Below, piece after piece: positions 1-64,000 of a DNA stretch of 64,000 bases. Under the pieces are notes generated by a model, which ran no database searches, had not been told where the DNA came from, and was given only the letters and a program-made list of their open reading frames with translations. The position numbers and the translations under genes were made by a program. Location: positions 1,798,001 through 1,862,000 of the forward strand of contig NZ_JBGKAC010000001.1 in the NCBI RefSeq assembly GCF_041361465.1. Direction: 5' to 3'. The DNA comes from Halobaculum sp. MBLA0143 (GTDB taxonomy: Archaea; Halobacteriota; Halobacteria; Halobacteriales; Haloferacaceae). Position 1 is the stretch's first letter; every line of letters begins with the position of its first letter.

Positions 1-792
1 CTCGTGGAGGCGGATCTCCGACGCGCCGACCTCTCGGACGCGCGACTCCAACGCGCGAACCTCTCGCTGGTGGAGCTCCCGGGCGCGGATCTCGCTGGCG
101 CGGCACTCGGCGACACCGACCTCTCGGGGACGAACCTCCAGGGGGCCAGCCTCCGCGAGACAGCCTTCGCGGCGACCGACCTCTCCGGTGCGGATCTCTC
201 CGAGACGGACCGCTCGGGGGTGAGTTTCCGCGGCGCGGAACTCGCTGGGGTGGATCTGTCCGGCGCGGATCTCTCAGAGACGGATCTCTCGGGGGTCGTC
301 CTCCAACGCGCCACCCTCTCGGGAGCGACACTCCACGGAGCCGACCTCTCGGAGGCGACCCTCACGAGAACGGATCTCTCCGACCTGGATCTCTCGACGA
401 CGGCGTTGTCCGGTGCCGACCTCTCCGAGACTGATCTCCGGGACACAGATCTCTCCGGGTGTGACCTGTCTGGGGTCGCACTCGACGGCGCGAATCTCGC
501 CGGCACGGATCTCTCGGGCGTTACGGTCGACGACACGACGACCGCCGGCGGGGTCGTGGAACAGCCCACAGCCGCGGCGTGGGGGGAGCTGGCCGACGCC
601 TACGCCGACCTCGCTGCGGCGTGCCGTGCGGCCGGCTCCGAGGAGGCGGCGCGTCGACTGGCGACGAGTGAACGTCGGGCCCGGCGCCGCGAGGCGGCCG
701 CCGCAGACGGGTGGCTCTCGCGGCGACACCTCTCCTCGTTCGCTCGCGATCGACTCGCCGCGTGTCGGGCGACCGTCCGTCGTCGCCTCTGA
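1..792 (+). CDS. Pentapeptide-repeat protein, 5' end outside window
   Basis: About 170 residues of consecutive A(D/N)LSx-type pentapeptides (ADLSG, TDLSE, ANLAG and similar), which fold as a right-handed quadrilateral beta-helix. They are followed by a helical Arg/Ala-rich C-terminal segment of roughly 75 residues. The reading frame is open from base 1 and the first codons already fit the repeat, so the true start lies upstream; GTG at 4 is only the first possible codon here. Known relatives include DNA-mimic gyrase protectors and scaffold proteins, but nothing here points to a target. The stop is 46 bp from the convergent HAD gene. Confidence 0.85.
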   Translation, partial: LVEADLRRADLSDARLQRANLSLVELPGADLAGAALGDTDLSGTNLQGASLRETAFAATDLSGADLSETDRSGVSFRGAELAGVDLSGADLSETDLSGVVLQRATLSGATLHGADLSEATLTRTDLSDLDLSTTALSGADLSETDLRDTDLSGCDLSGVALDGANLAGTDLSGVTVDDTTTAGGVVEQPTAAAWGELADAYADLAAACRAAGSEEAARRLATSERRARRREAAAADGWLSRRHLSSFARDRLAACRATVRRRL

Positions 793-838
793 GCTCCCGT
801 TCGACGACCGCGGGTGACGCCGACTACACTGTCCCGGC

Positions 839-1561
839 TCAGTCCGGCCCAGACACCGCGTCGGTCGGCTCTCTCGCCTCACTCGCCGCAGTGTACTCCG
901 GCGGGCTGGGGGCGGCGACGCCCGACAGCTCCGAGAAGTCCGGGACTCGGTAGTCCGCCCGCACACAGCGCCCGCGGCGGGCGTGCCCGTGCCGTTCGAC
1001 GTGGACGGCGTCCAAGCCGGCGTTCCAGGCGGCGCCCACGTCGCTCTGGCCGTCGCCGAGCAGCACGCCGTCGACGTCACCCTCGAATCCCAGCTCCGAG
1101 AGCACCTGGCGGACGGGCGCGGGGTCGGGCTTGTACCCCGTCTCCCGGTCACACGAGAGGAAGGCGTCGAACCACTCGTCGATCTCCAGCGTCTCGACGA
1201 CGGGGTACGCCAGGAACGCGGCGCAGTGGGTGACGACACCCACCGGCACGTTGGCCTCGCGGAGTCGACGGATCAGTCGGGCGGCGTCGTCGTAGACGTA
1301 CGACGCCGCGGCGCGGGCCTGGGGGTCCTCCGCGTCGTGGAACACCTCCCAGAAGCGCTCCGGGTCGATCCCCCACTCCCGGAGGTGTTCGTTCCGGGTT
1401 CGCGTCAGCCCGTGCCAGAGGTCCTCGGCCTGGCGGTCGGTGAACTCGTAGTCGAGTCGGTCGCCGGTGCGGTCGAAGACGGCCCGCGTGTACGCCCACT
1501 CCGCGTCGACGACCGTCCCGTCCAGGTCGAACAGCCACACGTCGTACTCCTCTGGGCCCAT
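839..1561 (-). CDS. HAD-superfamily hydrolase (phosphatase-like)
   Basis: A 240-aa HAD hydrolase. Motif I is FDLDGTVVD near the N-terminus (nucleophile and acid/base Asp). An all-alpha cap follows, then motif II (VVTHC), motif III Lys in TGYKPDP and motif IV in LLGDGQSDVGAA. The layout matches subfamily IA phosphoglycolate-phosphatase-like enzymes, but the substrate cannot be told. The frame is open further upstream, but ATG at 1561 places the DxDGT motif about 10 residues in, as is usual for the family; the upstream extension overlaps the kinase gene in an unnatural codon pattern. It lies 100 bp downstream of the histidine kinase and converges with the pentapeptide gene. Confidence 0.85.
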   Translation of the reverse strand: MGPEEYDVWLFDLDGTVVDAEWAYTRAVFDRTGDRLDYEFTDRQAEDLWHGLTRTRNEHLREWGIDPERFWEVFHDAEDPQARAAASYVYDDAARLIRRLREANVPVGVVTHCAAFLAYPVVETLEIDEWFDAFLSCDRETGYKPDPAPVRQVLSELGFEGDVDGVLLGDGQSDVGAAWNAGLDAVHVERHGHARRGRCVRADYRVPDFSELSGVAAPSPPEYTAASEAREPTDAVSGPD

Positions 1562-1661
1562 CGGAACGACGAGTAGACGGTCCGTGTGGGTAAACCCCCG
1601 GACCGTGTCTGGGGGTGTGACTGTCTCGGGGTGTGACCGTGCCGACGTGCGACGGTCCCAC

Positions 1662-4418
1662 TCAGGTCTCGAAGTGGAACGCCGCGCCGCCGGCCGACGA
1701 CTCGTCGAGGTCGACACTCCAGCCGTGAGCCTCGGCGATTCGGCGGACGATGGGCAGCCCGAACCCGGTGCCGTCCTCGCTGTGGGTGACGCCGGCGTCG
1801 AACACCTCGTCGCGCTCTTCTTCCGGCACCCCGGGACCGTCGTCGGCGACGACGAACCCCGACTCCGTCCGGGCGACCCGGACGGCCACGTCCGGCCCAC
1901 CGTGTTCGACGGCGTTGCGGTAGAGGTTCTCGAACAGCTCCGACAGCCGGTCGGCGTCCGCTTCGACCGTCAGCCCGTCGGTGTCGCCGGTGTCGAGCGT
2001 GGCGTTGGCGGTGTCGACGTGCCCCCAGGCCGACTCCGCGACGGCCGCCAGTTCGACGGGCGCCGCGTCGCCGACGACCTCGCCTTCCCGGGCGAGCGTG
2101 AGCAGATCCTCGACGAGCGCCTCCATCCGGTCGATCGCCTCCTGCACCCGGTCGAAGTGGTCCGGGTCGCCCGTCTTGCGGGCCATGTCGAGCCAGCCGT
2201 CGGCGATGGAGATGGGGTTGCGGAGGTCGTGGCTGACGACGGAGGCGAACTCGTCGAGCCGTTCGTTCTGGTGGCGGAGCTCCCGTTCGCGTTCCTTCCG
2301 CTCTGTGATGTCGGAGTAGATGGCGTAGCCCGCGACGTTCTCCGTCCCCAGCTCCAACGGGACGACGTACATCAGGAAGTCCCGGAGCCCGTCGGCCGTC
2401 TGCCGACGCCCCTCGTGGCGGACGTTCTCGCCGGCCCGGAGTCGTTCGTTCAGTCGACTGGTGTCGCGTTCGACCTCCGTCTCCGCCTCCGGGACGAGGT
2501 ACTCGTCTAAGTTCTCGCCGACGAGGGCCGACTCGTCGTAGCCGAACGTCTCCTCGAACGCCTCGTTCACCTGGCCGACGATGGGGCCGTCGGCCGTCAT
2601 CTCGAAGGAGACGACGGCGTCCGGAATGTTCTCGAACAACGCCGACAGCCGGTCGCGTTCGTCCCGGAGCCCGGCCTCCGCTCGGACGCGCTCCAGAGAG
2701 ACGGCGACGTGTGCCATCAACAGCTCCGCCCGCTCGACGTCGTCGGAGTCGAAGGCGGCCGTCTCCGTCGACACGGCCTGGAACACGCCGACGTCGCCGA
2801 GCGGGAGGCTGATCGCCGCGCGGTACTCCTGTTTCGTCGGGTCGGCGTCCGACTCGGCCGCCAGGTCGTCGACGACGATCACCTCCCCCGTGCGGTACGT
2901 CTTGCTCGCCAGGTTCTCGTCGTCGACGCTGCGGGGCTCGGACTGGACCGTCTCGTCGGAGATGGCGGCCGGAATCAGCCGCCGGCCGTCCTCGGAGACG
3001 AGGTCGATCGACGAGAGGTCGAACGCCAACACGTCCTTGGCGGCCGCCATCGCCCGCTCGATCACCTCCGACTCGTCGTCGGCGGCGGCGACGCGGGTCG
3101 CCGCCTCGTGGAGTCGTTCGGTCGTCTCGCGGGACTCCCGGAGCGCCTGCTCGGACTCGATCCGCTCCAGCGTCGTCGTCGCGTACGACACCAGGAGCTC
3201 CGCCAGTTCGAGATCCGTCTCGTCGTAGGCGTTCGGCGCGGCCGACACCGCCTGGAACACCCCGTTCTCGCCGAACGGGACACTCACGCCCGACCGGTAG
3301 CTGTCGTCGCTCGGTGTCGCCCGGTCGTCGTCGGTCACGTCGTCGACGACGATCGACTCCCCGCTGGTGTACGTCGCCTCCATCACGCTGTCGCCGTGGC
3401 CACGGACGATCTCGCCGGGGGCGCCGATGTCGGCGGCGTCCGCGAGCACGCGGAACCCGGCGGGCGTCGCCTCGACGAGCGCACAGCCGTCGAACCGGAG
3501 CACGTCCGCCGCGATCTCGACCGTCCGGTCGTACAGTTCGTCGGGCGTCTCGGCGTCGATCAGGTCCGTCGCGGCGCGGTGGAGGGCAGTGATCCGCTCT
3601 CGACGACTCCGGGCGTCCGCCTCCGCCGACAGCCGTTCGCGCGTCTCTTCGACGTGAGCCGCCAGCAGCTGAGCGATCTCCACGTCCGGCGCGGTGAAGG
3701 CGTTCGGCTCCGTCGCGCCCAACTGGAGCACGCCGTCGTCGCCGATCGGGACGGACAGCACGGAGACCGTCTCCGTCCCGTGAGTGGTCGCTCGCTCGTC
3801 TGTACGAACGTCGTCGACGAGGCGCGGAGCGCCGGCCGCGAGGGTCGCGCCCGCGAGGCTGTCCGTCGACTCCGACTCCGGCGCCCAGTCACCCTCCGTG
3901 CTGGCGACCGTCTGGAGGCGGTCTCCCTCCCGGAGCAGGACCACTGCGTGGTCGAACCTGACCACTTCGGCTGCGACCTCCAGGCACCGATCGTACAGCT
4001 CTGCCGTCGACCGGACGGCCGCTAGCTCCGTCGTCCCGTCGTGGAGCCTCGCCAACTGACGGCGGCGTTCGCGGAGTTGGAGTCTGGTCTGCCCCTCTGC
4101 CGCGTGGCGAATCTCGTCCGCGAGGTGGACGGCGTCGTCGCCGTCGGTCCGGCGAACGAACCCGGACAGCCAGGCGGCCGTCGGCGGCTCCGTCGCGTAC
4201 GCGACGACCGGAACCCCGGCCGCACGGACGGCCGACAGCGCCGTCCCGTCCAACAACGGTGCGCCGACGAGCACGACCACGTCGTACGCCGGGCCGACTG
4301 TCGTCGAGAGCGTGTCGCGGTCCGTGCTGTCGACCGAGAACCCGTCGGAGCCGGCGAGTCGCCTCGCCGTCTCGTCGTCGCCGACGACGAGCAACGTCAA
4401 CGTCAGTTCCGGGCCCAT
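1662..4418 (-). CDS. Multi-GAF/PAS sensor histidine kinase
   Basis: A 918-aa soluble sensor kinase with no membrane segment. Residues about 1-110 resemble a degenerate receiver fold ([12 protein letters not shown]). Three GAF domains follow (about 130-265, 275-410 and 430-570), each ending in the same type of segment ([30 protein letters not shown]), which suggests internal duplication. Then come a PAS domain (about 585-705), a HisKA dimerisation domain with the phospho-accepting His in [10 protein letters not shown], and HATPase_c with N box ([11 protein letters not shown]), G1 (DDGPGVP) and G2 (GTGFGLPI). The architecture is common in haloarchaeal bacterio-opsin-activator-like signalling. 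No response regulator is adjacent. It is divergent from alaS, with 130 bp between them. Confidence 0.92.
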
Positions 4419-4548
4419 GTCCTGGTCAGCACTACTCGTAGTAGCGACACGACTTCACAAAAAACTGGCGAGACGGCCGGCCTCTGCGGGTTGGGCCGGC
4501 GACAACTCCCGGAACCCTTTTGCGGAGAGCCGGACCAAACAGGCACGA

Positions 4549-7317
4549 ATGAGTGATCTCACCGAAGCCTACCGACTGGACTACTTCGAGGCGGAGGGCT
4601 TCCACCGGATGGAGTGTTCTTCCTGTGGGACCCACTTCTGGACCCGTGACGGCGACCGCGAGCTGTGTGGGGAGCCGCCGTGTGAGGAGTACAGCTTCAT
4701 CGACGACCCCGGTCTCGACCGCGAGTACAGCCTGAGCGAGATGCGGGAGGAGTTCCTCTCGTACTTCGAGGAACACGACCACGAACGGGTCGACCCGTAC
4801 CCGGTCGCGGCCAACCGGTGGCGCGACGACGTGCTCCTGACACAGGCGTCCATCTACGACTTCCAGCCACACGTCACGAGCGGGGCGTCGCCGCCGCCGG
4901 GCAACCCCCTGGCCGTCTCCCAGCCGTGTATCCGGATGGGCGACATCGACAACGTCGGCCGGACCGGGCGCCACACGATGGCGTTCGAGATGATGGGCCA
5001 CCACGCGTTCAACGCCGACGAGGGGACGGACTACGCCTACGAGGGTGAGGTGTACTGGAAAGACGAGTGTGTGGAGTTCTGTGAGGGGTTCTTCGAACGG
5101 TTCGGCGTCGACTTGGAGGAGCTGACGTTCATCGAAGACCCGTGGGTCGGCGGCGGCAACGCCGGCCCGGCGTTCGAGGTGATCTACCGCGGGGCAGAGC
5201 TGGCGACGCTCGTCTTCATGTCGATGGAGCGGGACCCAGACGGGGAGTTCGAGATGAAAGACGGCAACCGGTACAGCCGGATGGACCGCCGGGTGATCGA
5301 CACCGGCTACGGGCTCGAACGGTGGACCTGGATGAGCCAGGGCACCCCGACCGTCTACGAGGCGGTGTACCCGGAGACCATCGAGTTCCTGCGAGACGCC
5401 GCCGGGATCGAACACACCGAGGAGGAACGACGGCTCGTGGCCCGAGCCTCCCGGCTCGCCGGCAAGCTGGACATCGACGACGTAGAGGACTTCGCGGCCG
5501 CTCGCCGGGAGGTGGCAGACGAGCTGGGCGTCGACGCCGACCGACTGACGACGCTGTTGGAGCCGTTGGAGGACATCTACGCCGTCGCCGACCACTGTCG
5601 CACCCTGGCGTACATGTTCGGCGACGAGATCGTCCCGTCGAACGTCGGCACCGGCTACCTCGCACGGATGGTGCTGCGCCGGACGAAACGGCTCGTCGAC
5701 CGGGTCGGCGTGGACGCTCCGTTGGACGAGCTCGTCGACATGGAGGCCGAGCGGCTCGGGTACGAGAACCGCGACCTGATCCGTGACGTGGTGCGGACGG
5801 AGGTGCGGAAGTACCGCGAGACGCTGGAGCGGGGCCGTCGACGAGTCCGTCAGCTCGCCGAGGAGTACGCCGACGCCGACGAGCCGGTGCCGACGGAGGA
5901 GCTGATCGAGCTGTACGACTCACACGGCATTCAACCGGACACGGTCGTCGAGATCGCCGACACGGAGGGGGCAGACGTGGACGTGCCGGACGACTTCTAC
6001 GGGCTCGTCGCCGAGCGCCACGACACGGCCGACGGCGACGAGACGGCCGCGGAGACGGACGACCGGGTGGTCGACCTCCCGGAGACGGATCGGCTGTACT
6101 ACGACGACCAGGAACGGACGGAGTTCGAGGCGGTCGTCCTGGACGTGTTCGAGCGGGGCGACGACGGAGGCTACGACGTCGTCTTAGACCAGACGATGTT
6201 CTACCCGGAGGGCGGCGGCCAGCCGGCCGACCACGGGACCCTCTCGACGGACGAGAACACGGTAGAGGTGACGGACGTCCAGATCCACGACGGGGTCGTA
6301 CTCCACCGCACGGACGGCGATCCGGGGAAGGGTGACTTCGTCCGTGGCCAGATCGACGTCGACCGCCGTCGTCGGCTGATGCGACACCACACCGCGACCC
6401 ACGTCGTCGGCCACGCCGCCCGCCAGGTGCTCGGTGATCACGTCCGTCAGGCCGGCGCCCAGAAGGGACTCGACTCCTCGCGGCTGGACGTGACCCACTA
6501 CGCCCGGATCTCTCGTGAGGAGGTCGAGGAGATCGAGCGCGTCGCCAACGAGCTCGTCCGGGAGAACGTCCCCGTCACACAGTCGTGGCCGGGACGCAAC
6601 GAGGCGGAAGCGGAGTACGGCTTCGACCTCTACCAGGGTGGGATCCCGCCGGGCGAGGAGATCCGCGTGATCGAAGTGGGACCGGACGTTCAGGCGTGTG
6701 GCGGGACCCACGTCGCCCGGACCGGCAACATCGGGACGATCAAGCTGCTGTCGACGGAGCCCGTCCAGGACGGCGTCGAACGGCTCGTGTTCGCGGCCGG
6801 CGAGGCGGCGATCGAGGCGACCCACCGCGAGGAGAACGCGCTGTACGAGGCCGCCGAGGCGTTGGACGTCGACCCGCAGGACGTGCCCGAGACCGCACGT
6901 CGTTTCTTCGGCGAGTGGAAGGAACGCGGCAAGGAGATCGACCGGCTGCAGGAGGAACTGGCGGAGGCACGCGCCGCCGCGACCGGCGACACCGTCGACG
7001 TGGGCGGGGTCGAGGCCGTCGTCCGGCGGGTCGACACCGACACGGACGAGCTCCGAGCGACCGCCAACGCCCTCGTGGAGGAGGGGACGGTCGCGGTCCT
7101 CGGCTCCGGCGCCGACGACTCCGCGACGTTCGTCGTCGGCGTGCCCGAGACGGTCGGCGTCGACGCCGGCGAGGTGGTGTCACAGTTGGCCCGCCGAGTC
7201 GGCGGCGGCGGCGGCGGCCCGCCGGACTTCGCCCAGGGCGGTGGGCCGGACGTATCGGCGCTGGACGACGCCTTAGACGACGCGCCGGACGTGTTGGCGC
7301 GGGTCGTCGACGCCTGA
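4549..7317 (+). CDS. alaS: Alanine--tRNA ligase (archaeal type)
   Basis: A 922-aa cytoplasmic class II synthetase that charges tRNA-Ala. It starts [13 protein letters not shown], followed by the archaeal CSSCGTHFW zinc-like motif. The catalytic core occupies about 1-400. The editing domain carries the metal ligands HTATH (about 615-619) and CGGTH (about 716-720). The C-terminal domain ends in a Gly-rich stretch ([15 protein letters not shown]). An open frame continues upstream of 4549, but that part overlaps the divergent kinase gene and lacks family similarity, so ATG 4549 is preferred. The wHTH/zinc-ribbon gene starts 5 bp after the stop, probably in the same transcript. Confidence 0.97.
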
Positions 7318-7321
7318 GCCC

Positions 7322-7609
7322 GTGACGGACGCCACCACACGCCAACGGCTCGCCGACCGGCTCCGGGAGGCGCCGGCGACGGCCGGCCAGCTCGCGGCGG
7401 CAGAGGAGCTACCGGAGTCCGTCGTGTTCGACCACCTCCGACACGTCGCCCGGTCGGTCGGCGACGGCGAACAGTTCCTCGTCGCCCCGCCGGAGTGTCG
7501 AGACTGCGGCTTCGACGACTTCGACGACCCGATCAACGACCCGTCGCAGTGTCCGGACTGCCGGAGCGGCAACCTCGCGTCCGCCCGGTTCCGGATCGAC
7601 CGCGACTAG
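7322..7609 (+). CDS. Small wHTH / zinc-ribbon putative regulator
   Basis: A 95-aa protein. The N-terminal half (TTRQRLADRLREAPATAGQL, then ESVVFDHLRHV) looks like a winged helix. The C-terminal half has two CxxC knuckles (CRDCG and CPDC) forming a zinc ribbon. This order matches the archaeal predicted HTH-plus-zinc-ribbon regulators of COG3357. It starts at GTG 5 bp after alaS and is probably co-transcribed with it. Its stop overlaps the stop of the convergent 138-aa gene in the shared CTAG at 7606-7609. The DNA target is unknown. Confidence 0.8.
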   Translation: MTDATTRQRLADRLREAPATAGQLAAAEELPESVVFDHLRHVARSVGDGEQFLVAPPECRDCGFDDFDDPINDPSQCPDCRSGNLASARFRIDRD

Positions 7610-8022
7610 GGCCAGTCGTCGCGCTCGTCTTCCTCGAACGGGTCGCCCGTGTCACCGCCGACCGCCTGCTCCCAGCCGGCCGCCTCCGCGGCCGTCTCGA
7701 CGTCGACGTACTCCCAGCCGATCCCCTCCGCCACCTCCCGGTCGTCGTCGGTCGTGCCGAGGAAGACGTGCCGGTCCGTGTCGAACTGGTCGCTGACGTT
7801 GTCCAACGACTCCGAGACGCCGCGTGGGCCCGAGAAGAAGTCCTGCCGGATGCGGTGTTTCCGGGTGAAGTTCGTGACGACGTACGTCGGCTTCTCCGAC
7901 ACCACGCCGACGTACTCCGTCCACTGTCGCGCGTCGTTGAACACCGCGTTCGGGTCCGCCAGCGACTTCAGCGCTTCCAGCTCGAACGCGAGCGTCATGT
8001 CCGAAGAACGGTCGCCGTTCAT
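7606..8022 (-). CDS. Conserved haloarchaeal protein, unknown function
   Basis: A 138-aa soluble acidic protein starting MNGDRSSDMTLAFELEAL. It has an alpha/beta look (YVGVVSEKPTYVVTNFTRKH, then HVFLGTTDDDREVAEGIGWEYVDV) and a very acidic tail (DPFEEDERDDWP). It resembles a haloarchaea-only conserved family (I recall it as DUF7124, not verified). No catalytic motif is visible. An internal ATG (MTLAFELEAL) eight codons in is an alternative start. It is convergent with the zinc-ribbon gene and lies 40 bp downstream of the 81-aa gene on the same strand. Confidence 0.7.
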   Translation of the reverse strand: MNGDRSSDMTLAFELEALKSLADPNAVFNDARQWTEYVGVVSEKPTYVVTNFTRKHRIRQDFFSGPRGVSESLDNVSDQFDTDRHVFLGTTDDDREVAEGIGWEYVDVETAAEAAGWEQAVGGDTGDPFEEDERDDWP

Positions 8023-8062
8023 GTCCCACGGTCGGCGCGAGTCGCCGAAAACGGTGTCGGTC

Positions 8063-8308
8063 CTACACCTGGACCCGGCTCGTCTCTCGTTCGTCTGCCG
8101 CCGTCTCCGCCTGGACGACCCGGAAGTAGGAGTGAGCGACCACGATCTCGCCGGGTTCCAACCCGGCGACTGCGCGCGTCTCGCCGATCGTCAGCGCCTG
8201 GAGGCCACGGCGTGCCGACGGAGACAGCTGATCTACGTGCCGCACCGTCGCGTCCTCGGCCACCGCCGTCACTCCTCGCACCGTCAGCTTGGGGCCGTCG
8301 TCTGTCAC
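8063..8308 (-). CDS. Small hypothetical protein (81 aa)
   Basis: Unrecognised. The product is 81 aa, beginning MTDDGPKLTVRGVTAV from a GTG start, with no membrane segment. A central segment (GLEPGEIVVAHSYFRVVQAE) looks like a small beta-barrel. Codon use is typically haloarchaeal. A TATA-like stretch (gtatgat) lies only about 10 nt upstream of the GTG, so the true start may be one of the in-frame GTGs slightly downstream. It is followed on the same strand by the 138-aa gene. Confidence 0.55.
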   Translation of the reverse strand: MTDDGPKLTVRGVTAVAEDATVRHVDQLSPSARRGLQALTIGETRAVAGLEPGEIVVAHSYFRVVQAETAADERETSRVQV

Positions 8309-8513
8309 ACGCTATCATACACCAAGGTACTACTTCAGTCTTTTCCCGACGACGGACGGCCGGGGGCCACACGCCGCCGGCCGCGCGGCCGGGCCGTGTC
8401 GCCGGTGAACTCGAGCCCACGGTGTCGAGCTCGAACGGCTGTCCGTCGGCGTGGCGACGGCACTCGTCGGCGACGAGCGACAGAAGTGAGAGGGACCGTC
8501 TCCGGCGTTCGCG

Positions 8514-9758
8514 TCAGTTCTCGACGGCCTGTTCCGTCTTCACGTCGTCCGCGGAGAACTCCTCACGCAGCAGCGCCTCCTCCTGGCCCGTGACGTCGAC
8601 GCGCTCGCGCATCAGCTCCTTGTAACCGGACTGGGGAGCGAGGTCGCCGATCAGGACACCGCCGACGATCCGGCCGTCCTTGATCGCGAGCCGCCGCCAC
8701 TCCGTGTCGGAGTACTTCCGTTCGACGTGGTCGTCGCCCAGCGTCGGGTGGCCGAACGAGAGGAACGGGAAGTCGAAGTGGGTGATGGAGTAGGAGGTGA
8801 CCCACTCGAACTGTTCGGTGCCGTGGTCCAGCATGTTCTTGGCGGCGATCGCACCCTGTTCCTTCGCGGAGCCCCAGGCACCGTTCTGGGCCTGTTCGCC
8901 CAGGATCACGTCGTGGAACTGCGTGATGTCGCCGGCCGCGAACACGTCCGGGTGGGAGGTCTGCATGTACTCGTCCGTGACGATCCCGCCGTCGATCTCC
9001 ACGTCGAGGCTCTCCAACAGCTCCGTGTTGCGGTCCAGGCCGATGGCGACGCCAGCGAAGTCACACTCGTAGCGGTCCCCGTTCGGGTCGACCGCAGCCG
9101 TGACGTTGCCGTCCTCGTCCGTCTCGAAGTGGTCGACGCCGGACTGGAACACCGGCTCGACACCCTTGTCCCGCATCGCGTCGTGCATGATCTCTGCGCC
9201 CTCCTCCGAGAGCGCGTACCGCCACCAGCAGTCGCCCCGCATGAGGTACTTCCCCTCGACCCCCTGAGCGCCGCAGACGGCCGCGAGGTCGATCCCCAGC
9301 AGCCCCGCGCCGACGATCACGCCCTCGTCCGCCTGGCTGGCGGACTCGTTGATCCTGCGCGCGTCCTGGAACGTCCAGAAGTGGTGGACGCCGTCCGCGT
9401 CGGAGTTGTCCACCGGCAGTTGGTTGGGGGTCCCGCCGACGGCCAACAACAGCTTGTCGAACTCGTACACCTCGCCGCCGTGGGTCTCCACCTCGCCGTC
9501 GTCCGGTCGTACCTCTGTCACGTACGTGTCCAGCTCGAGGTCGATGTCGCGGTCGGCGTACCAGTCCTCGTCGTGGATCGAGATGGGCGCCTCCGGGAGT
9601 TTCCCCTTGGCGTACTCTTTGATCAGGATGCGGTTGTACAACGCCTCGCCCTCGTCGGTGAGCACCGTGATGTCGGCGTCCGTGGCCTCCTCGCGGAGGG
9701 TCTCGGCCGCAGAACTCCCGGCGATTCCGTCACCGACGATCACGAACGACTCCGTCAT
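8514..9758 (-). CDS. NAD(P)/FAD-dependent oxidoreductase
   Basis: A 414-aa two-dinucleotide-binding-domain flavoprotein of the pyridine-nucleotide disulfide oxidoreductase class I fold. The FAD motif GDGIAG is at about residues 8-13. The NAD(P) motif is GAGLLG near residue 150. The second FAD motif is VFAAGDITQF near 285. It lacks the redox-active CxxxxC pair of dihydrolipoamide dehydrogenases. The closest look is to NirB-N-terminal or rubredoxin-reductase-like enzymes that pass electrons to a separate partner, but no ferredoxin, rubredoxin or nitrite reductase gene is adjacent. It is divergent from the 202-aa DUF6149-like gene. Confidence 0.88.
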   Translation of the reverse strand: MTESFVIVGDGIAGSSAAETLREEATDADITVLTDEGEALYNRILIKEYAKGKLPEAPISIHDEDWYADRDIDLELDTYVTEVRPDDGEVETHGGEVYEFDKLLLAVGGTPNQLPVDNSDADGVHHFWTFQDARRINESASQADEGVIVGAGLLGIDLAAVCGAQGVEGKYLMRGDCWWRYALSEEGAEIMHDAMRDKGVEPVFQSGVDHFETDEDGNVTAAVDPNGDRYECDFAGVAIGLDRNTELLESLDVEIDGGIVTDEYMQTSHPDVFAAGDITQFHDVILGEQAQNGAWGSAKEQGAIAAKNMLDHGTEQFEWVTSYSITHFDFPFLSFGHPTLGDDHVERKYSDTEWRRLAIKDGRIVGGVLIGDLAPQSGYKELMRERVDVTGQEEALLREEFSADDVKTEQAVEN

Positions 9759-9903
9759 GACCGCGGGTTCGTGTTCGGGGGTAAAGTGGATTGCTGTTCG
9801 GACATTTCACCGTCAACGCCTCACACGGGACACGGGGCCAAACCCCCCGAGAGGAGAGACTTCGGGTGTGGCGGCGGTGGCCGCGGGACGGGACGACACC
9901 GAC

Positions 9904-9977
9904 GCGGCGCCCCGTTGCCGCGTCAGAGAACAACACTCCCGCGGCGCCCCGCTGCCGCGTCAGAGAACAACACTCCC
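9904..9977. repeat. Two tandem 37-bp direct repeats
   Basis: Copies at 9904-9940 and 9941-9977 differ at one base (gccccgTtgcc against gccccgCtgcc). Each begins with a small dyad (GCGGC ... GCCGC) and ends AACACTCCC. The second copy ends 31 bp upstream of ATG 10009, so the pair occupies the promoter zone of the following gene. Confidence 0.9.
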
Positions 9978-10008
9978 TTCAAGTCTGTCCGGCACCGACT
10001 TCGACTCG

Positions 10009-10617
10009 ATGAAGCTCCGTCAGAACGTCCGTCACTGGGCCGCCAAGCGCGCGCTGACGACACCGGTGCTCGGCGGTGTCGTGAACGACAAGCTGGTCGA
10101 CCTCCACACCCGGGTGTTCGCAGAGAAGGCGCCGGAGTCGCGCCGCGAGGAACGCCGCGATCACCTGGACGACTTCTTCGACGCGACGATGGACACCTAC
10201 GTCGCCGCCTTGGACGCCGGCTACCCGGAGGCCGAGGCACGCGAGATCACTCACCTCCAGGCCAACTTCGACTTCTTCGAACACGGCTGGGCGTCGATGA
10301 TGGAGATCCCGGCCGACGAGCTGGAGGCGCACTACCGCCGGTACGAGTCGTTCTTCCGGGAGTACGGGATCACCATCGACGACCCACTCGGGGAGTTCCG
10401 CCCCGCCGACGGAGTCGCCGACGCACCCGCGACGCCGGAGGCGTTGGACGACGGCGTCTTCGAGAACGCCGTGGCCGGCTTCGCCGACGACGTGTACGTC
10501 GAAGACGAAGACGGCGACCTCCAGCAGGGCAGCGCCACCGAGCCCGACGACGTGGACGTGTCCCGGGCACCCGGCGTCTCCGCGGACGGAACGGACGACG
10601 AGGCCAGCGCCGACTGA
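10009..10617 (+). CDS. Conserved haloarchaeal protein, DUF6149-like
   Basis: A 202-aa soluble acidic protein. ATG 10009 gives the N-terminus MKLRQNVRHWAAKRALTTP, which I associate with a conserved haloarchaeal family (DUF6149, from memory). The middle is helical (EERRDHLDDFFDATMDTYV, then EITHLQANFDFFEHGWASMM). The C-terminal about 60 residues are low-complexity and acidic, probably disordered. The open frame extends upstream through the 37-bp repeats, but that part has no coding bias. Function is unknown. It is divergent from the FAD oxidoreductase. Confidence 0.75.
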   Translation: MKLRQNVRHWAAKRALTTPVLGGVVNDKLVDLHTRVFAEKAPESRREERRDHLDDFFDATMDTYVAALDAGYPEAEAREITHLQANFDFFEHGWASMMEIPADELEAHYRRYESFFREYGITIDDPLGEFRPADGVADAPATPEALDDGVFENAVAGFADDVYVEDEDGDLQQGSATEPDDVDVSRAPGVSADGTDDEASAD

Positions 10618-10686
10618 CCCCCGGCGCTCGGGGACACCTGTCACGCGAACAGAAACTACTTCGCGTTCCGGCCACCCACGCGAAGC

Positions 10687-11283
10687 GTGCCAGGCAGCCG
10701 CCTCACCCACGACCCGGAGACGGGTGTCGGTCTCCGGACGGTAGAGCCCACAGACGCGCAGTTTCTCCAGCAGTGTAACGCCCGGCCGGCGCTGCGGTAC
10801 CCGCTCGGCAGCCGGGTGCGCGCCGCCCACGAGGTGGAGACGGAGGTAGAAGACGGCGAGCGGTCCGACCGTTACGTCGTCTGTCTGGGCGACGACGGCG
10901 ACCCACCGCCGGAGCCGGACGCGGTCACTCGGGTCGGTGCCGTCTCCGTCTCCGACGCCGACTGGCGCCGACCGGAGCTGGGCTACTGGCTCGTCCCGGA
11001 ACACCACGGGCGAGGGTACGGGAAGGCGGCCGTCGGCCTGCTCGTCGATCACGTGTTCCGGACGGTGGACCACCCCGCCGTCGGCGCGGTCGCCTACGGG
11101 TTCAACGACGCCTCTCGCGGACTCCTGGAGTCGCTGGGGTTCGAAGAGGAGGGCCGCACCCGACGCGACCGGTTCGTCGACGGCGAGTACGTCGACACGG
11201 TCCACTACGGCCTGCTCCGCGAGGACTGGTGGGCCGACCGTCCGCGCTCGTGGCGCGAGGCGTCAGCCCAAGACGACGTCTAG
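10687..11283 (+). CDS. GNAT-family N-acetyltransferase (RimJ/RimL-like)
   Basis: A 198-aa acetyl-CoA-dependent acyltransferase. It opens with the beta1-alpha1 unit GVGLRTVEPTDAQFLQQ. The acetyl-CoA pyrophosphate-binding motif A is ELGYWLVPEHHGRGYGKAAV (Q/RxxGxG/A form). The later segment GFNDASRGLLESLGFEEEG is the standard motif B of RimJ/RimL-type enzymes. The substrate is unknown (protein N-terminus or small molecule). It starts at GTG; the stop overlaps the convergent ZIP transporter gene by 21 bp. Confidence 0.88.
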   Translation: MPGSRLTHDPETGVGLRTVEPTDAQFLQQCNARPALRYPLGSRVRAAHEVETEVEDGERSDRYVVCLGDDGDPPPEPDAVTRVGAVSVSDADWRRPELGYWLVPEHHGRGYGKAAVGLLVDHVFRTVDHPAVGAVAYGFNDASRGLLESLGFEEEGRTRRDRFVDGEYVDTVHYGLLREDWWADRPRSWREASAQDDV

Positions 11284-12291
11284 GGTCAACATCACCGCGG
11301 CACCGGCGAGCAGGCCGAGCGTGGCGACCCGTTCGTACCCCCGCGAGTGGGTCTCCGGGACGATCTCGTCGCCGATGACGTACAGCATCCCGCCGGCCGC
11401 AAACCCCATCGCGTACGGGAGCAACGGCGCTGCGACCGACACCGCCCAAGCGCCGACCACCGCCAACGGCACCTCGACGAGCCCCGCCCTGATCCCGGCG
11501 ACGGCGGCGTACCACCGCCGCGCGAGGCCGGCGTTGACCGCGGCGACAGACACCGCCAACCCCTCCGGGACGTTCTGGAGCCCGATGGCGATCATCAACG
11601 CGATCCCGCCGGACACGTCGCCGCTGCCGAACCCGACCCCGACCGCCAACCCCTCCGGCATGTTGTGGAGCGTGATCGCCACGGTGAACAGGAGCACGCC
11701 CGTCAGCCGCTCGTCGACGAGCCCACCCTCCTCGGAGCCGTCACTCTCGCCGGCGACGCTCGTCTCGTTGGACGCGTCCGGGGTCGGCGAGTCGTCGCCG
11801 TCTGCCGGCGAGTCGTCGCCGATCCGGAGGTGGTCGCCGAACCGTCGCGGGTCGATCCGTTCGCGGTGGACGTCGTCCCGCGGAGGGACGGTGTCTTCCA
11901 CCCCGCCGTTGCGCCGGAACAATCGGTTGCCGACGACCGGGCCGGCGTAGTGAATCCAGTTTTGCCCCCGGTCCAGCAACGCGACTCCGAGCCCGAACCC
12001 GATCAACACCGGGACGATCCCGACGAGCGCGACCCCCCCGATTCGGACGGGAGTGTACTCCGGTCGGGCGGCGAACTCGATCCCCGGGAGGAGGAGACTC
12101 GTGAAGCTGGCCGACAGCATGACACCGGCAGCGAAGCCGAGCGCGGCGTCCAGCCACTTCTCGGTCGGGTTGCGCCAGGCCAACACCACCGTCGCCCCGA
12201 GGAGATTGAACCCCGCGATCACGAGGCCGGCGACGAACCCCTGGACCACCGTGTTCTCCCCGACGAGATCGACGAACAGCTCTTCGATCAC
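11263..12291 (-). CDS. ZIP-family divalent metal transporter
   Basis: A 342-aa integral membrane protein with about eight hydrophobic segments. The family signatures are present: HNMPEGLAVG in TM4 and the paired GDEIVPETH in TM5-TM6, with QNVPEGLAV in between. These residues bind Zn2+ or Fe2+ in ZIP carriers. Between TM3 and TM4 lies an acidic loop of about 70 residues rich in Asp and Ser. GTG 12291 (VIEELFVDLVGENTVVQG) was chosen because upstream residues are Arg-rich and unlike the family. Metal specificity cannot be read from the sequence. Confidence 0.9.
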   Translation of the reverse strand: MIEELFVDLVGENTVVQGFVAGLVIAGFNLLGATVVLAWRNPTEKWLDAALGFAAGVMLSASFTSLLLPGIEFAARPEYTPVRIGGVALVGIVPVLIGFGLGVALLDRGQNWIHYAGPVVGNRLFRRNGGVEDTVPPRDDVHRERIDPRRFGDHLRIGDDSPADGDDSPTPDASNETSVAGESDGSEEGGLVDERLTGVLLFTVAITLHNMPEGLAVGVGFGSGDVSGGIALMIAIGLQNVPEGLAVSVAAVNAGLARRWYAAVAGIRAGLVEVPLAVVGAWAVSVAAPLLPYAMGFAAGGMLYVIGDEIVPETHSRGYERVATLGLLAGAAVMLTLDVVLG

Positions 12292-12376
12292 GCTTCGACG
12301 ACACCGCCCGTCCCGATAGTCCTGTCGGCGAGATCGGGCGGTGGCGTCGCGCTGCCGGCGGGACCGGGCGGTCTCG

Positions 12377-12670
12377 TCACAGATCGACGGAGACGATCTC
12401 CACGACACGGTCGTGCGGAACCGTGTACGTCGTGTCGTCGCGCTGGACCACCTGGACGACCGGCCGGTCGTGCTCCAGCGTCGTCGCACGGCCGAGCCCT
12501 TCCACCGTCACCGTCCCGTCGGGCGTTGCGTACCGCAGTCGAATCTCGCTGTACTCCGGGTCGCGTTTCAGCTTCGAGAAGTCGAGTTGCACGCCCGTCG
12601 TTACGACCGCCAGCCTGGTGAAGCTACGCCCGTGCTCCGTCTCCGAGACGAGACGGGTGCCGACTGCCAC
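12377..12670 (-). CDS. Small hypothetical protein (97 aa)
   Basis: Unrecognised. A 97-aa mostly beta protein beginning MAVGTRLVSETEHGRSFTRL from GTG. A later part (TVTVEGLGRATTLEHDRPVV, then TYTVPHDRVVEIVSVDL) resembles a small beta-sandwich or Sm-like barrel. Codon use is haloarchaeal and the opposite frame is less convincing. It is divergent from the lipoprotein gene at 12741 and lies 85 bp upstream of the ZIP gene on the same strand. Confidence 0.6.
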   Translation of the reverse strand: MAVGTRLVSETEHGRSFTRLAVVTTGVQLDFSKLKRDPEYSEIRLRYATPDGTVTVEGLGRATTLEHDRPVVQVVQRDDTTYTVPHDRVVEIVSVDL

Positions 12671-12710
12671 CAGGCCCCCCGACGCTCAGTCTGTGAGACT
12701 GGGAGTGGCC

Positions 12711-12716
12711 TTTATA
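12711..12716 (+). promoter_or_regulatory. TATA box for the lipoprotein gene
   Basis: TTTATA centred about 27 nt upstream of GTG 12741. This is the spacing expected for leaderless transcription, and it supports that start over upstream codons. Confidence 0.65.
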
Positions 12717-12740
12717 CTACCCACGACTCCACAGAAGTTC

Positions 12741-13223
12741 GTGTCCAGAGAACGCAGCCGTCGGCGGTTCCTCGCCGGCGCGTCGACAGCCACAGTCGCA
12801 GCACTGGCCGGGTGTTCCGGCATCCTGAACTCGGCCGTGTCCAGCATCTTCGAAGACGTCAACGTCGTCAACAACGCCGGCGAGCCAATCTCCGGGACGA
12901 TCACCGTCACCGATCCGAACGACGAGACCGTGCTGGAGGAGACGTTCGACCTCGTCTCCGAAGACGGGGCCGAGACGGAGACGGAGTCCGGTGCAGTGCG
13001 GTACGACGACGTGTTCACCACGACGGGGAGCTACACCGTCTCGATCACACTCGACGAGGACTCGGCCGTGCAGGGCGTCAGAGAGTCCGAAGAGACGGTC
13101 GAGGTGGCCGACACGGACAACACGAACGTCATCGTCGCCATCGGGGAGACGGAGGAGGCGAGCGGGCCGATCAACGTCGCCGTGATCGACACCGACGGCG
13201 ACACGGACACGTCGACGGGCTGA
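12741..13223 (+). CDS. Tat-dependent lipoprotein, unknown function
   Basis: A 160-aa exported protein. It starts VSRERSRRRFLAGASTATV, a twin-arginine signal, and a lipobox follows (ALAGCSG, lipid-anchored Cys). The mature part is a beta-rich, Ig/carboxypeptidase-regulatory-like domain (NNAGEPISGTITVTDPNDE, then TTGSYTVSITLDED) ending in an acidic Thr/Asp tail. It is probably a surface-anchored accessory protein. The GTG start is set by the TATA box at 12711 and by the RR motif; the longer frame upstream overlaps the opposite-strand gene. Confidence 0.8.
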   Translation: MSRERSRRRFLAGASTATVAALAGCSGILNSAVSSIFEDVNVVNNAGEPISGTITVTDPNDETVLEETFDLVSEDGAETETESGAVRYDDVFTTTGSYTVSITLDEDSAVQGVRESEETVEVADTDNTNVIVAIGETEEASGPINVAVIDTDGDTDTSTG

Positions 13224-13232
13224 GTCGCGGAA

Positions 13233-14000
13233 CTACTGCGTGGACGCCGCGAGCTCCGCCACGGACTTGCTCTCGGACGCCCTGGTCGTCACCCGAGGAC
13301 TGTACAACAGCGACGGCTCTCCCGTCGGCTCCCGAAAGCCGTTGGCGGCGAACAGGTCGTTGCGGTAGAACTCCGCGTCCGCCTCGTACAACGGCCAACG
13401 CTCGTGGGAGACGGTCGCGTACCGGAGGTCCCCGTCGCTCGTCTCCGCGAAGTACCGCGCCCGGTCCGTGAGGAAGGAGTCGAGTGAGCCGGACTCGGCG
13501 GTGAACTCCTCGCCGGTCGGGCCGTAGCGGGCGGCGAACGCCGTCGCCCGCGCGCCGGGGTGTCGGCGGCGCGACTCGAACCGGACGCCGTCGTCCGTCT
13601 CCTGGAGGTCGATTTTCGCGAGGTAGTACGGCAGCCCGTGGAACAGCCGGGCGCCGGCGACGCCCGCCAACCCCTCCGCGTCCAGACTGAAGAAGTACAC
13701 TCCCGCGTCCGGGTCCGTCGGGGTCCCGCCGACGGCGTCACCGTCCGTCACGCCGGCGGCGGCCGCGTCGGACAGCCGGACGTACGTCCGGAGGTTCAGC
13801 TCCGGCAACGGGAGCCCGACGCCCGCCGGTAGCCACTCCGGCCGCACGTCGACGTTCGTGAACGGCACCACGGAGAGGTAGGCGTCGCCGTCGTACGTGT
13901 CGGCCGTCAACCCGTCCGGCAGTTTGGGCTCGACGAGTTCGGGGTCGACCGGCCAGCTGGCGAACAGGACGTGTTCCCAGCCCATGTGGAGCGACAGCAT
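13233..14000 (-). CDS. DUF2071 / YqjF-family protein
   Basis: A 255-aa soluble protein matching the DUF2071 (YqjF) family, which shares the acetoacetate-decarboxylase-like fold. It carries the family opening GWEHVLFASWPVDPELVEP and the later LSVVPFTNVDVRPEWLP and GVYFFSLDAEGL segments. The biochemical role of the family is not established. ATG 14000 is preferred over GTG 14021 because a TATA-like ctttag lies about 27 nt upstream of it. It is convergent with the lipoprotein gene, 9 bp apart. Confidence 0.8.
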   Translation of the reverse strand: MLSLHMGWEHVLFASWPVDPELVEPKLPDGLTADTYDGDAYLSVVPFTNVDVRPEWLPAGVGLPLPELNLRTYVRLSDAAAAGVTDGDAVGGTPTDPDAGVYFFSLDAEGLAGVAGARLFHGLPYYLAKIDLQETDDGVRFESRRRHPGARATAFAARYGPTGEEFTAESGSLDSFLTDRARYFAETSDGDLRYATVSHERWPLYEADAEFYRNDLFAANGFREPTGEPSLLYSPRVTTRASESKSVAELAASTQ

Positions 14001-14095
14001 CGTCTCCGCTCGGGGCGCCACGGGCTAAAGTCGCCCGGAGTCGCCACACGCCGGGAGTCAGTCCGGAGTCGCCACGCTCAGAGGTCCGACCGCGA

Positions 14096-15487
14096 TCAAC
14101 GCTTGCCCAGCGCCTCCTCGAACACTCGTTCGGCGCGGTCCCAGCCGTGGTTACGGTCGACGATGGGGTGGTGGTACTCCGGCGCGAGCTCTTCTCGCTC
14201 GCTCCGGGACAGCGTCGGCCAGTCGATTATCTTCCGCGGCGAGACGCCCGACAGCTCCGGGACGTACTCCGTGACGTAGTCTGCGCCCTCGTCGTACTTC
14301 CCCATCTGCGAGACCGGGTCGAAGATCCGCACGTCGACGGAGTCCGTTCCCGTGGAGGCGATCCACTGCCAGGAGCCGGCGTTCGACGCCGGGTCGTGGT
14401 CGACGAGCTTCCGCCGGAAGTAGTCGGCCCCCAGCCGCCAGTCGATCAGGAGGTGTTTGGTGAGCAGCGACGCGACCAACTGCCGTGGCCGGTTGTGGAT
14501 GTACCCCTCGCGTTCGAGTTGGCGCATCCCGGCGTCGACGAACGGGTAGCCGGTCTCGCCGGCTGCCCACGCCTCGAAGTCCGCCTGGGCGTCCTCGCCC
14601 GTCCGCCACTGGATCTCGTTGGGGAACGACTTGTAGTTGACCGAGTCCAGGTTCGGCTCGTAGTAGAGGAGGTGGTACATGTGTTCCCGCCAGGAGAGCT
14701 CGTAGCGGTACTTGTCCACGTTCTTGCGGTCGCTGCCGTGGACGGCGTCGTAGGTGTCGGAGGCGTCGGCCCACAGTTCTCGGACGCCGATTGCGCCCGC
14801 CGAGAGGTACGGCGACATCCGGGAGACGCTCGTGGCCGGGTTCTCTACCGCCGCGGGCATGTCGTCTCTGCGGTCGTTGTAGCTGTAGATCCCCTGGTCC
14901 AGGAAGTCGTCGAACCGCTCGCGGGCCGCCTCGTAGCCCGCCGGCGGGAGTTCGATCTCCGTGTCGACGCTCGGAATCGTCGTCTCCTCCGACAGCGTGG
15001 CGAACGCGTCCGTGTCCGGGTCGAACGGGGACGGCTTCGCCTGTTGCTCCCAGTCGGAGTGGAACGCGCCGTGGGTCGGGTAACGGTCGTCGAGTCGCTC
15101 GGGCGACACCAACACCAGATCCGTCCGGGAGTCGTGGTCGATCCCGGCGCCGGCGAGGGCGTCGCGGACGGCGTCGGCCCGCTCGCGGCGGGCCGCGCGG
15201 TAGTGGTCGTTCCAGACGACACGGTCGGCGCCGAGCCCTTCGGCGACCGTCGGCAGGATCTCCGCCGGGTTCCCCGAGCGGACGATCAGGTCGCTGCCGA
15301 CGGAGCGGTAGCGTTCCCGCAGTTCCCGCACACACTCCAGGAAGAACGCTCGTTGCCGTCGCCCCACGTCGCCGAGGATCTCTCGGTCGACGACGAACAC
15401 CGGGACGACCGTCCCGTCGCGGGCGGCGATACTCAACCCCTTGTTGTCCGGAATCCGGAGGTCGCGTCGGTGCCAGAATACCTGCAT
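14096..15487 (-). CDS. Deoxyribodipyrimidine photolyase / cryptochrome family
   Basis: A 463-aa DNA photolyase-type flavoprotein. It has the N-terminal antenna alpha/beta domain (MQVFWHRRDLRIPDNKGL) and a C-terminal FAD domain with the hallmark blocks RPRQLVASLLTKHLLIDWR, DHDPASNAGSWQW and RIFDPVSQMGKYD (about residues 355-420). The family repairs UV-induced pyrimidine dimers in a light-driven reaction. Length and motifs favour a class I CPD photolyase like halobacterial Phr2 over a pure sensor, but the assignment is by similarity only. It starts at ATG 15487; the longer upstream frame is an antisense shadow. Confidence 0.93.
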   Translation of the reverse strand: MQVFWHRRDLRIPDNKGLSIAARDGTVVPVFVVDREILGDVGRRQRAFFLECVRELRERYRSVGSDLIVRSGNPAEILPTVAEGLGADRVVWNDHYRAARRERADAVRDALAGAGIDHDSRTDLVLVSPERLDDRYPTHGAFHSDWEQQAKPSPFDPDTDAFATLSEETTIPSVDTEIELPPAGYEAARERFDDFLDQGIYSYNDRRDDMPAAVENPATSVSRMSPYLSAGAIGVRELWADASDTYDAVHGSDRKNVDKYRYELSWREHMYHLLYYEPNLDSVNYKSFPNEIQWRTGEDAQADFEAWAAGETGYPFVDAGMRQLEREGYIHNRPRQLVASLLTKHLLIDWRLGADYFRRKLVDHDPASNAGSWQWIASTGTDSVDVRIFDPVSQMGKYDEGADYVTEYVPELSGVSPRKIIDWPTLSRSEREELAPEYHHPIVDRNHGWDRAERVFEEALGKR

Positions 15488-15646
15488 GGCAGTGCCTGGA
15501 GCGGGAGACGGTTCACCGCTTCGGTCGGCGGCCGTCGGGCGGACTGGACGCCGCCCGGTCTTCGGTCGCAGGGCGACCTGTACCCACGCCCAGCAACGAC
15601 GGTCGCCGTCCGTGGGTTGAAGCATACCCCGCCCGTACGGCGGTCG

Positions 15647-16162
15647 ATGTCGGGCAACGCCGATCTGGGCACGTTCGGGCGGGCGGCGGAGACTGAGTCG
15701 GCGCCGGCGGACGACCGCGTCTGCACGGTGGCGACACAGACCGAGACGTTCGACCGTTGTCGGGGCGGGTTCTACCCCTGTCCGCGGTCGTACCCGCGGA
15801 GCAAGAAGCCGTTCGACTGGATGGCGTTCTACCGTACCGCTCCCACGTCGGCGATCACTCACATCGCCTCCGTCGAGTCTCGGACCGTCGAGGACGCCGC
15901 CGACGCTCCCGCCGCCGACGGCGACACCGACGCGACCACGGACGGGCCGGTCTTGTCCGAGACGGACTGGGCGGAACTGATCGAGCCGTTCTCCGACGAA
16001 CGGCGCGTGACCGTCTTCCACCTGGGCGAGCTCCAGCCGCTCGCCGACCCCGTCGTCAACGACCGCAACGGCGTTCGAGGGGCGTGGTACACGAGCGTCG
16101 CGGAGCTGCGAGCGGCCGAGACGCTGTCGGAGTTGGCGTCGGCCGCCAACACGACGCCGTGA
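15647..16162 (+). CDS. Conserved hypothetical protein, PUA/ASCH-like look
   Basis: A 171-aa soluble protein. The core DWMAFYRTAPTSAITHIASV followed by VTVFHLGELQPLADPV resembles small PUA/ASCH/EVE-type beta-barrel domains, which often bind RNA or modified bases; this is a shape impression, not a family match. Two Cys sit in CRGGFYPCPRS. It starts at ATG 15647 and is divergent from the photolyase gene. The upstream part of the frame is antisense to the photolyase and not coding. Confidence 0.65.
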   Translation: MSGNADLGTFGRAAETESAPADDRVCTVATQTETFDRCRGGFYPCPRSYPRSKKPFDWMAFYRTAPTSAITHIASVESRTVEDAADAPAADGDTDATTDGPVLSETDWAELIEPFSDERRVTVFHLGELQPLADPVVNDRNGVRGAWYTSVAELRAAETLSELASAANTTP

Positions 16163-16271
16163 GATCATATCGACCCACGCGACGCCGTGCGTCCCGTCGA
16201 CCCACACGGCGCCGTGTGTCTCGTCCGCCGGCCGACGACGGTCTCTTTGCGTTGCCGCCCGAATCGAACGT

Positions 16272-17228
16272 ATGGCAGACTGGACGGCGGACGACGTACC
16301 CCGAGTGGACGACGACGTGATCGTGGTGACGGGCGCCAACAGCGGCTTGGGGCTCGCGGCGACGGAACTGTTCGCGGCCCGCGGCGCGACGGTCGTGATG
16401 GCCTGTCGCAGCACGGACCGGGGACAGCAGGCCGCCGACGAGGTTCGGGAGACGACCGACGACGGCGAGTTGGACGTACGCGAGTGTGACCTGGCAGACC
16501 TGGACACGGTCGCGGCGTTCGCGGAGGGAGTCCGGGAGACGTACCCCGAGATCGACGTGTTGTGCAACAATGCCGGCGTGATGGCGATTCCGCGGAGCGA
16601 GACGACGGACGGCTTCGAGACGCAGTTGGGCGTCAACCACATGGGCCACTTCGCGCTGACGGGCCAGCTCCTGCCGGCGCTGGTCGCCGCCGGCAGTCGC
16701 TCGGAGCCCGCACGGATCGTCACGCAGTCGTCCGGGGCCCACGAGATGGGAGAGATGGACTTCGACGATCTCCACTGGGAGGAGTCGTACTCGAAGTGGG
16801 AGGCGTACGGCCGGAGCAAGCTGGCGAACCTCCTGTTCGCGTACGAGCTCGACCGTCGGCTGGACGATCACGGGCTGCCGGTCGAGAGTGTGGCGTGTCA
16901 CCCGGGGTACGCGGCGACGAACCTCCAGCTCCGCACCGGCGCCGAGAGCGGGTTCCCGTTCGCGGAGACGGTGATGGGGCTCGCGAACCGAGTGCTCGGA
17001 CAGAGCGCCCAGCAGGGGGCCCTGCCGATGCTGTACGCGGCCGTCGGCGAGGCGCACGGCGGCGCCTACGTCGGCCCGGACGGCTTCGCGGAGATGCGGG
17101 GCTACCCGGAGATCCAGGAGTCCAGTTCGGCGTCGTACGACGAGGCGGACGCCCGACGGCTGTGGGAGCGGTCCGTCGCAGACACCGGCGTCGACTACGA
17201 GTTCGAGACAGCGGTGACGCCGGCCTGA
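16272..17228 (+). CDS. Short-chain dehydrogenase/reductase
   Basis: A 318-aa NAD(P)-dependent oxidoreductase of the SDR family. The Rossmann motif is TGANSGLG (about residues 20-27). NNAGVM marks the beta4 Asn. The catalytic Ser is in QSSGAHE and the catalytic pair is in YGRSKLAN (YxxxK). The length, the MACRS after beta2 (NADP preference) and the QLGVNHMGHF block match the retinol-dehydrogenase / protochlorophyllide-reductase-like branch. The substrate is unknown. It is convergent with the OppC-like permease (7 bp). Confidence 0.9.
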   Translation: MADWTADDVPRVDDDVIVVTGANSGLGLAATELFAARGATVVMACRSTDRGQQAADEVRETTDDGELDVRECDLADLDTVAAFAEGVRETYPEIDVLCNNAGVMAIPRSETTDGFETQLGVNHMGHFALTGQLLPALVAAGSRSEPARIVTQSSGAHEMGEMDFDDLHWEESYSKWEAYGRSKLANLLFAYELDRRLDDHGLPVESVACHPGYAATNLQLRTGAESGFPFAETVMGLANRVLGQSAQQGALPMLYAAVGEAHGGAYVGPDGFAEMRGYPEIQESSSASYDEADARRLWERSVADTGVDYEFETAVTPA

Positions 17229-17235
17229 CCGGCGG

Positions 17236-18408
17236 CTACTCCCCGCGCGGGTCGAGAATCCGTTGGAGCGCGTCGGCGAACACCGTGACCGCAGCGGTGG
17301 TCCCCAGCAACGCGGCCGCCGGCAACACGACCCGCCACCAGTACAACTGGAGCATCGGAAGCTCGCCGCCGATCGTCTCGCCCCACGACTGGTACGACGG
17401 CGGCATCGACAGGATGGGTGAGGCGGGAGCGCCGAACTCCAGGAACGCCAGCGTCGCCTCCACGGTGAGGAAGATCGGAACCCGGGCCAGCGACGTGCTC
17501 GCAGCCGCGCGAGCGACGTTCGGCAAGAGGTGTCGTCGAATGACGGTCAGCCGGGAGGCACCCGCCAGTTCGGCACCCCTGACGTAGTCTTTCGACGCCT
17601 CGGACAGCGTCCGCTCGCGGACCACGCCCGCGACGGTCCCCCAGGAGAACAGCCCGAAACAGACGACGAGCATGAACGGCGTCCCGCTCCCCTCCAGCCA
17701 CCGCCAGGCGAGGAACACGAGCAACGCCGGAATCGTCTTCACCGACTCCGCGATCCCCGAGAGCACCCGGTCGGTCGTGCCGCCGGCGTACCCCGAGACG
17801 ACGCCGACGAGCGTCCCGAGCGGCGCCGCGAGCGCCACCCCGGTGAGGCTCACCTTCACGAACGCCCGAGCGCCGGCGACGATCGACCGGGTGACCCCTA
17901 CACCGCGTTCCGTCGTCCCGAGCGGGTACTGGAGCGACCCCCAGCACCGGTCGCCGACGGCCCCGGCGACACACGACACCAACAGGTCCGCCGACACGCT
18001 CGTGAACAACGGGGGTTGGTTCCTGATCAACAAGTCCACGTCCTGCTCCGGCAGCAACACCGGGCCGACGGTGCCAGTGACGACGACCGCCAGCGTGACG
18101 ACGCCTCCGACGGCGCCGACGGGGTGACGGCGGAGCCGCGACAGCAGCCGCCAGGCTCCGGCGGGGTTCCGGACGACCGGCGCGAGCGTGAACACCGTCA
18201 CGACCCAGGTCGCCGCCAGCCACAGCCAGTCCAACGGCGTCGGCTCGTAGCCGAAGATCGGGGTGTCTGGCGGGGTCACGCCGTAGTAGTAGGCGACCGT
18301 AGCCGCGACCGCGAGGGTACCCGCGAGCGCGACCACGACCGCCACTCCCGGGCGGCGACTCGGCGCGTCGTCGAACTCCAGATCCAACGTCTCGACCGGG
18401 TCGGCCAT
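17236..18408 (-). CDS. ABC transporter permease, OppC/DppC-like
   Basis: A 390-aa inner permease subunit of the peptide/nickel ABC family. After a short acidic tail it has a first TM (VAVVVALAGTLAVAATVAYY), more hydrophobic segments, and the binding-protein-dependent permease domain with the EAA loop RGAELAGASRLTVIRRHLLP, where the ATPase docks. It is divergent from two OppB-like genes. No ATPase (OppD/F) or substrate-binding protein lies nearby, so the partners must be encoded elsewhere or the set is degenerate. Confidence 0.87.
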   Translation of the reverse strand: MADPVETLDLEFDDAPSRRPGVAVVVALAGTLAVAATVAYYYGVTPPDTPIFGYEPTPLDWLWLAATWVVTVFTLAPVVRNPAGAWRLLSRLRRHPVGAVGGVVTLAVVVTGTVGPVLLPEQDVDLLIRNQPPLFTSVSADLLVSCVAGAVGDRCWGSLQYPLGTTERGVGVTRSIVAGARAFVKVSLTGVALAAPLGTLVGVVSGYAGGTTDRVLSGIAESVKTIPALLVFLAWRWLEGSGTPFMLVVCFGLFSWGTVAGVVRERTLSEASKDYVRGAELAGASRLTVIRRHLLPNVARAAASTSLARVPIFLTVEATLAFLEFGAPASPILSMPPSYQSWGETIGGELPMLQLYWWRVVLPAAALLGTTAAVTVFADALQRILDPRGE

Positions 18409-18504
18409 CCTCCGTGTTCGGTGGCGGAGGCGGCATCAACGTGGCGGTGGCTGCAAACGGCGTTTGAGTAACTTTGACGTGGCTCACGCTACCGAGACAC
18501 GTGT

Positions 18505-19440
18505 GTGTCCGACGGTCTCCCGCTCCGGCCCGTGCTCGCCCGGCTCGGCTGGGCGGCAGCCGTCTGCTGGGTCGTGTTGACGGCCGCGTTCCTCGTGGTG
18601 GCGGCCGTGCCGGACACCCGGATGGTGTACTTCACCGAGGTGGAGATGGGGTTCGTGGCCGTCGACACGGTCTCCGGTGGCCCGGTCTCGGCGTACGTCG
18701 ACTGGCTCACGGCGGTGGCGACGCTCCAGTGGGGCCAGTCCGTCTACTTCGAGACGAGCGTGCGGTCGCTGTACGCCCGTCGGATCCCTGTCACCGCCGT
18801 GTACGTCCTCCCGGGCGCCGTCGCCGCGGTGCTCGTCGGCACCCTCCTGACGACGTACGCCGCCGTCGAGCCGGACGGCCTGCTCGCACGGCTCCTGTCC
18901 GGGAGCGGCGTGGTCGGCCTGACCGTGCCGGCGTTTCTCCCGGCTGCCGTCCTGTTCGCCACGATGGCGGACACACTCGGCTGGCTCCAGGTGTACGACC
19001 CGGATCTGGGGCTGTGGCACGCTCGGAACCTCCGTCGGCTCCAAGTGCCGGGTGCCATCGTCGGTCTGTCGCTGCTGGGCGTCCAGGTGCGACACGTCCG
19101 CAGCGAGACGGCGGAGCGACTGCACGAGACGTTCGTGAAGACTGCAGAGGCGAAGGGGGCAGGCAGGCGGCGCGTGGCGGCACACGTCTTCCGGACGGCG
19201 TGGCCCTCGGCGGCCTCGCTCGTCGTCGGCGAGTCGCTGGGCGTCCTGTTGCTGGCGACCGTCGCCGTGGAGACGGTGTTGGAGTTCCCCGGCGCCGGTC
19301 GGCTCGTCTTCCTCGGGTTCGTGGCCGGCGACCCGATGGTGAGCGCGGTCGCGCTCGTCGGAATCGTCGTCGTCGGCGTCGCCGGGACGCTCGCGATCGA
19401 ACTGCTGCGGGCCGTGTACGACCCTCGGGTGGACAGGTGA
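18505..19440 (+). CDS. ABC transporter permease, OppB/DppB-like (copy 1)
   Basis: A 311-aa permease with about six TM helices. TM1 is LGWAAAVCWVVLTAAFLVVA. The EAA loop is KTAEAKGAGRRRVAAHVFRT and the C-terminus is ELLRAVYDPRVDR, typical of OppB. It is highly similar to the gene at 19496 (identical blocks such as VQVRHVRSET and HVFRTAWPSAASLVVGESLG), so the pair is a tandem duplication. The GTG start is followed at once by a charged N-tip. The box CTTTGACGTGG upstream recurs upstream of copy 2. Confidence 0.87.
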   Translation: MSDGLPLRPVLARLGWAAAVCWVVLTAAFLVVAAVPDTRMVYFTEVEMGFVAVDTVSGGPVSAYVDWLTAVATLQWGQSVYFETSVRSLYARRIPVTAVYVLPGAVAAVLVGTLLTTYAAVEPDGLLARLLSGSGVVGLTVPAFLPAAVLFATMADTLGWLQVYDPDLGLWHARNLRRLQVPGAIVGLSLLGVQVRHVRSETAERLHETFVKTAEAKGAGRRRVAAHVFRTAWPSAASLVVGESLGVLLLATVAVETVLEFPGAGRLVFLGFVAGDPMVSAVALVGIVVVGVAGTLAIELLRAVYDPRVDR

Positions 19441-19495
19441 CACGAGTTCGTGTGACAAGCTTGACGTGGGTGGCGTCCGACCGCCGTCCGTGACT

Positions 19496-20428
19496 ATGGA
19501 CCGAACGACGCTCCTCCCGGTTGCCCGGCGACTCGGCTGGGCGACCGCCGTCCTGTGGACCGTTCTGACCGGGTGTTTCCTCCTGTTGGCCAGCCTCCCG
19601 CCGACACGGCTCGTCGGCTTCAGCAAGGTGGAGATGGGCCTGGCGACACTGGAGGGAGCGGGCGGGAGTCTCCCGGCGATGTACGTCGACTGGCTGACGG
19701 CCATCGTCGGGCTCCAGTGGGGCCAGTCGGCCCACTTCGGCGAGCCGGTGGCCGCGTTGTTCGCGCGTCGGCTGCCCGTGACCGCCGTCTACCTCCTGCC
19801 GAGCGTGACCGTCGCGGTGCTCGTCGGCACCCTGCTGACGACGTACGCCGCGGTCGACCGCGACGGGCTGCTCGCCCGGGTCGTCTCGGCCACCGGCGTG
19901 GTCGGACTGGCGGTGCCGGCGTTCCTCCTGGCGAACGTCGCGTTCCTCTACGCCACGGCGTCGTTCGAGGTGATTCGGCTGTACGACCCGGATCTGGGGC
20001 TGTGGCACACTCGGAACCTCCTCCGGCTCCAGGTGCCCGGCGCCATCGTCGGCCTGTCGCTGTTGGGCGTCCAGGTGCGACACGTCCGCAGCGAGACGGT
20101 CGAGCACCTCCGGCTCCCGTTCGTGAAGACCGCACAGGCCAAAGGCGCCGGGCGGTGGCGGGTGGCGGCGCACGTCTTCCGGACGGCGTGGCCCTCGGCG
20201 GCCTCGCTCGTCGTCGGCGAGTCGCTGGGCGTCATGTTGTTGGCGACCGTCGTCGTGGAGTACCAGCTCGACGTGCCCGGACTCGGGACGCTCGTGTTCG
20301 AGGCGTTCGCGGCCGGGGATCCGACGGTGAGCGCGGTCGCGCTCGTCGGCACCGTCGCCGTCGGCGTCGCCGGGACGCTCGCCGTCGAACTGCTGCGGAC
20401 GGCGTTCGACCCCCGGGTGCGACGCTGA
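19496..20428 (+). CDS. ABC transporter permease, OppB/DppB-like (copy 2)
   Basis: A 310-aa paralogue of the preceding gene, 55 bp downstream, with the same topology and the EAA loop KTAQAKGAGRWRVAAHVFRT. Differences cluster in the periplasmic half and in TM4-TM5 (AFLLANVAFLYATASFEVIR), as expected if substrate channels diverged. ATG 19496 is preferred; GTG 19466 in the same frame would add ten residues unlike copy 1. CTTGACGTGG upstream matches the box upstream of copy 1, so each copy may have its own promoter. Confidence 0.87.
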   Translation: MDRTTLLPVARRLGWATAVLWTVLTGCFLLLASLPPTRLVGFSKVEMGLATLEGAGGSLPAMYVDWLTAIVGLQWGQSAHFGEPVAALFARRLPVTAVYLLPSVTVAVLVGTLLTTYAAVDRDGLLARVVSATGVVGLAVPAFLLANVAFLYATASFEVIRLYDPDLGLWHTRNLLRLQVPGAIVGLSLLGVQVRHVRSETVEHLRLPFVKTAQAKGAGRWRVAAHVFRTAWPSAASLVVGESLGVMLLATVVVEYQLDVPGLGTLVFEAFAAGDPTVSAVALVGTVAVGVAGTLAVELLRTAFDPRVRR

Positions 20429-20492
20429 CAGGGTGGAAGGCTGGCTCGCTCCTCGGGCGCTGTGTCGCTCCTCGGGCGCTACGATGTCGTCG

Positions 20493-20642
20493 TCACAGCT
20501 CCACCTCGTCCGTCTCGTAGTCTTCGAGGAACGAACCGGGGCCGCCGACTGTCACCGTCTCGCCGCCGACTTCGACGACCAGACTGTGTTGGATCGGGCA
20601 GGGGTCGGTCCCCGGTCGGACGAGCCCCTGGCGGGTCTCCAC
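20493..20642 (-). CDS. Small hypothetical protein (49 aa)
   Basis: A short gene read from the minus strand: GTG 20642 to TGA 20493. The product starts VETRQGLVRPGTDPCPIQHS and ends LEDYETDEVEL. The codons follow the haloarchaeal third-position G/C pattern, with strong Val/Glu content and an acidic tail. A single CPxxH sits centrally. The frame stays open up to about 20695 without another start. It has no recognised family. It is divergent from the small plus-strand gene at 20710. Confidence 0.5.
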   Translation of the reverse strand: METRQGLVRPGTDPCPIQHSLVVEVGGETVTVGGPGSFLEDYETDEVEL

Positions 20643-20709
20643 GACCGGGCCGGCGATCTCGCCGGAGTCGTCGGCGGCGGTCGCGGTCGCCGTCGGCTAC
20701 GAGCGGGCG

Positions 20710-21027
20710 GTGTCGTACGACTGGGTCGTCGACCGGTTCGAGCCGGTCGAGCGGGAGACGGCGACGCCGCCGGCGGCCGTGGCGCCGCGGTACCCCGCCG
20801 TGACGGCTCGGTACCGCGCTCGTCGACTCCTCGGGCGTGTCGACGCCGGCGCTGTCGTCCACCTCCGGTACGACCGGCGCGTCGAGACGGGCGAGACACC
20901 CCGGACACTCTCGGTGACGGCGAACCACCTCCCGACGCCGTCGGTCGCGGTTCGGGCGACGACCGACGACCACGTCACCCCCGGGCCGCACCCGACCGAC
21001 GAGGGCGAGCGGCTGGCCTGCGAGTAG
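20710..21027 (+). CDS. Hypothetical protein, possibly 5'-truncated
   Basis: A 105-aa reading frame from GTG. The coding look continues about 20 codons upstream (AAVAVAVGYERA), where no start codon exists. The segment ARRLLGRVDAGAVVHLRYD recalls the C-terminal half of DUF3592-type proteins, which normally have an N-terminal TM that is absent here. It may therefore be the 3' remnant of a longer gene. The stop abuts the stop of the convergent KAS III-like gene with no gap. Confidence 0.45.
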   Translation: MSYDWVVDRFEPVERETATPPAAVAPRYPAVTARYRARRLLGRVDAGAVVHLRYDRRVETGETPRTLSVTANHLPTPSVAVRATTDDHVTPGPHPTDEGERLACE

Positions 21028-22077
21028 CTACCGCCCGTCCCACTCCAGCACGGTCGCGCTCCAGGTGTAGCCCGTGCCGGCCGCGAGCAACAGGACCACG
21101 TCGCCGGAGGTGAGCCGGTCGGTCTCCAGCCCGGCCTCCAGCGCGAGCGCCTGGTCGACGCTCTGGACGTGGCCGAACTCGTCTAGGTAGTAGTGGCCGT
21201 CGTCGACGCCCAGTTCGCCGACGAGGTAGTCGTGGAACGACCGTTTCATGTGGGTGAGCGCGACGAAGTCCAGGTCCGCGCGGTCGTAGCCGGAGTCGGC
21301 CAGGGCGTCGTCCGCGACGGAGAGGAACGCCGGCGCGCTCACGTCCGCGAGTCGGTCCTTCATGCCCTCGGGGTCGGGCACGTCCAGGGTGTGGAGCCCC
21401 TCGCGGACCGTCGTCTCGCTGGGCGGGTGCTTCGAGCCGCCGGCGGGCATCACCACGTCCTCGGAGAAACTGCCGTCCGTCTCCGCCGCCGAGGCCCGGA
21501 CGGTCGCCAGCGCGTCCGTCTCGTCTGCCGGGCCGTCGTCGCCGCCGGCCGCCAGCACGACCGCCGACGCCCCCGACCCGAAGTTGAACATGAAGGAACT
21601 GTCCTCGTTGCCGTAGTCCACGAGGTCCTCCTCGCGGCTGGCCGCCACCAGGAGCGCGCGGTCCACGTCGCCGATCCGCAGTTGGGCGGCCGTGTGCCGG
21701 ATCGCAATCGGTGCGCCGGCACACAGCGTGTACGACTCGTGTGCGTAGGCGTCGTCGGCCCCCAACCGTTCGGTGACGTTCGCGGCTGCAGACCAGACGA
21801 CGTGGTCCTTGTACTCGCTGCCGTGGAAGCAGACGAGATCCAGGTCGTCGGGCGAGATGCCGGCGTCCGCAAGCGCCCGCTCGCCGGCGGTCACGCACAT
21901 GTCCGTGACGTGGTCGTCGTCGGGGGGACAGACGCGCTTCTCGCGGACGCCCATCTTCTCGACGACCACGTCCTCGGGAATCCCGCTCTCGGCGGCGATC
22001 TCCGCGCCCGTGATCCGTTCGTCGGGGACGTACGTCGCCAGCCCGGTGAGCCGGACCGGCCGACCGGTGTCGGTCAC
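21028..22077 (-). CDS. KAS III-like thiolase-fold protein
   Basis: A 349-aa member of the FabH / HMG-CoA-synthase superfamily. The nucleophile Cys is in ESYTLCAGAPIA and a catalytic His is in LTHMKRSFHD. The usual HQAN is changed, and the usual GNTS Asn is replaced (GHVQSVDQ). The family condenses acyl-CoA with malonyl- or acetyl- donors, but haloarchaea lack a bacterial FAS, so a ketide or acyl-transfer role is more likely. GTG 22077 forms a GTGA 4-bp overlap with the livM stop; GTG 22086 is the alternative. It is the last gene of the liv operon. Confidence 0.82.
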   Translation of the reverse strand: MTDTGRPVRLTGLATYVPDERITGAEIAAESGIPEDVVVEKMGVREKRVCPPDDDHVTDMCVTAGERALADAGISPDDLDLVCFHGSEYKDHVVWSAAANVTERLGADDAYAHESYTLCAGAPIAIRHTAAQLRIGDVDRALLVAASREEDLVDYGNEDSSFMFNFGSGASAVVLAAGGDDGPADETDALATVRASAAETDGSFSEDVVMPAGGSKHPPSETTVREGLHTLDVPDPEGMKDRLADVSAPAFLSVADDALADSGYDRADLDFVALTHMKRSFHDYLVGELGVDDGHYYLDEFGHVQSVDQALALEAGLETDRLTSGDVVLLLAAGTGYTWSATVLEWDGR

Positions 22078-23447
22078 CGGAGCCACCTCCGGAGCGCCGG
22101 GATGCCGGCTTTCGCCAACGGTCCGCCGGCACGGTCACGCAGCGTGCCCAGCAGTCCGTTCGGGACGTACAACACGAACAGGACGAACATCAGCCCGATG
22201 TACAGCTCCGCGTGGCCGTTCAGGAACGTGTCGATGGCCTCCGCGACGGTGACCCCGCCGACGAGATCCGCCGTCAACACGCTCTCGGGCACGTTCGCCC
22301 GCAGCCACGGGAGGAGCCCGCCGCCGGAGCCGGACTTCGAGAGGAACTCCTGGAGCGACTCCTCGAACAGCCGACCGTACAACGGCCCCACGAGCGTCCC
22401 GAAGCCGCCGATGATCGACGCGAGCAGGGCGTCACCGGCCACCAGGAAGTAGAACCCGTTCTCCGGAGTGACCGACCGCCGGAAGGAGGCGAACAACGCG
22501 CCGGCCACGCCGCCGAAGAACCCGGAGATGGCGAACGCCCCGAGCTTGTACCGGTAGGTGTCGTAGCCGACCGCTCGAGCGCGTTCCTCGTTCTCCCGGA
22601 TGGCGATCATCACGCGGCCGAACGGGGAGTGGACGATCCGTTGCATCACGAGGTACGACGCCAGGACGACCGCCCCGATGGCGTAGAAGGACACGTCCGT
22701 CGGGGAGAACGTCACGGCCTCGTTGAACAGGGTGACCGTGTCACCGGCCAACACCCCGACGGCGACGTTGAGCTGGTCCACCCCGGGGACGCCGATCTGG
22801 AAGCCGCTCGTCCGGGCGGTGACGGCGACGCCGTCGCGGGGGGCCTCGCTGACGAAGTCCCAGTCGCGGACGAACACGTACAGCACCTGCGAGAAGCCGA
22901 GGGTGATCATGGCGAAGTACACCCCGGACAGCCGGAAGGAGACGGAGCCGATCAGGAGCGCCAGCAGTGCCGCGAGCAGTCCCGCCAACAGCATCGACAC
23001 CACGAACGAGGTCTGTGGCGCCAACACCGTCCCGAGTACGGGGAGCGTCACCGCCAGCTTCCCGTTGGCGATCAACACCGTGAGGTACGCCCCCGCGCCG
23101 TAGAAGACGGCGTGGCCGAACGAGAGGTACCCCGTGTAGCCGCTGATGAAGTCGAACGACATCGCGAACAACCCGAAGTACAACACCCCGACCATCGCCT
23201 GGACCTCCGGCAGGATCGCCACGAACTCCCGGGAGAGCCCGGAGTTGACGAGCAGCTTGTACGCGGGCGGGTACGCCGCCAGCAACACCACCGTCAGGAC
23301 GTGAATCCGGTGTTCGGCGAGGTACTGGCGGTACCACGGCGTCCCGTCGTCTGCGAGGATCGCCTCGGGCGACGCGGTCGACGCCTCGGCCGTGCCGCCG
23401 TCCGTGACCGCCCGGTCGTCCGTCGCGCCGTCGTCGGGGTCGCTAAT
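22074..23447 (-). CDS. livM: Branched-chain amino acid/urea-type ABC permease LivM
   Basis: An integral membrane permease with about ten TM helices. It has the LivM hallmark FDFISGYTGYLSFGHAVFYGAG and the later FAISGFFGGVAGALFA and GGFGTLVGPLYG. The first ATG/GTG/TTG in frame is GTG 23291, inside TM1. The frame upstream keeps haloarchaeal codons and a plausible N-terminus (SDPDDGATDDRAVTDGG, then WYRQYLAEHRIHVLT) back to ATT 23447, which overlaps the TAG stop of livH. ATT is therefore given as the likely start; the conservative alternative is 23291. The substrate could be branched-chain amino acids, urea or short amides. Confidence 0.85.
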   Translation of the reverse strand: MSDPDDGATDDRAVTDGGTAEASTASPEAILADDGTPWYRQYLAEHRIHVLTVVLLAAYPPAYKLLVNSGLSREFVAILPEVQAMVGVLYFGLFAMSFDFISGYTGYLSFGHAVFYGAGAYLTVLIANGKLAVTLPVLGTVLAPQTSFVVSMLLAGLLAALLALLIGSVSFRLSGVYFAMITLGFSQVLYVFVRDWDFVSEAPRDGVAVTARTSGFQIGVPGVDQLNVAVGVLAGDTVTLFNEAVTFSPTDVSFYAIGAVVLASYLVMQRIVHSPFGRVMIAIRENEERARAVGYDTYRYKLGAFAISGFFGGVAGALFASFRRSVTPENGFYFLVAGDALLASIIGGFGTLVGPLYGRLFEESLQEFLSKSGSGGGLLPWLRANVPESVLTADLVGGVTVAEAIDTFLNGHAELYIGLMFVLFVLYVPNGLLGTLRDRAGGPLAKAGIPALRRWLR

Positions 23448-24459
23448 GGCCCCCCACCTCCGAGACGCCGAACAACCCCTGTGGACGGACGATCAGCATG
23501 ATCACCAACACGAGGAACACGGTGATCTCCGGCAGCCCGGTGAAGTCGACGTAGTTCTGGAACCACCAGGTCATGGTGGCGTCCGTCAGGCCGACGAGCA
23601 ACGCCGCGACGACCGTCCCGCGGAACGTGCCGAGCCCGCCGACGATGACGACGACGAACGCCGGCAGCAGCGTCTCCGCGGCCAACGGGACCGAGGCCGC
23701 CCAGTTGGGGTCCCACGCCAAGAGCACGCCCGCGACGCCGGCGACGCCGGTGCCGAGCGCGAACACGACGGTGAACACTCGGCGCACGTCTACGCCGAGC
23801 GCCGACAGCATCTCCCCGTCCTCGCTGCCCGCCCGGACGTACAGCCCGTAACGGGTGCGGGTGAGAAACGCCCAGATACCGACGACGGTCGCCAGTCCGA
23901 ACAGGATCTGGAACACGGCCAGCCCGTCGACGCTCACGCCGCCGAACGTGACGCTCTCGCCCAACAACGCCGGGCGGGTCCCCAGCGCGTCCTGCCAGTC
24001 GGAGATCGGCTGGATCCCGTAGAACAACAGGACGATCCGGACGAGTTCCTCCAGCGTGAGCGTCAGGCCGAACGTGAGCAGGATCTGGTACAACGGCGGT
24101 CGGTCGTAGATCGGCCGGATCAGCGACACCTCGATCGCGCCGCCCAACGCCGCCAGCGCGCCGAACGTGACGAGGACGGCCGCGAAGAAGGCCAGGAACC
24201 GGAGCGGGCCGCCCGTCGCGGTCCCGACGAGCAGGACGGTGACGAGGCCGCCGAGGTAGGCGCCGATCATCGTCAGGGCGCCGTGGGCGAAGTTCAACAC
24301 GCCCATCAGCCCGAAGATCAGCGTCAGCCCAGTGGTGATCATCACGTACAGTGCCGCCAGCGACAGCCCCTCTATGGCCACTCCGGCCAGCGTCGACGGC
24401 CGGAGGAACTGCCCGAGGGCGTCTACGATCAGTGGGAGCGTCGGTGTGAGAGGTGTCAC
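23443..24459 (-). CDS. livH: ABC permease LivH-type
   Basis: A 338-aa permease, the partner of LivM. It has about eight TM segments and the family block TLIFGLMGVLNFAHGALTMIGAYLG near residue 50. GTG 24459 overlaps the stop of livF by 4 bp (GTGA), and the TAG stop lies within the proposed livM start. It is part of livK-G-F-H-M-KAS. Confidence 0.92.
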   Translation of the reverse strand: MTPLTPTLPLIVDALGQFLRPSTLAGVAIEGLSLAALYVMITTGLTLIFGLMGVLNFAHGALTMIGAYLGGLVTVLLVGTATGGPLRFLAFFAAVLVTFGALAALGGAIEVSLIRPIYDRPPLYQILLTFGLTLTLEELVRIVLLFYGIQPISDWQDALGTRPALLGESVTFGGVSVDGLAVFQILFGLATVVGIWAFLTRTRYGLYVRAGSEDGEMLSALGVDVRRVFTVVFALGTGVAGVAGVLLAWDPNWAASVPLAAETLLPAFVVVIVGGLGTFRGTVVAALLVGLTDATMTWWFQNYVDFTGLPEITVFLVLVIMLIVRPQGLFGVSEVGGH

Positions 24460-25175
24460 GCAGAGAGGTACCTCCTGAGTCGGTCGGAGTCGGCGGAGAC
24501 GGCGTCGGCGTCCCCGCTGTCGACGACGGTTCCGTGGTCCAACACGTAGAAGCGGTCGGCCAGGTCCAGTGCCAACGGCAGATTCTGCTCGACGAGCAAC
24601 AGGGTCGCCTCCTCGGCGGCCTCCGACAGCGCGTCGGCGACCGCCTCCACGATCATCGGCGCGAGTCCCTCGGAGGGCTCGTCGACGAGCAACACGTCGT
24701 TGTCGCCGACGAGACCGCGAGCGACCGCCAGCATCTGTTGTTGACCGCCGGAGAGGTCGCCGGCGTTGGCCGCCTGGCGGTCTTCGAGGTCGGGGAATCG
24801 GTCGAACGCACGCCGCATTCCGGCGTCCACGTCACCCCCCTCCGGGACGGCCGCTCGGACGTTCTCGGCGACGCTCAGCTGGGAGAACACGCGGCGGTCC
24901 TCCGGCACCCAGCCGATTCCGCGGGCGGCCACCTCGTGGGTGCCCAGCCCGACCAGCTCCTCGCCGCGGTACCGAATCGACCCCTCGCGGGGCGGAGTCA
25001 ACTGGAGAATCGACCGCAGCGTCGTCGTCTTGCCGACGCCGTTACGCCCGATCAGGGCGACCACCTCGCCTTCGTACACCTCCAGATCGACCCCCTCCAG
25101 GACGTGGCTGTCGCCGTAGTAACTCTGGATTCCGTCGACGGACAACAACGGCTCCTCGTCGGGGGTGTCGGTCAC
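24456..25175 (-). CDS. livF: ABC transporter ATP-binding protein LivF-type
   Basis: A 239-aa nucleotide-binding subunit. Walker A is GRNGVGKTT, the Q-loop is in ILQLTPP, the ABC signature is LSGGQQQM, Walker B is VLLVDEPSEGLAP and the H-loop is LLVEQN. The GLAP after Walker B is typical of the LivF/UrtE group. Its GTG start overlaps the livG stop (GTGA). It energises the LivH/LivM pore at the cytoplasmic face. Confidence 0.94.
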   Translation of the reverse strand: MTDTPDEEPLLSVDGIQSYYGDSHVLEGVDLEVYEGEVVALIGRNGVGKTTTLRSILQLTPPREGSIRYRGEELVGLGTHEVAARGIGWVPEDRRVFSQLSVAENVRAAVPEGGDVDAGMRRAFDRFPDLEDRQAANAGDLSGGQQQMLAVARGLVGDNDVLLVDEPSEGLAPMIVEAVADALSEAAEEATLLLVEQNLPLALDLADRFYVLDHGTVVDSGDADAVSADSDRLRRYLSA

Positions 25176-26074
25176 GACGGCTCACCCCCGGTCGTCGCGC
25201 TCGCGGCGGAGTCGTCCTCGCCGTAGCCGCCCAGGTACGCTCGTTGGACCGCCTCGTCGTCCCGAACCGCAGCCGGCGGGCCGTCGGCGATCACGGCGCC
25301 CTGATTCAACACGACCACTCTGTCGGAGACGTTCATCACGATGTCCATGTTGTGTTCGACGAGTAACACGGCGTGGTCGCTGGAGACGTCTTCGATCAGC
25401 GCGACGATCTCGTCGACGCTCTCCGAGGACACCCCGGCGTTCGGCTCGTCCAACAGGAGCACGTCCGGGTCGCCCGCGAGCGCGATGGCCACCTCCAGCT
25501 TCCGTTTCGCGCCGTGTGACAGCGCCGACGCCGGCTCGTGGGCCCGCTCGCCGAGCCCGACCCGGGCGAGGATCTCCGCGGCCTCCTCCCGGTAGCGGTC
25601 GAGCCGACCGGCGTTGCGCCAGACGGTCGCCGCGTCCGGCCCGGCCGCCTGTGCTGCCACCCGGACGTTCTCCAACACCGTGCTCGTCGGGAACACGTTG
25701 GTGATCTGGTACGACCGGTGGACGCCCAGCGCCGCGGTCTCGTGTGGTCCGGCGTCAGTCACGTTCTGCCAGCCGGCTCCCGTCGTCGACTCGGACTCGC
25801 CGACCGACCCGGCGTCGGTCGCTGGCTCGGAGCCGCCGTCGGTGGCCGCCTCCGCCTCCTCGGGGTCCGCGTTCGCCGTGCCCGCGTCTGCGGCGACCTC
25901 GACGACCCCCTCCGTCGGGGTGAGCGTCCCCGTCAGCAGGTCGAAGAACGTCGTCTTGCCGGCGCCGTTCGGGCCGATCAGCGAACACAGCTGGTTGCGG
26001 CCGAGCTCGAAGTCCACGTCGTCGACCGCGGTCAGCCCGCCGAACCGCTTCGTGAGTCCGCGCGTGCGGAGCAT
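25172..26074 (-). CDS. livG: ABC transporter ATP-binding protein LivG-type
   Basis: A 300-aa nucleotide-binding subunit. Walker A is GPNGAGKTTFF, the signature is ALSHGAKRKLE (LSHG variant), Walker B is VLLLDEPNAGVS and the H-loop is LLVEHNMD. Between Walker A and the Q-loop (RSYQITNVF) sits an acidic, Thr/Ala/Glu-rich insertion of about 45 residues that bacterial LivG lacks. ATG 26074 follows the livK stop by 2 bp. The long upstream extension of this frame is a shadow of livK. Confidence 0.93.
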   Translation of the reverse strand: MLRTRGLTKRFGGLTAVDDVDFELGRNQLCSLIGPNGAGKTTFFDLLTGTLTPTEGVVEVAADAGTANADPEEAEAATDGGSEPATDAGSVGESESTTGAGWQNVTDAGPHETAALGVHRSYQITNVFPTSTVLENVRVAAQAAGPDAATVWRNAGRLDRYREEAAEILARVGLGERAHEPASALSHGAKRKLEVAIALAGDPDVLLLDEPNAGVSSESVDEIVALIEDVSSDHAVLLVEHNMDIVMNVSDRVVVLNQGAVIADGPPAAVRDDEAVQRAYLGGYGEDDSAASATTGGEPS

Positions 26075-26076
26075 CG

Positions 26077-27489
26077 CTACAGCGAGCAGTCCACGTCGCT
26101 CTCCGGGATGGTCGCCTGTTCGCCCGAGACGGTCGCCAACGGGTCGCTCGGCTGGATCGCCGCCCCCCAGGTGTCGGTGTACTCGTCGGCCGTCGGGACG
26201 ACCCCGGCGACCGTCATCGACGACTGCGCCTGGTTGTTGTACTTCTGGAACGTGTAGCCGTCCTCCCCCTTCGGCGTCTCGGCGACGGTCATCCCGCGCA
26301 GCTGCGAGACGATGTCTCCGGGCTCCGTCGAGCCACCCTCCTCGACCGCCTGGACCAACGCCGACGCCGACGTGAACGTCCCGGAGGTGAACAGGTCCGG
26401 CACCGTCCCGTACGTGCTCGTGTACGTGTCGACGAACTGTCGGTTGATGTCGTTGTCGTACTGGTTCCAGTGGTACCGCGTCGTGAACGGTCCGGCCTTC
26501 ACCCCGCTCAGCTTCTCTTCTGTCAGCGGCTTCCCGAACACCTTCTGGAGGATCTGGCCGACGACCGCGTTCGTGATCCGGGTGGCGAGACCACCGAACA
26601 GCCGGTAGGAGTAGTCGCCCTGGAGGAACGCGGTGAACAGGTTCGGCAGCGTCGACACGGTGAAGCCGCCGACGATCCCCTCTGCGCCCGCCTCCTCCGC
26701 GTTCGACAGGAGCCCGTCCCACTTGCTGTACCCCCGCGGGACGAACTTCTCGCCCACGATCTCCACGCCCTGGTTCTGGAGCACCGTCTTGTAGTTGTTG
26801 ACGACCGCCCGTCCGAAGGAGTAGTCTGCGCCGAACAGGTACACCTTCGACACGTCCGTCTCCTGGGCGACGTACGTCCCGCCCGAGCGGGCGTCCATCG
26901 CGGTGTTCTCCGACGCGCGGAACACACGCCGGTCACACGACTCCGCGCTGGCGGTCAGCGACGCGGACGCCGCCGGCCCGGCCAGGTACGGCACGTCCGT
27001 CTGTTTCACGACCGTGTCGATCACGCGCCGGGCCGCGCCCGAGGAGGCGGCCCCGAACAGGACATCTACGTCCTCGTTCGTGACGAGGCTCGTCGCCACC
27101 GTCTGTGCCTCGTCTGCCGAGAACTTCGAGTCCCGTACCACGAGCTCGTAGGTCACGTCGCCCGCCTCGACCGTCTTCGTCCCGGTGGACGCGTCCGGAA
27201 CGGGGTCCGTCCCGGTCTTGTGAGCCAGTCCGGCGTAGAACCCCCACAGTGCCTGCGAGCCGTAGTACTTCAGGTCCCCCGACACCGGCTGGAGTACCCC
27301 CACCTTCACCGTGCCGGAGGCGTCGCCGCTCGAACCCATCGTCGTCCCCGCTTCCGTCGCCGTCGGCGTGCCTCCGTCCGTCTCCGTCTGGTCACCGCCC
27401 CCGTCACCGCCCGCACAGCCGGCGATCCCGGCCACTCCCGCCGCACCCATCGCTGCCAGCGCCTTCCGTCGTGTCACGTCGTCTGTCAT
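26077..27489 (-). CDS. livK: Substrate-binding lipoprotein of the Liv-type transporter
   Basis: A 470-aa periplasmic-binding-protein type I (Leu/Ile/Val/amide-binding) lipoprotein. The Tat signal is MTDDVTRRKALAAMGAAGV with lipobox IAGCAGG, then a Gly/Asp/Thr linker. The mature domain starts TVKVGVLQPVSGDLKYYG and shows the two-lobed fold (VDVLFGAASSGAARRVID, ADYSFGRAVVNNYK). ATG 27489 is chosen because it places RR five codons in; GTG 27504 is possible. A TATA-like agtattt lies at about 27521-27527 and a strong dyad lies upstream of it. It is the first gene of the operon. Confidence 0.92.
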   Translation of the reverse strand: MTDDVTRRKALAAMGAAGVAGIAGCAGGDGGGDQTETDGGTPTATEAGTTMGSSGDASGTVKVGVLQPVSGDLKYYGSQALWGFYAGLAHKTGTDPVPDASTGTKTVEAGDVTYELVVRDSKFSADEAQTVATSLVTNEDVDVLFGAASSGAARRVIDTVVKQTDVPYLAGPAASASLTASAESCDRRVFRASENTAMDARSGGTYVAQETDVSKVYLFGADYSFGRAVVNNYKTVLQNQGVEIVGEKFVPRGYSKWDGLLSNAEEAGAEGIVGGFTVSTLPNLFTAFLQGDYSYRLFGGLATRITNAVVGQILQKVFGKPLTEEKLSGVKAGPFTTRYHWNQYDNDINRQFVDTYTSTYGTVPDLFTSGTFTSASALVQAVEEGGSTEPGDIVSQLRGMTVAETPKGEDGYTFQKYNNQAQSSMTVAGVVPTADEYTDTWGAAIQPSDPLATVSGEQATIPESDVDCSL

Positions 27490-27539
27490 GTACGACTGTG
27501 TCACAGTCTACGGCCCGGCAAATACTGCGGGGTTAACAT

Positions 27540-27571
27540 GTGAACCGACGGGTGGGTTCCGTCAGGTTCAC
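27540..27571. promoter_or_regulatory. 12-bp stem inverted repeat upstream of livK
   Basis: GTGAACC-GACGG (27540-27551) pairs with CCGTC-a-GGTTCAC (27559-27571) across a 7-nt loop, with a single bulged A. It sits just upstream of the presumed livK TATA element and about 115 bp past the IscA-like gene. It could be a regulator dyad for the liv operon or the terminator hairpin of the upstream gene. There is no T-run on the minus strand directly after it, which favours an operator. Confidence 0.55.
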
Positions 27572-27685
27572 CGGAAGCCACCTGTTGATCTATGCCGTCA
27601 GCGTCGTCGGATTAGGGCGCGACCGGAGCGTCGTAGAACCGTCGCTGGGAGGTGACCGACGGACGGAGATATCGGAGAACGACGG

Positions 27686-28051
27686 CTACGTTCGGAAGCT
27701 CTCGCCACAGCCGCACTCGCTGACGACGTTCGGGTTCTCGACGTGGAACCCCGCCGCCTGGAGCCCGTCCTCGTAGTCGAGCGTCGACCCGCCGACGTAC
27801 TCCAGCGAGGCCGGGTCGACGAACACCCGGAGCCCGTGGTGTTCCGTCACGCGGTCGTCCGGCTCCGGCTCGTCGTCGAACCGCATCCCGTACGACAGTC
27901 CGGCACAGCCGCCCTGTTGGACGAACAACCGAAGTCCGCCGACTCCCGTGTCCATCCCCTCCGACTCCATCAGTGCGATCGCCTGGTCTGCCGCCGCCGT
28001 CGTCACGACGACCGGCTCCCCGGCGTCCCCTTCGGTGGCTTGGGTGCTCAT
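27686..28051 (-). CDS. HesB/IscA-type iron-sulfur assembly protein
   Basis: A 121-aa A-type Fe-S carrier. The three invariant Cys are seen in QQGGCAGLSYGM and in the C-terminal ECGCGESF (CxC). The core TTAAADQAIALMES and the FVDPASLEYVGGSTLDY block are family hallmarks. These proteins hold a 4Fe-4S or 2Fe-2S cluster, or iron, for transfer to apo-enzymes. The N-terminal 15 residues are an acidic extension. It stands alone with no suf or isc genes adjacent. Confidence 0.92.
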   Translation of the reverse strand: MSTQATEGDAGEPVVVTTAAADQAIALMESEGMDTGVGGLRLFVQQGGCAGLSYGMRFDDEPEPDDRVTEHHGLRVFVDPASLEYVGGSTLDYEDGLQAAGFHVENPNVVSECGCGESFRT

Positions 28052-28289
28052 GTGTACCCGTTCGACCGTCACCCGCTTAGTCCTGACGCCGAGCCGTAAT
28101 CGATTGCCGTTACGTCTCGGGGGCTGCGGGGTCGGCGACGGTCTCGGACCGTCACCGGCGGACGGCGGCGCGGCTGTCGACGACGACCTCTGTTCGGGGC
28201 GGCTGTCGACTCCAGTCTGGCCGACCCGGGTCACGCTCGGCGGGACACCGTGTGGGCACGGTCCTGGCTCCGACGACGCGACCGCGGCG

Positions 28290-29573
28290 TCACTCCGTCC
28301 GTTCGCGGACGCTCTCGGCGTGGGCCTCCAACCCCTCTGCGTCTGCCAGCGTCGTGATCGTCTCCGACAGCCCCGCCAACCCGTCTTCGGTGAGCCGTTG
28401 GACCGTCGACGACCGGAGGAACGTGTCGACGGACAGCCCGCCGAACGCCTTCGCCCCCCCGTTCGTCGGCAGGACGTGGTTCGTTCCGGTCGCGTAGTCG
28501 CCGGCCGCGACGGGGCTGTACGGCCCCAGGAACGCGCTGCCGACGTTGTCGATCCGGTCTAACACGCTCTCCGGGTCGTCAGTCTGGACGGAGAGGTGTT
28601 CGGCCGCGTACTCCTCGGCGAACAGGACCGCCTCCGACATCGACCGGGCGTACAACACGCCGCTGGCGTCGTTGTCCAACGCCGTCCGGATCGTCTCCTC
28701 GCGGTCCCGCTCCGGCAGCCGGTCGTCGACGGCCGTCGCGACCGCCGCCGCCAGATCCTCGTCGTCCGTGACGGCGACGACGGAGGCGTTCGGGTCGTGT
28801 TCCGCCTGTGCCAGCAGCTCCGCGGCGACGTGGCCCGGCTCCGCCGTCTCGTCTGCCAACACGAGCACCTCCGACGGACCCGCCAGGAAGTCGATCTCGA
28901 CTGTCCCGCGAACCTCCGCCTTCGCGGCCGTCACCCAGCGGTTGCCCGGACCGACGATCTTCCGCACGGACGGCACCGTCTCCGTACCGTACGCCAGCGC
29001 GCCGACCGCCTGCGCGCCCCCGACGGAGTACACCGCGTCCGCCCCCGCCTCGTGGATCGCCGCCAGCGTCACCGGGTTCAGCTCCTCGGCCGGCGGCGTC
29101 GCCACGGCGACGTGGTCCACACCCGCCACCTTCGCCGGGACGACGCCCATCAGCGCCGACGAGGGGTACGCCGCCGCCCCGCCGGGGACGTACACGCCCA
29201 CCCGGTCCAACGGCCGGAACCGTCGCCCGAGTTCCCGCCCCTCGGCGACTGTCTCCGTCCAGTCGTCCGGCACCTGGCGCTCGTGGAACGACCGGACGTT
29301 CTCGGCCGCCTCCCGGATCGCCGCCAACGTGTCGTCGTCGACACGCTCGGCTGCCCGCTCGGCCTCGTCGGTCACGTTCAAGTTGGCGACTGTCACGTCG
29401 TCGAACTCCTCGGAGAACTCCCGGACCGCCACGTCACCCTCGTCGCGCACTCGGTCGAGAATGTCGCGCACGTCGCCGCGGACGGCGTCGACCCCGGCGT
29501 CGCGCCGGAAGAACGCCTTCCGTTCCGTCGGCGACAGCTCCGCGACCGCCCGCGGCTCCGTCGACTCTGTCAT
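28290..29573 (-). CDS. hisD: Histidinol dehydrogenase
   Basis: A 427-aa cytosolic enzyme for the last two steps of histidine synthesis (histidinol to histidine, NAD+-dependent, Zn2+). Family blocks are RVGVYVPGGAAAYPSSALM, YSVGGAQAVGALAYGTETV, VGPGNRWVTAAK and DFLAGPSEVLVLADETA, with the Zn/substrate ligands in AEHDPNA and TNHVLPTNGGA. ATG 29573 is the only sensible start. It stands apart from other his genes and is divergent from birA (85 bp). Confidence 0.96.
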   Translation of the reverse strand: MTESTEPRAVAELSPTERKAFFRRDAGVDAVRGDVRDILDRVRDEGDVAVREFSEEFDDVTVANLNVTDEAERAAERVDDDTLAAIREAAENVRSFHERQVPDDWTETVAEGRELGRRFRPLDRVGVYVPGGAAAYPSSALMGVVPAKVAGVDHVAVATPPAEELNPVTLAAIHEAGADAVYSVGGAQAVGALAYGTETVPSVRKIVGPGNRWVTAAKAEVRGTVEIDFLAGPSEVLVLADETAEPGHVAAELLAQAEHDPNASVVAVTDDEDLAAAVATAVDDRLPERDREETIRTALDNDASGVLYARSMSEAVLFAEEYAAEHLSVQTDDPESVLDRIDNVGSAFLGPYSPVAAGDYATGTNHVLPTNGGAKAFGGLSVDTFLRSSTVQRLTEDGLAGLSETITTLADAEGLEAHAESVRERTE

Positions 29574-29657
29574 ACCCGCCGTTCCGTGCGTGACCCGAAT
29601 AGTCGTTCCGACTCGCCGGACGGCAGTCTCTTGTCGCCGGCGCTCCAGCCTGTCGGC

Positions 29658-30431
29658 GTGACACAGTACGACGCCGCCGGGGTCGCCGACGCCGTGACGG
29701 CCGACTTCGACGTGGAGTACCACGACACGCTCGCGTCCAGCAACGACCGCGCCCGAGAACTCGCGGCCGAGCGCGCCCCGGAGACGGTCGTCGTCGCCGA
29801 CGAACAGACCGCCCCGCGGGGGCGGGGAGACCGCGAGTGGGTCTCGCCCGCCGGCGGCGTGTGGTTCTCCCTGCTCGTCTGGCCGTCGCGCCCGCCGGCG
29901 GAGACGCCGGTCGTCACGCTGGCGACGGCCGTCGCCGTGACGGACGGCTGCCGGCAGGCCGGCGTCCCCGCCCGGATCAAGTGGCCCAACGACGTGATCG
30001 TCGGCGACGGGGAACGCGGCGGCGCGAAGCTGTGCGGAGTCCTGACGGAGGCGGGCGAGACGGACGGCGACCGGTGGCTCGCCGTCGGCGTCGGGTTGAA
30101 CGCCAACGTCTCTCCGTCCGCGCTCCCGGCCGACGCCGACGCCACGACGCTCCGAGCGGAACGCGACGGCGACGACGTCGACCGCCGCCGGCTCGTCGGG
30201 ACGATCGTCGACCGGTTCGCGGAACTCCGGGCCGACCCCGAGGCGGTGCTCCCGGCCTGGCGGGAGCACGCCGACACGCTCGGCCGCCGCGTCCGGGTGG
30301 AGACGCCGACGGAGACGCTCGTCGGCGAGGCCGTCGACGTGGAGTTCCCGGGTTCGCTAGTCGTCCGGACGGACGCCGGCGACCGGGTCGTCACTGCCGG
30401 CGACTGTGAACACTTAAGACCTATAAGATGA
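29658..30431 (+). CDS. birA: Biotin--[carboxylase] ligase
   Basis: A 257-aa biotin protein ligase without the N-terminal HTH repressor domain. The biotinyl-AMP loop is GRGDREWVSPAGG (GRGxxxRxW-like), with KWPNDVIV for substrate binding, GVGLNANV, and a C-terminal SH3-like domain (VETPTETLVGEAVDVE). It attaches biotin to carboxylase lysine. It starts at GTG 29658. The last codons (CTT/TTA/AGA/CCT/ATA/AGA type, encoding the LRPIR end) are AT-rich, unlike the rest of the gene, and merge into the AT-rich island that follows. Confidence 0.93.
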   Translation: MTQYDAAGVADAVTADFDVEYHDTLASSNDRARELAAERAPETVVVADEQTAPRGRGDREWVSPAGGVWFSLLVWPSRPPAETPVVTLATAVAVTDGCRQAGVPARIKWPNDVIVGDGERGGAKLCGVLTEAGETDGDRWLAVGVGLNANVSPSALPADADATTLRAERDGDDVDRRRLVGTIVDRFAELRADPEAVLPAWREHADTLGRRVRVETPTETLVGEAVDVEFPGSLVVRTDAGDRVVTAGDCEHLRPIR

Positions 30432-30441
30432 CGCACAAAAC

Positions 30442-30448
30442 AAATATA
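30442..30448 (+). promoter_or_regulatory. TATA box of the AT-rich island gene
   Basis: AAATATA lies 26-32 nt upstream of ATG 30474, the spacing for a leaderless transcript. The island gene therefore carries its own promoter rather than relying on birA. Confidence 0.6.
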
Positions 30449-30473
30449 CGTCTCTGGATTTTACCCGTGTCAC

Positions 30474-31925
30474 ATGACTAGTGAGTCTGAAATCTCTGAC
30501 TGGATAGTTAATTCTGTTAAAGAAGTAAGAGAAGAGTCGTCTGAGACGGAGTCTGGCAGGAGTGATACCCACCCAGGAGAAATTATTAGCTACGAACCAC
30601 CATCACAATTTGAAGCATTTTGGATAAACGAGCCTGTTGAACTCTTACTGATATTGCACTCTAAAGACGAAGGAAGAGAAGACCTGGAAACAATAGTAAA
30701 TGGCCCCATAAAGTTTGAAAACTTTCTTGATAGGGTTGAAAAAATAATACAAAGCCCTAGATGGCAACAAGTTGAACCAGTTCCATCTCACGTTCAAAAT
30801 GTATCAGATGACTATGCTGCACGAGGTGAACTGTTGGCACCTGAATTCTCGCGTGTGTATGAGATGGCCGATGCATTACTAACAAATCAAGCAGATAAAG
30901 GACTGCACATTTCAAATGTAGTTAATAATACTCTCTGCATCTATATTTATGACGTATCCAAAGAAAGTATTTTTAAAAGTATTAAAGGATCAACAAATAT
31001 TATTAAAAGTTTAGAAAATATAGAAATGGAAGAATCGGACTCAGAAGAACCTACAGGCAGCGGTACCTATATCTACCCTCCTGTCTGGGTCGGATCTGTC
31101 CCGGAAATGTCGTTTAGTGAGAAAGTTCTTCAGGGTCCGGATAACTTCGCAGAAACAGTCATAGAAAGATCAATCGGCGGAAATAAGCTATCTGTTCAAA
31201 AAGACGGTTTTATATACGTTGACATAGGCGACTCAGAAAAGGCGATAGATATGTTCAACTGCATATTCGCGGCCGGATTATTCAAAGGAGAGGTGATGGA
31301 TAGTGTGAAGGCTGGTGGGGTGACCGGTACAAGAGATCCTGAAAGCGAACATGAAAGGTTCGGGATTTTCTCACAACTACGTAAGGACCTTACACCGAGC
31401 AACAGCCCGGCCCCTTTGTCGCAGAGGGCTGATCCGCCCCGTAGAGGCATTATAAATAAAGATGACATGGATTCCATAATATCACTAGCAGAAGATATAT
31501 ACAAAAATGATGAAGAAAAGGAAAAAGCATCATTTTTACTCCAAGCATATACTCATCATAGAAATAATGAATTTTCTCAGTCATATTTGTTTTCTTGGAT
31601 TCTAATTGAAAACCACATTAATCACAGCCTGAGATCACACTTAAAAGATGCAAGAGAGATGAGTAACAGTAGAGTGAGAAAAGTTATTGATAGCTCTAAC
31701 TGGGGGGCATCAAATAAAATAGAACTGGCAGAAATTATAGGACACATAGACAAGAGTAAATATAGCAAGCTAAACGGTTTTAGAAAGAAAAGAAACAAAC
31801 TCGTACATAATATGACAGAAGTAGACAAGAAGGACTCGACAGAGATATTAAATGCTGCGTTTGAGATGTTATATAATGATGATGTTACACCAGAAGACGA
31901 GTCAAATCAGATCCCAGGATTATGA
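30474..31925 (+). CDS. HEPN-domain-like protein of unknown function (candidate defence RNase)
   Basis: A 483-aa soluble protein, unrecognised as a whole. Residues about 1-320 form an alpha/beta region with no known motif (FWINEPVELLLILHSKDEG, then GFIYVDIGDSEKAIDMFNCI). Residues about 335-470 are helical, with YLFSWILIENHINHSLRSHL and the HEPN-type catalytic pattern R-x4-H (RNKLVH, R440 to H445), resembling Apea/RiboL-PSP-like HEPN domains of toxin and antiviral RNases. Codon use is strongly AT-rich. The last 19 bp overlap the convergent uspA. A defence or toxin role is inference; no partner gene is present. Confidence 0.75.
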   Translation: MTSESEISDWIVNSVKEVREESSETESGRSDTHPGEIISYEPPSQFEAFWINEPVELLLILHSKDEGREDLETIVNGPIKFENFLDRVEKIIQSPRWQQVEPVPSHVQNVSDDYAARGELLAPEFSRVYEMADALLTNQADKGLHISNVVNNTLCIYIYDVSKESIFKSIKGSTNIIKSLENIEMEESDSEEPTGSGTYIYPPVWVGSVPEMSFSEKVLQGPDNFAETVIERSIGGNKLSVQKDGFIYVDIGDSEKAIDMFNCIFAAGLFKGEVMDSVKAGGVTGTRDPESEHERFGIFSQLRKDLTPSNSPAPLSQRADPPRRGIINKDDMDSIISLAEDIYKNDEEKEKASFLLQAYTHHRNNEFSQSYLFSWILIENHINHSLRSHLKDAREMSNSRVRKVIDSSNWGASNKIELAEIIGHIDKSKYSKLNGFRKKRNKLVHNMTEVDKKDSTEILNAAFEMLYNDDVTPEDESNQIPGL

Positions 31926-32362
31926 CTAGTTAGATTTACAGTAAGGACCGGCACCGTCGCCGACCGCACCACCTTCTCGGCGGTGGAGCCGAGCAGGAGT
32001 CGGTCGATCCCGCCGCGGCCGTGTGTCGCGGTGACGATCAGATCACAGTCGTTCGCCTCGGCGTACGTCACGATCCGGCCGCTGGGGGTGCCGTCGCGGA
32101 TCGCCGTCTCGCAGGGCACGTCGTAGTCGTCCGCCAGCGACGCCACCGCCGCGACCGCGTCCTCGGCGTCCGCTCGTAACATCTCGTCGACCCCCTCCAA
32201 CGACGCCTCCGTCGGCAGCCCGGCGTACGCCGCCGCGTCCACGACGTACAGCGCGTGCAGCGTCGCCCCGTGGACGACCGCCAGATCGACCGCGTGCCGG
32301 ACGGCCCGCTCGACGCCGTCTGAACCGTCCGTCGGCACGAGAATCCGGTCGTACAACCCCAT
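31907..32362 (-). CDS. Universal stress protein (UspA family)
   Basis: A 151-aa Rossmann-like protein with the opening MGLYDRILVPTDGSD and the ATP-binding signature GRGGIDRLLLGST (G-x2-G-x9-GS). The role is stress or ATP-dependent signalling; the partner is unknown. The C-terminal residues after VPVLTV are read from AT-rich codons that belong to the neighbouring island and overlap the HEPN-type gene, so the natural 3' end seems to have been replaced. Confidence 0.92.
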   Translation of the reverse strand: MGLYDRILVPTDGSDGVERAVRHAVDLAVVHGATLHALYVVDAAAYAGLPTEASLEGVDEMLRADAEDAVAAVASLADDYDVPCETAIRDGTPSGRIVTYAEANDCDLIVTATHGRGGIDRLLLGSTAEKVVRSATVPVLTVNLTSHNPGI

Positions 32363-32459
32363 GTGACGCTCTCACACGCCGGGCGCACAAGAGCGTTGCT
32401 CCGCCGTCGGCCTCGCCGGCTCCGACAGCCACAACCCACGCGGCGGCCACCCTCCGGCC

Positions 32460-33194
32460 GTGTTCGACTACTACTTCGGGATCGCTCGAGCCCGTCGGCG
32501 TGGCCGCCGGATCGCCGTCGGGCTGGCGGTCGCCGCGGTCGCGGCCGGCGGCGGCGCGGCCGTCGCCTCCGACACGGGCTACGTCGTCGGGCTCGCGGGC
32601 GTCGTCGCCGGGACGTGGTACGCCCAGCCGGCCGCGAAGCGCCTGCTCGTTCCCGCACCCTGGAGTCCGGAGCGGTGGAAGTACGCCCCGCTGGCGGAGG
32701 GGGTCGACTGGGACGGCGTCGACCACTGGCTCGACTTGGGCACCGGGACGGGTCGGTCACTCGTCGGCCCGGCGCCGGCCGTCGACGACGCCCGCGTCAC
32801 CGCGCTGGACCCGTTCGACGGCGGCGTGATCGCCGGCGGCCCCGAGCGCGCCCGCCGCAACGCCGCGACTGCCGGGCTCGACGCCCGGCTCGTCCGCGGC
32901 GACACCACGCGGCTCCCCTTCACCGCCGACTCGGCCGACGCCGTCACCGCTTGTGGGCTGCTCCACGACCACTCGCGGGCGGACGCCGAGGCGACGCTCG
33001 CGGAGGCTCGCCGCGTCCTCCGGCCGGCCGGGACGCTCGGCGTGATCGAGTCCGTGGCAACTCACGAGGAGACGGACGACCCACTGGGCTACTGGTCGGA
33101 TCTCGTCGTCGACGCTGGCTTCGAGGTGACCGCCAGCGGCACGGTCGAGCGCCGGGACTCGACGTACCACTACGTGATCGCGGCACCGGCGTAG
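32460..33194 (+). CDS. Membrane-anchored class I SAM methyltransferase
   Basis: A 244-aa protein. One or two N-terminal hydrophobic stretches (IAVGLAVAAVAAGGGAAVA and GYVVGLAGVVAGTWYA) precede a Rossmann methyltransferase domain: motif I LDLGTGTGRSL, acidic post-I LDPF, DTTRLPFTADSADAV and RVLRPAGTLGVIE. It belongs to the Methyltransf_11-like group acting on small molecules or lipids; the membrane anchor favours a hydrophobic substrate. It starts at GTG 32460 and is convergent with the 446-aa membrane protein. Confidence 0.85.
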   Translation: MFDYYFGIARARRRGRRIAVGLAVAAVAAGGGAAVASDTGYVVGLAGVVAGTWYAQPAAKRLLVPAPWSPERWKYAPLAEGVDWDGVDHWLDLGTGTGRSLVGPAPAVDDARVTALDPFDGGVIAGGPERARRNAATAGLDARLVRGDTTRLPFTADSADAVTACGLLHDHSRADAEATLAEARRVLRPAGTLGVIESVATHEETDDPLGYWSDLVVDAGFEVTASGTVERRDSTYHYVIAAPA

Positions 33195-33208
33195 TCCGAC
33201 CGAGCCGA

Positions 33209-34549
33209 TTATCGGTCGGTCGTCGCCGTCGTCTCCCGCCGCCGTCGCAGCCGCCGCTGGAGCCGGTCTGCGACGTGATCCGGTCGTTCGACACAGACGA
33301 GCGACTGCCGGACGAACCCGTACGGTCTGTCGGTCGTCGCCAGATCAGATCGTTCGAGACGTACTGTCCCGGCGTCCGTGCCGGGCGGTGACAGCCACGG
33401 CCCGTCGGCGACGGTCACGTCGTGGATCGACTCGACCGGCGCTCTCCACTGGACGGCGTCCAGCCGCGTGTCGTACGCGACCAGCGTCTCGTCGTACAGT
33501 CGGTACTCCATCGCCCCGAACGCCAACTCGAACTGCGCGACTCCCGCGAGGACGAACGCACCGCCGACCGCGACCGCCGGCACGACCCCGTCGACGAAGA
33601 GCGCGACGGGGAACGCGAGGTCGGCGACGACCACACCGAGGAACACACCCACGAGCGGGAGGAACCACCCCGCGACCCGGACCCAGAGGTTGAACATCCC
33701 CGCGTCGACCCAGGGGACGAGCCCGTCGAGAGCGCCCGCGATCCGTGCCGCACGGCGGTCGACGCCGAACCGTTCGACGGGGGGGCCGTCCGGCTCCGAG
33801 AGGGTGACCGGTTCGGTGTCGACTGTCGTGCTTGGGGCGGTCGTCGCGTCGGTGTCGACCGTCGCGTCGGTGTCGACCGCCGCGTCCGGGTCGACACCCC
33901 GCCGGATGACGATCCGAGCCGCGACCGCCAACACCGCGACGAGGGTGACCACCGCGGTCACGTTCTCCGGCGCGTCCGCGTAGGCTGTGTCCGCTCCGAC
34001 GACGAACAGCCCGGCGGTGAGCGACCACAGGAGTTGCCGCCCCCGGAGTGTCTGCCGTCCCGGCCGTCGATCCGACCGACAGAACCGCCGGAGCGTCCAC
34101 CCGTGGCGGGCGAGCACCGTGGCCGTCCCGACGGCCACCACCCCGGCCGTCGGCGGCACGGCCAACGGCGTCCGAATCACCGTCGCCACCGCGGCGATCA
34201 CGACGGCCGACAGACACGCCCAGAGGGTGCCGGGGACGGCCGACCGGACGTTGTGCGGCGTCACGGGCGGGAGCCACTCCGTCGGGGTGAGGGCACCGAG
34301 CTTCGGGATCAGGAACCGGAACGGCCCCGGGCTCCCGTTCGGCCGGGTCACCGGCGGCCCCGTCGGCGAGTACTCTCCGCGTGGCCGCTCCAGTGCCGTC
34401 CGGAGCGCGACTCTCAGAGCTCCGACGGTCGTGTCGATCCAGTACAGCAGGAACACGACTGCCAGCGGCGCTGGCGTGAACGGGACCGCCGCGAGCGCGA
34501 CTGCGTCGACCGCCAGCGCGCCGTCCGACCAAGGCCAACTCCGGGACAC
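33209..34549 (-). CDS. Integral membrane protein with C-terminal PH-like domain
   Basis: A 446-aa protein with N-terminal TM segments (ALAAVPFTPAPLAVVFLLYW), the conserved soluble block PFRFLIPKLGALTPTEWLPPV, and further TMs around residues 135-230 and 300-360. Between them is a Thr/Asp-rich loop with the short repeat VDTDATVDTDAT. The last 100 residues resemble a bacterial PH-like domain (AMEYRLYDETLVAYDTRLDAV). This matches a haloarchaeal DUF6498-type family from memory. GTG 34549 is the first in-frame start after the ileS stop; the gene follows ileS by 44 bp. Confidence 0.7.
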   Translation of the reverse strand: MSRSWPWSDGALAVDAVALAAVPFTPAPLAVVFLLYWIDTTVGALRVALRTALERPRGEYSPTGPPVTRPNGSPGPFRFLIPKLGALTPTEWLPPVTPHNVRSAVPGTLWACLSAVVIAAVATVIRTPLAVPPTAGVVAVGTATVLARHGWTLRRFCRSDRRPGRQTLRGRQLLWSLTAGLFVVGADTAYADAPENVTAVVTLVAVLAVAARIVIRRGVDPDAAVDTDATVDTDATTAPSTTVDTEPVTLSEPDGPPVERFGVDRRAARIAGALDGLVPWVDAGMFNLWVRVAGWFLPLVGVFLGVVVADLAFPVALFVDGVVPAVAVGGAFVLAGVAQFELAFGAMEYRLYDETLVAYDTRLDAVQWRAPVESIHDVTVADGPWLSPPGTDAGTVRLERSDLATTDRPYGFVRQSLVCVERPDHVADRLQRRLRRRRETTATTDR

Positions 34550-34593
34550 GGGTGAGAGAGACGTCAGAGGAGACTGCTCGACAGCCTCGCCGC

Positions 34594-37500
34594 TCAGTCG
34601 TCGGCCGCCTGCGCCGCGACCCGGGCGACGCCGATAGTCACGGCGATGTTCTCGACGTCCCACTCCTCGGTGAGGTCGGCGTCCGACAGCGACCCGAGGT
34701 CGAACTCCTCGGCACGGGTCTCCTCGGCGACGTGGTCGGCGTGGTCGGCGACGAAGCCGGCCACGCGCTCGTCGGCCACGTCCACCGCGACCCGGATCGG
34801 TTCGTCCACCTCCAGGTCCAGTTCCTTCCGCATCTCCTGGATCCGCCGGACCACGTCGCGGGCGTACCCCTCCGACTCCACGTCCTCGGTCAGCTCCGTG
34901 TCGACGTACACGTTGCCGTCGGCGTCGTCGACGGCGAACCGGGTGCCGGAGACTCCCGCCGGCGACTCCGTGTGGAACGACACCATCTCCTCGGTGAGCT
35001 CGTGACGTTCGCCGTCGACAGTGACGGCGAACCCGCCGTCGTCCGTCGCCAGGTCCTCGCGGGCCGCGCCGTCGACGGCCTGCATCACCGCCTCGGCGTC
35101 GCCGCCGAACGCCGGGCCCAGCGCCGCCATCTCCGCTTCGGCCACGTCGACGAGCTGGCCGTACGACTCCGCGACGGTGACGGTCCGGGCGTTCACTCGG
35201 TCGGCGAACAGGTCGGCGTGTCGAGAGACCGCCTCCCGGACGCTCGCGTTCGAACTCTCGACGACCACCTCCGTGACCGGCCAGCGCAGCTTCCGCTCGG
35301 CCTGTTGGCGGGCGTTGGCGGCCGCCTCCTCGGCCGCTCGCAGCACCGCCACGTCGGACTCCAGTTCCGGCCGGCGCAGGTCGTCGTTCGCCTCGGGGTA
35401 CGACAGCGCGTGGACGGTCGTCGCCTCGCCGTCGAGGTGCTGGTAGAGCCGTTCGGCCAGGAACGGGGCGAACGGCGCCAACAGCCGCGTCACCTCGTCC
35501 AACAGGACGGCCATCGTGGCGTACGCCCCACGCTTCTCCGGGGAGTCGGCGTCCTCCCACATCCGCTCGCGGGTCGCCTTCACGTAGAACCGCGACACGT
35601 CCTCCGTCACGAACTGTAAGACGGCGTTCAGTGCGTCGTCGACGTGGTAGTCGTCCCACGCCGCCGCGACCTCCCGCTCGACGGTCTGGAGCCGCGACAA
35701 CACCCACTCGTCGACGGTCGTCAGCTCGCCGTCGTCCAGACTCGCCGTCGCCGGATCGTAGCCGTCCAGCTCCATGTACTCCAACGGGAACCGGAACACG
35801 TTCCAGAGGATGTTCAGCGTGGACTGGGTCTCCTCGAGCCCGTCCCACTCGAACCGGAGGTCGTCGCCGTGTTGCTCCTGGCTCAGGAGGTAACACCGCA
35901 GCGGGTCGCGGCCGGCCTCCTCGATGGCCTCGTCGGGCGTGATGACGGTGCCGCGGGACTTCGACATCTCCGTCCCGTCGCCCAGCCGGGCGAACCCGTG
36001 CATGACGACCTCGTCGTACGGCACCTGCCCGAGCGCGGCCGTCCCCATGCCCAGCTGTGACCAGAACCACCCGCGGGTCTGGTCGTGCGCCTCCAAGATC
36101 ACGTCTGCGGGCCACAGCTCCTCGAACGCCGCCTCGTCCGTGGGGTAGCCGATGGTGCCCAGCGACGCGACGGAGGAGTCGAACCACACGTCGAACACGT
36201 CCGGCACGCGCTCGTAGGTGACGCCGTCTTCCGTGATCGTCAGGTCGTCGACTGTCGGGCGGTGGAGGTCGATCTCGTCGGGGTCCACGTCCTGGTCGAC
36301 CCGCTCGGCCAACGCCTCGCGGGTGGGGACGACGATCGTCTCGTCGGCCGTGTACGACCCCTCGCGTTCGCGGTCCGCGTCCGTCGGCACCCAGATCGGC
36401 AACGGGATCCCCCAGTAACGCTGCCGGGAGACGTTCCAGTCGGGCGCGTTCTCCACGAAGTTGCGGAAGCGATTGTCGCGGGCGTCCGGCGGGTGCCACT
36501 CGCTGTCCTCGATGTTGGCCAGCAGTTCGTCTTTGATGTCCGTCACCGTGATGAACCACTGGTCGGTGACGATCCGGACGATGTCCGTGTCACACCGCCA
36601 ACACTGCCCCTCGTCGACGACGTGGCCGTCCTCGCTGGCCAGCAACAGTCCCCGGTCGTCCAGGTCCGCGACGATCTCGTCGTTGGCGTCCCGGACGAAC
36701 TGGTCGGCGTACTTCCCGGCGGCGTCGCCGTAGACGCCGTCCGTTCCGACCGGACAGAAGACGGGCAGGTCCAGCTCCTGACCCCGTTCGAAGTCCTCCT
36801 CACCGTGGCCGGGCGCGGAGTGGACGAGCCCCGTCCGGTCGGCCTCGACGTACTCCGCCGTGTACACCTGCTGTGTCCCCGGCTCGTCGACGTAGTCCGG
36901 GACCGCGTCCGCGAGCGGGTGTTCGTACGCCGTGCCGGCCAGCTCCTCGCCCGACAGCTCCGACAGCACCTCGTAGTCGTCGTACCGCCCCCGCGAGAGA
37001 GCGTCGTCGACGCAGTCGGCCGCGAGGAGCAGTTCCTCCGTCTCCCCGTCCCGCTCGGCGCGTACCCGTTGGTACGTCAGGTCGGCGTCGGCCGCGACGA
37101 AGGTGTTGGCGACGACGGTCCAGGGGGTGGTCGTCCAGATCACGAGGCTGGCGTCGTCGTCGACCAACGGGAACTTCACGTAGACCGACGGCTTGCCCAC
37201 CTCGTGGTACTCCACCTCGTTGTTGGCGATGGCGGTCTCACACCGGGGACACTGGTTGATCGAGCGTTTGCCCTGCTCGACGAGCCCGCGGTCGTCCACC
37301 TGGGCGAACGCCCACCAGGCGGCCTCCATGTACTCCGGCGTGATCGTCTTGTACGGGTCGTCCCAGTCCATCCAGACGCCCAGCGACTGGAAGTCCTCGT
37401 CCATCGCCTCACGGTTCTCCTCCGCGAAGCGACGGCACTCCTCGATGAACGCCTCCATCCCGTACTCTTCGATGTCCCGCTTGGTCTCGAAGTCGAGCTC

Positions 37501-37797
37501 CTCCTCTACTTTCGTCTCGATGGGGAGCCCGTGCATGTCGTAGCCCGGCCGGTCCGTCACCCGGTGGCCGGTCATCCGCTTGTACCGGATCACGGCGTCC
37601 TTCAGCGACTTGTTCCAGGCCGTCCCCAGGTGCATCTGCCCGGTCGTGTACGGCGGGCCGTCGACGAAGAAGAACGGCGGGTCGTCGGCGTGCGCCTCCA
37701 CCGCCGCCTCGTAGGCGTCTTCTTCTGCCCAGAGTCCGTCCACTCGGTCCTCCACCTCGTGGGGGGCGTACTGGTCTGGGATCTCCGTGTCGTCCAT
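34594..37797 (-). CDS. ileS: Isoleucine--tRNA ligase
   Basis: A 1067-aa class I synthetase. The HIGH-type motif is MHLGTAWNKSLKD (about residue 55) and the KMSKS loop is EMSKSRGT (about 610). The CP1 editing domain carries IWTTTPWTVVANT and GLVHSAPGHGEEDF. The anticodon-binding domain and a C-terminal zinc/junction region follow. ATG 37797 lies about 24 nt downstream of a TATA box, so the transcript is nearly leaderless. The frame continues upstream without family similarity. Confidence 0.97.
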   Translation of the reverse strand: MDDTEIPDQYAPHEVEDRVDGLWAEEDAYEAAVEAHADDPPFFFVDGPPYTTGQMHLGTAWNKSLKDAVIRYKRMTGHRVTDRPGYDMHGLPIETKVEEELDFETKRDIEEYGMEAFIEECRRFAEENREAMDEDFQSLGVWMDWDDPYKTITPEYMEAAWWAFAQVDDRGLVEQGKRSINQCPRCETAIANNEVEYHEVGKPSVYVKFPLVDDDASLVIWTTTPWTVVANTFVAADADLTYQRVRAERDGETEELLLAADCVDDALSRGRYDDYEVLSELSGEELAGTAYEHPLADAVPDYVDEPGTQQVYTAEYVEADRTGLVHSAPGHGEEDFERGQELDLPVFCPVGTDGVYGDAAGKYADQFVRDANDEIVADLDDRGLLLASEDGHVVDEGQCWRCDTDIVRIVTDQWFITVTDIKDELLANIEDSEWHPPDARDNRFRNFVENAPDWNVSRQRYWGIPLPIWVPTDADREREGSYTADETIVVPTREALAERVDQDVDPDEIDLHRPTVDDLTITEDGVTYERVPDVFDVWFDSSVASLGTIGYPTDEAAFEELWPADVILEAHDQTRGWFWSQLGMGTAALGQVPYDEVVMHGFARLGDGTEMSKSRGTVITPDEAIEEAGRDPLRCYLLSQEQHGDDLRFEWDGLEETQSTLNILWNVFRFPLEYMELDGYDPATASLDDGELTTVDEWVLSRLQTVEREVAAAWDDYHVDDALNAVLQFVTEDVSRFYVKATRERMWEDADSPEKRGAYATMAVLLDEVTRLLAPFAPFLAERLYQHLDGEATTVHALSYPEANDDLRRPELESDVAVLRAAEEAAANARQQAERKLRWPVTEVVVESSNASVREAVSRHADLFADRVNARTVTVAESYGQLVDVAEAEMAALGPAFGGDAEAVMQAVDGAAREDLATDDGGFAVTVDGERHELTEEMVSFHTESPAGVSGTRFAVDDADGNVYVDTELTEDVESEGYARDVVRRIQEMRKELDLEVDEPIRVAVDVADERVAGFVADHADHVAEETRAEEFDLGSLSDADLTEEWDVENIAVTIGVARVAAQAADD

Positions 37798-37817
37798 ACC
37801 ACAACGTCCGGCCCAGC

Positions 37818-37824
37818 GTATATC
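37818..37824 (-). promoter_or_regulatory. TATA box of ileS
   Basis: Read on the minus strand, GATATAC follows a TTTT stretch and is centred about 24 nt upstream of ATG 37797. It supports that start. Confidence 0.6.
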
Positions 37825-37963
37825 AAAACGGTGGTCCGGCAGACGACCTGTTCGAGGGGTGTCGTGTTCGGCGTTCGAGGCGTCGGCTCGACTGGCTCGC
37901 TCGGGTCCGTGGCGTCCACAGGAGCCAGCAGACACTTCACACTAGCCGGCGAGCCAGCCGACC

Positions 37964-38485
37964 GTGTCAGACGACCTGGAGATCGCAGTGGTTCGGGCCG
38001 AGTCACACGACGAGGCGAGAACACGCATGGAGACGGCACGCGAGCGCCTGGCGGCGACACTGGACCCGGACGCGACCGTCCGGCTGCGAGACGTGCCCGT
38101 ACCCGACGCCGTCGCCGCCGAGCCGACAGTCGATCCGGAGACACGGCTCGAAGAACTGCGCGACCGAGTACTCGAACTCGTCGACGACGGCGGGGTGGAG
38201 GACCTGTCGGACGACGAACGGACGCGACTCGACGGCCTGCGCGAACAGTTCCACTTCTACGAACAGCTGGCCGAGACGGCGACACAGCCGGTCCGGTACC
38301 CGGCGCTCCGTGCGAGTGACGCCACGGGCGCCGCCCCCGAGGCCGTCGCTGCTGCGGTGCTGGAGCCGTTGGAGCCGTTGTCGCCGAAGACGGTCGTCGT
38401 CGACGAGACGCCGGTCGAGCCGGTCACGGAGACGGCGCTCGCGGACGCCGTCGCGGCCGCGACCGACGGCTCGACGACCGCGTGA
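37964..38485 (+). CDS. Hypothetical acidic protein (173 aa)
   Basis: Unrecognised. A 173-aa acidic, mostly helical protein with a GTG start (MSDDLEIAVVRAESHDEART). It contains a charged helical segment (RLEELRDRVLELVDDGGVED) and then LDGLREQFHFYEQLAETA. No membrane segment, Cys or catalytic signature. Codon use is typical of the genome. It is divergent from ileS, 166 bp away; the next plus-strand gene begins 68 bp downstream. Confidence 0.65.
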   Translation: MSDDLEIAVVRAESHDEARTRMETARERLAATLDPDATVRLRDVPVPDAVAAEPTVDPETRLEELRDRVLELVDDGGVEDLSDDERTRLDGLREQFHFYEQLAETATQPVRYPALRASDATGAAPEAVAAAVLEPLEPLSPKTVVVDETPVEPVTETALADAVAAATDGSTTA

Positions 38486-38553
38486 CGTCCGTCGTGACAC
38501 CACGGCCCCGCCCACCCCGAGGAACTAAGCTGTTGGCCGTCGAACGGCCGAGA

Positions 38554-39135
38554 GTGAGCGACGACGGTCCGCCGACGGGCGACGAGGGAGACGGTGACAG
38601 CGTCGGCGACCGCGCGGACGCCGAGGCGAGCGGCCAGACGGAGACGGACTCGTTGGACGCCGCCGCCCGGGAGTGGGCGGAGCCGGACCCGGACGACCAC
38701 GAGGACGTGCTCCGGCCGGAAGACCTCGACATCAGCTCCCGCGAGGGCGTGGAGACGACGGAGGACGGCCAGTTCGTCATCTCGACGGACGGGGAGGCAA
38801 TCGATCCGGACGTGCCCGCGGTTCGGGTGGTCGACGAGACGGGCGAGGGCCACCACGCGGACGACGACCGGGACCGCGAGAACCCCCTGTCGGCCGCGGA
38901 GTCGGACCTGGCGGCGCTGTCGGTCGACCACGCCCTCAGCGTCGTCGCCCGCCACGGCGAGACGACGGGGAGCATCCAGACCGCCGCGGACGACCGGGCC
39001 GCGGCGCTGACCGCAGTGTTGCGCTGGTACGCCGACCGTGTGGACCCGGACACACCCGCCGAGACGACGCTGCGGCGACTGCTGACCGAGACGAGTCTCG
39101 ACCTCGGCGTCGACGACCCGGACGGCCAGGAGTGA
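38554..39135 (+). CDS. Conserved acidic haloarchaeal protein (DUF7500-like)
   Basis: A 193-aa highly acidic protein. A disordered N-terminal tract of about 45 residues is followed by the conserved-looking stretch VLRPEDLDISSREGV and GQFVISTDGEAI, then a helical C-terminal domain (DHALSVVARHGETTG, AADDRAAALTAVLRWYAD). This order recalls a haloarchaeal family I know as DUF7500 (unverified). GTG 38554 was chosen because the extension to 38482 is Pro/Arg-rich and unlike the rest. Function unknown. Confidence 0.65.
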   Translation: MSDDGPPTGDEGDGDSVGDRADAEASGQTETDSLDAAAREWAEPDPDDHEDVLRPEDLDISSREGVETTEDGQFVISTDGEAIDPDVPAVRVVDETGEGHHADDDRDRENPLSAAESDLAALSVDHALSVVARHGETTGSIQTAADDRAAALTAVLRWYADRVDPDTPAETTLRRLLTETSLDLGVDDPDGQE

Positions 39136-39213
39136 GGAACTCGCCTACCGGTGTCGCGGCACAGCGTGCTCGAAGCCCCACCGTCGTCCCCCGGCCACTA
39201 TCATAAAGTTGTG

Positions 39214-39222
39214 TATATTTAT
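39214..39222 (+). promoter_or_regulatory. TATA box of the receiver/GAF gene
   Basis: TATATTTAT predicts transcription from about 39245. That excludes the upstream in-frame codon at 39151 and leaves GTG 39262 or GTG 39286 as starts, behind a leader of about 16 or 40 nt. Confidence 0.6.
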
Positions 39223-39261
39223 CGGACGTATCTCGAATTCGATAGAGTAACGAACAATCAA

Positions 39262-40188
39262 GTGTCCCCTAGTGTATCTGAGAGTGTGACAGGGGGAACG
39301 GTACTTTGTGTCGACGAGGAGGGGTCGGTGGCCGACACCGCGACCGTCGTCGACGACGAGACGGAGTTCGAACCGCTGACGCGGACGACGGCTGCGGGCG
39401 CACGGGAGGCGATCAGAGACCACCCCGTCGTCTGTGTCGTGACGGAGTACAGTCTCCCGGACGGCTCCGGGCTGGAGGTGGTCGAGGCGCTGCGTGAACA
39501 CGCGCCACAGACGCCGTGTGTCCTGTTCACGGACGCCCGGCCGGGGGAGATCGACACCGACTCCTTCGAGGAGCTGATCGTGGAGTACTTGGACAGGACG
39601 CTGCCGTCTGCGGGTGAGGAGCTGGCGTTCGTCGTGGACGACCTCGTCGCCCACAGCGCACAGGTCGGCTTCCTCGCGCCCGACGACGAGGCGTCGCGGC
39701 TGGCGGCGCTGGCGGAGTACGAGGTCGACGAACTGCCGATCACGGAGAGCTTCGAGCGAATCACCGACCTGATCGCCGACCACTTCGACATCGAGGTGGC
39801 GTTCGTCGGGCTGATCGAGGAAGACGAGGAGAACTTCCTGGCGTGTACGGGTGCCGACTGGGACTCGCTCACGCGAGAGGACACGATCTGCACACACAGC
39901 ATGCTCCAAGAGGACGTGATGGTGGTCGAGGACGCACGGACGGACGATCGGTTCTCCAGCAACGAACAGCTCCTGAACCTCGGGATCCAGTTCTACGCCG
40001 GGGCCAACGTCACCACGCCCGACGGTCACGTCATCGGCCAGGTGTGCGCGCTGGACGACGAGCCGCGGCAGCTCTCGGAGCCGGAACGGGAGCGGCTCCA
40101 GAAGTACGCCGACACGGTGACGGAGATTCTGGAACTGCGACAGTCGTTGCGTGACGCCCGCACGGCGACCGCGGAGGTGGAGCCGTGA
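39262..40188 (+). CDS. Receiver-like / GAF signalling protein
   Basis: A 308-aa soluble regulator. A receiver fold (TVLCVDEEGSVADTATVVDD, then VVTEYSLPDGSGLEV) has Glu where the phospho-accepting Asp is expected, as in several haloarchaeal pseudo-receivers. Next comes a GAF domain (ITDLIADHFDIEVAFVGLI to ANVTTPDGHVIGQVCALDD). There is no output kinase or HTH domain. The start follows from the TATA position; GTG 39286 is an alternative. Its stop overlaps the next gene's start by 4 bp, implying a functional pair. Confidence 0.8.
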   Translation: MSPSVSESVTGGTVLCVDEEGSVADTATVVDDETEFEPLTRTTAAGAREAIRDHPVVCVVTEYSLPDGSGLEVVEALREHAPQTPCVLFTDARPGEIDTDSFEELIVEYLDRTLPSAGEELAFVVDDLVAHSAQVGFLAPDDEASRLAALAEYEVDELPITESFERITDLIADHFDIEVAFVGLIEEDEENFLACTGADWDSLTREDTICTHSMLQEDVMVVEDARTDDRFSSNEQLLNLGIQFYAGANVTTPDGHVIGQVCALDDEPRQLSEPERERLQKYADTVTEILELRQSLRDARTATAEVEP

Positions 40189-40829
40189 GCACCGCAGAGT
40201 TCGACTCCGGGACGGAGCTCGGGCGGATCGACGCCGGTACGAGTGTCCTGCTCACCGGGGACGACGAGGCGGTGTTGTCGGATCTGTTCTACCGGCTCGC
40301 CGCCGCCGGCGAGTCGGAACGGTCGGTCGTGCTGGCGACGGACAGCCGGGGCCGGACGGTCACCCGGGAGTTCGACGGGGTCACCGACGGCGCCGGCCAG
40401 CGGACGACCGTCCTCGCGGCAGAGGGACGCGCCAGCGACGGTGTCGCCACGGTCGACGACGTTGGCGACCTCACCGCCGTCGGGATGGAGCTGTCGTCAC
40501 TCGTCCGGGAGGCGCGGACGGACGCCGACCGGCTCCGTGTCGGACTGTTCCTCTGTTCGTCGCTGTGTGCGGCCGCCGAAGACACGCGGTCCGTCTACCG
40601 GTTCCTCAACTCCAACTTCCTGTCGACGCTCCGGCGGGCGGAGGCGGTCGGCGTCTGCGCGCTGGACACGAGCGCAGACATCGGCGCGAACGTCGACAGC
40701 GTCGTCTCCGGGCTGGAGACCTCCTTCGGCGCCCGGCTGGACGTGGTCGACTACGACGCCACGACGGCGACGGTCGAGGTGACGGGTCTCCCGGGCGTCG
40801 ACGACACGGTGACGGTGAGCCGGACGTAG
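40185..40829 (+). CDS. RecA/KaiC-like signalling protein (DUF7504-like)
   Basis: A 214-aa protein opening with a P-loop-like position (GTSVLLTGDDEAVLSDLFYR), in which the Walker A Lys/Thr are lost. Later blocks LRVGLFLCSSLCAAAEDTRSV and NSNFLSTLRRAEAVGVCALD look like the haloarchaeal KaiC/HTR-like family (DUF7504, from memory). It is translationally coupled to the receiver/GAF gene (GTGA overlap), a pairing I associate with haloarchaeal light and redox signalling. ATP hydrolysis is doubtful given the missing Lys. Confidence 0.75.
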   Translation: MSTAEFDSGTELGRIDAGTSVLLTGDDEAVLSDLFYRLAAAGESERSVVLATDSRGRTVTREFDGVTDGAGQRTTVLAAEGRASDGVATVDDVGDLTAVGMELSSLVREARTDADRLRVGLFLCSSLCAAAEDTRSVYRFLNSNFLSTLRRAEAVGVCALDTSADIGANVDSVVSGLETSFGARLDVVDYDATTATVEVTGLPGVDDTVTVSRT

Positions 40830-40872
40830 CCACCCCCGACGTACTTCAGTGTGGGGGACGCAGGAGGGAGTG

Positions 40873-42147
40873 ATGACAGACGACCGGGGGGTAGCGACGC
40901 TGGCGTCCGAACTGTCGGCGTCGACGGCGGCGGACAGGGCGGCCGCGGCCGAGGCGTTGCGGGCGCGGGCAGACTCCGAGCCGGCGGCCGTCGCCGGCGT
41001 CGCCGACGACCTGGACGCCGGGCTGACGGACGTCGACGACGGCGTCCGTGCTGACACGACCGCCGCGGTGGCGGAGGCGGCCGACGCGGACCCGACGGCC
41101 GTCGCGGCGCTCTCGACACACCTCGGCGACCGGCTGAGCGACGACGAGCCGGCGGTGTGTCACCACGCCGCCTACGCACTCGCCAGGGTCGCCGCCGTCG
41201 ACGCCGTCGCCGTCGAGCCGGCGCTGCCGGCGCTCGCCGACGTCTCGACGGCCGACGACGAGCCGTTGGCCGGGCTCGCGGTCCACGCGCTCGCGGCCGC
41301 CGCCGACACGGACCCGACCGTGCTCGCCGGACTCGACGACGCGACGCTGACCGGACTCCGGAGCGGGCTGGTCGCGGCCGCCGACACCGACGACGCGACC
41401 GTCCGGCGACGAGCGGTCCACGCGCTCGCCAGGCTCGCCGAGGCCGACGTCGTCGCACCGCCGACACCCGAGACCGTCGTGCCGTCGGTGGCGGACGATA
41501 CGGCCGCGACCCGGCGTGACGCGACCTTCCTGTTGGCACGGGCGGCCGACGGCGACCCTGCGGCAGTCGCGCCCCACGTCGACACGCTCGTCGACAGCCT
41601 CGCCCCGCCGGATCACGGCGCCGTGGTCGTCCACGCCGTCGCGGCCGTCGAGACGGTCGCCCGCGAGACGCCGGCGCCCGTCGCGGCCCGCGCCGAGCCC
41701 GTCGCGGCGTTGTTGACCCACGACCGTCCGGACGTGCGGGCCAACGCCGCGGCGGCGCTGGGCCGGGTCGCCACCGAGACGGACACGGTCGCGGACGCCG
41801 TGGAGACGCTCGCCGAGCGACTCGCCGACGATGCGGCCGCCGTTCGGGTGAACGCCGCGTTCGCGCTCGCGGCGCTGGCGGCCGCCGACCCGGACGCGGC
41901 CAAGCCGGCGATGGAGCCACTCCTGGGCCGACTGGAAGACGAGACGGAACGCGAACAGGTCCGCGCGCACGCCGGCACCGCGCTCGACAGACTCCGCTCG
42001 GCGCTGTCGCCGGCACCGGAGCCCGTCTCCGCGGAGGCGGCCGACGACGGCGTTCCGCGGGGTGCCGCCGCCGTCACGGACGGGAATCGAGGTGTCGGCG
42101 GCGGCGGGGACTCGGCCCCGGACGCCACGGAACCGCCGGACGGGTGA
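40873..42147 (+). CDS. HEAT-repeat protein
   Basis: A 424-aa Ala/Asp-rich protein of about nine HEAT-like helical hairpins (for example DEPAVCHHAAYALARVAAVD, DATVRRRAVHALARLAEAD, RPDVRANAAAALGRVATET, AAAVRVNAAFALAALAAAD). It ends in a Gly/Asp-rich tail. Such repeats form a curved solenoid for protein-protein contacts. ATG 40873 is preceded by a good Shine-Dalgarno (GGAGGG at about 40863-40868), one of few in this window, which decides the start. The partner is unknown. Confidence 0.85.
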   Translation: MTDDRGVATLASELSASTAADRAAAAEALRARADSEPAAVAGVADDLDAGLTDVDDGVRADTTAAVAEAADADPTAVAALSTHLGDRLSDDEPAVCHHAAYALARVAAVDAVAVEPALPALADVSTADDEPLAGLAVHALAAAADTDPTVLAGLDDATLTGLRSGLVAAADTDDATVRRRAVHALARLAEADVVAPPTPETVVPSVADDTAATRRDATFLLARAADGDPAAVAPHVDTLVDSLAPPDHGAVVVHAVAAVETVARETPAPVAARAEPVAALLTHDRPDVRANAAAALGRVATETDTVADAVETLAERLADDAAAVRVNAAFALAALAAADPDAAKPAMEPLLGRLEDETEREQVRAHAGTALDRLRSALSPAPEPVSAEAADDGVPRGAAAVTDGNRGVGGGGDSAPDATEPPDG

Positions 42148-42199
42148 CGGGTCGGCTTCCGAAGGCTTATGACTCGACCGGGGCAGACGTTCGACAGAG

Positions 42200-43678
42200 A
42201 TGGACCGGGGGCTCGCCGCCGTCGCCGTCGGCCTGACGCTGCTCGTCGTCGGACTGGGAGCGAGTGCGGTCGCCGCGCCCGACCCCGGCGGGGCGGCCGC
42301 GGACCCGGACGGCGTGACTACGACCGACACCGTCGACCCGACCGAGACGGCGACGACAGAGTCGACCGAGACCGCGTCCACAGCGTCGACACAGACTTCC
42401 TCGCCGGCGTCGACGCAACCTTCCCTGTCGGGGACACTCGTCGGCGTCCAGGGGAGCGGCGGTTACATGAGCGGCGGCTACGTGGAACTCGCGGGCGAAC
42501 GGGTGCTCCGCGACTCCGTCGACACCTACTTCGACGTGTCGTCGTTGTCCGACGGCCGGCTGCTGGCGGCGTGGATGGACGCCGGGCGGTCGGAGTGTGG
42601 ACCCTACGAGTCCCCGTGTGCACGGACGGGCTTCGTCGTGTTCGACCAGGAGGGGGCGGTCGTGAACCGGTTCTCGTTCCCCGTCCGGACCTCTCACAAC
42701 AGCGAGGTCCACGACGTAGAGGCGCTGCCGGACGGCGGGTTCGTCCTGACGGACATGGACCGCGAGCGGGTGATGATCGTCCGTGACGGCGAGGTGACGT
42801 GGCAGTGGAACGCCAGCGAGTTCTACGAGGCGCCGCCGGACCCGACGACACGCGACTGGCTCCACGTGAACGACGTCGACCGGATCGGCGACGGTCGGTT
42901 CCTGGTGTCCGTCCGCAACGCCAACCAACTGCTCGTGTTGGAGCGGCGGGGCGACGACGGCGAGGTGGTCGAGGTGATCAACGCCGACCGCGGCGGCTCC
43001 GACGCCTCCTGTACCGAGGGGGCACGCCTGTACGACGCGGACGGGGACGGCGACGTGCGCTGTGGCAACCCGGACGCCTTCCGCGAGCAACACAACCCAC
43101 AGTGGCTCGGCCCGGGGGCGGTGCTCGTCGCGGACTCCGGCAACGACCGCGTGGTGGAACTCCACCGCCGGAACGGGGTCTGGCGACCGGTGTGGGCGCT
43201 GACGGGCGCGAACGGTCGGTCGTTCTCCTGGCCCCGGGACGCCGACCGGCTGCCGAACGGCAACACGCTCGTGACCGACTCTCGTGGCCGGCGGGTCGTC
43301 GAGGTGACGGAGTCGGGCGAGACGGTGTGGTCGTACTCGACGGGCAACGGCATCGTGTACGAGGCCGACCGACTCCCCGCCGGGGAACGACCCCGTGGCC
43401 CGTTGTACGCGAGCGACCGTCCGCCGACGGGTGTCGACGACGGGACGGCGACGGACGGCCGTACGGCGACCGTGACGCCCGGCGGGACCGGAACCGAAGT
43501 CGTCGAGGTCGGCCCCGGCGAGAGCCGACTGCCGGTGTTCGGGGAGGCCGCGCGGCTGGTCCGAGCGGGGCTGCCGTGGCTGCCGCTGTGGCTCCGCGGA
43601 CCGCAGGTCGCGCTCTCCGCCGCGTCGCTCCTGCTCGTCGTCGGCGGTGTCGTCGACGCGGTCTGGCGCCGACGGTAG
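42200..43678 (+). CDS. ASST (arylsulfotransferase)-like membrane-anchored protein
   Basis: A 492-aa exported protein. An N-terminal hydrophobic signal/anchor (LAAVAVGLTLLVVGLGASAV) precedes a Thr/Ser-rich stalk of about 45 residues. A beta-propeller region follows (EVHDVEALPDGGFVLTDMD, DWLHVNDVDRIGDGRFLVSV, NPQWLGPGAVLVADSGNDRV, FSWPRDADRLPNGNTLVTDS). The C-terminal TM (VALSAASLLLVVGGVVDAVW) ends in RRR. The propeller blades match the arylsulfotransferase (ASST) family, but sulfotransferase activity is unproven in haloarchaea. It is probably outward-facing. Confidence 0.8.
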   Translation: MDRGLAAVAVGLTLLVVGLGASAVAAPDPGGAAADPDGVTTTDTVDPTETATTESTETASTASTQTSSPASTQPSLSGTLVGVQGSGGYMSGGYVELAGERVLRDSVDTYFDVSSLSDGRLLAAWMDAGRSECGPYESPCARTGFVVFDQEGAVVNRFSFPVRTSHNSEVHDVEALPDGGFVLTDMDRERVMIVRDGEVTWQWNASEFYEAPPDPTTRDWLHVNDVDRIGDGRFLVSVRNANQLLVLERRGDDGEVVEVINADRGGSDASCTEGARLYDADGDGDVRCGNPDAFREQHNPQWLGPGAVLVADSGNDRVVELHRRNGVWRPVWALTGANGRSFSWPRDADRLPNGNTLVTDSRGRRVVEVTESGETVWSYSTGNGIVYEADRLPAGERPRGPLYASDRPPTGVDDGTATDGRTATVTPGGTGTEVVEVGPGESRLPVFGEAARLVRAGLPWLPLWLRGPQVALSAASLLLVVGGVVDAVWRRR

Positions 43679-43713
43679 GGCGGTCTTTTGACCCCCGGCC
43701 GCCAACGACGGTC

Positions 43714-44340
43714 GTGAGCGACGACACGGAACTCGCCTGGGAGACGGTCGGGACGGAACTGGAGTACGACTGCCCCGGGTTCGGGGTACGACGCGACGAC
43801 GTGCGGCTGCCGGACGGCCGCGAGACGGACTACCACTACGTCGACGAGCCGCCGGCGGTCGTCATCTTGCCGCTGACGGCCGACAGCGAGGCAGTGTTGG
43901 TAGAAGAGTGGCGTCAGGCCGTGGGTCGCGTCAACCGCGGGCTGCCGGCCGGCACCGTCGAACGTGCCACCGAGCCCGCAGACGCGCCGGAGCCGTGGTT
44001 CGACGCCGACCCGACGTACGAGTCCGTCGAGACCGCCGCCCGGCGCGAACTCGCCGAGGAGACGGGGTACGAGGCCGACGAGATCCACCGGCTGACGAGC
44101 GTCGAGCCCTCCAACGGGGTGAGCCAGACCGTCCACCACCACGTCCTGGCGACGGGCTGTACGCCCGGGTCGGGCCAGGATCTCGACGACGACGAGACGA
44201 TCCGGGTCGCGACGACGGCGTTCGAGGAACTGCGCGACGCGGTCCTCGCCGGCGAGGTGCAGGACGGCCGCACTGCGCTGGCCGTCCACCAGTTCCTGGC
44301 GAGCGGCCACGCGACCGAGCTCGGGCTCGACACGGAGTGA
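43714..44340 (+). CDS. Nudix hydrolase (ADP-ribose pyrophosphatase-like)
   Basis: A 208-aa protein. The Nudix box is readable as ETAARRELAEETGYEADEI (REUxEExGU), after a longer Gly-to-Arg spacer than usual (GLPAGTVE followed by about 20 inserted acidic residues). The N-terminal beta-sheet (FGVRRDDVRLPDGRETDYHY and VVILPLTADSEAVLVEEWRQ) is typical of ADP-sugar pyrophosphatases. GTG 43714 begins after an antisense stretch. It lies 35 bp after the ASST-like gene. Confidence 0.87.
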   Translation: MSDDTELAWETVGTELEYDCPGFGVRRDDVRLPDGRETDYHYVDEPPAVVILPLTADSEAVLVEEWRQAVGRVNRGLPAGTVERATEPADAPEPWFDADPTYESVETAARRELAEETGYEADEIHRLTSVEPSNGVSQTVHHHVLATGCTPGSGQDLDDDETIRVATTAFEELRDAVLAGEVQDGRTALAVHQFLASGHATELGLDTE

Positions 44341-44407
44341 CCGGCCGGCGAACCCACCGCGGCGCACGACCGCGGAAGGCATACGTTCACACGCCCCAAG
44401 GATCCGT

Positions 44408-45400
44408 ATGGACGGAGACTACGAGCGGCTCTACCGCGAGACGGCGCCGTCGGTGGTGTCGGTGTACCGCGAGGCCGGTCGTCGCGGCGCCGGCTCCGGC
44501 TTCGTGTACGACGCAGACCACGTTCTGACGAACGAACACGTCGTTCGGGGGAGCGACAGCGTCGACGTGCGGTACGCGAACGCGGCCTGGACGACCGGTG
44601 TCGTCGTCGGCAGCGACAGCTACACCGACCTCGCCGTCGTCCAGGTTCCGGACCGCCCGGCCGACGCCGACCCGTTGACAGTGGCGGACGGTGACGCGGC
44701 GCCGACGCCCGGCCGGCCGGTGGCCGCGCTGGGCAACCCGCTCGGGCTCGACGGCTCCATCACGACCGGCGTCGTCAGCGGCGTGAACCGTTCGATGCCG
44801 ACCTCCGGCGGGTTCGCCGTCCCGGACGTGGTCCAGACCGACGCCCCCATCGACCGAGGCAACAGCGGCGGGCCGCTCGTGTCGGCCGCGGACGACGGCT
44901 ACCCGGTCGTCGGCGTCAACCGGGCGAAGTCCGGCGACAGCGTCGGGTTCGCCGTCTCCGCCCGGGTGATCGCGGCGGTCGTCCCGGCGCTGATCGCCGA
45001 GGGGCGGTACCGCCACGCCTCGTTGGGTGTCGAGACGGTAGACGTGACGCCGCGGGTGGCGACCGCGAACGGGCTCGACACACCCCGTGGTGTCGTCGTC
45101 GTCGGCAACCGCGACGGGACGACGCCGCTGCGGGGGAGCCGCGGCACACGCCGCGTCCGCGGCACCCGCGTGCCGGTCGGGGGCGACGTGGTCGTCGGCT
45201 TCGCCGGGCACGACGTGCGGTCACACGAGGAGCTCACGCGACTCCTCCTCACGGACGCCACGCCGGGTGAGTCGGTCGGGCTGACGGTCGTCCGGAACGG
45301 CCACGAGCGGGACCTCACCGTGACGCCGACGGAACGCCCCGTCACCCGACGGGACCGCGAGCGTGCGGCCGGCGACGCCACGACGATCCCGGTGGAGTAG
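44408..45400 (+). CDS. HtrA/DegP-like trypsin-fold serine protease with PDZ domain
   Basis: A 330-aa S1C protease with catalytic triad His44 (LTNEHVV), Asp74 (YTDLAVV) and Ser153 (RGNSGGPL), followed by a PDZ-like domain (ASLGVETVDVTPRVATANG to VGGDVVVGFAGHDVRSHEEL). There is no signal peptide or TM, so it appears cytoplasmic, unlike bacterial DegP. It would degrade or refold damaged proteins. A TATA-like gcatacg lies about 27 nt upstream of ATG 44408. Convergent with the EndoIII-like gene; the stops abut. Confidence 0.9.
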   Translation: MDGDYERLYRETAPSVVSVYREAGRRGAGSGFVYDADHVLTNEHVVRGSDSVDVRYANAAWTTGVVVGSDSYTDLAVVQVPDRPADADPLTVADGDAAPTPGRPVAALGNPLGLDGSITTGVVSGVNRSMPTSGGFAVPDVVQTDAPIDRGNSGGPLVSAADDGYPVVGVNRAKSGDSVGFAVSARVIAAVVPALIAEGRYRHASLGVETVDVTPRVATANGLDTPRGVVVVGNRDGTTPLRGSRGTRRVRGTRVPVGGDVVVGFAGHDVRSHEELTRLLLTDATPGESVGLTVVRNGHERDLTVTPTERPVTRRDRERAAGDATTIPVE

Positions 45401-46129
45401 TCAGCAGTCCTCGCAGTCGCAGTGGGCCCCACAGACGGGGTTGTCACAGTCCGGCGACCGCGCGGTGCAGTGTGTGCGGCCGTGTCGGATCAACAGGACG
45501 TGCAACGGGTACTTCAGGTCGTCCGGGATCACCTCGTCTAACACGTCGTGAGCGCGTTGGTTCGTCGCCGACTCCGGGACGAGCCCGAACCGCTTGGACA
45601 CCCGTTCGACGTGGGTGTCGACGGCCATCGTCGGCTTGCCGAAGTGGAAGTTGAGGACGACACTCGCCGTCTTCGGACCGATCCCTTTGATCTCCGTGAG
45701 CCACCCCTTCGCGTCGTCAGTCGTCATCGCGTCCAGGAACGCCAACGAGTAGGCGCCGCCGGTCTCCTCCCGGATCGCCGACAGCGACCGTTGGATGCGT
45801 TCTGCCTTCGTCTCCGGCAGGCCCGCGACCCGGACTGTCTCCGCCAGCTCCTCCAACGGTGCCTCCTCGATGGCCCGGAAGTCGTCGTACGTCGAGAACA
45901 GACTGTCTGCGGCCCGGCGCGTGTTCTGGTCGGCGACGTTCTGCGAGAGGATCGTCGTCAGCAGCTGTTCGACCCCGCGGGCGTCGGCGGTCGTCCCGTG
46001 TTCACCCTCCGGGGCGGCGTCCGTCTCCGCGCCCGTCTCCTCGCGTTCGACGGGCTCGTACAGTTCGACGAGGTCGTCGTGGAGGTCCCGGACGGCATCC
46101 GGTGTCCACTCCGTCGGCTCGGTCGACAT
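45401..46129 (-). CDS. nth: Endonuclease III-like DNA glycosylase
   Basis: A 242-aa helix-hairpin-helix base-excision glycosylase/AP lyase. The HhH is EIKGIGPKTASVVLNF (catalytic Lys) and the catalytic Asp is in MAVDTHVERVSKRFGL. An acidic insertion of about 20 residues lies near the N-terminus. The C-terminal cluster has six Cys in the pattern C-x6-C-x4-C-x3-C-x-C-x2-C, not the classical C-x6-C-x2-C-x5-C, so the 4Fe-4S ligand set may differ. It removes oxidised pyrimidines. Confidence 0.9.
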   Translation of the reverse strand: MSTEPTEWTPDAVRDLHDDLVELYEPVEREETGAETDAAPEGEHGTTADARGVEQLLTTILSQNVADQNTRRAADSLFSTYDDFRAIEEAPLEELAETVRVAGLPETKAERIQRSLSAIREETGGAYSLAFLDAMTTDDAKGWLTEIKGIGPKTASVVLNFHFGKPTMAVDTHVERVSKRFGLVPESATNQRAHDVLDEVIPDDLKYPLHVLLIRHGRTHCTARSPDCDNPVCGAHCDCEDC

Positions 46130-46155
46130 GTCCGTCTCACGGGGCGTGACGTGCT

Positions 46156-47553
46156 TCAGGCCGTCGGTCCGGGGTCGGTGCCGGCGTGGGCGGCCACCAC
46201 GTCTCCGATGTCGAACAGCCGAACGTCGTCTCGTTCGTCTGCCAGCGTCGTCAGCGACTCCGTGAACCCGCTGCGAGAGAACAGCGCGTACTGCACGTGG
46301 CGGTCACCTCCGTCGGGGGGAGACCACCGGAGCTCTGCCGTGTGGCTCCGGAGTGATTCGAGAGCGTCGAACCCCGCCGGCGACGACTGGAACTTGCACT
46401 CCCCGACGACGAGCGTGTCGCCGGCCGTGAGTCCGACGGCGTCGATCTCGTGTTCACCGTACCACCACCGCCCGGTCTCCGTGACGGTCAGGTCGGGGTA
46501 CAGCGGTCGGAGCGCCCCGCGACACAGCCGCTCGAACGCGGGGGCGACGAAGTCGGGCAGTTCCGGCCGGATCAGCGTCTCGAACGCCTCGTGGCCGAGC
46601 TCGTCGTTCCGACCGCCGGCACCGTAGACGAACCGGAACCAGAACCTGAAGAAGCTGTCGCGCAGCCGGTAGCGGCCCCGCTTCGACCGCTCCGGCCGTT
46701 CTGTCACTGGGACAGTCCGCTCGATCAGCCGCAGCCGTTCGAGTCGGCTCAGGTACGTCGACAGGCTGTTGTACTCGATTCCGGTCGCGCCCGCGACCTC
46801 GTTGCGGCCCGTGTTACCGCCCGCAATCGCCTCCAAGATCGAGAAGTACCGGGTCGGCTCCTTGAGCTCCATTCGGAGGACGTAGTCCGGCTCGTCGTGG
46901 AGCGTTCCGTGGACCGACAGGACCGTGTCGTGGACGTTCGCCGCCAGCGACGCCGTCGGGTCGAGTCGTTCGAGGTAGTACGGCACACCGCCGAACACAC
47001 CCCAGAGAAACACCGCCTCCGTCGGTGTCGGGTCGTCGAGAAACTCCGTCGCGGCCCCGAACGGGAGTTCCCGAACGTCCAGCTTCAGCGAAGACCGCCC
47101 GTACAGCGGGCTCGACCCCAGGAGAGCAGCCTCCTCCATCGTGCTGATCGAGGAGCCGACGAGGACGAACGTCGGCGCGGCGTCGTCGAACTCCCGATCG
47201 AACAGTGCTTGGACGACGGACGGCAGACTCTCGTCTTCCGCGACGAGGTACGGGAACTCGTCTAACACGACGACGGCGTCGTTCTGTCCGAGGTACGTGA
47301 GAATCGGCTCCCAGTCCGGGCGGAGTCGACTCACCCCGGGGTACGACTCCGCGGCTCTGTCGAGGAACTGCTCGATCTGGAGCGCGCGGGTCTTCTGCCG
47401 GGCCTGGTAGACGACTGCGTCCGCCCGCCCGTCCAGCGACTGCGAGACGAGTTCCGTCTTCCCCAGCCGTCGCCGGCCGTACACGACCGCGAGCTCCGCC
47501 GAATTCGAGCGGTACAGCTCCCGGAGCCGCGACAGCTCCGCCGTCCGGCTCAC
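46156..47553 (-). CDS. Archaeal AAA-type ATPase with C-terminal nuclease-like domain
   Basis: A 465-aa member of the archaeal ATPase / DUF234 group. Walker A is GRRRLGKTEL, Walker B is VVVLDEFPYL and the sensor is VLVGSSIS. A winged helix follows (GRNEVAGATGIEYNSLSTYL), then a PD-(D/E)xK-like C-terminus (WWYGEHEIDAVGLTAGDTLV, then GECKFQ). Members are often linked to mobile elements. TTG 47592 lies in the probable TATA region (caaaatag, 47591-47598), so GTG 47553 (VSRTAELSRLREL), about 17 nt after the predicted transcript start, is preferred. Confidence 0.87.
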   Translation of the reverse strand: MSRTAELSRLRELYRSNSAELAVVYGRRRLGKTELVSQSLDGRADAVVYQARQKTRALQIEQFLDRAAESYPGVSRLRPDWEPILTYLGQNDAVVVLDEFPYLVAEDESLPSVVQALFDREFDDAAPTFVLVGSSISTMEEAALLGSSPLYGRSSLKLDVRELPFGAATEFLDDPTPTEAVFLWGVFGGVPYYLERLDPTASLAANVHDTVLSVHGTLHDEPDYVLRMELKEPTRYFSILEAIAGGNTGRNEVAGATGIEYNSLSTYLSRLERLRLIERTVPVTERPERSKRGRYRLRDSFFRFWFRFVYGAGGRNDELGHEAFETLIRPELPDFVAPAFERLCRGALRPLYPDLTVTETGRWWYGEHEIDAVGLTAGDTLVVGECKFQSSPAGFDALESLRSHTAELRWSPPDGGDRHVQYALFSRSGFTESLTTLADERDDVRLFDIGDVVAAHAGTDPGPTA

Positions 47554-47603
47554 GAACCCTGGCGCACGGCTGACGACGGCGTCCGCCAACAAAATAGTTT
47601 GGA

Positions 47604-47672
47604 GAACAGTCTTCTGCAGAACTGTTCTACAGAGTACGATAACTTAGAGAACAATAACTCGGAGAACAGTTC
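47604..47672 (-). promoter_or_regulatory. Operator cluster upstream of the archaeal ATPase gene
   Basis: Two perfect palindromes GAAC-W-GTTC sit at 47619-47627 (centre T) and 47664-47672 (centre A), 45 bp centre to centre. Half-sites GAACA occur at 47604-47608 and 47649-47653, and GAACAGT at 47604 is the inverted partner of ACTGTTC at 47621. All lie immediately upstream of the TATA-like element for the minus-strand ATPase gene, so they probably bind a dimeric repressor or activator. Confidence 0.65.
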
Positions 47673-47700
47673 TGTAGCCGACGACACACCGACCGCCGAC

Positions 47701-48201
47701 TCACTCTGCGTTCACCGCTCGCCAGAGCCGCCGCACCACGGCCTCCGCGACCACGATCAAGATCTCGACGCCCAACACGACCGGGGAGACGACGACGGCG
47801 TAGATCACCAACGGGTCCGACTCCCCCCCGACCCGGAGCAGCGCGAACGCCAGCAGTCCGGTCGCGCCCGCGAGCGGGGCCAACGGGGCGACGAGCCCGC
47901 GCCGGAGCGTCGCCGCGGGGACGACGACGCAGGCCGCGATCGCGACGAACCCGACGAGGGCGGCCGTCGCGGCGGCGCTCGGCGGCGAGAGGTACTCCCA
48001 CGGCGGCACCCAGGCGACCACCCGGACGACGAGCCAGACGGCGACGAAGCCGGCGGCGACGACGCCTGTCACCCCGGCGGCGGTCCGAGTCGAACGGTTA
48101 CGGCTCCAGACGACGGCGCCGACGGTCACGGCGGCGAAGGAGACGGCGACGGCGACGGTGAGGGCAGTCGAACCGAGCACGGGGTCGGGGGTTCCGGGCA
48201 C
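47701..48201 (-). CDS. Small integral membrane protein (166 aa)
   Basis: Unrecognised. A 166-aa protein with about five hydrophobic helices (ALTVAVAVSFAAVTVGAVVW, AAGFVAVWLVVRVVAWV, ATAALVGFVAIAACVVVP, ALRRG.. loop then LAGATGLLAFALLRVGG, VIYAVVVSPVVLGVEILIVV) and a short charged C-tip. It starts at GTG 48201, 6 bp after the stop of the upstream lipoprotein gene, so the two form an operon and may work together at the membrane. Confidence 0.7.
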   Translation of the reverse strand: MPGTPDPVLGSTALTVAVAVSFAAVTVGAVVWSRNRSTRTAAGVTGVVAAGFVAVWLVVRVVAWVPPWEYLSPPSAAATAALVGFVAIAACVVVPAATLRRGLVAPLAPLAGATGLLAFALLRVGGESDPLVIYAVVVSPVVLGVEILIVVAEAVVRRLWRAVNAE

Positions 48202-48207
48202 GGTCGG

Positions 48208-49062
48208 TCAGGCGGTGTGTCTCGGGGTCGTCGCCGTGTCCTCGGTCTCGATCGGGACCGACAGCGTCCGGTCCCCGTCGGCCCAGGTCAGCGACAGTCT
48301 GACCGTCGATCCGGGCTGTCCGAACGCCTCCGGCTGCACGGTCGCCTCGCGGGTCTCCCCCGCCGGGACGCCGGTCGTCGGGGTGTAGTAGACCCCGCTC
48401 TGTTGAATCCCGCCCAGCCACACGCCGCGGCCGTCACCCTCGTTGCGGACGCTGACGCTCACCTCGAACGACGCCCCCTGCCGGACGCCGTCGGGCGTCG
48501 TCACGTCTGCGACCCGGAGCGCCGACCGAGCGTCGAGACCTGCGAGCCGGTCGGCCGGGAGCCGGGCCCGCCGCCCGTCCGGCCCGACGAGCGTCGCGTC
48601 CGTCGCCGCCGTCTCGCGCACGTCGAACAGGAGCCAGCCGGCCGACTCGTCGCCGGTGTACAACTGCCGGACGCCGGGCGTCTCCGAGAACACCCCGGGG
48701 AACGACTCGGCGGTGTACGACGCGCCGCCGAGCCGGAGTTCGAACGCAGACGCGGGCGGGCCGGCGAGTTCGGACGGCAGCCTGGCGGGGACGAAGGCGT
48801 CCCGATCGGGCGCCGTCACCCGGATCGCGTCCGGGCTCTGGACCCACCGGACGGCCGGGACCACCCTCGCGGCCGCCCGGAGGCGTGGCGTCCCGTCCGG
48901 TTCGGTCCCCGTCGCGGTCGGACTCGTCTCGTCCGTCGCGGTGCGAGAGCGGTCGGTGGCCGTCCGGGTCGCGGCGCGGCGGCCGCCGACACAGCCGGCG
49001 AGGGCCACGGCCGCGCCGGCCGACAGGAGGGCGCGTCGTGTCGGAGGGGGAAAACGGCTCAC
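48208..49062 (-). CDS. Tat-type lipoprotein with CARDB/Ig-like domain
   Basis: A 284-aa lipoprotein. It begins MSRFPPPTRRALLSAGAAVA with lipobox LAGCVGG, then a Thr/Arg/Asp linker. The mature part ends in a beta-sandwich (GASFEVSVSVRNEGDGRG, then VQPEAFGQPGSTVRLSLTWA) like CARDB or cell-adhesion-type domains, which often carry accessory surface proteins. It starts at GTG 49062. Co-transcribed with the five-helix membrane protein 6 bp downstream. Confidence 0.78.
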   Translation of the reverse strand: MSRFPPPTRRALLSAGAAVALAGCVGGRRAATRTATDRSRTATDETSPTATGTEPDGTPRLRAAARVVPAVRWVQSPDAIRVTAPDRDAFVPARLPSELAGPPASAFELRLGGASYTAESFPGVFSETPGVRQLYTGDESAGWLLFDVRETAATDATLVGPDGRRARLPADRLAGLDARSALRVADVTTPDGVRQGASFEVSVSVRNEGDGRGVWLGGIQQSGVYYTPTTGVPAGETREATVQPEAFGQPGSTVRLSLTWADGDRTLSVPIETEDTATTPRHTA

Positions 49063-49168
49063 GCTCCATCGCTGTCGCGGGCAGGGTAAGTGTCTTCAGG
49101 CGGCCAGGAGCGGCGACCCGGCGCCACGGGCGGATCGACACCGCAGGCGACGCGGCGCCGTTCCCCAC

Positions 49169-53782
<4,614 letters not shown>

Positions 53783-53849
53783 ACGTACTCCTTGGACCGC
53801 ATCCCTCTTGTAGCCTTCTCGAAAGGTAACACGAATATACATACCGTAT

Positions 53850-53859
53850 AAGGTACCTT
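53850..53859 (-). promoter_or_regulatory. Palindrome AAGGTACCTT upstream of gltB
   Basis: A perfect 10-bp palindrome overlapping a TATA-like element (ttatacgg on the minus strand), with a second related half-site AAAGGTAA at 53822-53829 and another TATA-like tatattcg between them. The position fits a nitrogen-responsive operator for gltB, but the regulator is unknown. Confidence 0.45.
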
Positions 53860-54108
53860 CCATACGCGGCGAGACGGCCGTCAGAGTCGGTCTCGGACGC
53901 TTTGACGGGGTTTCGGAACGTGGTTGTACCGAGCGCCGTGCCCCTCACGTCCTGTGATTTTCTGTCCCGAGACGAGAATCAAACGTGATCTGTCGTTCTC
54001 GGGTTCGACAGACACCCAGTGGCGGACGGCGGTCGCGTCGGTGTCGGTGAGGGCAGGTGGGTCGGTGACGGGTGTGGGTGAGGGATCGATGTCGGTGAGG
54101 CCAGGTGG

Positions 54109-54171
54109 GTCGGCCGCGAGGTGGGTCCGTCGGAGGAGGAGTCGGCCGCGAGATGGGTCCGTCGGAGGAGG
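54109..54171. repeat. Two tandem 31-bp direct repeats
   Basis: Copies at 54109-54139 and 54141-54171, one base apart, differ at one position (gaGgtggg against gaGatggg). Each ends with CGTCGGAGGAGG. They lie 30 bp beyond the 3' end of the inositol-phosphatase gene. Confidence 0.75.
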
Positions 54172-54201
54172 GGTCGGTCGCTGGGTGGGGCCGTCGTCGT
54201 G

Positions 54202-55002
54202 TCAGTCGGCCGCGGTGTCGATCTCCCGGGCGGTCGACAGCACGGCGTCGTGGACGGCGCCGTTGGAGGCGACGAGCCCGCGGTCGCCGGCGGTCCACCG
54301 GTCGCCGTCGAGGTCGGTGACTCGGCCGCCGGCGACACGCACCATGTGGACCCCGGCGACCGTGTCCCAGGGGTTACAGTCGACGTTCGTGACGACACCT
54401 TCGACGGAGCCGGCGGCGAGTCTGGCGAGCGCGGCCTGCGCGCTGCCGAACCGTCGTAGGTCGGCGAACCGTCGGACGATGGCGGAACACGCCCGGGCGT
54501 ACTCCTCGCGACGGTCCGGCGGCCACCACACCGTCGGCACCACACACGCCAACTCCGGCTGCGACACGTCCGACACGGACACCGGTTCGTCGTTGCGGTA
54601 CAGCGTCTCCTCGTCGGCGCGGTAGGCGTCACCGTGGGCCGGCAGCACGGTCGCGGCCGCGAGCGGCTCCGCGTCGTCGACGGCCGCGACCGCGGTGGCG
54701 AACTCCCCGACCTCGCGGACGAAGTTGTTCGTGCCGTCGATGGGGTCAACGATCCAAGCGGGGCCAGTCTGTGGGACGGTCTTCCGGAGGTCTCCTTCCT
54801 CACCGACGACCGTCTCGTCGGGGAACGTCTCCGCGACCGTCTCGACCACCCGCGACTGAGCCTCGCGGTCGGCGGCCGTCACCACGTCCGTCTCCGACGA
54901 CTTCGTCTCGACGGGGAGGTCGCCACGGAACTCGCCGCCGGCAACTCGTGCGCCCGCACGGGCCGCCGCGATCGCGACCGCGGCGCGTGTCGACTCGCTC
55001 AT
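54202..55002 (-). CDS. Inositol monophosphatase / FBPase-family protein
   Basis: A 266-aa Mg2+-dependent sugar phosphatase of the SuhB family. The metal sites are GEEGDL, WIVDPIDGTNNF (the DPIDGT signature) and CNPWDTVAGVHMVRVAGG. In haloarchaea such enzymes act as inositol-phosphatase or fructose-1,6-bisphosphatase, and the substrate is not resolvable here. The start ATG 55002 (MSESTRAAV) is preferred over ATG 55011. Divergent from the HAD gene at 55090. Confidence 0.92.
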   Translation of the reverse strand: MSESTRAAVAIAAARAGARVAGGEFRGDLPVETKSSETDVVTAADREAQSRVVETVAETFPDETVVGEEGDLRKTVPQTGPAWIVDPIDGTNNFVREVGEFATAVAAVDDAEPLAAATVLPAHGDAYRADEETLYRNDEPVSVSDVSQPELACVVPTVWWPPDRREEYARACSAIVRRFADLRRFGSAQAALARLAAGSVEGVVTNVDCNPWDTVAGVHMVRVAGGRVTDLDGDRWTAGDRGLVASNGAVHDAVLSTAREIDTAAD

Positions 55003-55089
55003 GGGCCGCATTGCGCCGAGCGGTTGGAATAGCCGTCGCTTCCGTCGCCGACGCAAGGCCTTAGACCGCCGGCCAGCACTCTCCGCCCG

Positions 55090-55953
55090 ATGCAGGTCGA
55101 CACGGTCGTGCTGGACGTGGACGGGGTGCTCGTAGACGTGGCCGACTCCTACCGTCGGGCGGTCGTCGAGACGGTCGCGCGGGTCCACGACACGGACCCG
55201 CCACGGGCGGTGATCCAGCCGCTGAAAGACGCCGGCGGCTTCAACAACGACTGGCTCGTCACGGACGCGGTCGCGTTGTACGTCCTCGCGCGACGGGCCG
55301 GCTACGACGGCGACCCGACGGCGTTCGGCGGCGCCGTCGGCGACCACGGCGGCGGTCTGACGGGAGTCCACGACGCCCTCGAGGCCGCGCTTGGCGACGA
55401 CTACGACGAGATCCGGGCGGCGTGGGACTCCGACCGGCTCCGGGAGACGTTCCAGGCGCTGTACCTGGGTGCCGACCTCTACCGCGAGATCGAGGGCGGC
55501 GAACCACCCGTCGAGACCGCGGGGTTCGTCCACGAGGAGCCCCTGCTGGCGACGGCGGCGACGCTCGCGACGCTGACGGATCGCTACCCGGTGTGTGTGC
55601 TCACCGGGCGTCCGGCGGCCGAGGCCGACATCGCGTTGGACCGAGTCGGGCTGTCCGTCCCGTCGAAGCGGCGGTTCACGATGGACGACTGGGAGGCGGG
55701 GAAGCCGGACCCGGGGGCGCTCGTGACGCTGGCCGATCGGACGGACGCCGACCGGGTGGCGTTCGCCGGCGACACCCTGGACGACGTGCGGACGGCCGTC
55801 AACGCCGACACGGCCGACGAGACGACCGACTACGAGGGCGTCGGGGTGCTCACGGGCGGGCTCCGGGGGACGGAGGGTCGTCGGAAGTTCGAGGGCGCGG
55901 GCGCGAGTCTCGTCGTCGACGACGTGAACGCGCTGCCCGACGCGCTGGAGTGA
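55090..55953 (+). CDS. HAD-superfamily phosphatase (TIGR01548-like)
   Basis: A 287-aa HAD IA enzyme: motif [11 protein letters not shown], motif [14 protein letters not shown], motif III Lys in [10 protein letters not shown], motif [14 protein letters not shown]. The C-terminal extension with [14 protein letters not shown] and a helical cap matches the hypothetical HAD clade TIGR01548 I know from archaea and cyanobacteria. ATG 55090 is close to the motif. Substrate unknown. Convergent with the Lrp gene. Confidence 0.85.
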
Positions 55954-55972
55954 CCGACCTCCGGGGTGGCTG

Positions 55973-56461
55973 TCACTCCTCGACGGTGTCGAAGTCGTCG
56001 ACCGTGCCGAAGCCGTGGTACGGACAGACGTACTCGCTGCGGACGAGCTGTTCGTTGACCACGTCCAAGCCGAGTTCGTCCAGTTCGCTGGCGATCCGGA
56101 AGAGGTCGTCGTGTGACTCGCCGATGGCGTTGACGTAGACGTTTCGCTCGCCGGTCATCACCTCTCGGACGGCGGTGACCCCGTCGATCTCCTGGGCGCG
56201 CTCCGCGAGTTCGTCCCGCTCCGTGACCGGTGCCGTACAGACGATCTTCGTGTACAGAGGGTAGCCCGCCCGTTCGTAGTCGATGTCGACGTGGTAGCCG
56301 CGGACGATCCCCCCGTCTTCCAGCCTGTTGAGCCGCGTCCGGACAGTGCTGGGTGACACGTCCAGCTTCTCGGCGATCTCACTGGAGGAGGTCCGCCTGG
56401 CGTCGCGCTGGAGGTGATAGAGAATCCGCCTGTCGACCGAGTCGAGCTCACCGTCGTCCAT
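55973..56461 (-). CDS. Lrp/AsnC-family transcriptional regulator
   Basis: A 162-aa protein. The N-terminal winged HTH (LDSVDRRILYHLQRDARRTS, then IAEKLDVSPSTVRTRLNRLE) is followed by a RAM-type ligand/oligomerisation domain (LYTKIVCTAPVTERDELAER). The C-terminal extension VCPYHGFGTVDDFD carries a Cys/His pair, which could bind metal. Targets are unknown. A 469-bp region without genes lies upstream of its start. Confidence 0.93.
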   Translation of the reverse strand: MDDGELDSVDRRILYHLQRDARRTSSSEIAEKLDVSPSTVRTRLNRLEDGGIVRGYHVDIDYERAGYPLYTKIVCTAPVTERDELAERAQEIDGVTAVREVMTGERNVYVNAIGESHDDLFRIASELDELGLDVVNEQLVRSEYVCPYHGFGTVDDFDTVEE

Positions 56462-56930
56462 ACCCGTCCGGACGGCGCCACCGGATTTCAGTCTGTCTCA
56501 CCCGCGACGACTACCGGACTCTCGTGACAGTTGCGGTTGATTGTGGCCCCTCTGCTGACGGATCAGCAAATAGATTCGATACTTTATCGGGTTCCGTCTT
56601 CTACGAGCGAGCAGAGGCCGGAGACACGGACACAGACAACGAGACTCGACGGACCTACCACAGACAGCCAGTCGGGTGCGACACACGAGACGACCCACGT
56701 CGTGTTGGGCGGCGGCGCTCGGCTGCACGACGATCACGGTGTACCCGCGGGCAGACCGACAGCCGGGAACGGCCGACCGGCTGCTCGCGTGGTTCGTCCG
56801 CTGACGGGGGTCGGTCGGAGACGGATAGTCGACACTGCTCACGGGCGCGGTCGATCCGTGTCACTCTCCCGGCGCGGCAACGCCGTCCGGTCACGCAACC
56901 CTTAGTGTCGTCTCGGCCGGAACGGGTCCT
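56462..56930. other. Gene-free intergenic region
   Basis: About 470 bp with no ORF showing haloarchaeal codon bias. It contains a perfect inverted repeat TGCTGA-cgga-TCAGCA at about 56555-56570, next to an AT-rich run (caaatag, then ctttatcgg near 56580) that could hold a promoter, plus the TATA-like ccttag about 28 nt upstream of npdG. Confidence 0.5.
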
Positions 56931-57599
56931 ATGCGAGTAGCACTACTCGGCGGCACGGGCGACGTTGGCGAGGGACTGGCGGTCAGGTGGGGGCTGGACA
57001 CGGCCCACGAGCTGCTGGTCGGCTCGCGGGATCCGGAGCGAGCCCGGACGGTCGCCGAGACGTACACGGAGACTGTCGCCGACGCCGGCGGCGACGCGGA
57101 CATCGCGGGTTACGTCAACAAGATGGCAGCCGACCGGGCGGACGTGGTCGTCCTGGCGGTGCCGCCGTACCACGTCGCCAACACGATCGCGGCCGTCGCC
57201 GACAGCCTCGACGACGACGACGTGGTGGTGACGCCCGCAGCCGGGATGCAGCGAGACGAGGACGGCTTCTCCTACCGGCCGCCGTCGGCCGGCAGCGTCG
57301 CCGCGCTCGTGCGCGAGGAGACGCCCGACGCCGTCCCGGTCGTCGGTGCCTTCCACAACCTCGCGGCCGGGCGCCTGGCCGACCTGGACGCGGCGATGGG
57401 GATCGACACGCTCGTGTTCGGCGACGACGACGACGCCGTCGCTCGGGTCGTCCAGTTGGCCGAGGAGATCGACGGCCTGCGCGCGCTCCGGGTCGGCGGG
57501 CTCGGCGCCGCTCCGGAGGTGGAGTCGCTCACGCCGTTGCTCATCAACGTCGCCCAGCAGAACGACGACCTCCACGACCTGGGGGTCCGGTTCCACTGA
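56931..57599 (+). CDS. npdG: NADPH-dependent F420 reductase
   Basis: A 222-aa Rossmann protein. The nucleotide motif is LLGGTGDVGEG (residues 5-15), followed by VGSRDPERA (phosphate of NADP) and ADVVVLAVPPYH. The C-terminal VGGLGAAPEVESLTPLLINV is the F420-contact region of the family. It transfers hydride between reduced F420 and NADP+. Start ATG 56931. Haloarchaea do use F420, which supports the call. Confidence 0.9.
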   Translation: MRVALLGGTGDVGEGLAVRWGLDTAHELLVGSRDPERARTVAETYTETVADAGGDADIAGYVNKMAADRADVVVLAVPPYHVANTIAAVADSLDDDDVVVTPAAGMQRDEDGFSYRPPSAGSVAALVREETPDAVPVVGAFHNLAAGRLADLDAAMGIDTLVFGDDDDAVARVVQLAEEIDGLRALRVGGLGAAPEVESLTPLLINVAQQNDDLHDLGVRFH

Positions 57600-57680
57600 G
57601 TCGGGCGAGGGTTGAAGTACGGTGCCGGGGCCAAACTGGCGTGCCAGCGGCCGGAAAACGACAAGCTGGCACACACAACC

Positions 57681-57890
57681 ATGAGTCTGCACTGTCGCAA
57701 CTGCGGTCACGCGGAGTCGGTCGTCCTGCTCGTCGAACTCGCCGCCGAGGTCCGGACGGACGAGGGTGGCGGTCCCCGAGCGGCCGGTCGAGACTGGTCG
57801 CTGGACGCCGCCTGTACGGCCTGTTCCAGCACGGACCTGGCGGGCGACCCGAACGCGCTGCTGGATCGGGTCACACCAGTCGGGGGCTGA
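57681..57890 (+). CDS. Small zinc-ribbon peptide (69 aa)
   Basis: A 69-aa protein with two CxxC knuckles (CRNCG and CTACSS), separated by a helical stretch (SVVLLVELAAEVRTDEGGG). The pattern fits a one-domain zinc ribbon. ATG 57681 (MSLHCRNCGH) is chosen because the upstream frame to 57612 lies between genes and lacks coding bias. It follows npdG by 81 bp. Function unknown. Confidence 0.6.
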   Translation: MSLHCRNCGHAESVVLLVELAAEVRTDEGGGPRAAGRDWSLDAACTACSSTDLAGDPNALLDRVTPVGG

Positions 57891-57962
57891 CGGCAGGCCC
57901 CGCCGGCTCTCGGGAGCCCGACGCCCCCGTTCGGCCGAGAGAACCGACCGCACGGACTGCGA

Positions 57963-58325
57963 CTACTCTTCGCTGACAGAGTCGCAGTTGTCACAGACGC
58001 ACTGACAACACTCGACACACGGGTTGTCCCACTCACAACAACCGATGTAACAGCCACACTGGTCGTCGAGCGTGACCGTCGAGTCCGTCTCGTCGACGAC
58101 GATGGACTTCGTCGTCAGGTCGACGTCCTCACCGCCCCGTTGCAACTGTTCGTCTGTCAACAGTTCCGACAGCGGCACCTGCCCGGACCGGTCCGACACG
58201 TCCACCGAGCCGATTCCCTCCAACGCCCCGCCGAGTGGGGCAGTCTCTGCCGATGCGACGCCACCCAGACCGGCCAGCCCCGCGGACGCGGCGCCGAGCC
58301 GTCTGAGCACTGTTCTTCGTTCTAT
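57963..58325 (-). CDS. Tat-exported cysteine-rich peptide, probable ATA start
   Basis: A 120-aa secreted peptide, unrecognised. The predicted N-terminus (M)ERRTVLRRLGAASAGLAGLG is a Tat signal ending ASA. A hydrophilic middle is followed by a C-terminal block of ten Cys in about 25 residues (CGCYIGCCEW, then CVECCQCVCDNC) and an acidic tail. RR lies upstream of the only standard start (GTG 58310). ATA 58325-58323 gives the exact leaderless spacing from a TATA box at 58349-58355. Ten Cys recalls halocin C8, but the spacing differs and no immunity gene is seen. A peptide antibiotic, metal-binding or signalling role is inference. Confidence 0.6.
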   Translation of the reverse strand: MERRTVLRRLGAASAGLAGLGGVASAETAPLGGALEGIGSVDVSDRSGQVPLSELLTDEQLQRGGEDVDLTTKSIVVDETDSTVTLDDQCGCYIGCCEWDNPCVECCQCVCDNCDSVSEE

Positions 58326-58348
58326 AGTTGCGTTTTCGAGTTGAGGTA

Positions 58349-58355
58349 GTTATAG
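58349..58355 (-). promoter_or_regulatory. TATA box of the Cys-rich peptide gene
   Basis: Read on the minus strand, CTATAAC is centred 27 nt upstream of the ATA codon at 58325. A second AT-rich element (tttatg, 58356-58361) sits just behind it. Confidence 0.55.
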
Positions 58356-58427
58356 CATAAAACTACTGCAATTGTAAGCTGAAAAGCTTCTAGAACACTT
58401 ATATTTGCTGGGTCTCGGTGCGAACCG

Positions 58428-58559
58428 GTCGGTTCGGTGACGGGTCTCGGAGTCGTCCGACCCCCGTGCGAGAGCCCGTCGTCACGACGGCACGAACTGT
58501 CGTCGGCTCCAGCCGATAATCGTGGCCGCCGCCACACATCTTTTGTAGCTCCGTTTTTT
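58428..58559 (+). ncRNA. Candidate structured small RNA
   Basis: A TATA-like TTATAT at 58399-58404 predicts a start near 58428, on top of the 16-bp dyad at 58421-58436. Downstream, an 11-bp stem with one bulged G pairs 58439-58449 with 58469-58480 (GACGGG-TCTCG with CGAGA-g-CCCGTC). A second hairpin TCGGC-tcca-GCCGA lies near 58503-58516. A T6 run at 58554-58559 could be the terminator. No similarity to a known RNA family was recognised; this is inference from structure and signals. Confidence 0.3.
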
Positions 58560-58630
58560 ATACTTATTCGCACACGACTCGGTGGCAAAATATGTGTGAG
58601 CCAGCGACTCTGTCGATGTAGCTAATAGTT

Positions 58631-58638
58631 CATATATC
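58631..58638 (+). promoter_or_regulatory. TATA box of the AbrB-like gene
   Basis: CATATATC is centred about 28 nt upstream of ATG 58662, indicating a leaderless transcript and supporting the short gene. Confidence 0.6.
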
Positions 58639-58661
58639 GGTGGAGGTACACTGTCCGGTGT

Positions 58662-58835
58662 ATGTCGGACGAAGACGCCGAGATTCTCGGCACTACGAAG
58701 GTCGCACGGCGCTGGCGAATCAGCCTGATCAAAGCGGTTCGAGAGGAGCTCGGCGACGAGGACGAGGAGCCGGAGATCGGCGACCGGGTCGTCTTCCGCA
58801 AGAAGGACGGGGAGATCGTCGTCGACCTGGCCTGA
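58662..58835 (+). CDS. AbrB/SpoVT-like small DNA-binding protein (57 aa)
   Basis: A 57-aa protein read from ATG 58662 to TGA 58833. The sequence EILGTTKVARRWRISLIKAV, followed by GDRVVFRKKDGEIVVDLA, has the swapped-hairpin AbrB outline (TKV-x-R-x-RI-x-L ... GDxVVF). Members bind DNA as dimers, either as antitoxins or transition-state regulators. No adjacent toxin gene is evident. The TATA box at 58631 supports the start. Confidence 0.7.
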   Translation: MSDEDAEILGTTKVARRWRISLIKAVREELGDEDEEPEIGDRVVFRKKDGEIVVDLA

Positions 58836-59150
58836 GGCCGGGCCGTCGGTCGGTGGCCGACCCTCCGACCGGCGAGGGAGGCTCTGCGGGTCGTCGAGAC
58901 ACGGACAGACGCCATCGAGTGTGGACGGCAGCGCTACACCGACGGTGCCGCCGACGAGGCGGAGCCCACCGCCGAAGCCGAGCCGTCGCTAGTCGTCGTC
59001 GGTCGGCCGTGTTCTACGGGCTGTCGAGGCGAGTGCCCCGAGGTTTGCCCACGAGGTAGTTCACTCGGAACAGATCGGAGAGGTGAACGACAGTCGAGAG
59101 ACCGGTACTGCGGAGTCGGTAGCCGGACTAGACTCGCCCGGCGAGCGGCG
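58836..59150. other. Intergenic region, possible decayed gene
   Basis: About 315 bp up to the thermosome 3' end. The frame that follows the AbrB stop stays open with good codon usage for about 75 codons (REALRVVETRTDAIECGRQ, then [16 protein letters not shown]) but has no start, so it may be the remnant of a Cys-containing gene. No complete gene is supported. Confidence 0.35.
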
Positions 59151-60734
59151 TCACTCCGCGGAGATCACGTCGTCGATGCGGGCGAGCATCGTCGCGGCCT
59201 CCGTCGCCGAGCGGATCGCCTCCCGCTTGACCGACGCCGGGTCGACGACACCCTCGCCGACGGGGTCGACGACTTCCGTGTCCTCGCCCGTCTGGACGAG
59301 ACCGGCGCGGCCGGTTTCGTTCGCACTCCGGAGGTCAACGAGCGCGTCGATCGGGTCCTGGCCGGCGTTCTGCGCGAGGGTACGCGGGATCACGTCCAAC
59401 GCGTCGGCGAACGCCTCGACGGCCAGCTGCTCGCGGCCCTCGACGGAGGCGGCCTCCTCGCGGAGGGCGGCGGCGACGGCCAACTCCGTCGCGCCGGCGC
59501 CGGGGACGATCTCCCCGGTGTCTGCGGCCTCCGTCGCGGCGTCGACGCCGTCGCGGATGGCTCGCTCCAGCTCGTCGGTGACGTGGCCGGTGCCGCCCCG
59601 GACGAACAACGTCACCGTCTCCGTGGCGTCGCCGCCCTCGACGAACACGAGGTCGTCGTCGAACGACTCGATCCGAACGGAGTCGGCCGCCCCGAAGTCG
59701 TCGGCCTCGAAGTCGTCGAGGTCGCCGATCTGTGCGGCGCCGGTCGCCTTCGCCACCGAACGGGCCGTGTCCGAGTCGACGGAGTCGAACACGAGCACGT
59801 CCTCGCGGGTGAGCGCCGCGGCGACCTGTTCGTTCACGTCACCGGTGACGAACAGGGCGTCGACGTCCAGGTCGAGGACGGCCTGGGTGAACTCCTCCAG
59901 CCGTTCGCGTTCCGCCTGGAGTGCCTCGTCGAGCTGTTCGCGGGACGACACCTGCCACTCGGCGTCCACGTCCGGCTCCGCCTGGTCCAGGTCGGCGTCG
60001 AGCACGCCGACGGACGCGTCCGTCAGGCTGCGCGGCGAGTCGTCGCGGGCGGCCGACTCCTCGGCGATCACACCCTCGATCAGCTCCGTCGCGCCGGCGG
60101 AACTGCCCGGCTGGGTGGCGATAGAGATGGCGTCGCGGTCGACACCCGCCTCGGTCTCGACGCGTTGGACGGCGTCGACGATGTCGCCGGCCAGCGACTC
60201 CGGCGTGACACCGCCCGTGCCCTTGCCGGTCATCGCGGTCGTGACGATCTCCGTCAGCGTCTCCTCGTCGATCTCGCCGTCGACGACCGTGTCGTCGACT
60301 GCCTCGACGGCCGCTCGCTCGGCCTGCTTGTACCCCTGGACCACCGTCGTCGGGTGGATGTCGTCTTCCAGAAGCTGCTCGAACTGCGAGAGGAGCTCGC
60401 CGGCGAGTGTGACGGCCGTGGTCGTCCCGTCACCGACGTCCTCGGCCTGGGACTCCGCCACCTCGACCAGCATCTTCGCGGCCGGGTGGTCGATGTCCAT
60501 CTCCTCCAGGATCGTCGCGCCGTCGTTCGTGATGACGACGTCCCCGGAGTCGGAGACGAGCATCTTGTCCATCCCGCGAGGGCCGAGCGTGGTGCGCACG
60601 GACTCCGCGACCGCCTTCCCGGCGTCGATGTTGGCCGCCTGTGCGTCCTCCCCAGAGGTTCGTTCCGAGTCCTCCGAGAGTACGAACATCGGCTGTGCTC
60701 CGCCGCGGCGTCGCTGCGCGCCTTCAGATGACAT
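59151..60734 (-). CDS. Thermosome subunit (group II chaperonin)
   Basis: A 527-aa chaperonin subunit. The equatorial ATP motif is GDGTTTAV (residues 101-106), preceded by [13 protein letters not shown] and TNDGATIL; the second ATPase block is [16 protein letters not shown]. The C-terminus ends RIDDVISAE, without the Gly-Met-rich tail common in haloarchaeal CCT1 and CCT2, so it may be the third, accessory type of subunit. The apical part is strongly acidic. A TATA box (60762-60769) sits about 28-35 nt upstream, with a TTCGAA between it and the start. Confidence 0.93.
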
Positions 60735-60761
60735 GTTCAGTTCGAAGTGTGGTTTCGGTTC

Positions 60762-60769
60762 TATATAAA
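60762..60769 (-). promoter_or_regulatory. TATA box of the thermosome gene
   Basis: TTTATATA on the minus strand is the strongest TATA match in the window. It implies a very short leader before ATG 60734. Confidence 0.65.
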
Positions 60770-60927
60770 CGTTTCTCTCGACGCTCGGGGAGTCGGGGTA
60801 CGGCGGTCGTCTCGGGGTGTGTCGACGCTTGTCACGCAGGGTTCTTATACCGGATCGAGCGGGTCGGATCCCGGGGGGAACCGCCGCGGGCCCAAGGCTC
60901 ACGGCGGTCGCAGCCTAGCGGGTCGTC

Positions 60928-62286
60928 GTGTACGGAGACGCCGACCTGGCGTTGCCCGACGCGGTCGTCGGGGACGCCTACCGGAGCGCGTTCGGGTGGG
61001 AGACGCTGACGAGTCTCGCCGACGTGGGGAGTCGGATGGCCGGCCAGGCGGGCGAGCGCCGCGGAGCCGAGGTCGTCCGGGACGCCTTCGACGCGGCCGG
61101 CGCGCGCGACGCCCGGATCGAGTCGTTCGAGATTCCTGGCTGGTGGCGCGGCGAGTCGAGTCTGACCGTCGACGGCTCGACGGAGCGGCACCACGACGGC
61201 GACCACGAGGTGCTCGCGCTCCCGGGCTCGCCCGCCGGCGAGGTCACCGGTCGGGTCGTCGACGTCGGCGCCGGCGGCTACGACGAGTTCGACGCTGCGG
61301 GCGACCTCTCCGGGGCGATCGTCCTCGCGTCCTCCCGGACGCCCGAGACCGCCGACCGTTGGATCCACCGGATGGAGAAGTACGTCGCCGCCGCCGACGC
61401 CGGCGCGGCCGCGTTCGTCTTCCGCAACCACGTCGAGGGCGCCGTCCCGCCGACGGGCGAAGTGGGCTACCACGAGCGCCCCGGACCGATCCCCGCCGTC
61501 GGCGTCTCGAAGGAGGTCGGCGCCAGGCTCGCCCGCTACGCTCGCGGCGACGCCACCGCGACCGTCGACGTCGACTGCCGGTCGGAGTCGACGGACTCGC
61601 ACAACGCCGTCAGCGAGGTGGGCCCGGCGACCGAGGAGACCGTCCTGCTCACCGCCCACGTCGACGCCCACGACATCGCCGACGGCGCCAACGACAACGG
61701 CGCCGGCTCCGCGCTCGTCGCCGAGGTCGGCCGGCTGCTCGCCGACGACGACGTAGGCCTGGACACCCGGGTCCGGCTCGTCACCTTCGGCGCCGAGGAG
61801 ATCGGCCTCTGGGGCGCCTACCACACCGCCGAGACGACCGACCTCGACTCGATCCGAGCGGTCGTCAACTTGGACGGTGCCTGTTCCTCGCGGGACCTCC
61901 GCGTCGGCTCCAACGGCTTCGACGCGCTCGCGGGGCTGTTCGAAGGGGTCACGGACGATCTCGGCGCCCCCCTGGCCACCGGCGACACGATCTCGCCCCA
62001 CGGCGACCAGTGGGCGTTCGTCCAAGAGGGCGTCCCCGCCACGATGGTGTCGACCCAGTCCGACTCCTCGGGCCGCGGCTGGGGCCACACCCACGCCGAC
62101 ACGCTGGACAAGCTCGACTCCCGGGACCTCCGGGCCGTCGCGGTTCAGGTGGCCGAGGCCGTCGTTCGGCTGGCGAACGGCGACGTGTCGCCGGAGCATC
62201 GCACCCGCGCGGAGATGCGCGACCGGATCGACGAGGGGTACGAACAGGAGCTGAAGCAGGGCGGACGGTGGCCGTACGGGGAGTAG
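60928..62286 (+). CDS. M28-family zinc aminopeptidase with PA domain
   Basis: A 452-aa metallopeptidase. The Zn2+ ligands and catalytic residues are seen in HVDAHDIADGANDNGAG (H and D), FGAEEIGLWGAYH (E-E), NLDGA (D) and GHTHADTLDKL (H). The region about 110-210 is a protease-associated (PA) insert (GRVVDVGAGGYDEFDAAGDL, AAAFVFRNHVEGAVPPTG). No signal peptide is visible, so a cytoplasmic peptidase or glutaminyl-cyclase-like enzyme is likely. It starts at GTG 60928. Confidence 0.9.
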   Translation: MYGDADLALPDAVVGDAYRSAFGWETLTSLADVGSRMAGQAGERRGAEVVRDAFDAAGARDARIESFEIPGWWRGESSLTVDGSTERHHDGDHEVLALPGSPAGEVTGRVVDVGAGGYDEFDAAGDLSGAIVLASSRTPETADRWIHRMEKYVAAADAGAAAFVFRNHVEGAVPPTGEVGYHERPGPIPAVGVSKEVGARLARYARGDATATVDVDCRSESTDSHNAVSEVGPATEETVLLTAHVDAHDIADGANDNGAGSALVAEVGRLLADDDVGLDTRVRLVTFGAEEIGLWGAYHTAETTDLDSIRAVVNLDGACSSRDLRVGSNGFDALAGLFEGVTDDLGAPLATGDTISPHGDQWAFVQEGVPATMVSTQSDSSGRGWGHTHADTLDKLDSRDLRAVAVQVAEAVVRLANGDVSPEHRTRAEMRDRIDEGYEQELKQGGRWPYGE

Positions 62287-62287
62287 T

Positions 62288-62455
62288 TCACTCGTCTACC
62301 GCGTACCGCTCGGGACGACCGTCGTCGCCGACGAACCACGACTCGCGCAGCGTCTCCACGTCGTCGTAGACGGTTCGCCTCGGGAGGTCCAACGCCGCAG
62401 TCGTCTCTCTCACAGTCGCCGGCCCAGTTTCGTGGTGGTGTTGTACACCCGAGCG
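62288..62455 (-). pseudogene. 5'-truncated HTH-protein remnant
   Basis: The minus frame ending at TGA 62288 reads ETGPATVRETTAALDLPRRT, then VYDDVETLRESWFVGDDG and RPERYAVDE. This is the recognition-helix half of a winged HTH like those of haloarchaeal MarR/IclR-type regulators. The only standard start, GTG 62413, would remove the first helix. Upstream the frame remains open but loses codon bias before the 33-bp array. It is a likely remnant, cut where the array region begins. Confidence 0.5.
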
Positions 62456-62644
62456 AGCCGTGGCCGTTCGACGAGCCGCGCCACCGGCAGCGTGTCGCCC
62501 GACGGCGTCGCGCGGTCGTCTGCGGTCTTCGATATCAGTTTCGGATCTAAGGTTGTTTGTAAAATCGTTGTGGCGGGGGTGCGGTTTCGCGCTCGTTCGG
62601 CAGTGACCTCGCGGGCGGCCGCGTGCCGACTGTTTCAGTTCGAA

Positions 62645-62856
62645 TTGCCAGACACACCGTACAACTCGTGCGCTAAACTGCCAGACACACCGTACAACTC
62701 GTGCGCTAAACTGCCAGACGCACCGTACAACTCGTGCGCTAAACTGCCAGACACACCTTACAACTCGTGCGCTAAACTGCCAGACACACCTTACAACTCG
62801 TGCGCTAAATTGGCAGACGCACCTTACAACTCGTGCGCTAAACTGCCAGACACATA
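62645..62856. repeat. 33-bp tandem repeat array (six copies plus a partial)
   Basis: Units start at 62645, 62678, 62711, 62744, 62777 and 62810, with a partial one at 62843. Consensus halves are CTGCCAGACACACCGTAC and AACTCGTGCGCTAAA. Copies differ only at a few positions: ACA/GCA, CCG/CCT and CTGCC/TTGGC. The contiguous units, with no spacers, exclude CRISPR. The array ends about 40 bp before the ATPase start. Confidence 0.92.
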
Positions 62857-62868
62857 CCCAAACTTTTC

Positions 62869-62880
62869 ATTGCCGGCAAT
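62869..62880. promoter_or_regulatory. Palindrome ATTGCCGGCAAT at the ATPase promoter
   Basis: A perfect 12-bp palindrome 12 nt before ATG 62893, overlapping the AT-rich ACTTTTCATT element that may be the TATA box. It fits an operator for autoregulation of the ATPase gene. Confidence 0.5.
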
Positions 62881-62892
62881 AGTTGCTACTGT

Positions 62893-64000
62893 ATGGACGA
62901 GGAGCGCCTGCTCCGCCTGCTCGCACGATTGAACCCGTGGTGGGACGGGGGCGATGTACCCGAGACACTGTTGATGGGACAGTACAGACGCCGCGACTTC
63001 CACGCACTGAAGTCAGATATCGACAACGAGCCAGTGACGACGATCTGTGGCCCGCGGCAGGTCGGGAAAACCACACTCGTCGGACAACTTGTCGATCACT
63101 TACTGAACGAACGTGGTGTCGATCCACGCCGCGTGCTGTATCTGACCACGGAGACCAGTCAGCTCTTGCCGGAGTCCGGGGAGGTGGTCGCGGACCTGCT
63201 CGAAGCGTACGAGCGGCACTTCCTGGAGAAGTCGTTCGATAAACTCGACGAGACGGCGTACGTCTTCGTCGACGAGATCCAGAAGGTCGACGACTGGGAC
63301 GAGACGCTCAAGTTCTACGTCGACACGGTGTCGAATCTGTCGTTCGTCGTGACGGGTTCGGTGAGTGCACTCATCCAGCGTGACGCGAGCGACACGTTAG
63401 TCGGGCGGACGGAGCAGCGGACTGTCGTTCCGTTCAAATTTGCCGACTACGTCGACTACCACAGTGATCTCGACTCGCCACAGGCCACGGGTCTGCGCGC
63501 CAGTCTCAAGGACGCGCTGACCACCGGTGATCGTGAGTCCTTCGAGTCCGAACTCAAGCGTAGCTTCGCCTTCCGCTCGGAAGACGAGCCCGAACTTCGT
63601 TCGCTGCTGAACGACTACCTCACGAATGGGGGGTACCCTGGGGTTCTCGACAAGGACCCGGCCGCTGCGCTCTACAAACTCGATCAGGACCTCCAACGGG
63701 TCGTCACGGGCGACATTGAGTCGACGTACTCGGTCAAGAAGCCGAACGCGGTGTTCGGCGTACTACGGTACTTCGCGGAGTCTACCGGTTCGAAGATCAA
63801 TGTAGACCGGATCAGTAAGGAGACCGAGACGGCGCGGTCGACGGTCGAGCGGTACGTGAGTCACCTCGAAGAGTTCTTTCTCGTGTACAGGTGTCAGCAC
63901 TACACTGGGTCGGCGAAGCCAGGACGCAAGCAGCCGATGGCGTACGTCAACGATGTCGGACACCTGAACACGTTGCTCGGCGTGACGCCCGATACACCGA
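62893..64000 (+). CDS. AAA-type ATPase with DUF4143-like C-terminus, 3' end outside window
   Basis: At least 369 codons run from ATG 62893 (MDEERLLRLLARLNPWWDGG) to the window end without a stop. Walker A is GPRQVGKTTL (about residues 56-65), Walker B is YVFVDEIQKVDDW and the sensor is VVTGSVSALIQ. The later part has an HTH-like stretch (TETARSTVERYVSHLEEFFL), then GSAKPGRKQPMAYVNDVGHL at the DUF4143 position. This family is common in bacteria and archaea with uncertain function. The gene is preceded by the repeat array and the palindrome. Confidence 0.85.
   Translation, partial: MDEERLLRLLARLNPWWDGGDVPETLLMGQYRRRDFHALKSDIDNEPVTTICGPRQVGKTTLVGQLVDHLLNERGVDPRRVLYLTTETSQLLPESGEVVADLLEAYERHFLEKSFDKLDETAYVFVDEIQKVDDWDETLKFYVDTVSNLSFVVTGSVSALIQRDASDTLVGRTEQRTVVPFKFADYVDYHSDLDSPQATGLRASLKDALTTGDRESFESELKRSFAFRSEDEPELRSLLNDYLTNGGYPGVLDKDPAAALYKLDQDLQRVVTGDIESTYSVKKPNAVFGVLRYFAESTGSKINVDRISKETETARSTVERYVSHLEEFFLVYRCQHYTGSAKPGRKQPMAYVNDVGHLNTLLGVTPDTP

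Follow-up and report, generated by a model that had tools for sequence, protein, structure and literature searches.

The locus described here raises the question of where the translation of a short gene begins when its twin-arginine motif lies partly upstream of the first conventional start codon. The window, i.e., the whole stretch of DNA that was analysed, comprises 64,000 nucleotides from Halobaculum sp. MBLA0143, and the features discussed are collected in Table 1. The frame 57963-58325 is genuinely coding: of the six frames, only that of the peptide shows a positive codon bias, its GC3 is 0.79, and relatives align with it over the full length. The position of the twin arginines relative to the conventional start codons and the cluster of ten cysteines at the peptide end had both been pointed out in an earlier note on this DNA, and both are borne out, the former by the minus-strand codons. 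The stretch ERRTVLRR occupies residues 2-9 counted from ATA, and E-R-R-T is encoded upstream of the first ATG, GTG or TTG. Pfam gave no match for the 120-residue peptide, and the Tat signal model of NCBIfam scored under its cut-off. Read-through was also considered for the in-frame ATG-CTA-TAA at 58358-58350 and rejected, because this sequence belongs to the TATA region and extensions of this kind are absent from the relatives.

Table 1. Features of the locus, in coordinates of the window.
Feature	Position	Strand	Remarks
Coding frame, ATA to TAG	57963..58325	minus	120 residues; predicted Tat-exported Cys-rich peptide precursor
ATA	58323..58325	minus	column of the family's ATG start
GTG	58308..58310	minus	first ATG/GTG/TTG of the frame; a start there drops the conserved RR
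Codons upstream of ATA		minus	TAA (58352-58350) CTA CCT CAA CTC GAA AAC GCA ACT ATA (58325-58323)
Codons after ATA		minus	GAA CGA AGA ACA GTG (58310-58308) ... stop TAG (57965-57963)
Predicted Tat signal peptide	58248..58325	minus	IERRTVLRRLGAASAGLAGLGGVASA, then ETAP; twin arginines 58319-58314
Cys-rich tail	57984..58058	minus	ten Cys in 25 residues (residues 90-114)
TTTATG, likelier TATA box	58356..58361	minus	begins at -36 from ATA, -51 from GTG
TATAA, box of the earlier note	58350..58354	minus	begins at -29 from ATA; includes in-frame stop TAA 58352-58350
CTAG element (putative)	58390..58393	minus	at -68; common to most family promoters

The first relatives were two peptides encoded about 1 kb apart in one genome (G095), the better with an E-value of 1.2e-9 in a single-sequence search of 147 related genomes. 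A profile of these two and the query led to a further genome (G191, E = 2.3e-7), and a seven-sequence profile to another genus (g44), ten genomes of which have between one and four copies. The family, defined in this analysis as alignment A3, was read in 27 intact members, the ATA gene included. Its members have RR within residues 1-4, a hydrophobic stretch, then a middle region, and a C terminus that is rich in Cys and varies in pattern. The 120-residue peptide has x-R-R after its first residue, the hydrophobic stretch and the Cys-rich C terminus, and the comparison establishes its membership in a haloarchaeal family of small peptides, predicted to be Tat-exported and disulfide-rich. Apart from Tat signals, curated models (Pfam and NCBIfam) compared with 24 members gave no match above the level of weak or chance similarity. 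The family appears to be new to the libraries covered; it may have been described under other names. Plasmids and viral contigs yielded no relatives, and GTDB contigs yielded one, in the G095 genome. The matches in G240 (antisense of another frame) and G307 (L087, not Cys-rich) were judged spurious, and the internal TGA codons seeming to interrupt some relatives are the stop codons of those relatives. As a separate observation, a short subfamily (L103, L104, L098 and L116) has 85 residues with eight Cys in the last 17, and in several g44 genomes it is located next to longer members of the family.

The alignment bears directly on the start. Where this gene has ATA, each of the 26 intact relatives has ATG, immediately 5′ of x-R-R, the arginine pair starting one residue earlier in the three relatives with R-R-R; in this trait, ATA versus ATG, the present gene departs from the family. 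The earlier note had looked to homologues for an ATG at this position, which is what was obtained, while the case that it had set against its own proposal (homologues devoid of the RR motif and starting at GTG) has no representative: neither a start at the GTG position nor loss of RR occurs among the 26 intact relatives. ATA accounts for 57 of 97,242 codons (0.06%) in the sampled genes of this genome, so its presence in the start column is unlikely to be due to chance. In addition, the pattern TTTAT-N24..34-ATA-NNN-MGN-MGN has one match in the 3.58 Mb genome, against none for a reversed-pattern control, and the ATG form of the TTTAT plus x-R-R pattern has five, of which three belong to frames that carry a Tat-type signal. 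The universal ATG of the relatives, the rarity of ATA, the uniqueness of the pattern and the TATA spacing described below make it very probable that ATA 58325 replaces the family's ATG. An ancestral ATG at 58325 would have become ATA via one G-to-A change.

A single base could also differ in the record and not in the cell, i.e., a sequencing or assembly error could hide a genuine ATG at 58325. One wrong base would be enough, ATG is universal among the relatives, and the oddity itself was the selection criterion for the finding, which favours errors. Nonetheless, the site has no homopolymer and the rest of the frame is undisturbed, and an error is judged improbable.

Archaeal promoters have about 27 nt between the TATA box centre and the transcript start. 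Two candidate TATA boxes for the transcript start precede the gene, TTTATG starting 7 nt upstream of TATAA. In the relatives, a TTTAT-type box mostly starts at -36 to -31 from the ATG, and in the three Tat-type frames of this genome it starts at -34, -34 and -31. Plain word counts for this genome, which were preferred to a genome-trained promoter matrix that had drifted to coding sequence, place the peak of TATA-type words before ATG at -31 to -28. Given the box ranges in the relatives and in the Tat-type genes of the same genome, the TATA spacing suits a start at 58325 and not at 58310. It is plausible that either box would place the predicted 5′ end 0 to about 8 nt from ATA, transcription beginning upstream of that codon. 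Leaderless transcripts have been defined as those in which 0-5 nt precede the start codon (PMC4983044). The earlier proposal of an ATA exactly at leaderless distance from a TATA box stands in part: TATAA lies at a permitted distance, but the box in the family position is probably TTTATG, and a 5′ end near ATA is plausible from the spacing, but a leader of 0-8 nt fits equally well.

Translation from the GTG at 58310 would give a shorter, unexported product (MLRRLGAASAGLAG...) devoid of the conserved twin arginines, which are invariant across the family. GTG starts are normal in haloarchaea (in Haloferax volcanii, 6-9% of the leaderless transcripts have one), and the GTG-started form retains an RR plus the hydrophobic stretch. 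However, this start is used by no relative, its TTTATG box lies beyond the range of the family, and RRLGA, read from GTG, fails the Tat expression RR.[FGAVML][LITMVF] (taken from PMC1182353), which is satisfied by RRTVL, read from ATA. The predicted Tat motif is retained only with the ATA start, as opposed to the GTG start, and initiation at GTG is regarded as quite improbable.

Whether AUA is used as a start is a separate matter. To our knowledge, ATA almost never serves as a start codon. The reading that ATA replaces the family's ATG and that AUA weakly initiates translation is tentative, and AUA initiation is likewise a tentative first choice when set beside start loss, error and the GTG start. 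The ribosome would start weakly at the 5′-proximal AUA with the ordinary initiator tRNA, the CAU anticodon of which would be mismatched at the third base of the codon. The 39 tRNA genes that were decoded (four intron-type matches fell outside this set) include no unusual initiator tRNA, which speaks against the use of AUA. The use of AUA is favoured by the otherwise intact frame, by the even number of cysteines, by the Tat motif that a start at ATA alone retains, and by the GUC start reported for a leaderless haloarchaeal mRNA, as cited in PMC4574771. On one leaderless reporter, by contrast, the output from GUG was 2.6% of that from AUG, and none was detectable from UUG (PMC4983044, PMC4574771), so AUA may yield next to nothing. 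The more specific proposal, in which a (nearly) leaderless mRNA has AUA at its 5′ end and the start codon alone keeps an exported disulfide-rich peptide at a low dose, is possible but rather unlikely.

The poor performance of non-AUG starts on leaderless mRNA also favours a start-loss allele, in which ATG was lost recently, little or no exported product is made, and decay is beginning. A single transition accounts for the sequence in this case, and the gene is a single-copy accessory one that is missing from the matching interval in two congeners. In one of them (G001) both neighbours are kept, and in the other (G003) the AbrB-like gene is directly followed by the gene lying one further out; absence from congeners indicates that the gene is dispensable. 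Moreover, family members do decay, as deduced from a paralogue in G191 (L118, G191:C1:1628454-1628678, minus) with its Tat signal and Cys-rich part in different frames; the frameshift falls within the signal and the broken copy adjoins intact ones. On the contrary, the present gene has 119 codons free of a second lesion, a complete and even Cys set, and a TATA box, and start loss is a doubtful, although far from negligible, explanation.

The peptide gene was not found in 147 other sampled genomes of the same taxonomic family, and 10 of the 18 g44 genomes carry a family gene. This patchy distribution suggests that the gene is accessory, perhaps laterally moved. In the two congeners (L052 and L053; window 57612-58835), the interval that bears the gene here is about 200 bp or shorter and devoid of the peptide gene, and G003 also has no counterpart of the neighbouring short Cys-containing frame 57612-57890.

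If AUA initiation, the preferred reading, is correct, the product would fold, make about five disulfides, and then exit via Tat already folded. Signal cleavage probably occurs after ASA, and the cut would release an acidic peptide of roughly 10 kDa, with 22 D/E versus 3 K/R and a computed pI of 4.05. No lipobox Cys is present at the signal end, which reads VASA-ETAP, and no Cys occurs before residue 90. The Cys count is even in 27/27 intact members (8, 10, 12, 14 or 16, with 10 in the ATA-gene peptide), several of which are close orthologues, so that the independent cases of parity are fewer. Complete intramolecular pairing predicts even parity and metal sites do not need it; for the Cys tail, disulfide bonding thus seems likelier than the metal binding that had been suggested earlier for this peptide. 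AlphaFold2 on the family alignment gave a mean pLDDT of 45, i.e., no usable structure prediction, and a search of solved structures gave just weak matches, to Tat signals. No dedicated processing, immunity or modification genes were recognised adjoining the relatives, the neighbourhoods being read by eye. The released peptide would probably be a low-dose effector or signal outside the cell, a role that fits the multiple divergent copies in g44, the diverse Cys patterns and the lack of recognisable partner genes nearby.

Halocin C8 is a haloarchaeal peptide halocin that is Tat-exported and Cys-rich, with a precursor of about 283 residues. The present peptide resembles it in its haloarchaeal origin, in the Tat signal of its precursor and in a C-terminal part rich in Cys, but differs from it in its length of about 120 residues, the lack of an immunity region and another Cys pattern. 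The Pfam and NCBIfam results included no match to a halocin or halocin C8 family model. The processing of halocin C8 has been described (PMC12893001).

With regard to the start codon, the closest likeness is the GUC case of Halobacterium salinarum (Srinivasan et al. 2006, as cited in PMC4574771), in which a leaderless haloarchaeal mRNA starts outside AUG/GUG/UUG, as is proposed here; the codon there is GUC, whereas here it is AUA and its use is putative. Other natural rare starts are ATT/ATC of infC and GTC of sigR in Streptomyces (PMC5472188). As in these genes, a rare start would hold the level of the gene low and escape annotation; however, infC and sigR are bacterial genes under IF3 control, while the present one is archaeal, with a putatively (nearly) leaderless mRNA and an ATA that is not conserved in the relatives. 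A natural AUA start, if true, would be added to the known non-canonical starts (infC, sigR and the haloarchaeal GUC case). It would be a natural exception to the view that AUG, or at least GUG, is required on leaderless archaeal mRNAs, and it would mean that gene callers overlook starts of this type.

However the start behaves, the locus points to a family of exported even-Cys peptides that is apparently unrecorded and whose members, candidate archaeal effectors or signals, have a common promoter element. CTAG, a rare sequence in this genome (0.40 per kb), occurs in 23 of the 27 family upstream regions (100 nt) versus 15 of 353 control regions (70 nt), commonly as CTAGAAA just 5′ of the TATA box (for instance, L093, L080 and L096), and looks like a putative shared regulatory element of the family. 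In a Tat-type frame at genome position C1:2820816 (L168, MQSRRAVLKCIGAASTIG...), the sequence is TTTATTACTAGG, with CTAG directly 3′ of the TATA box.
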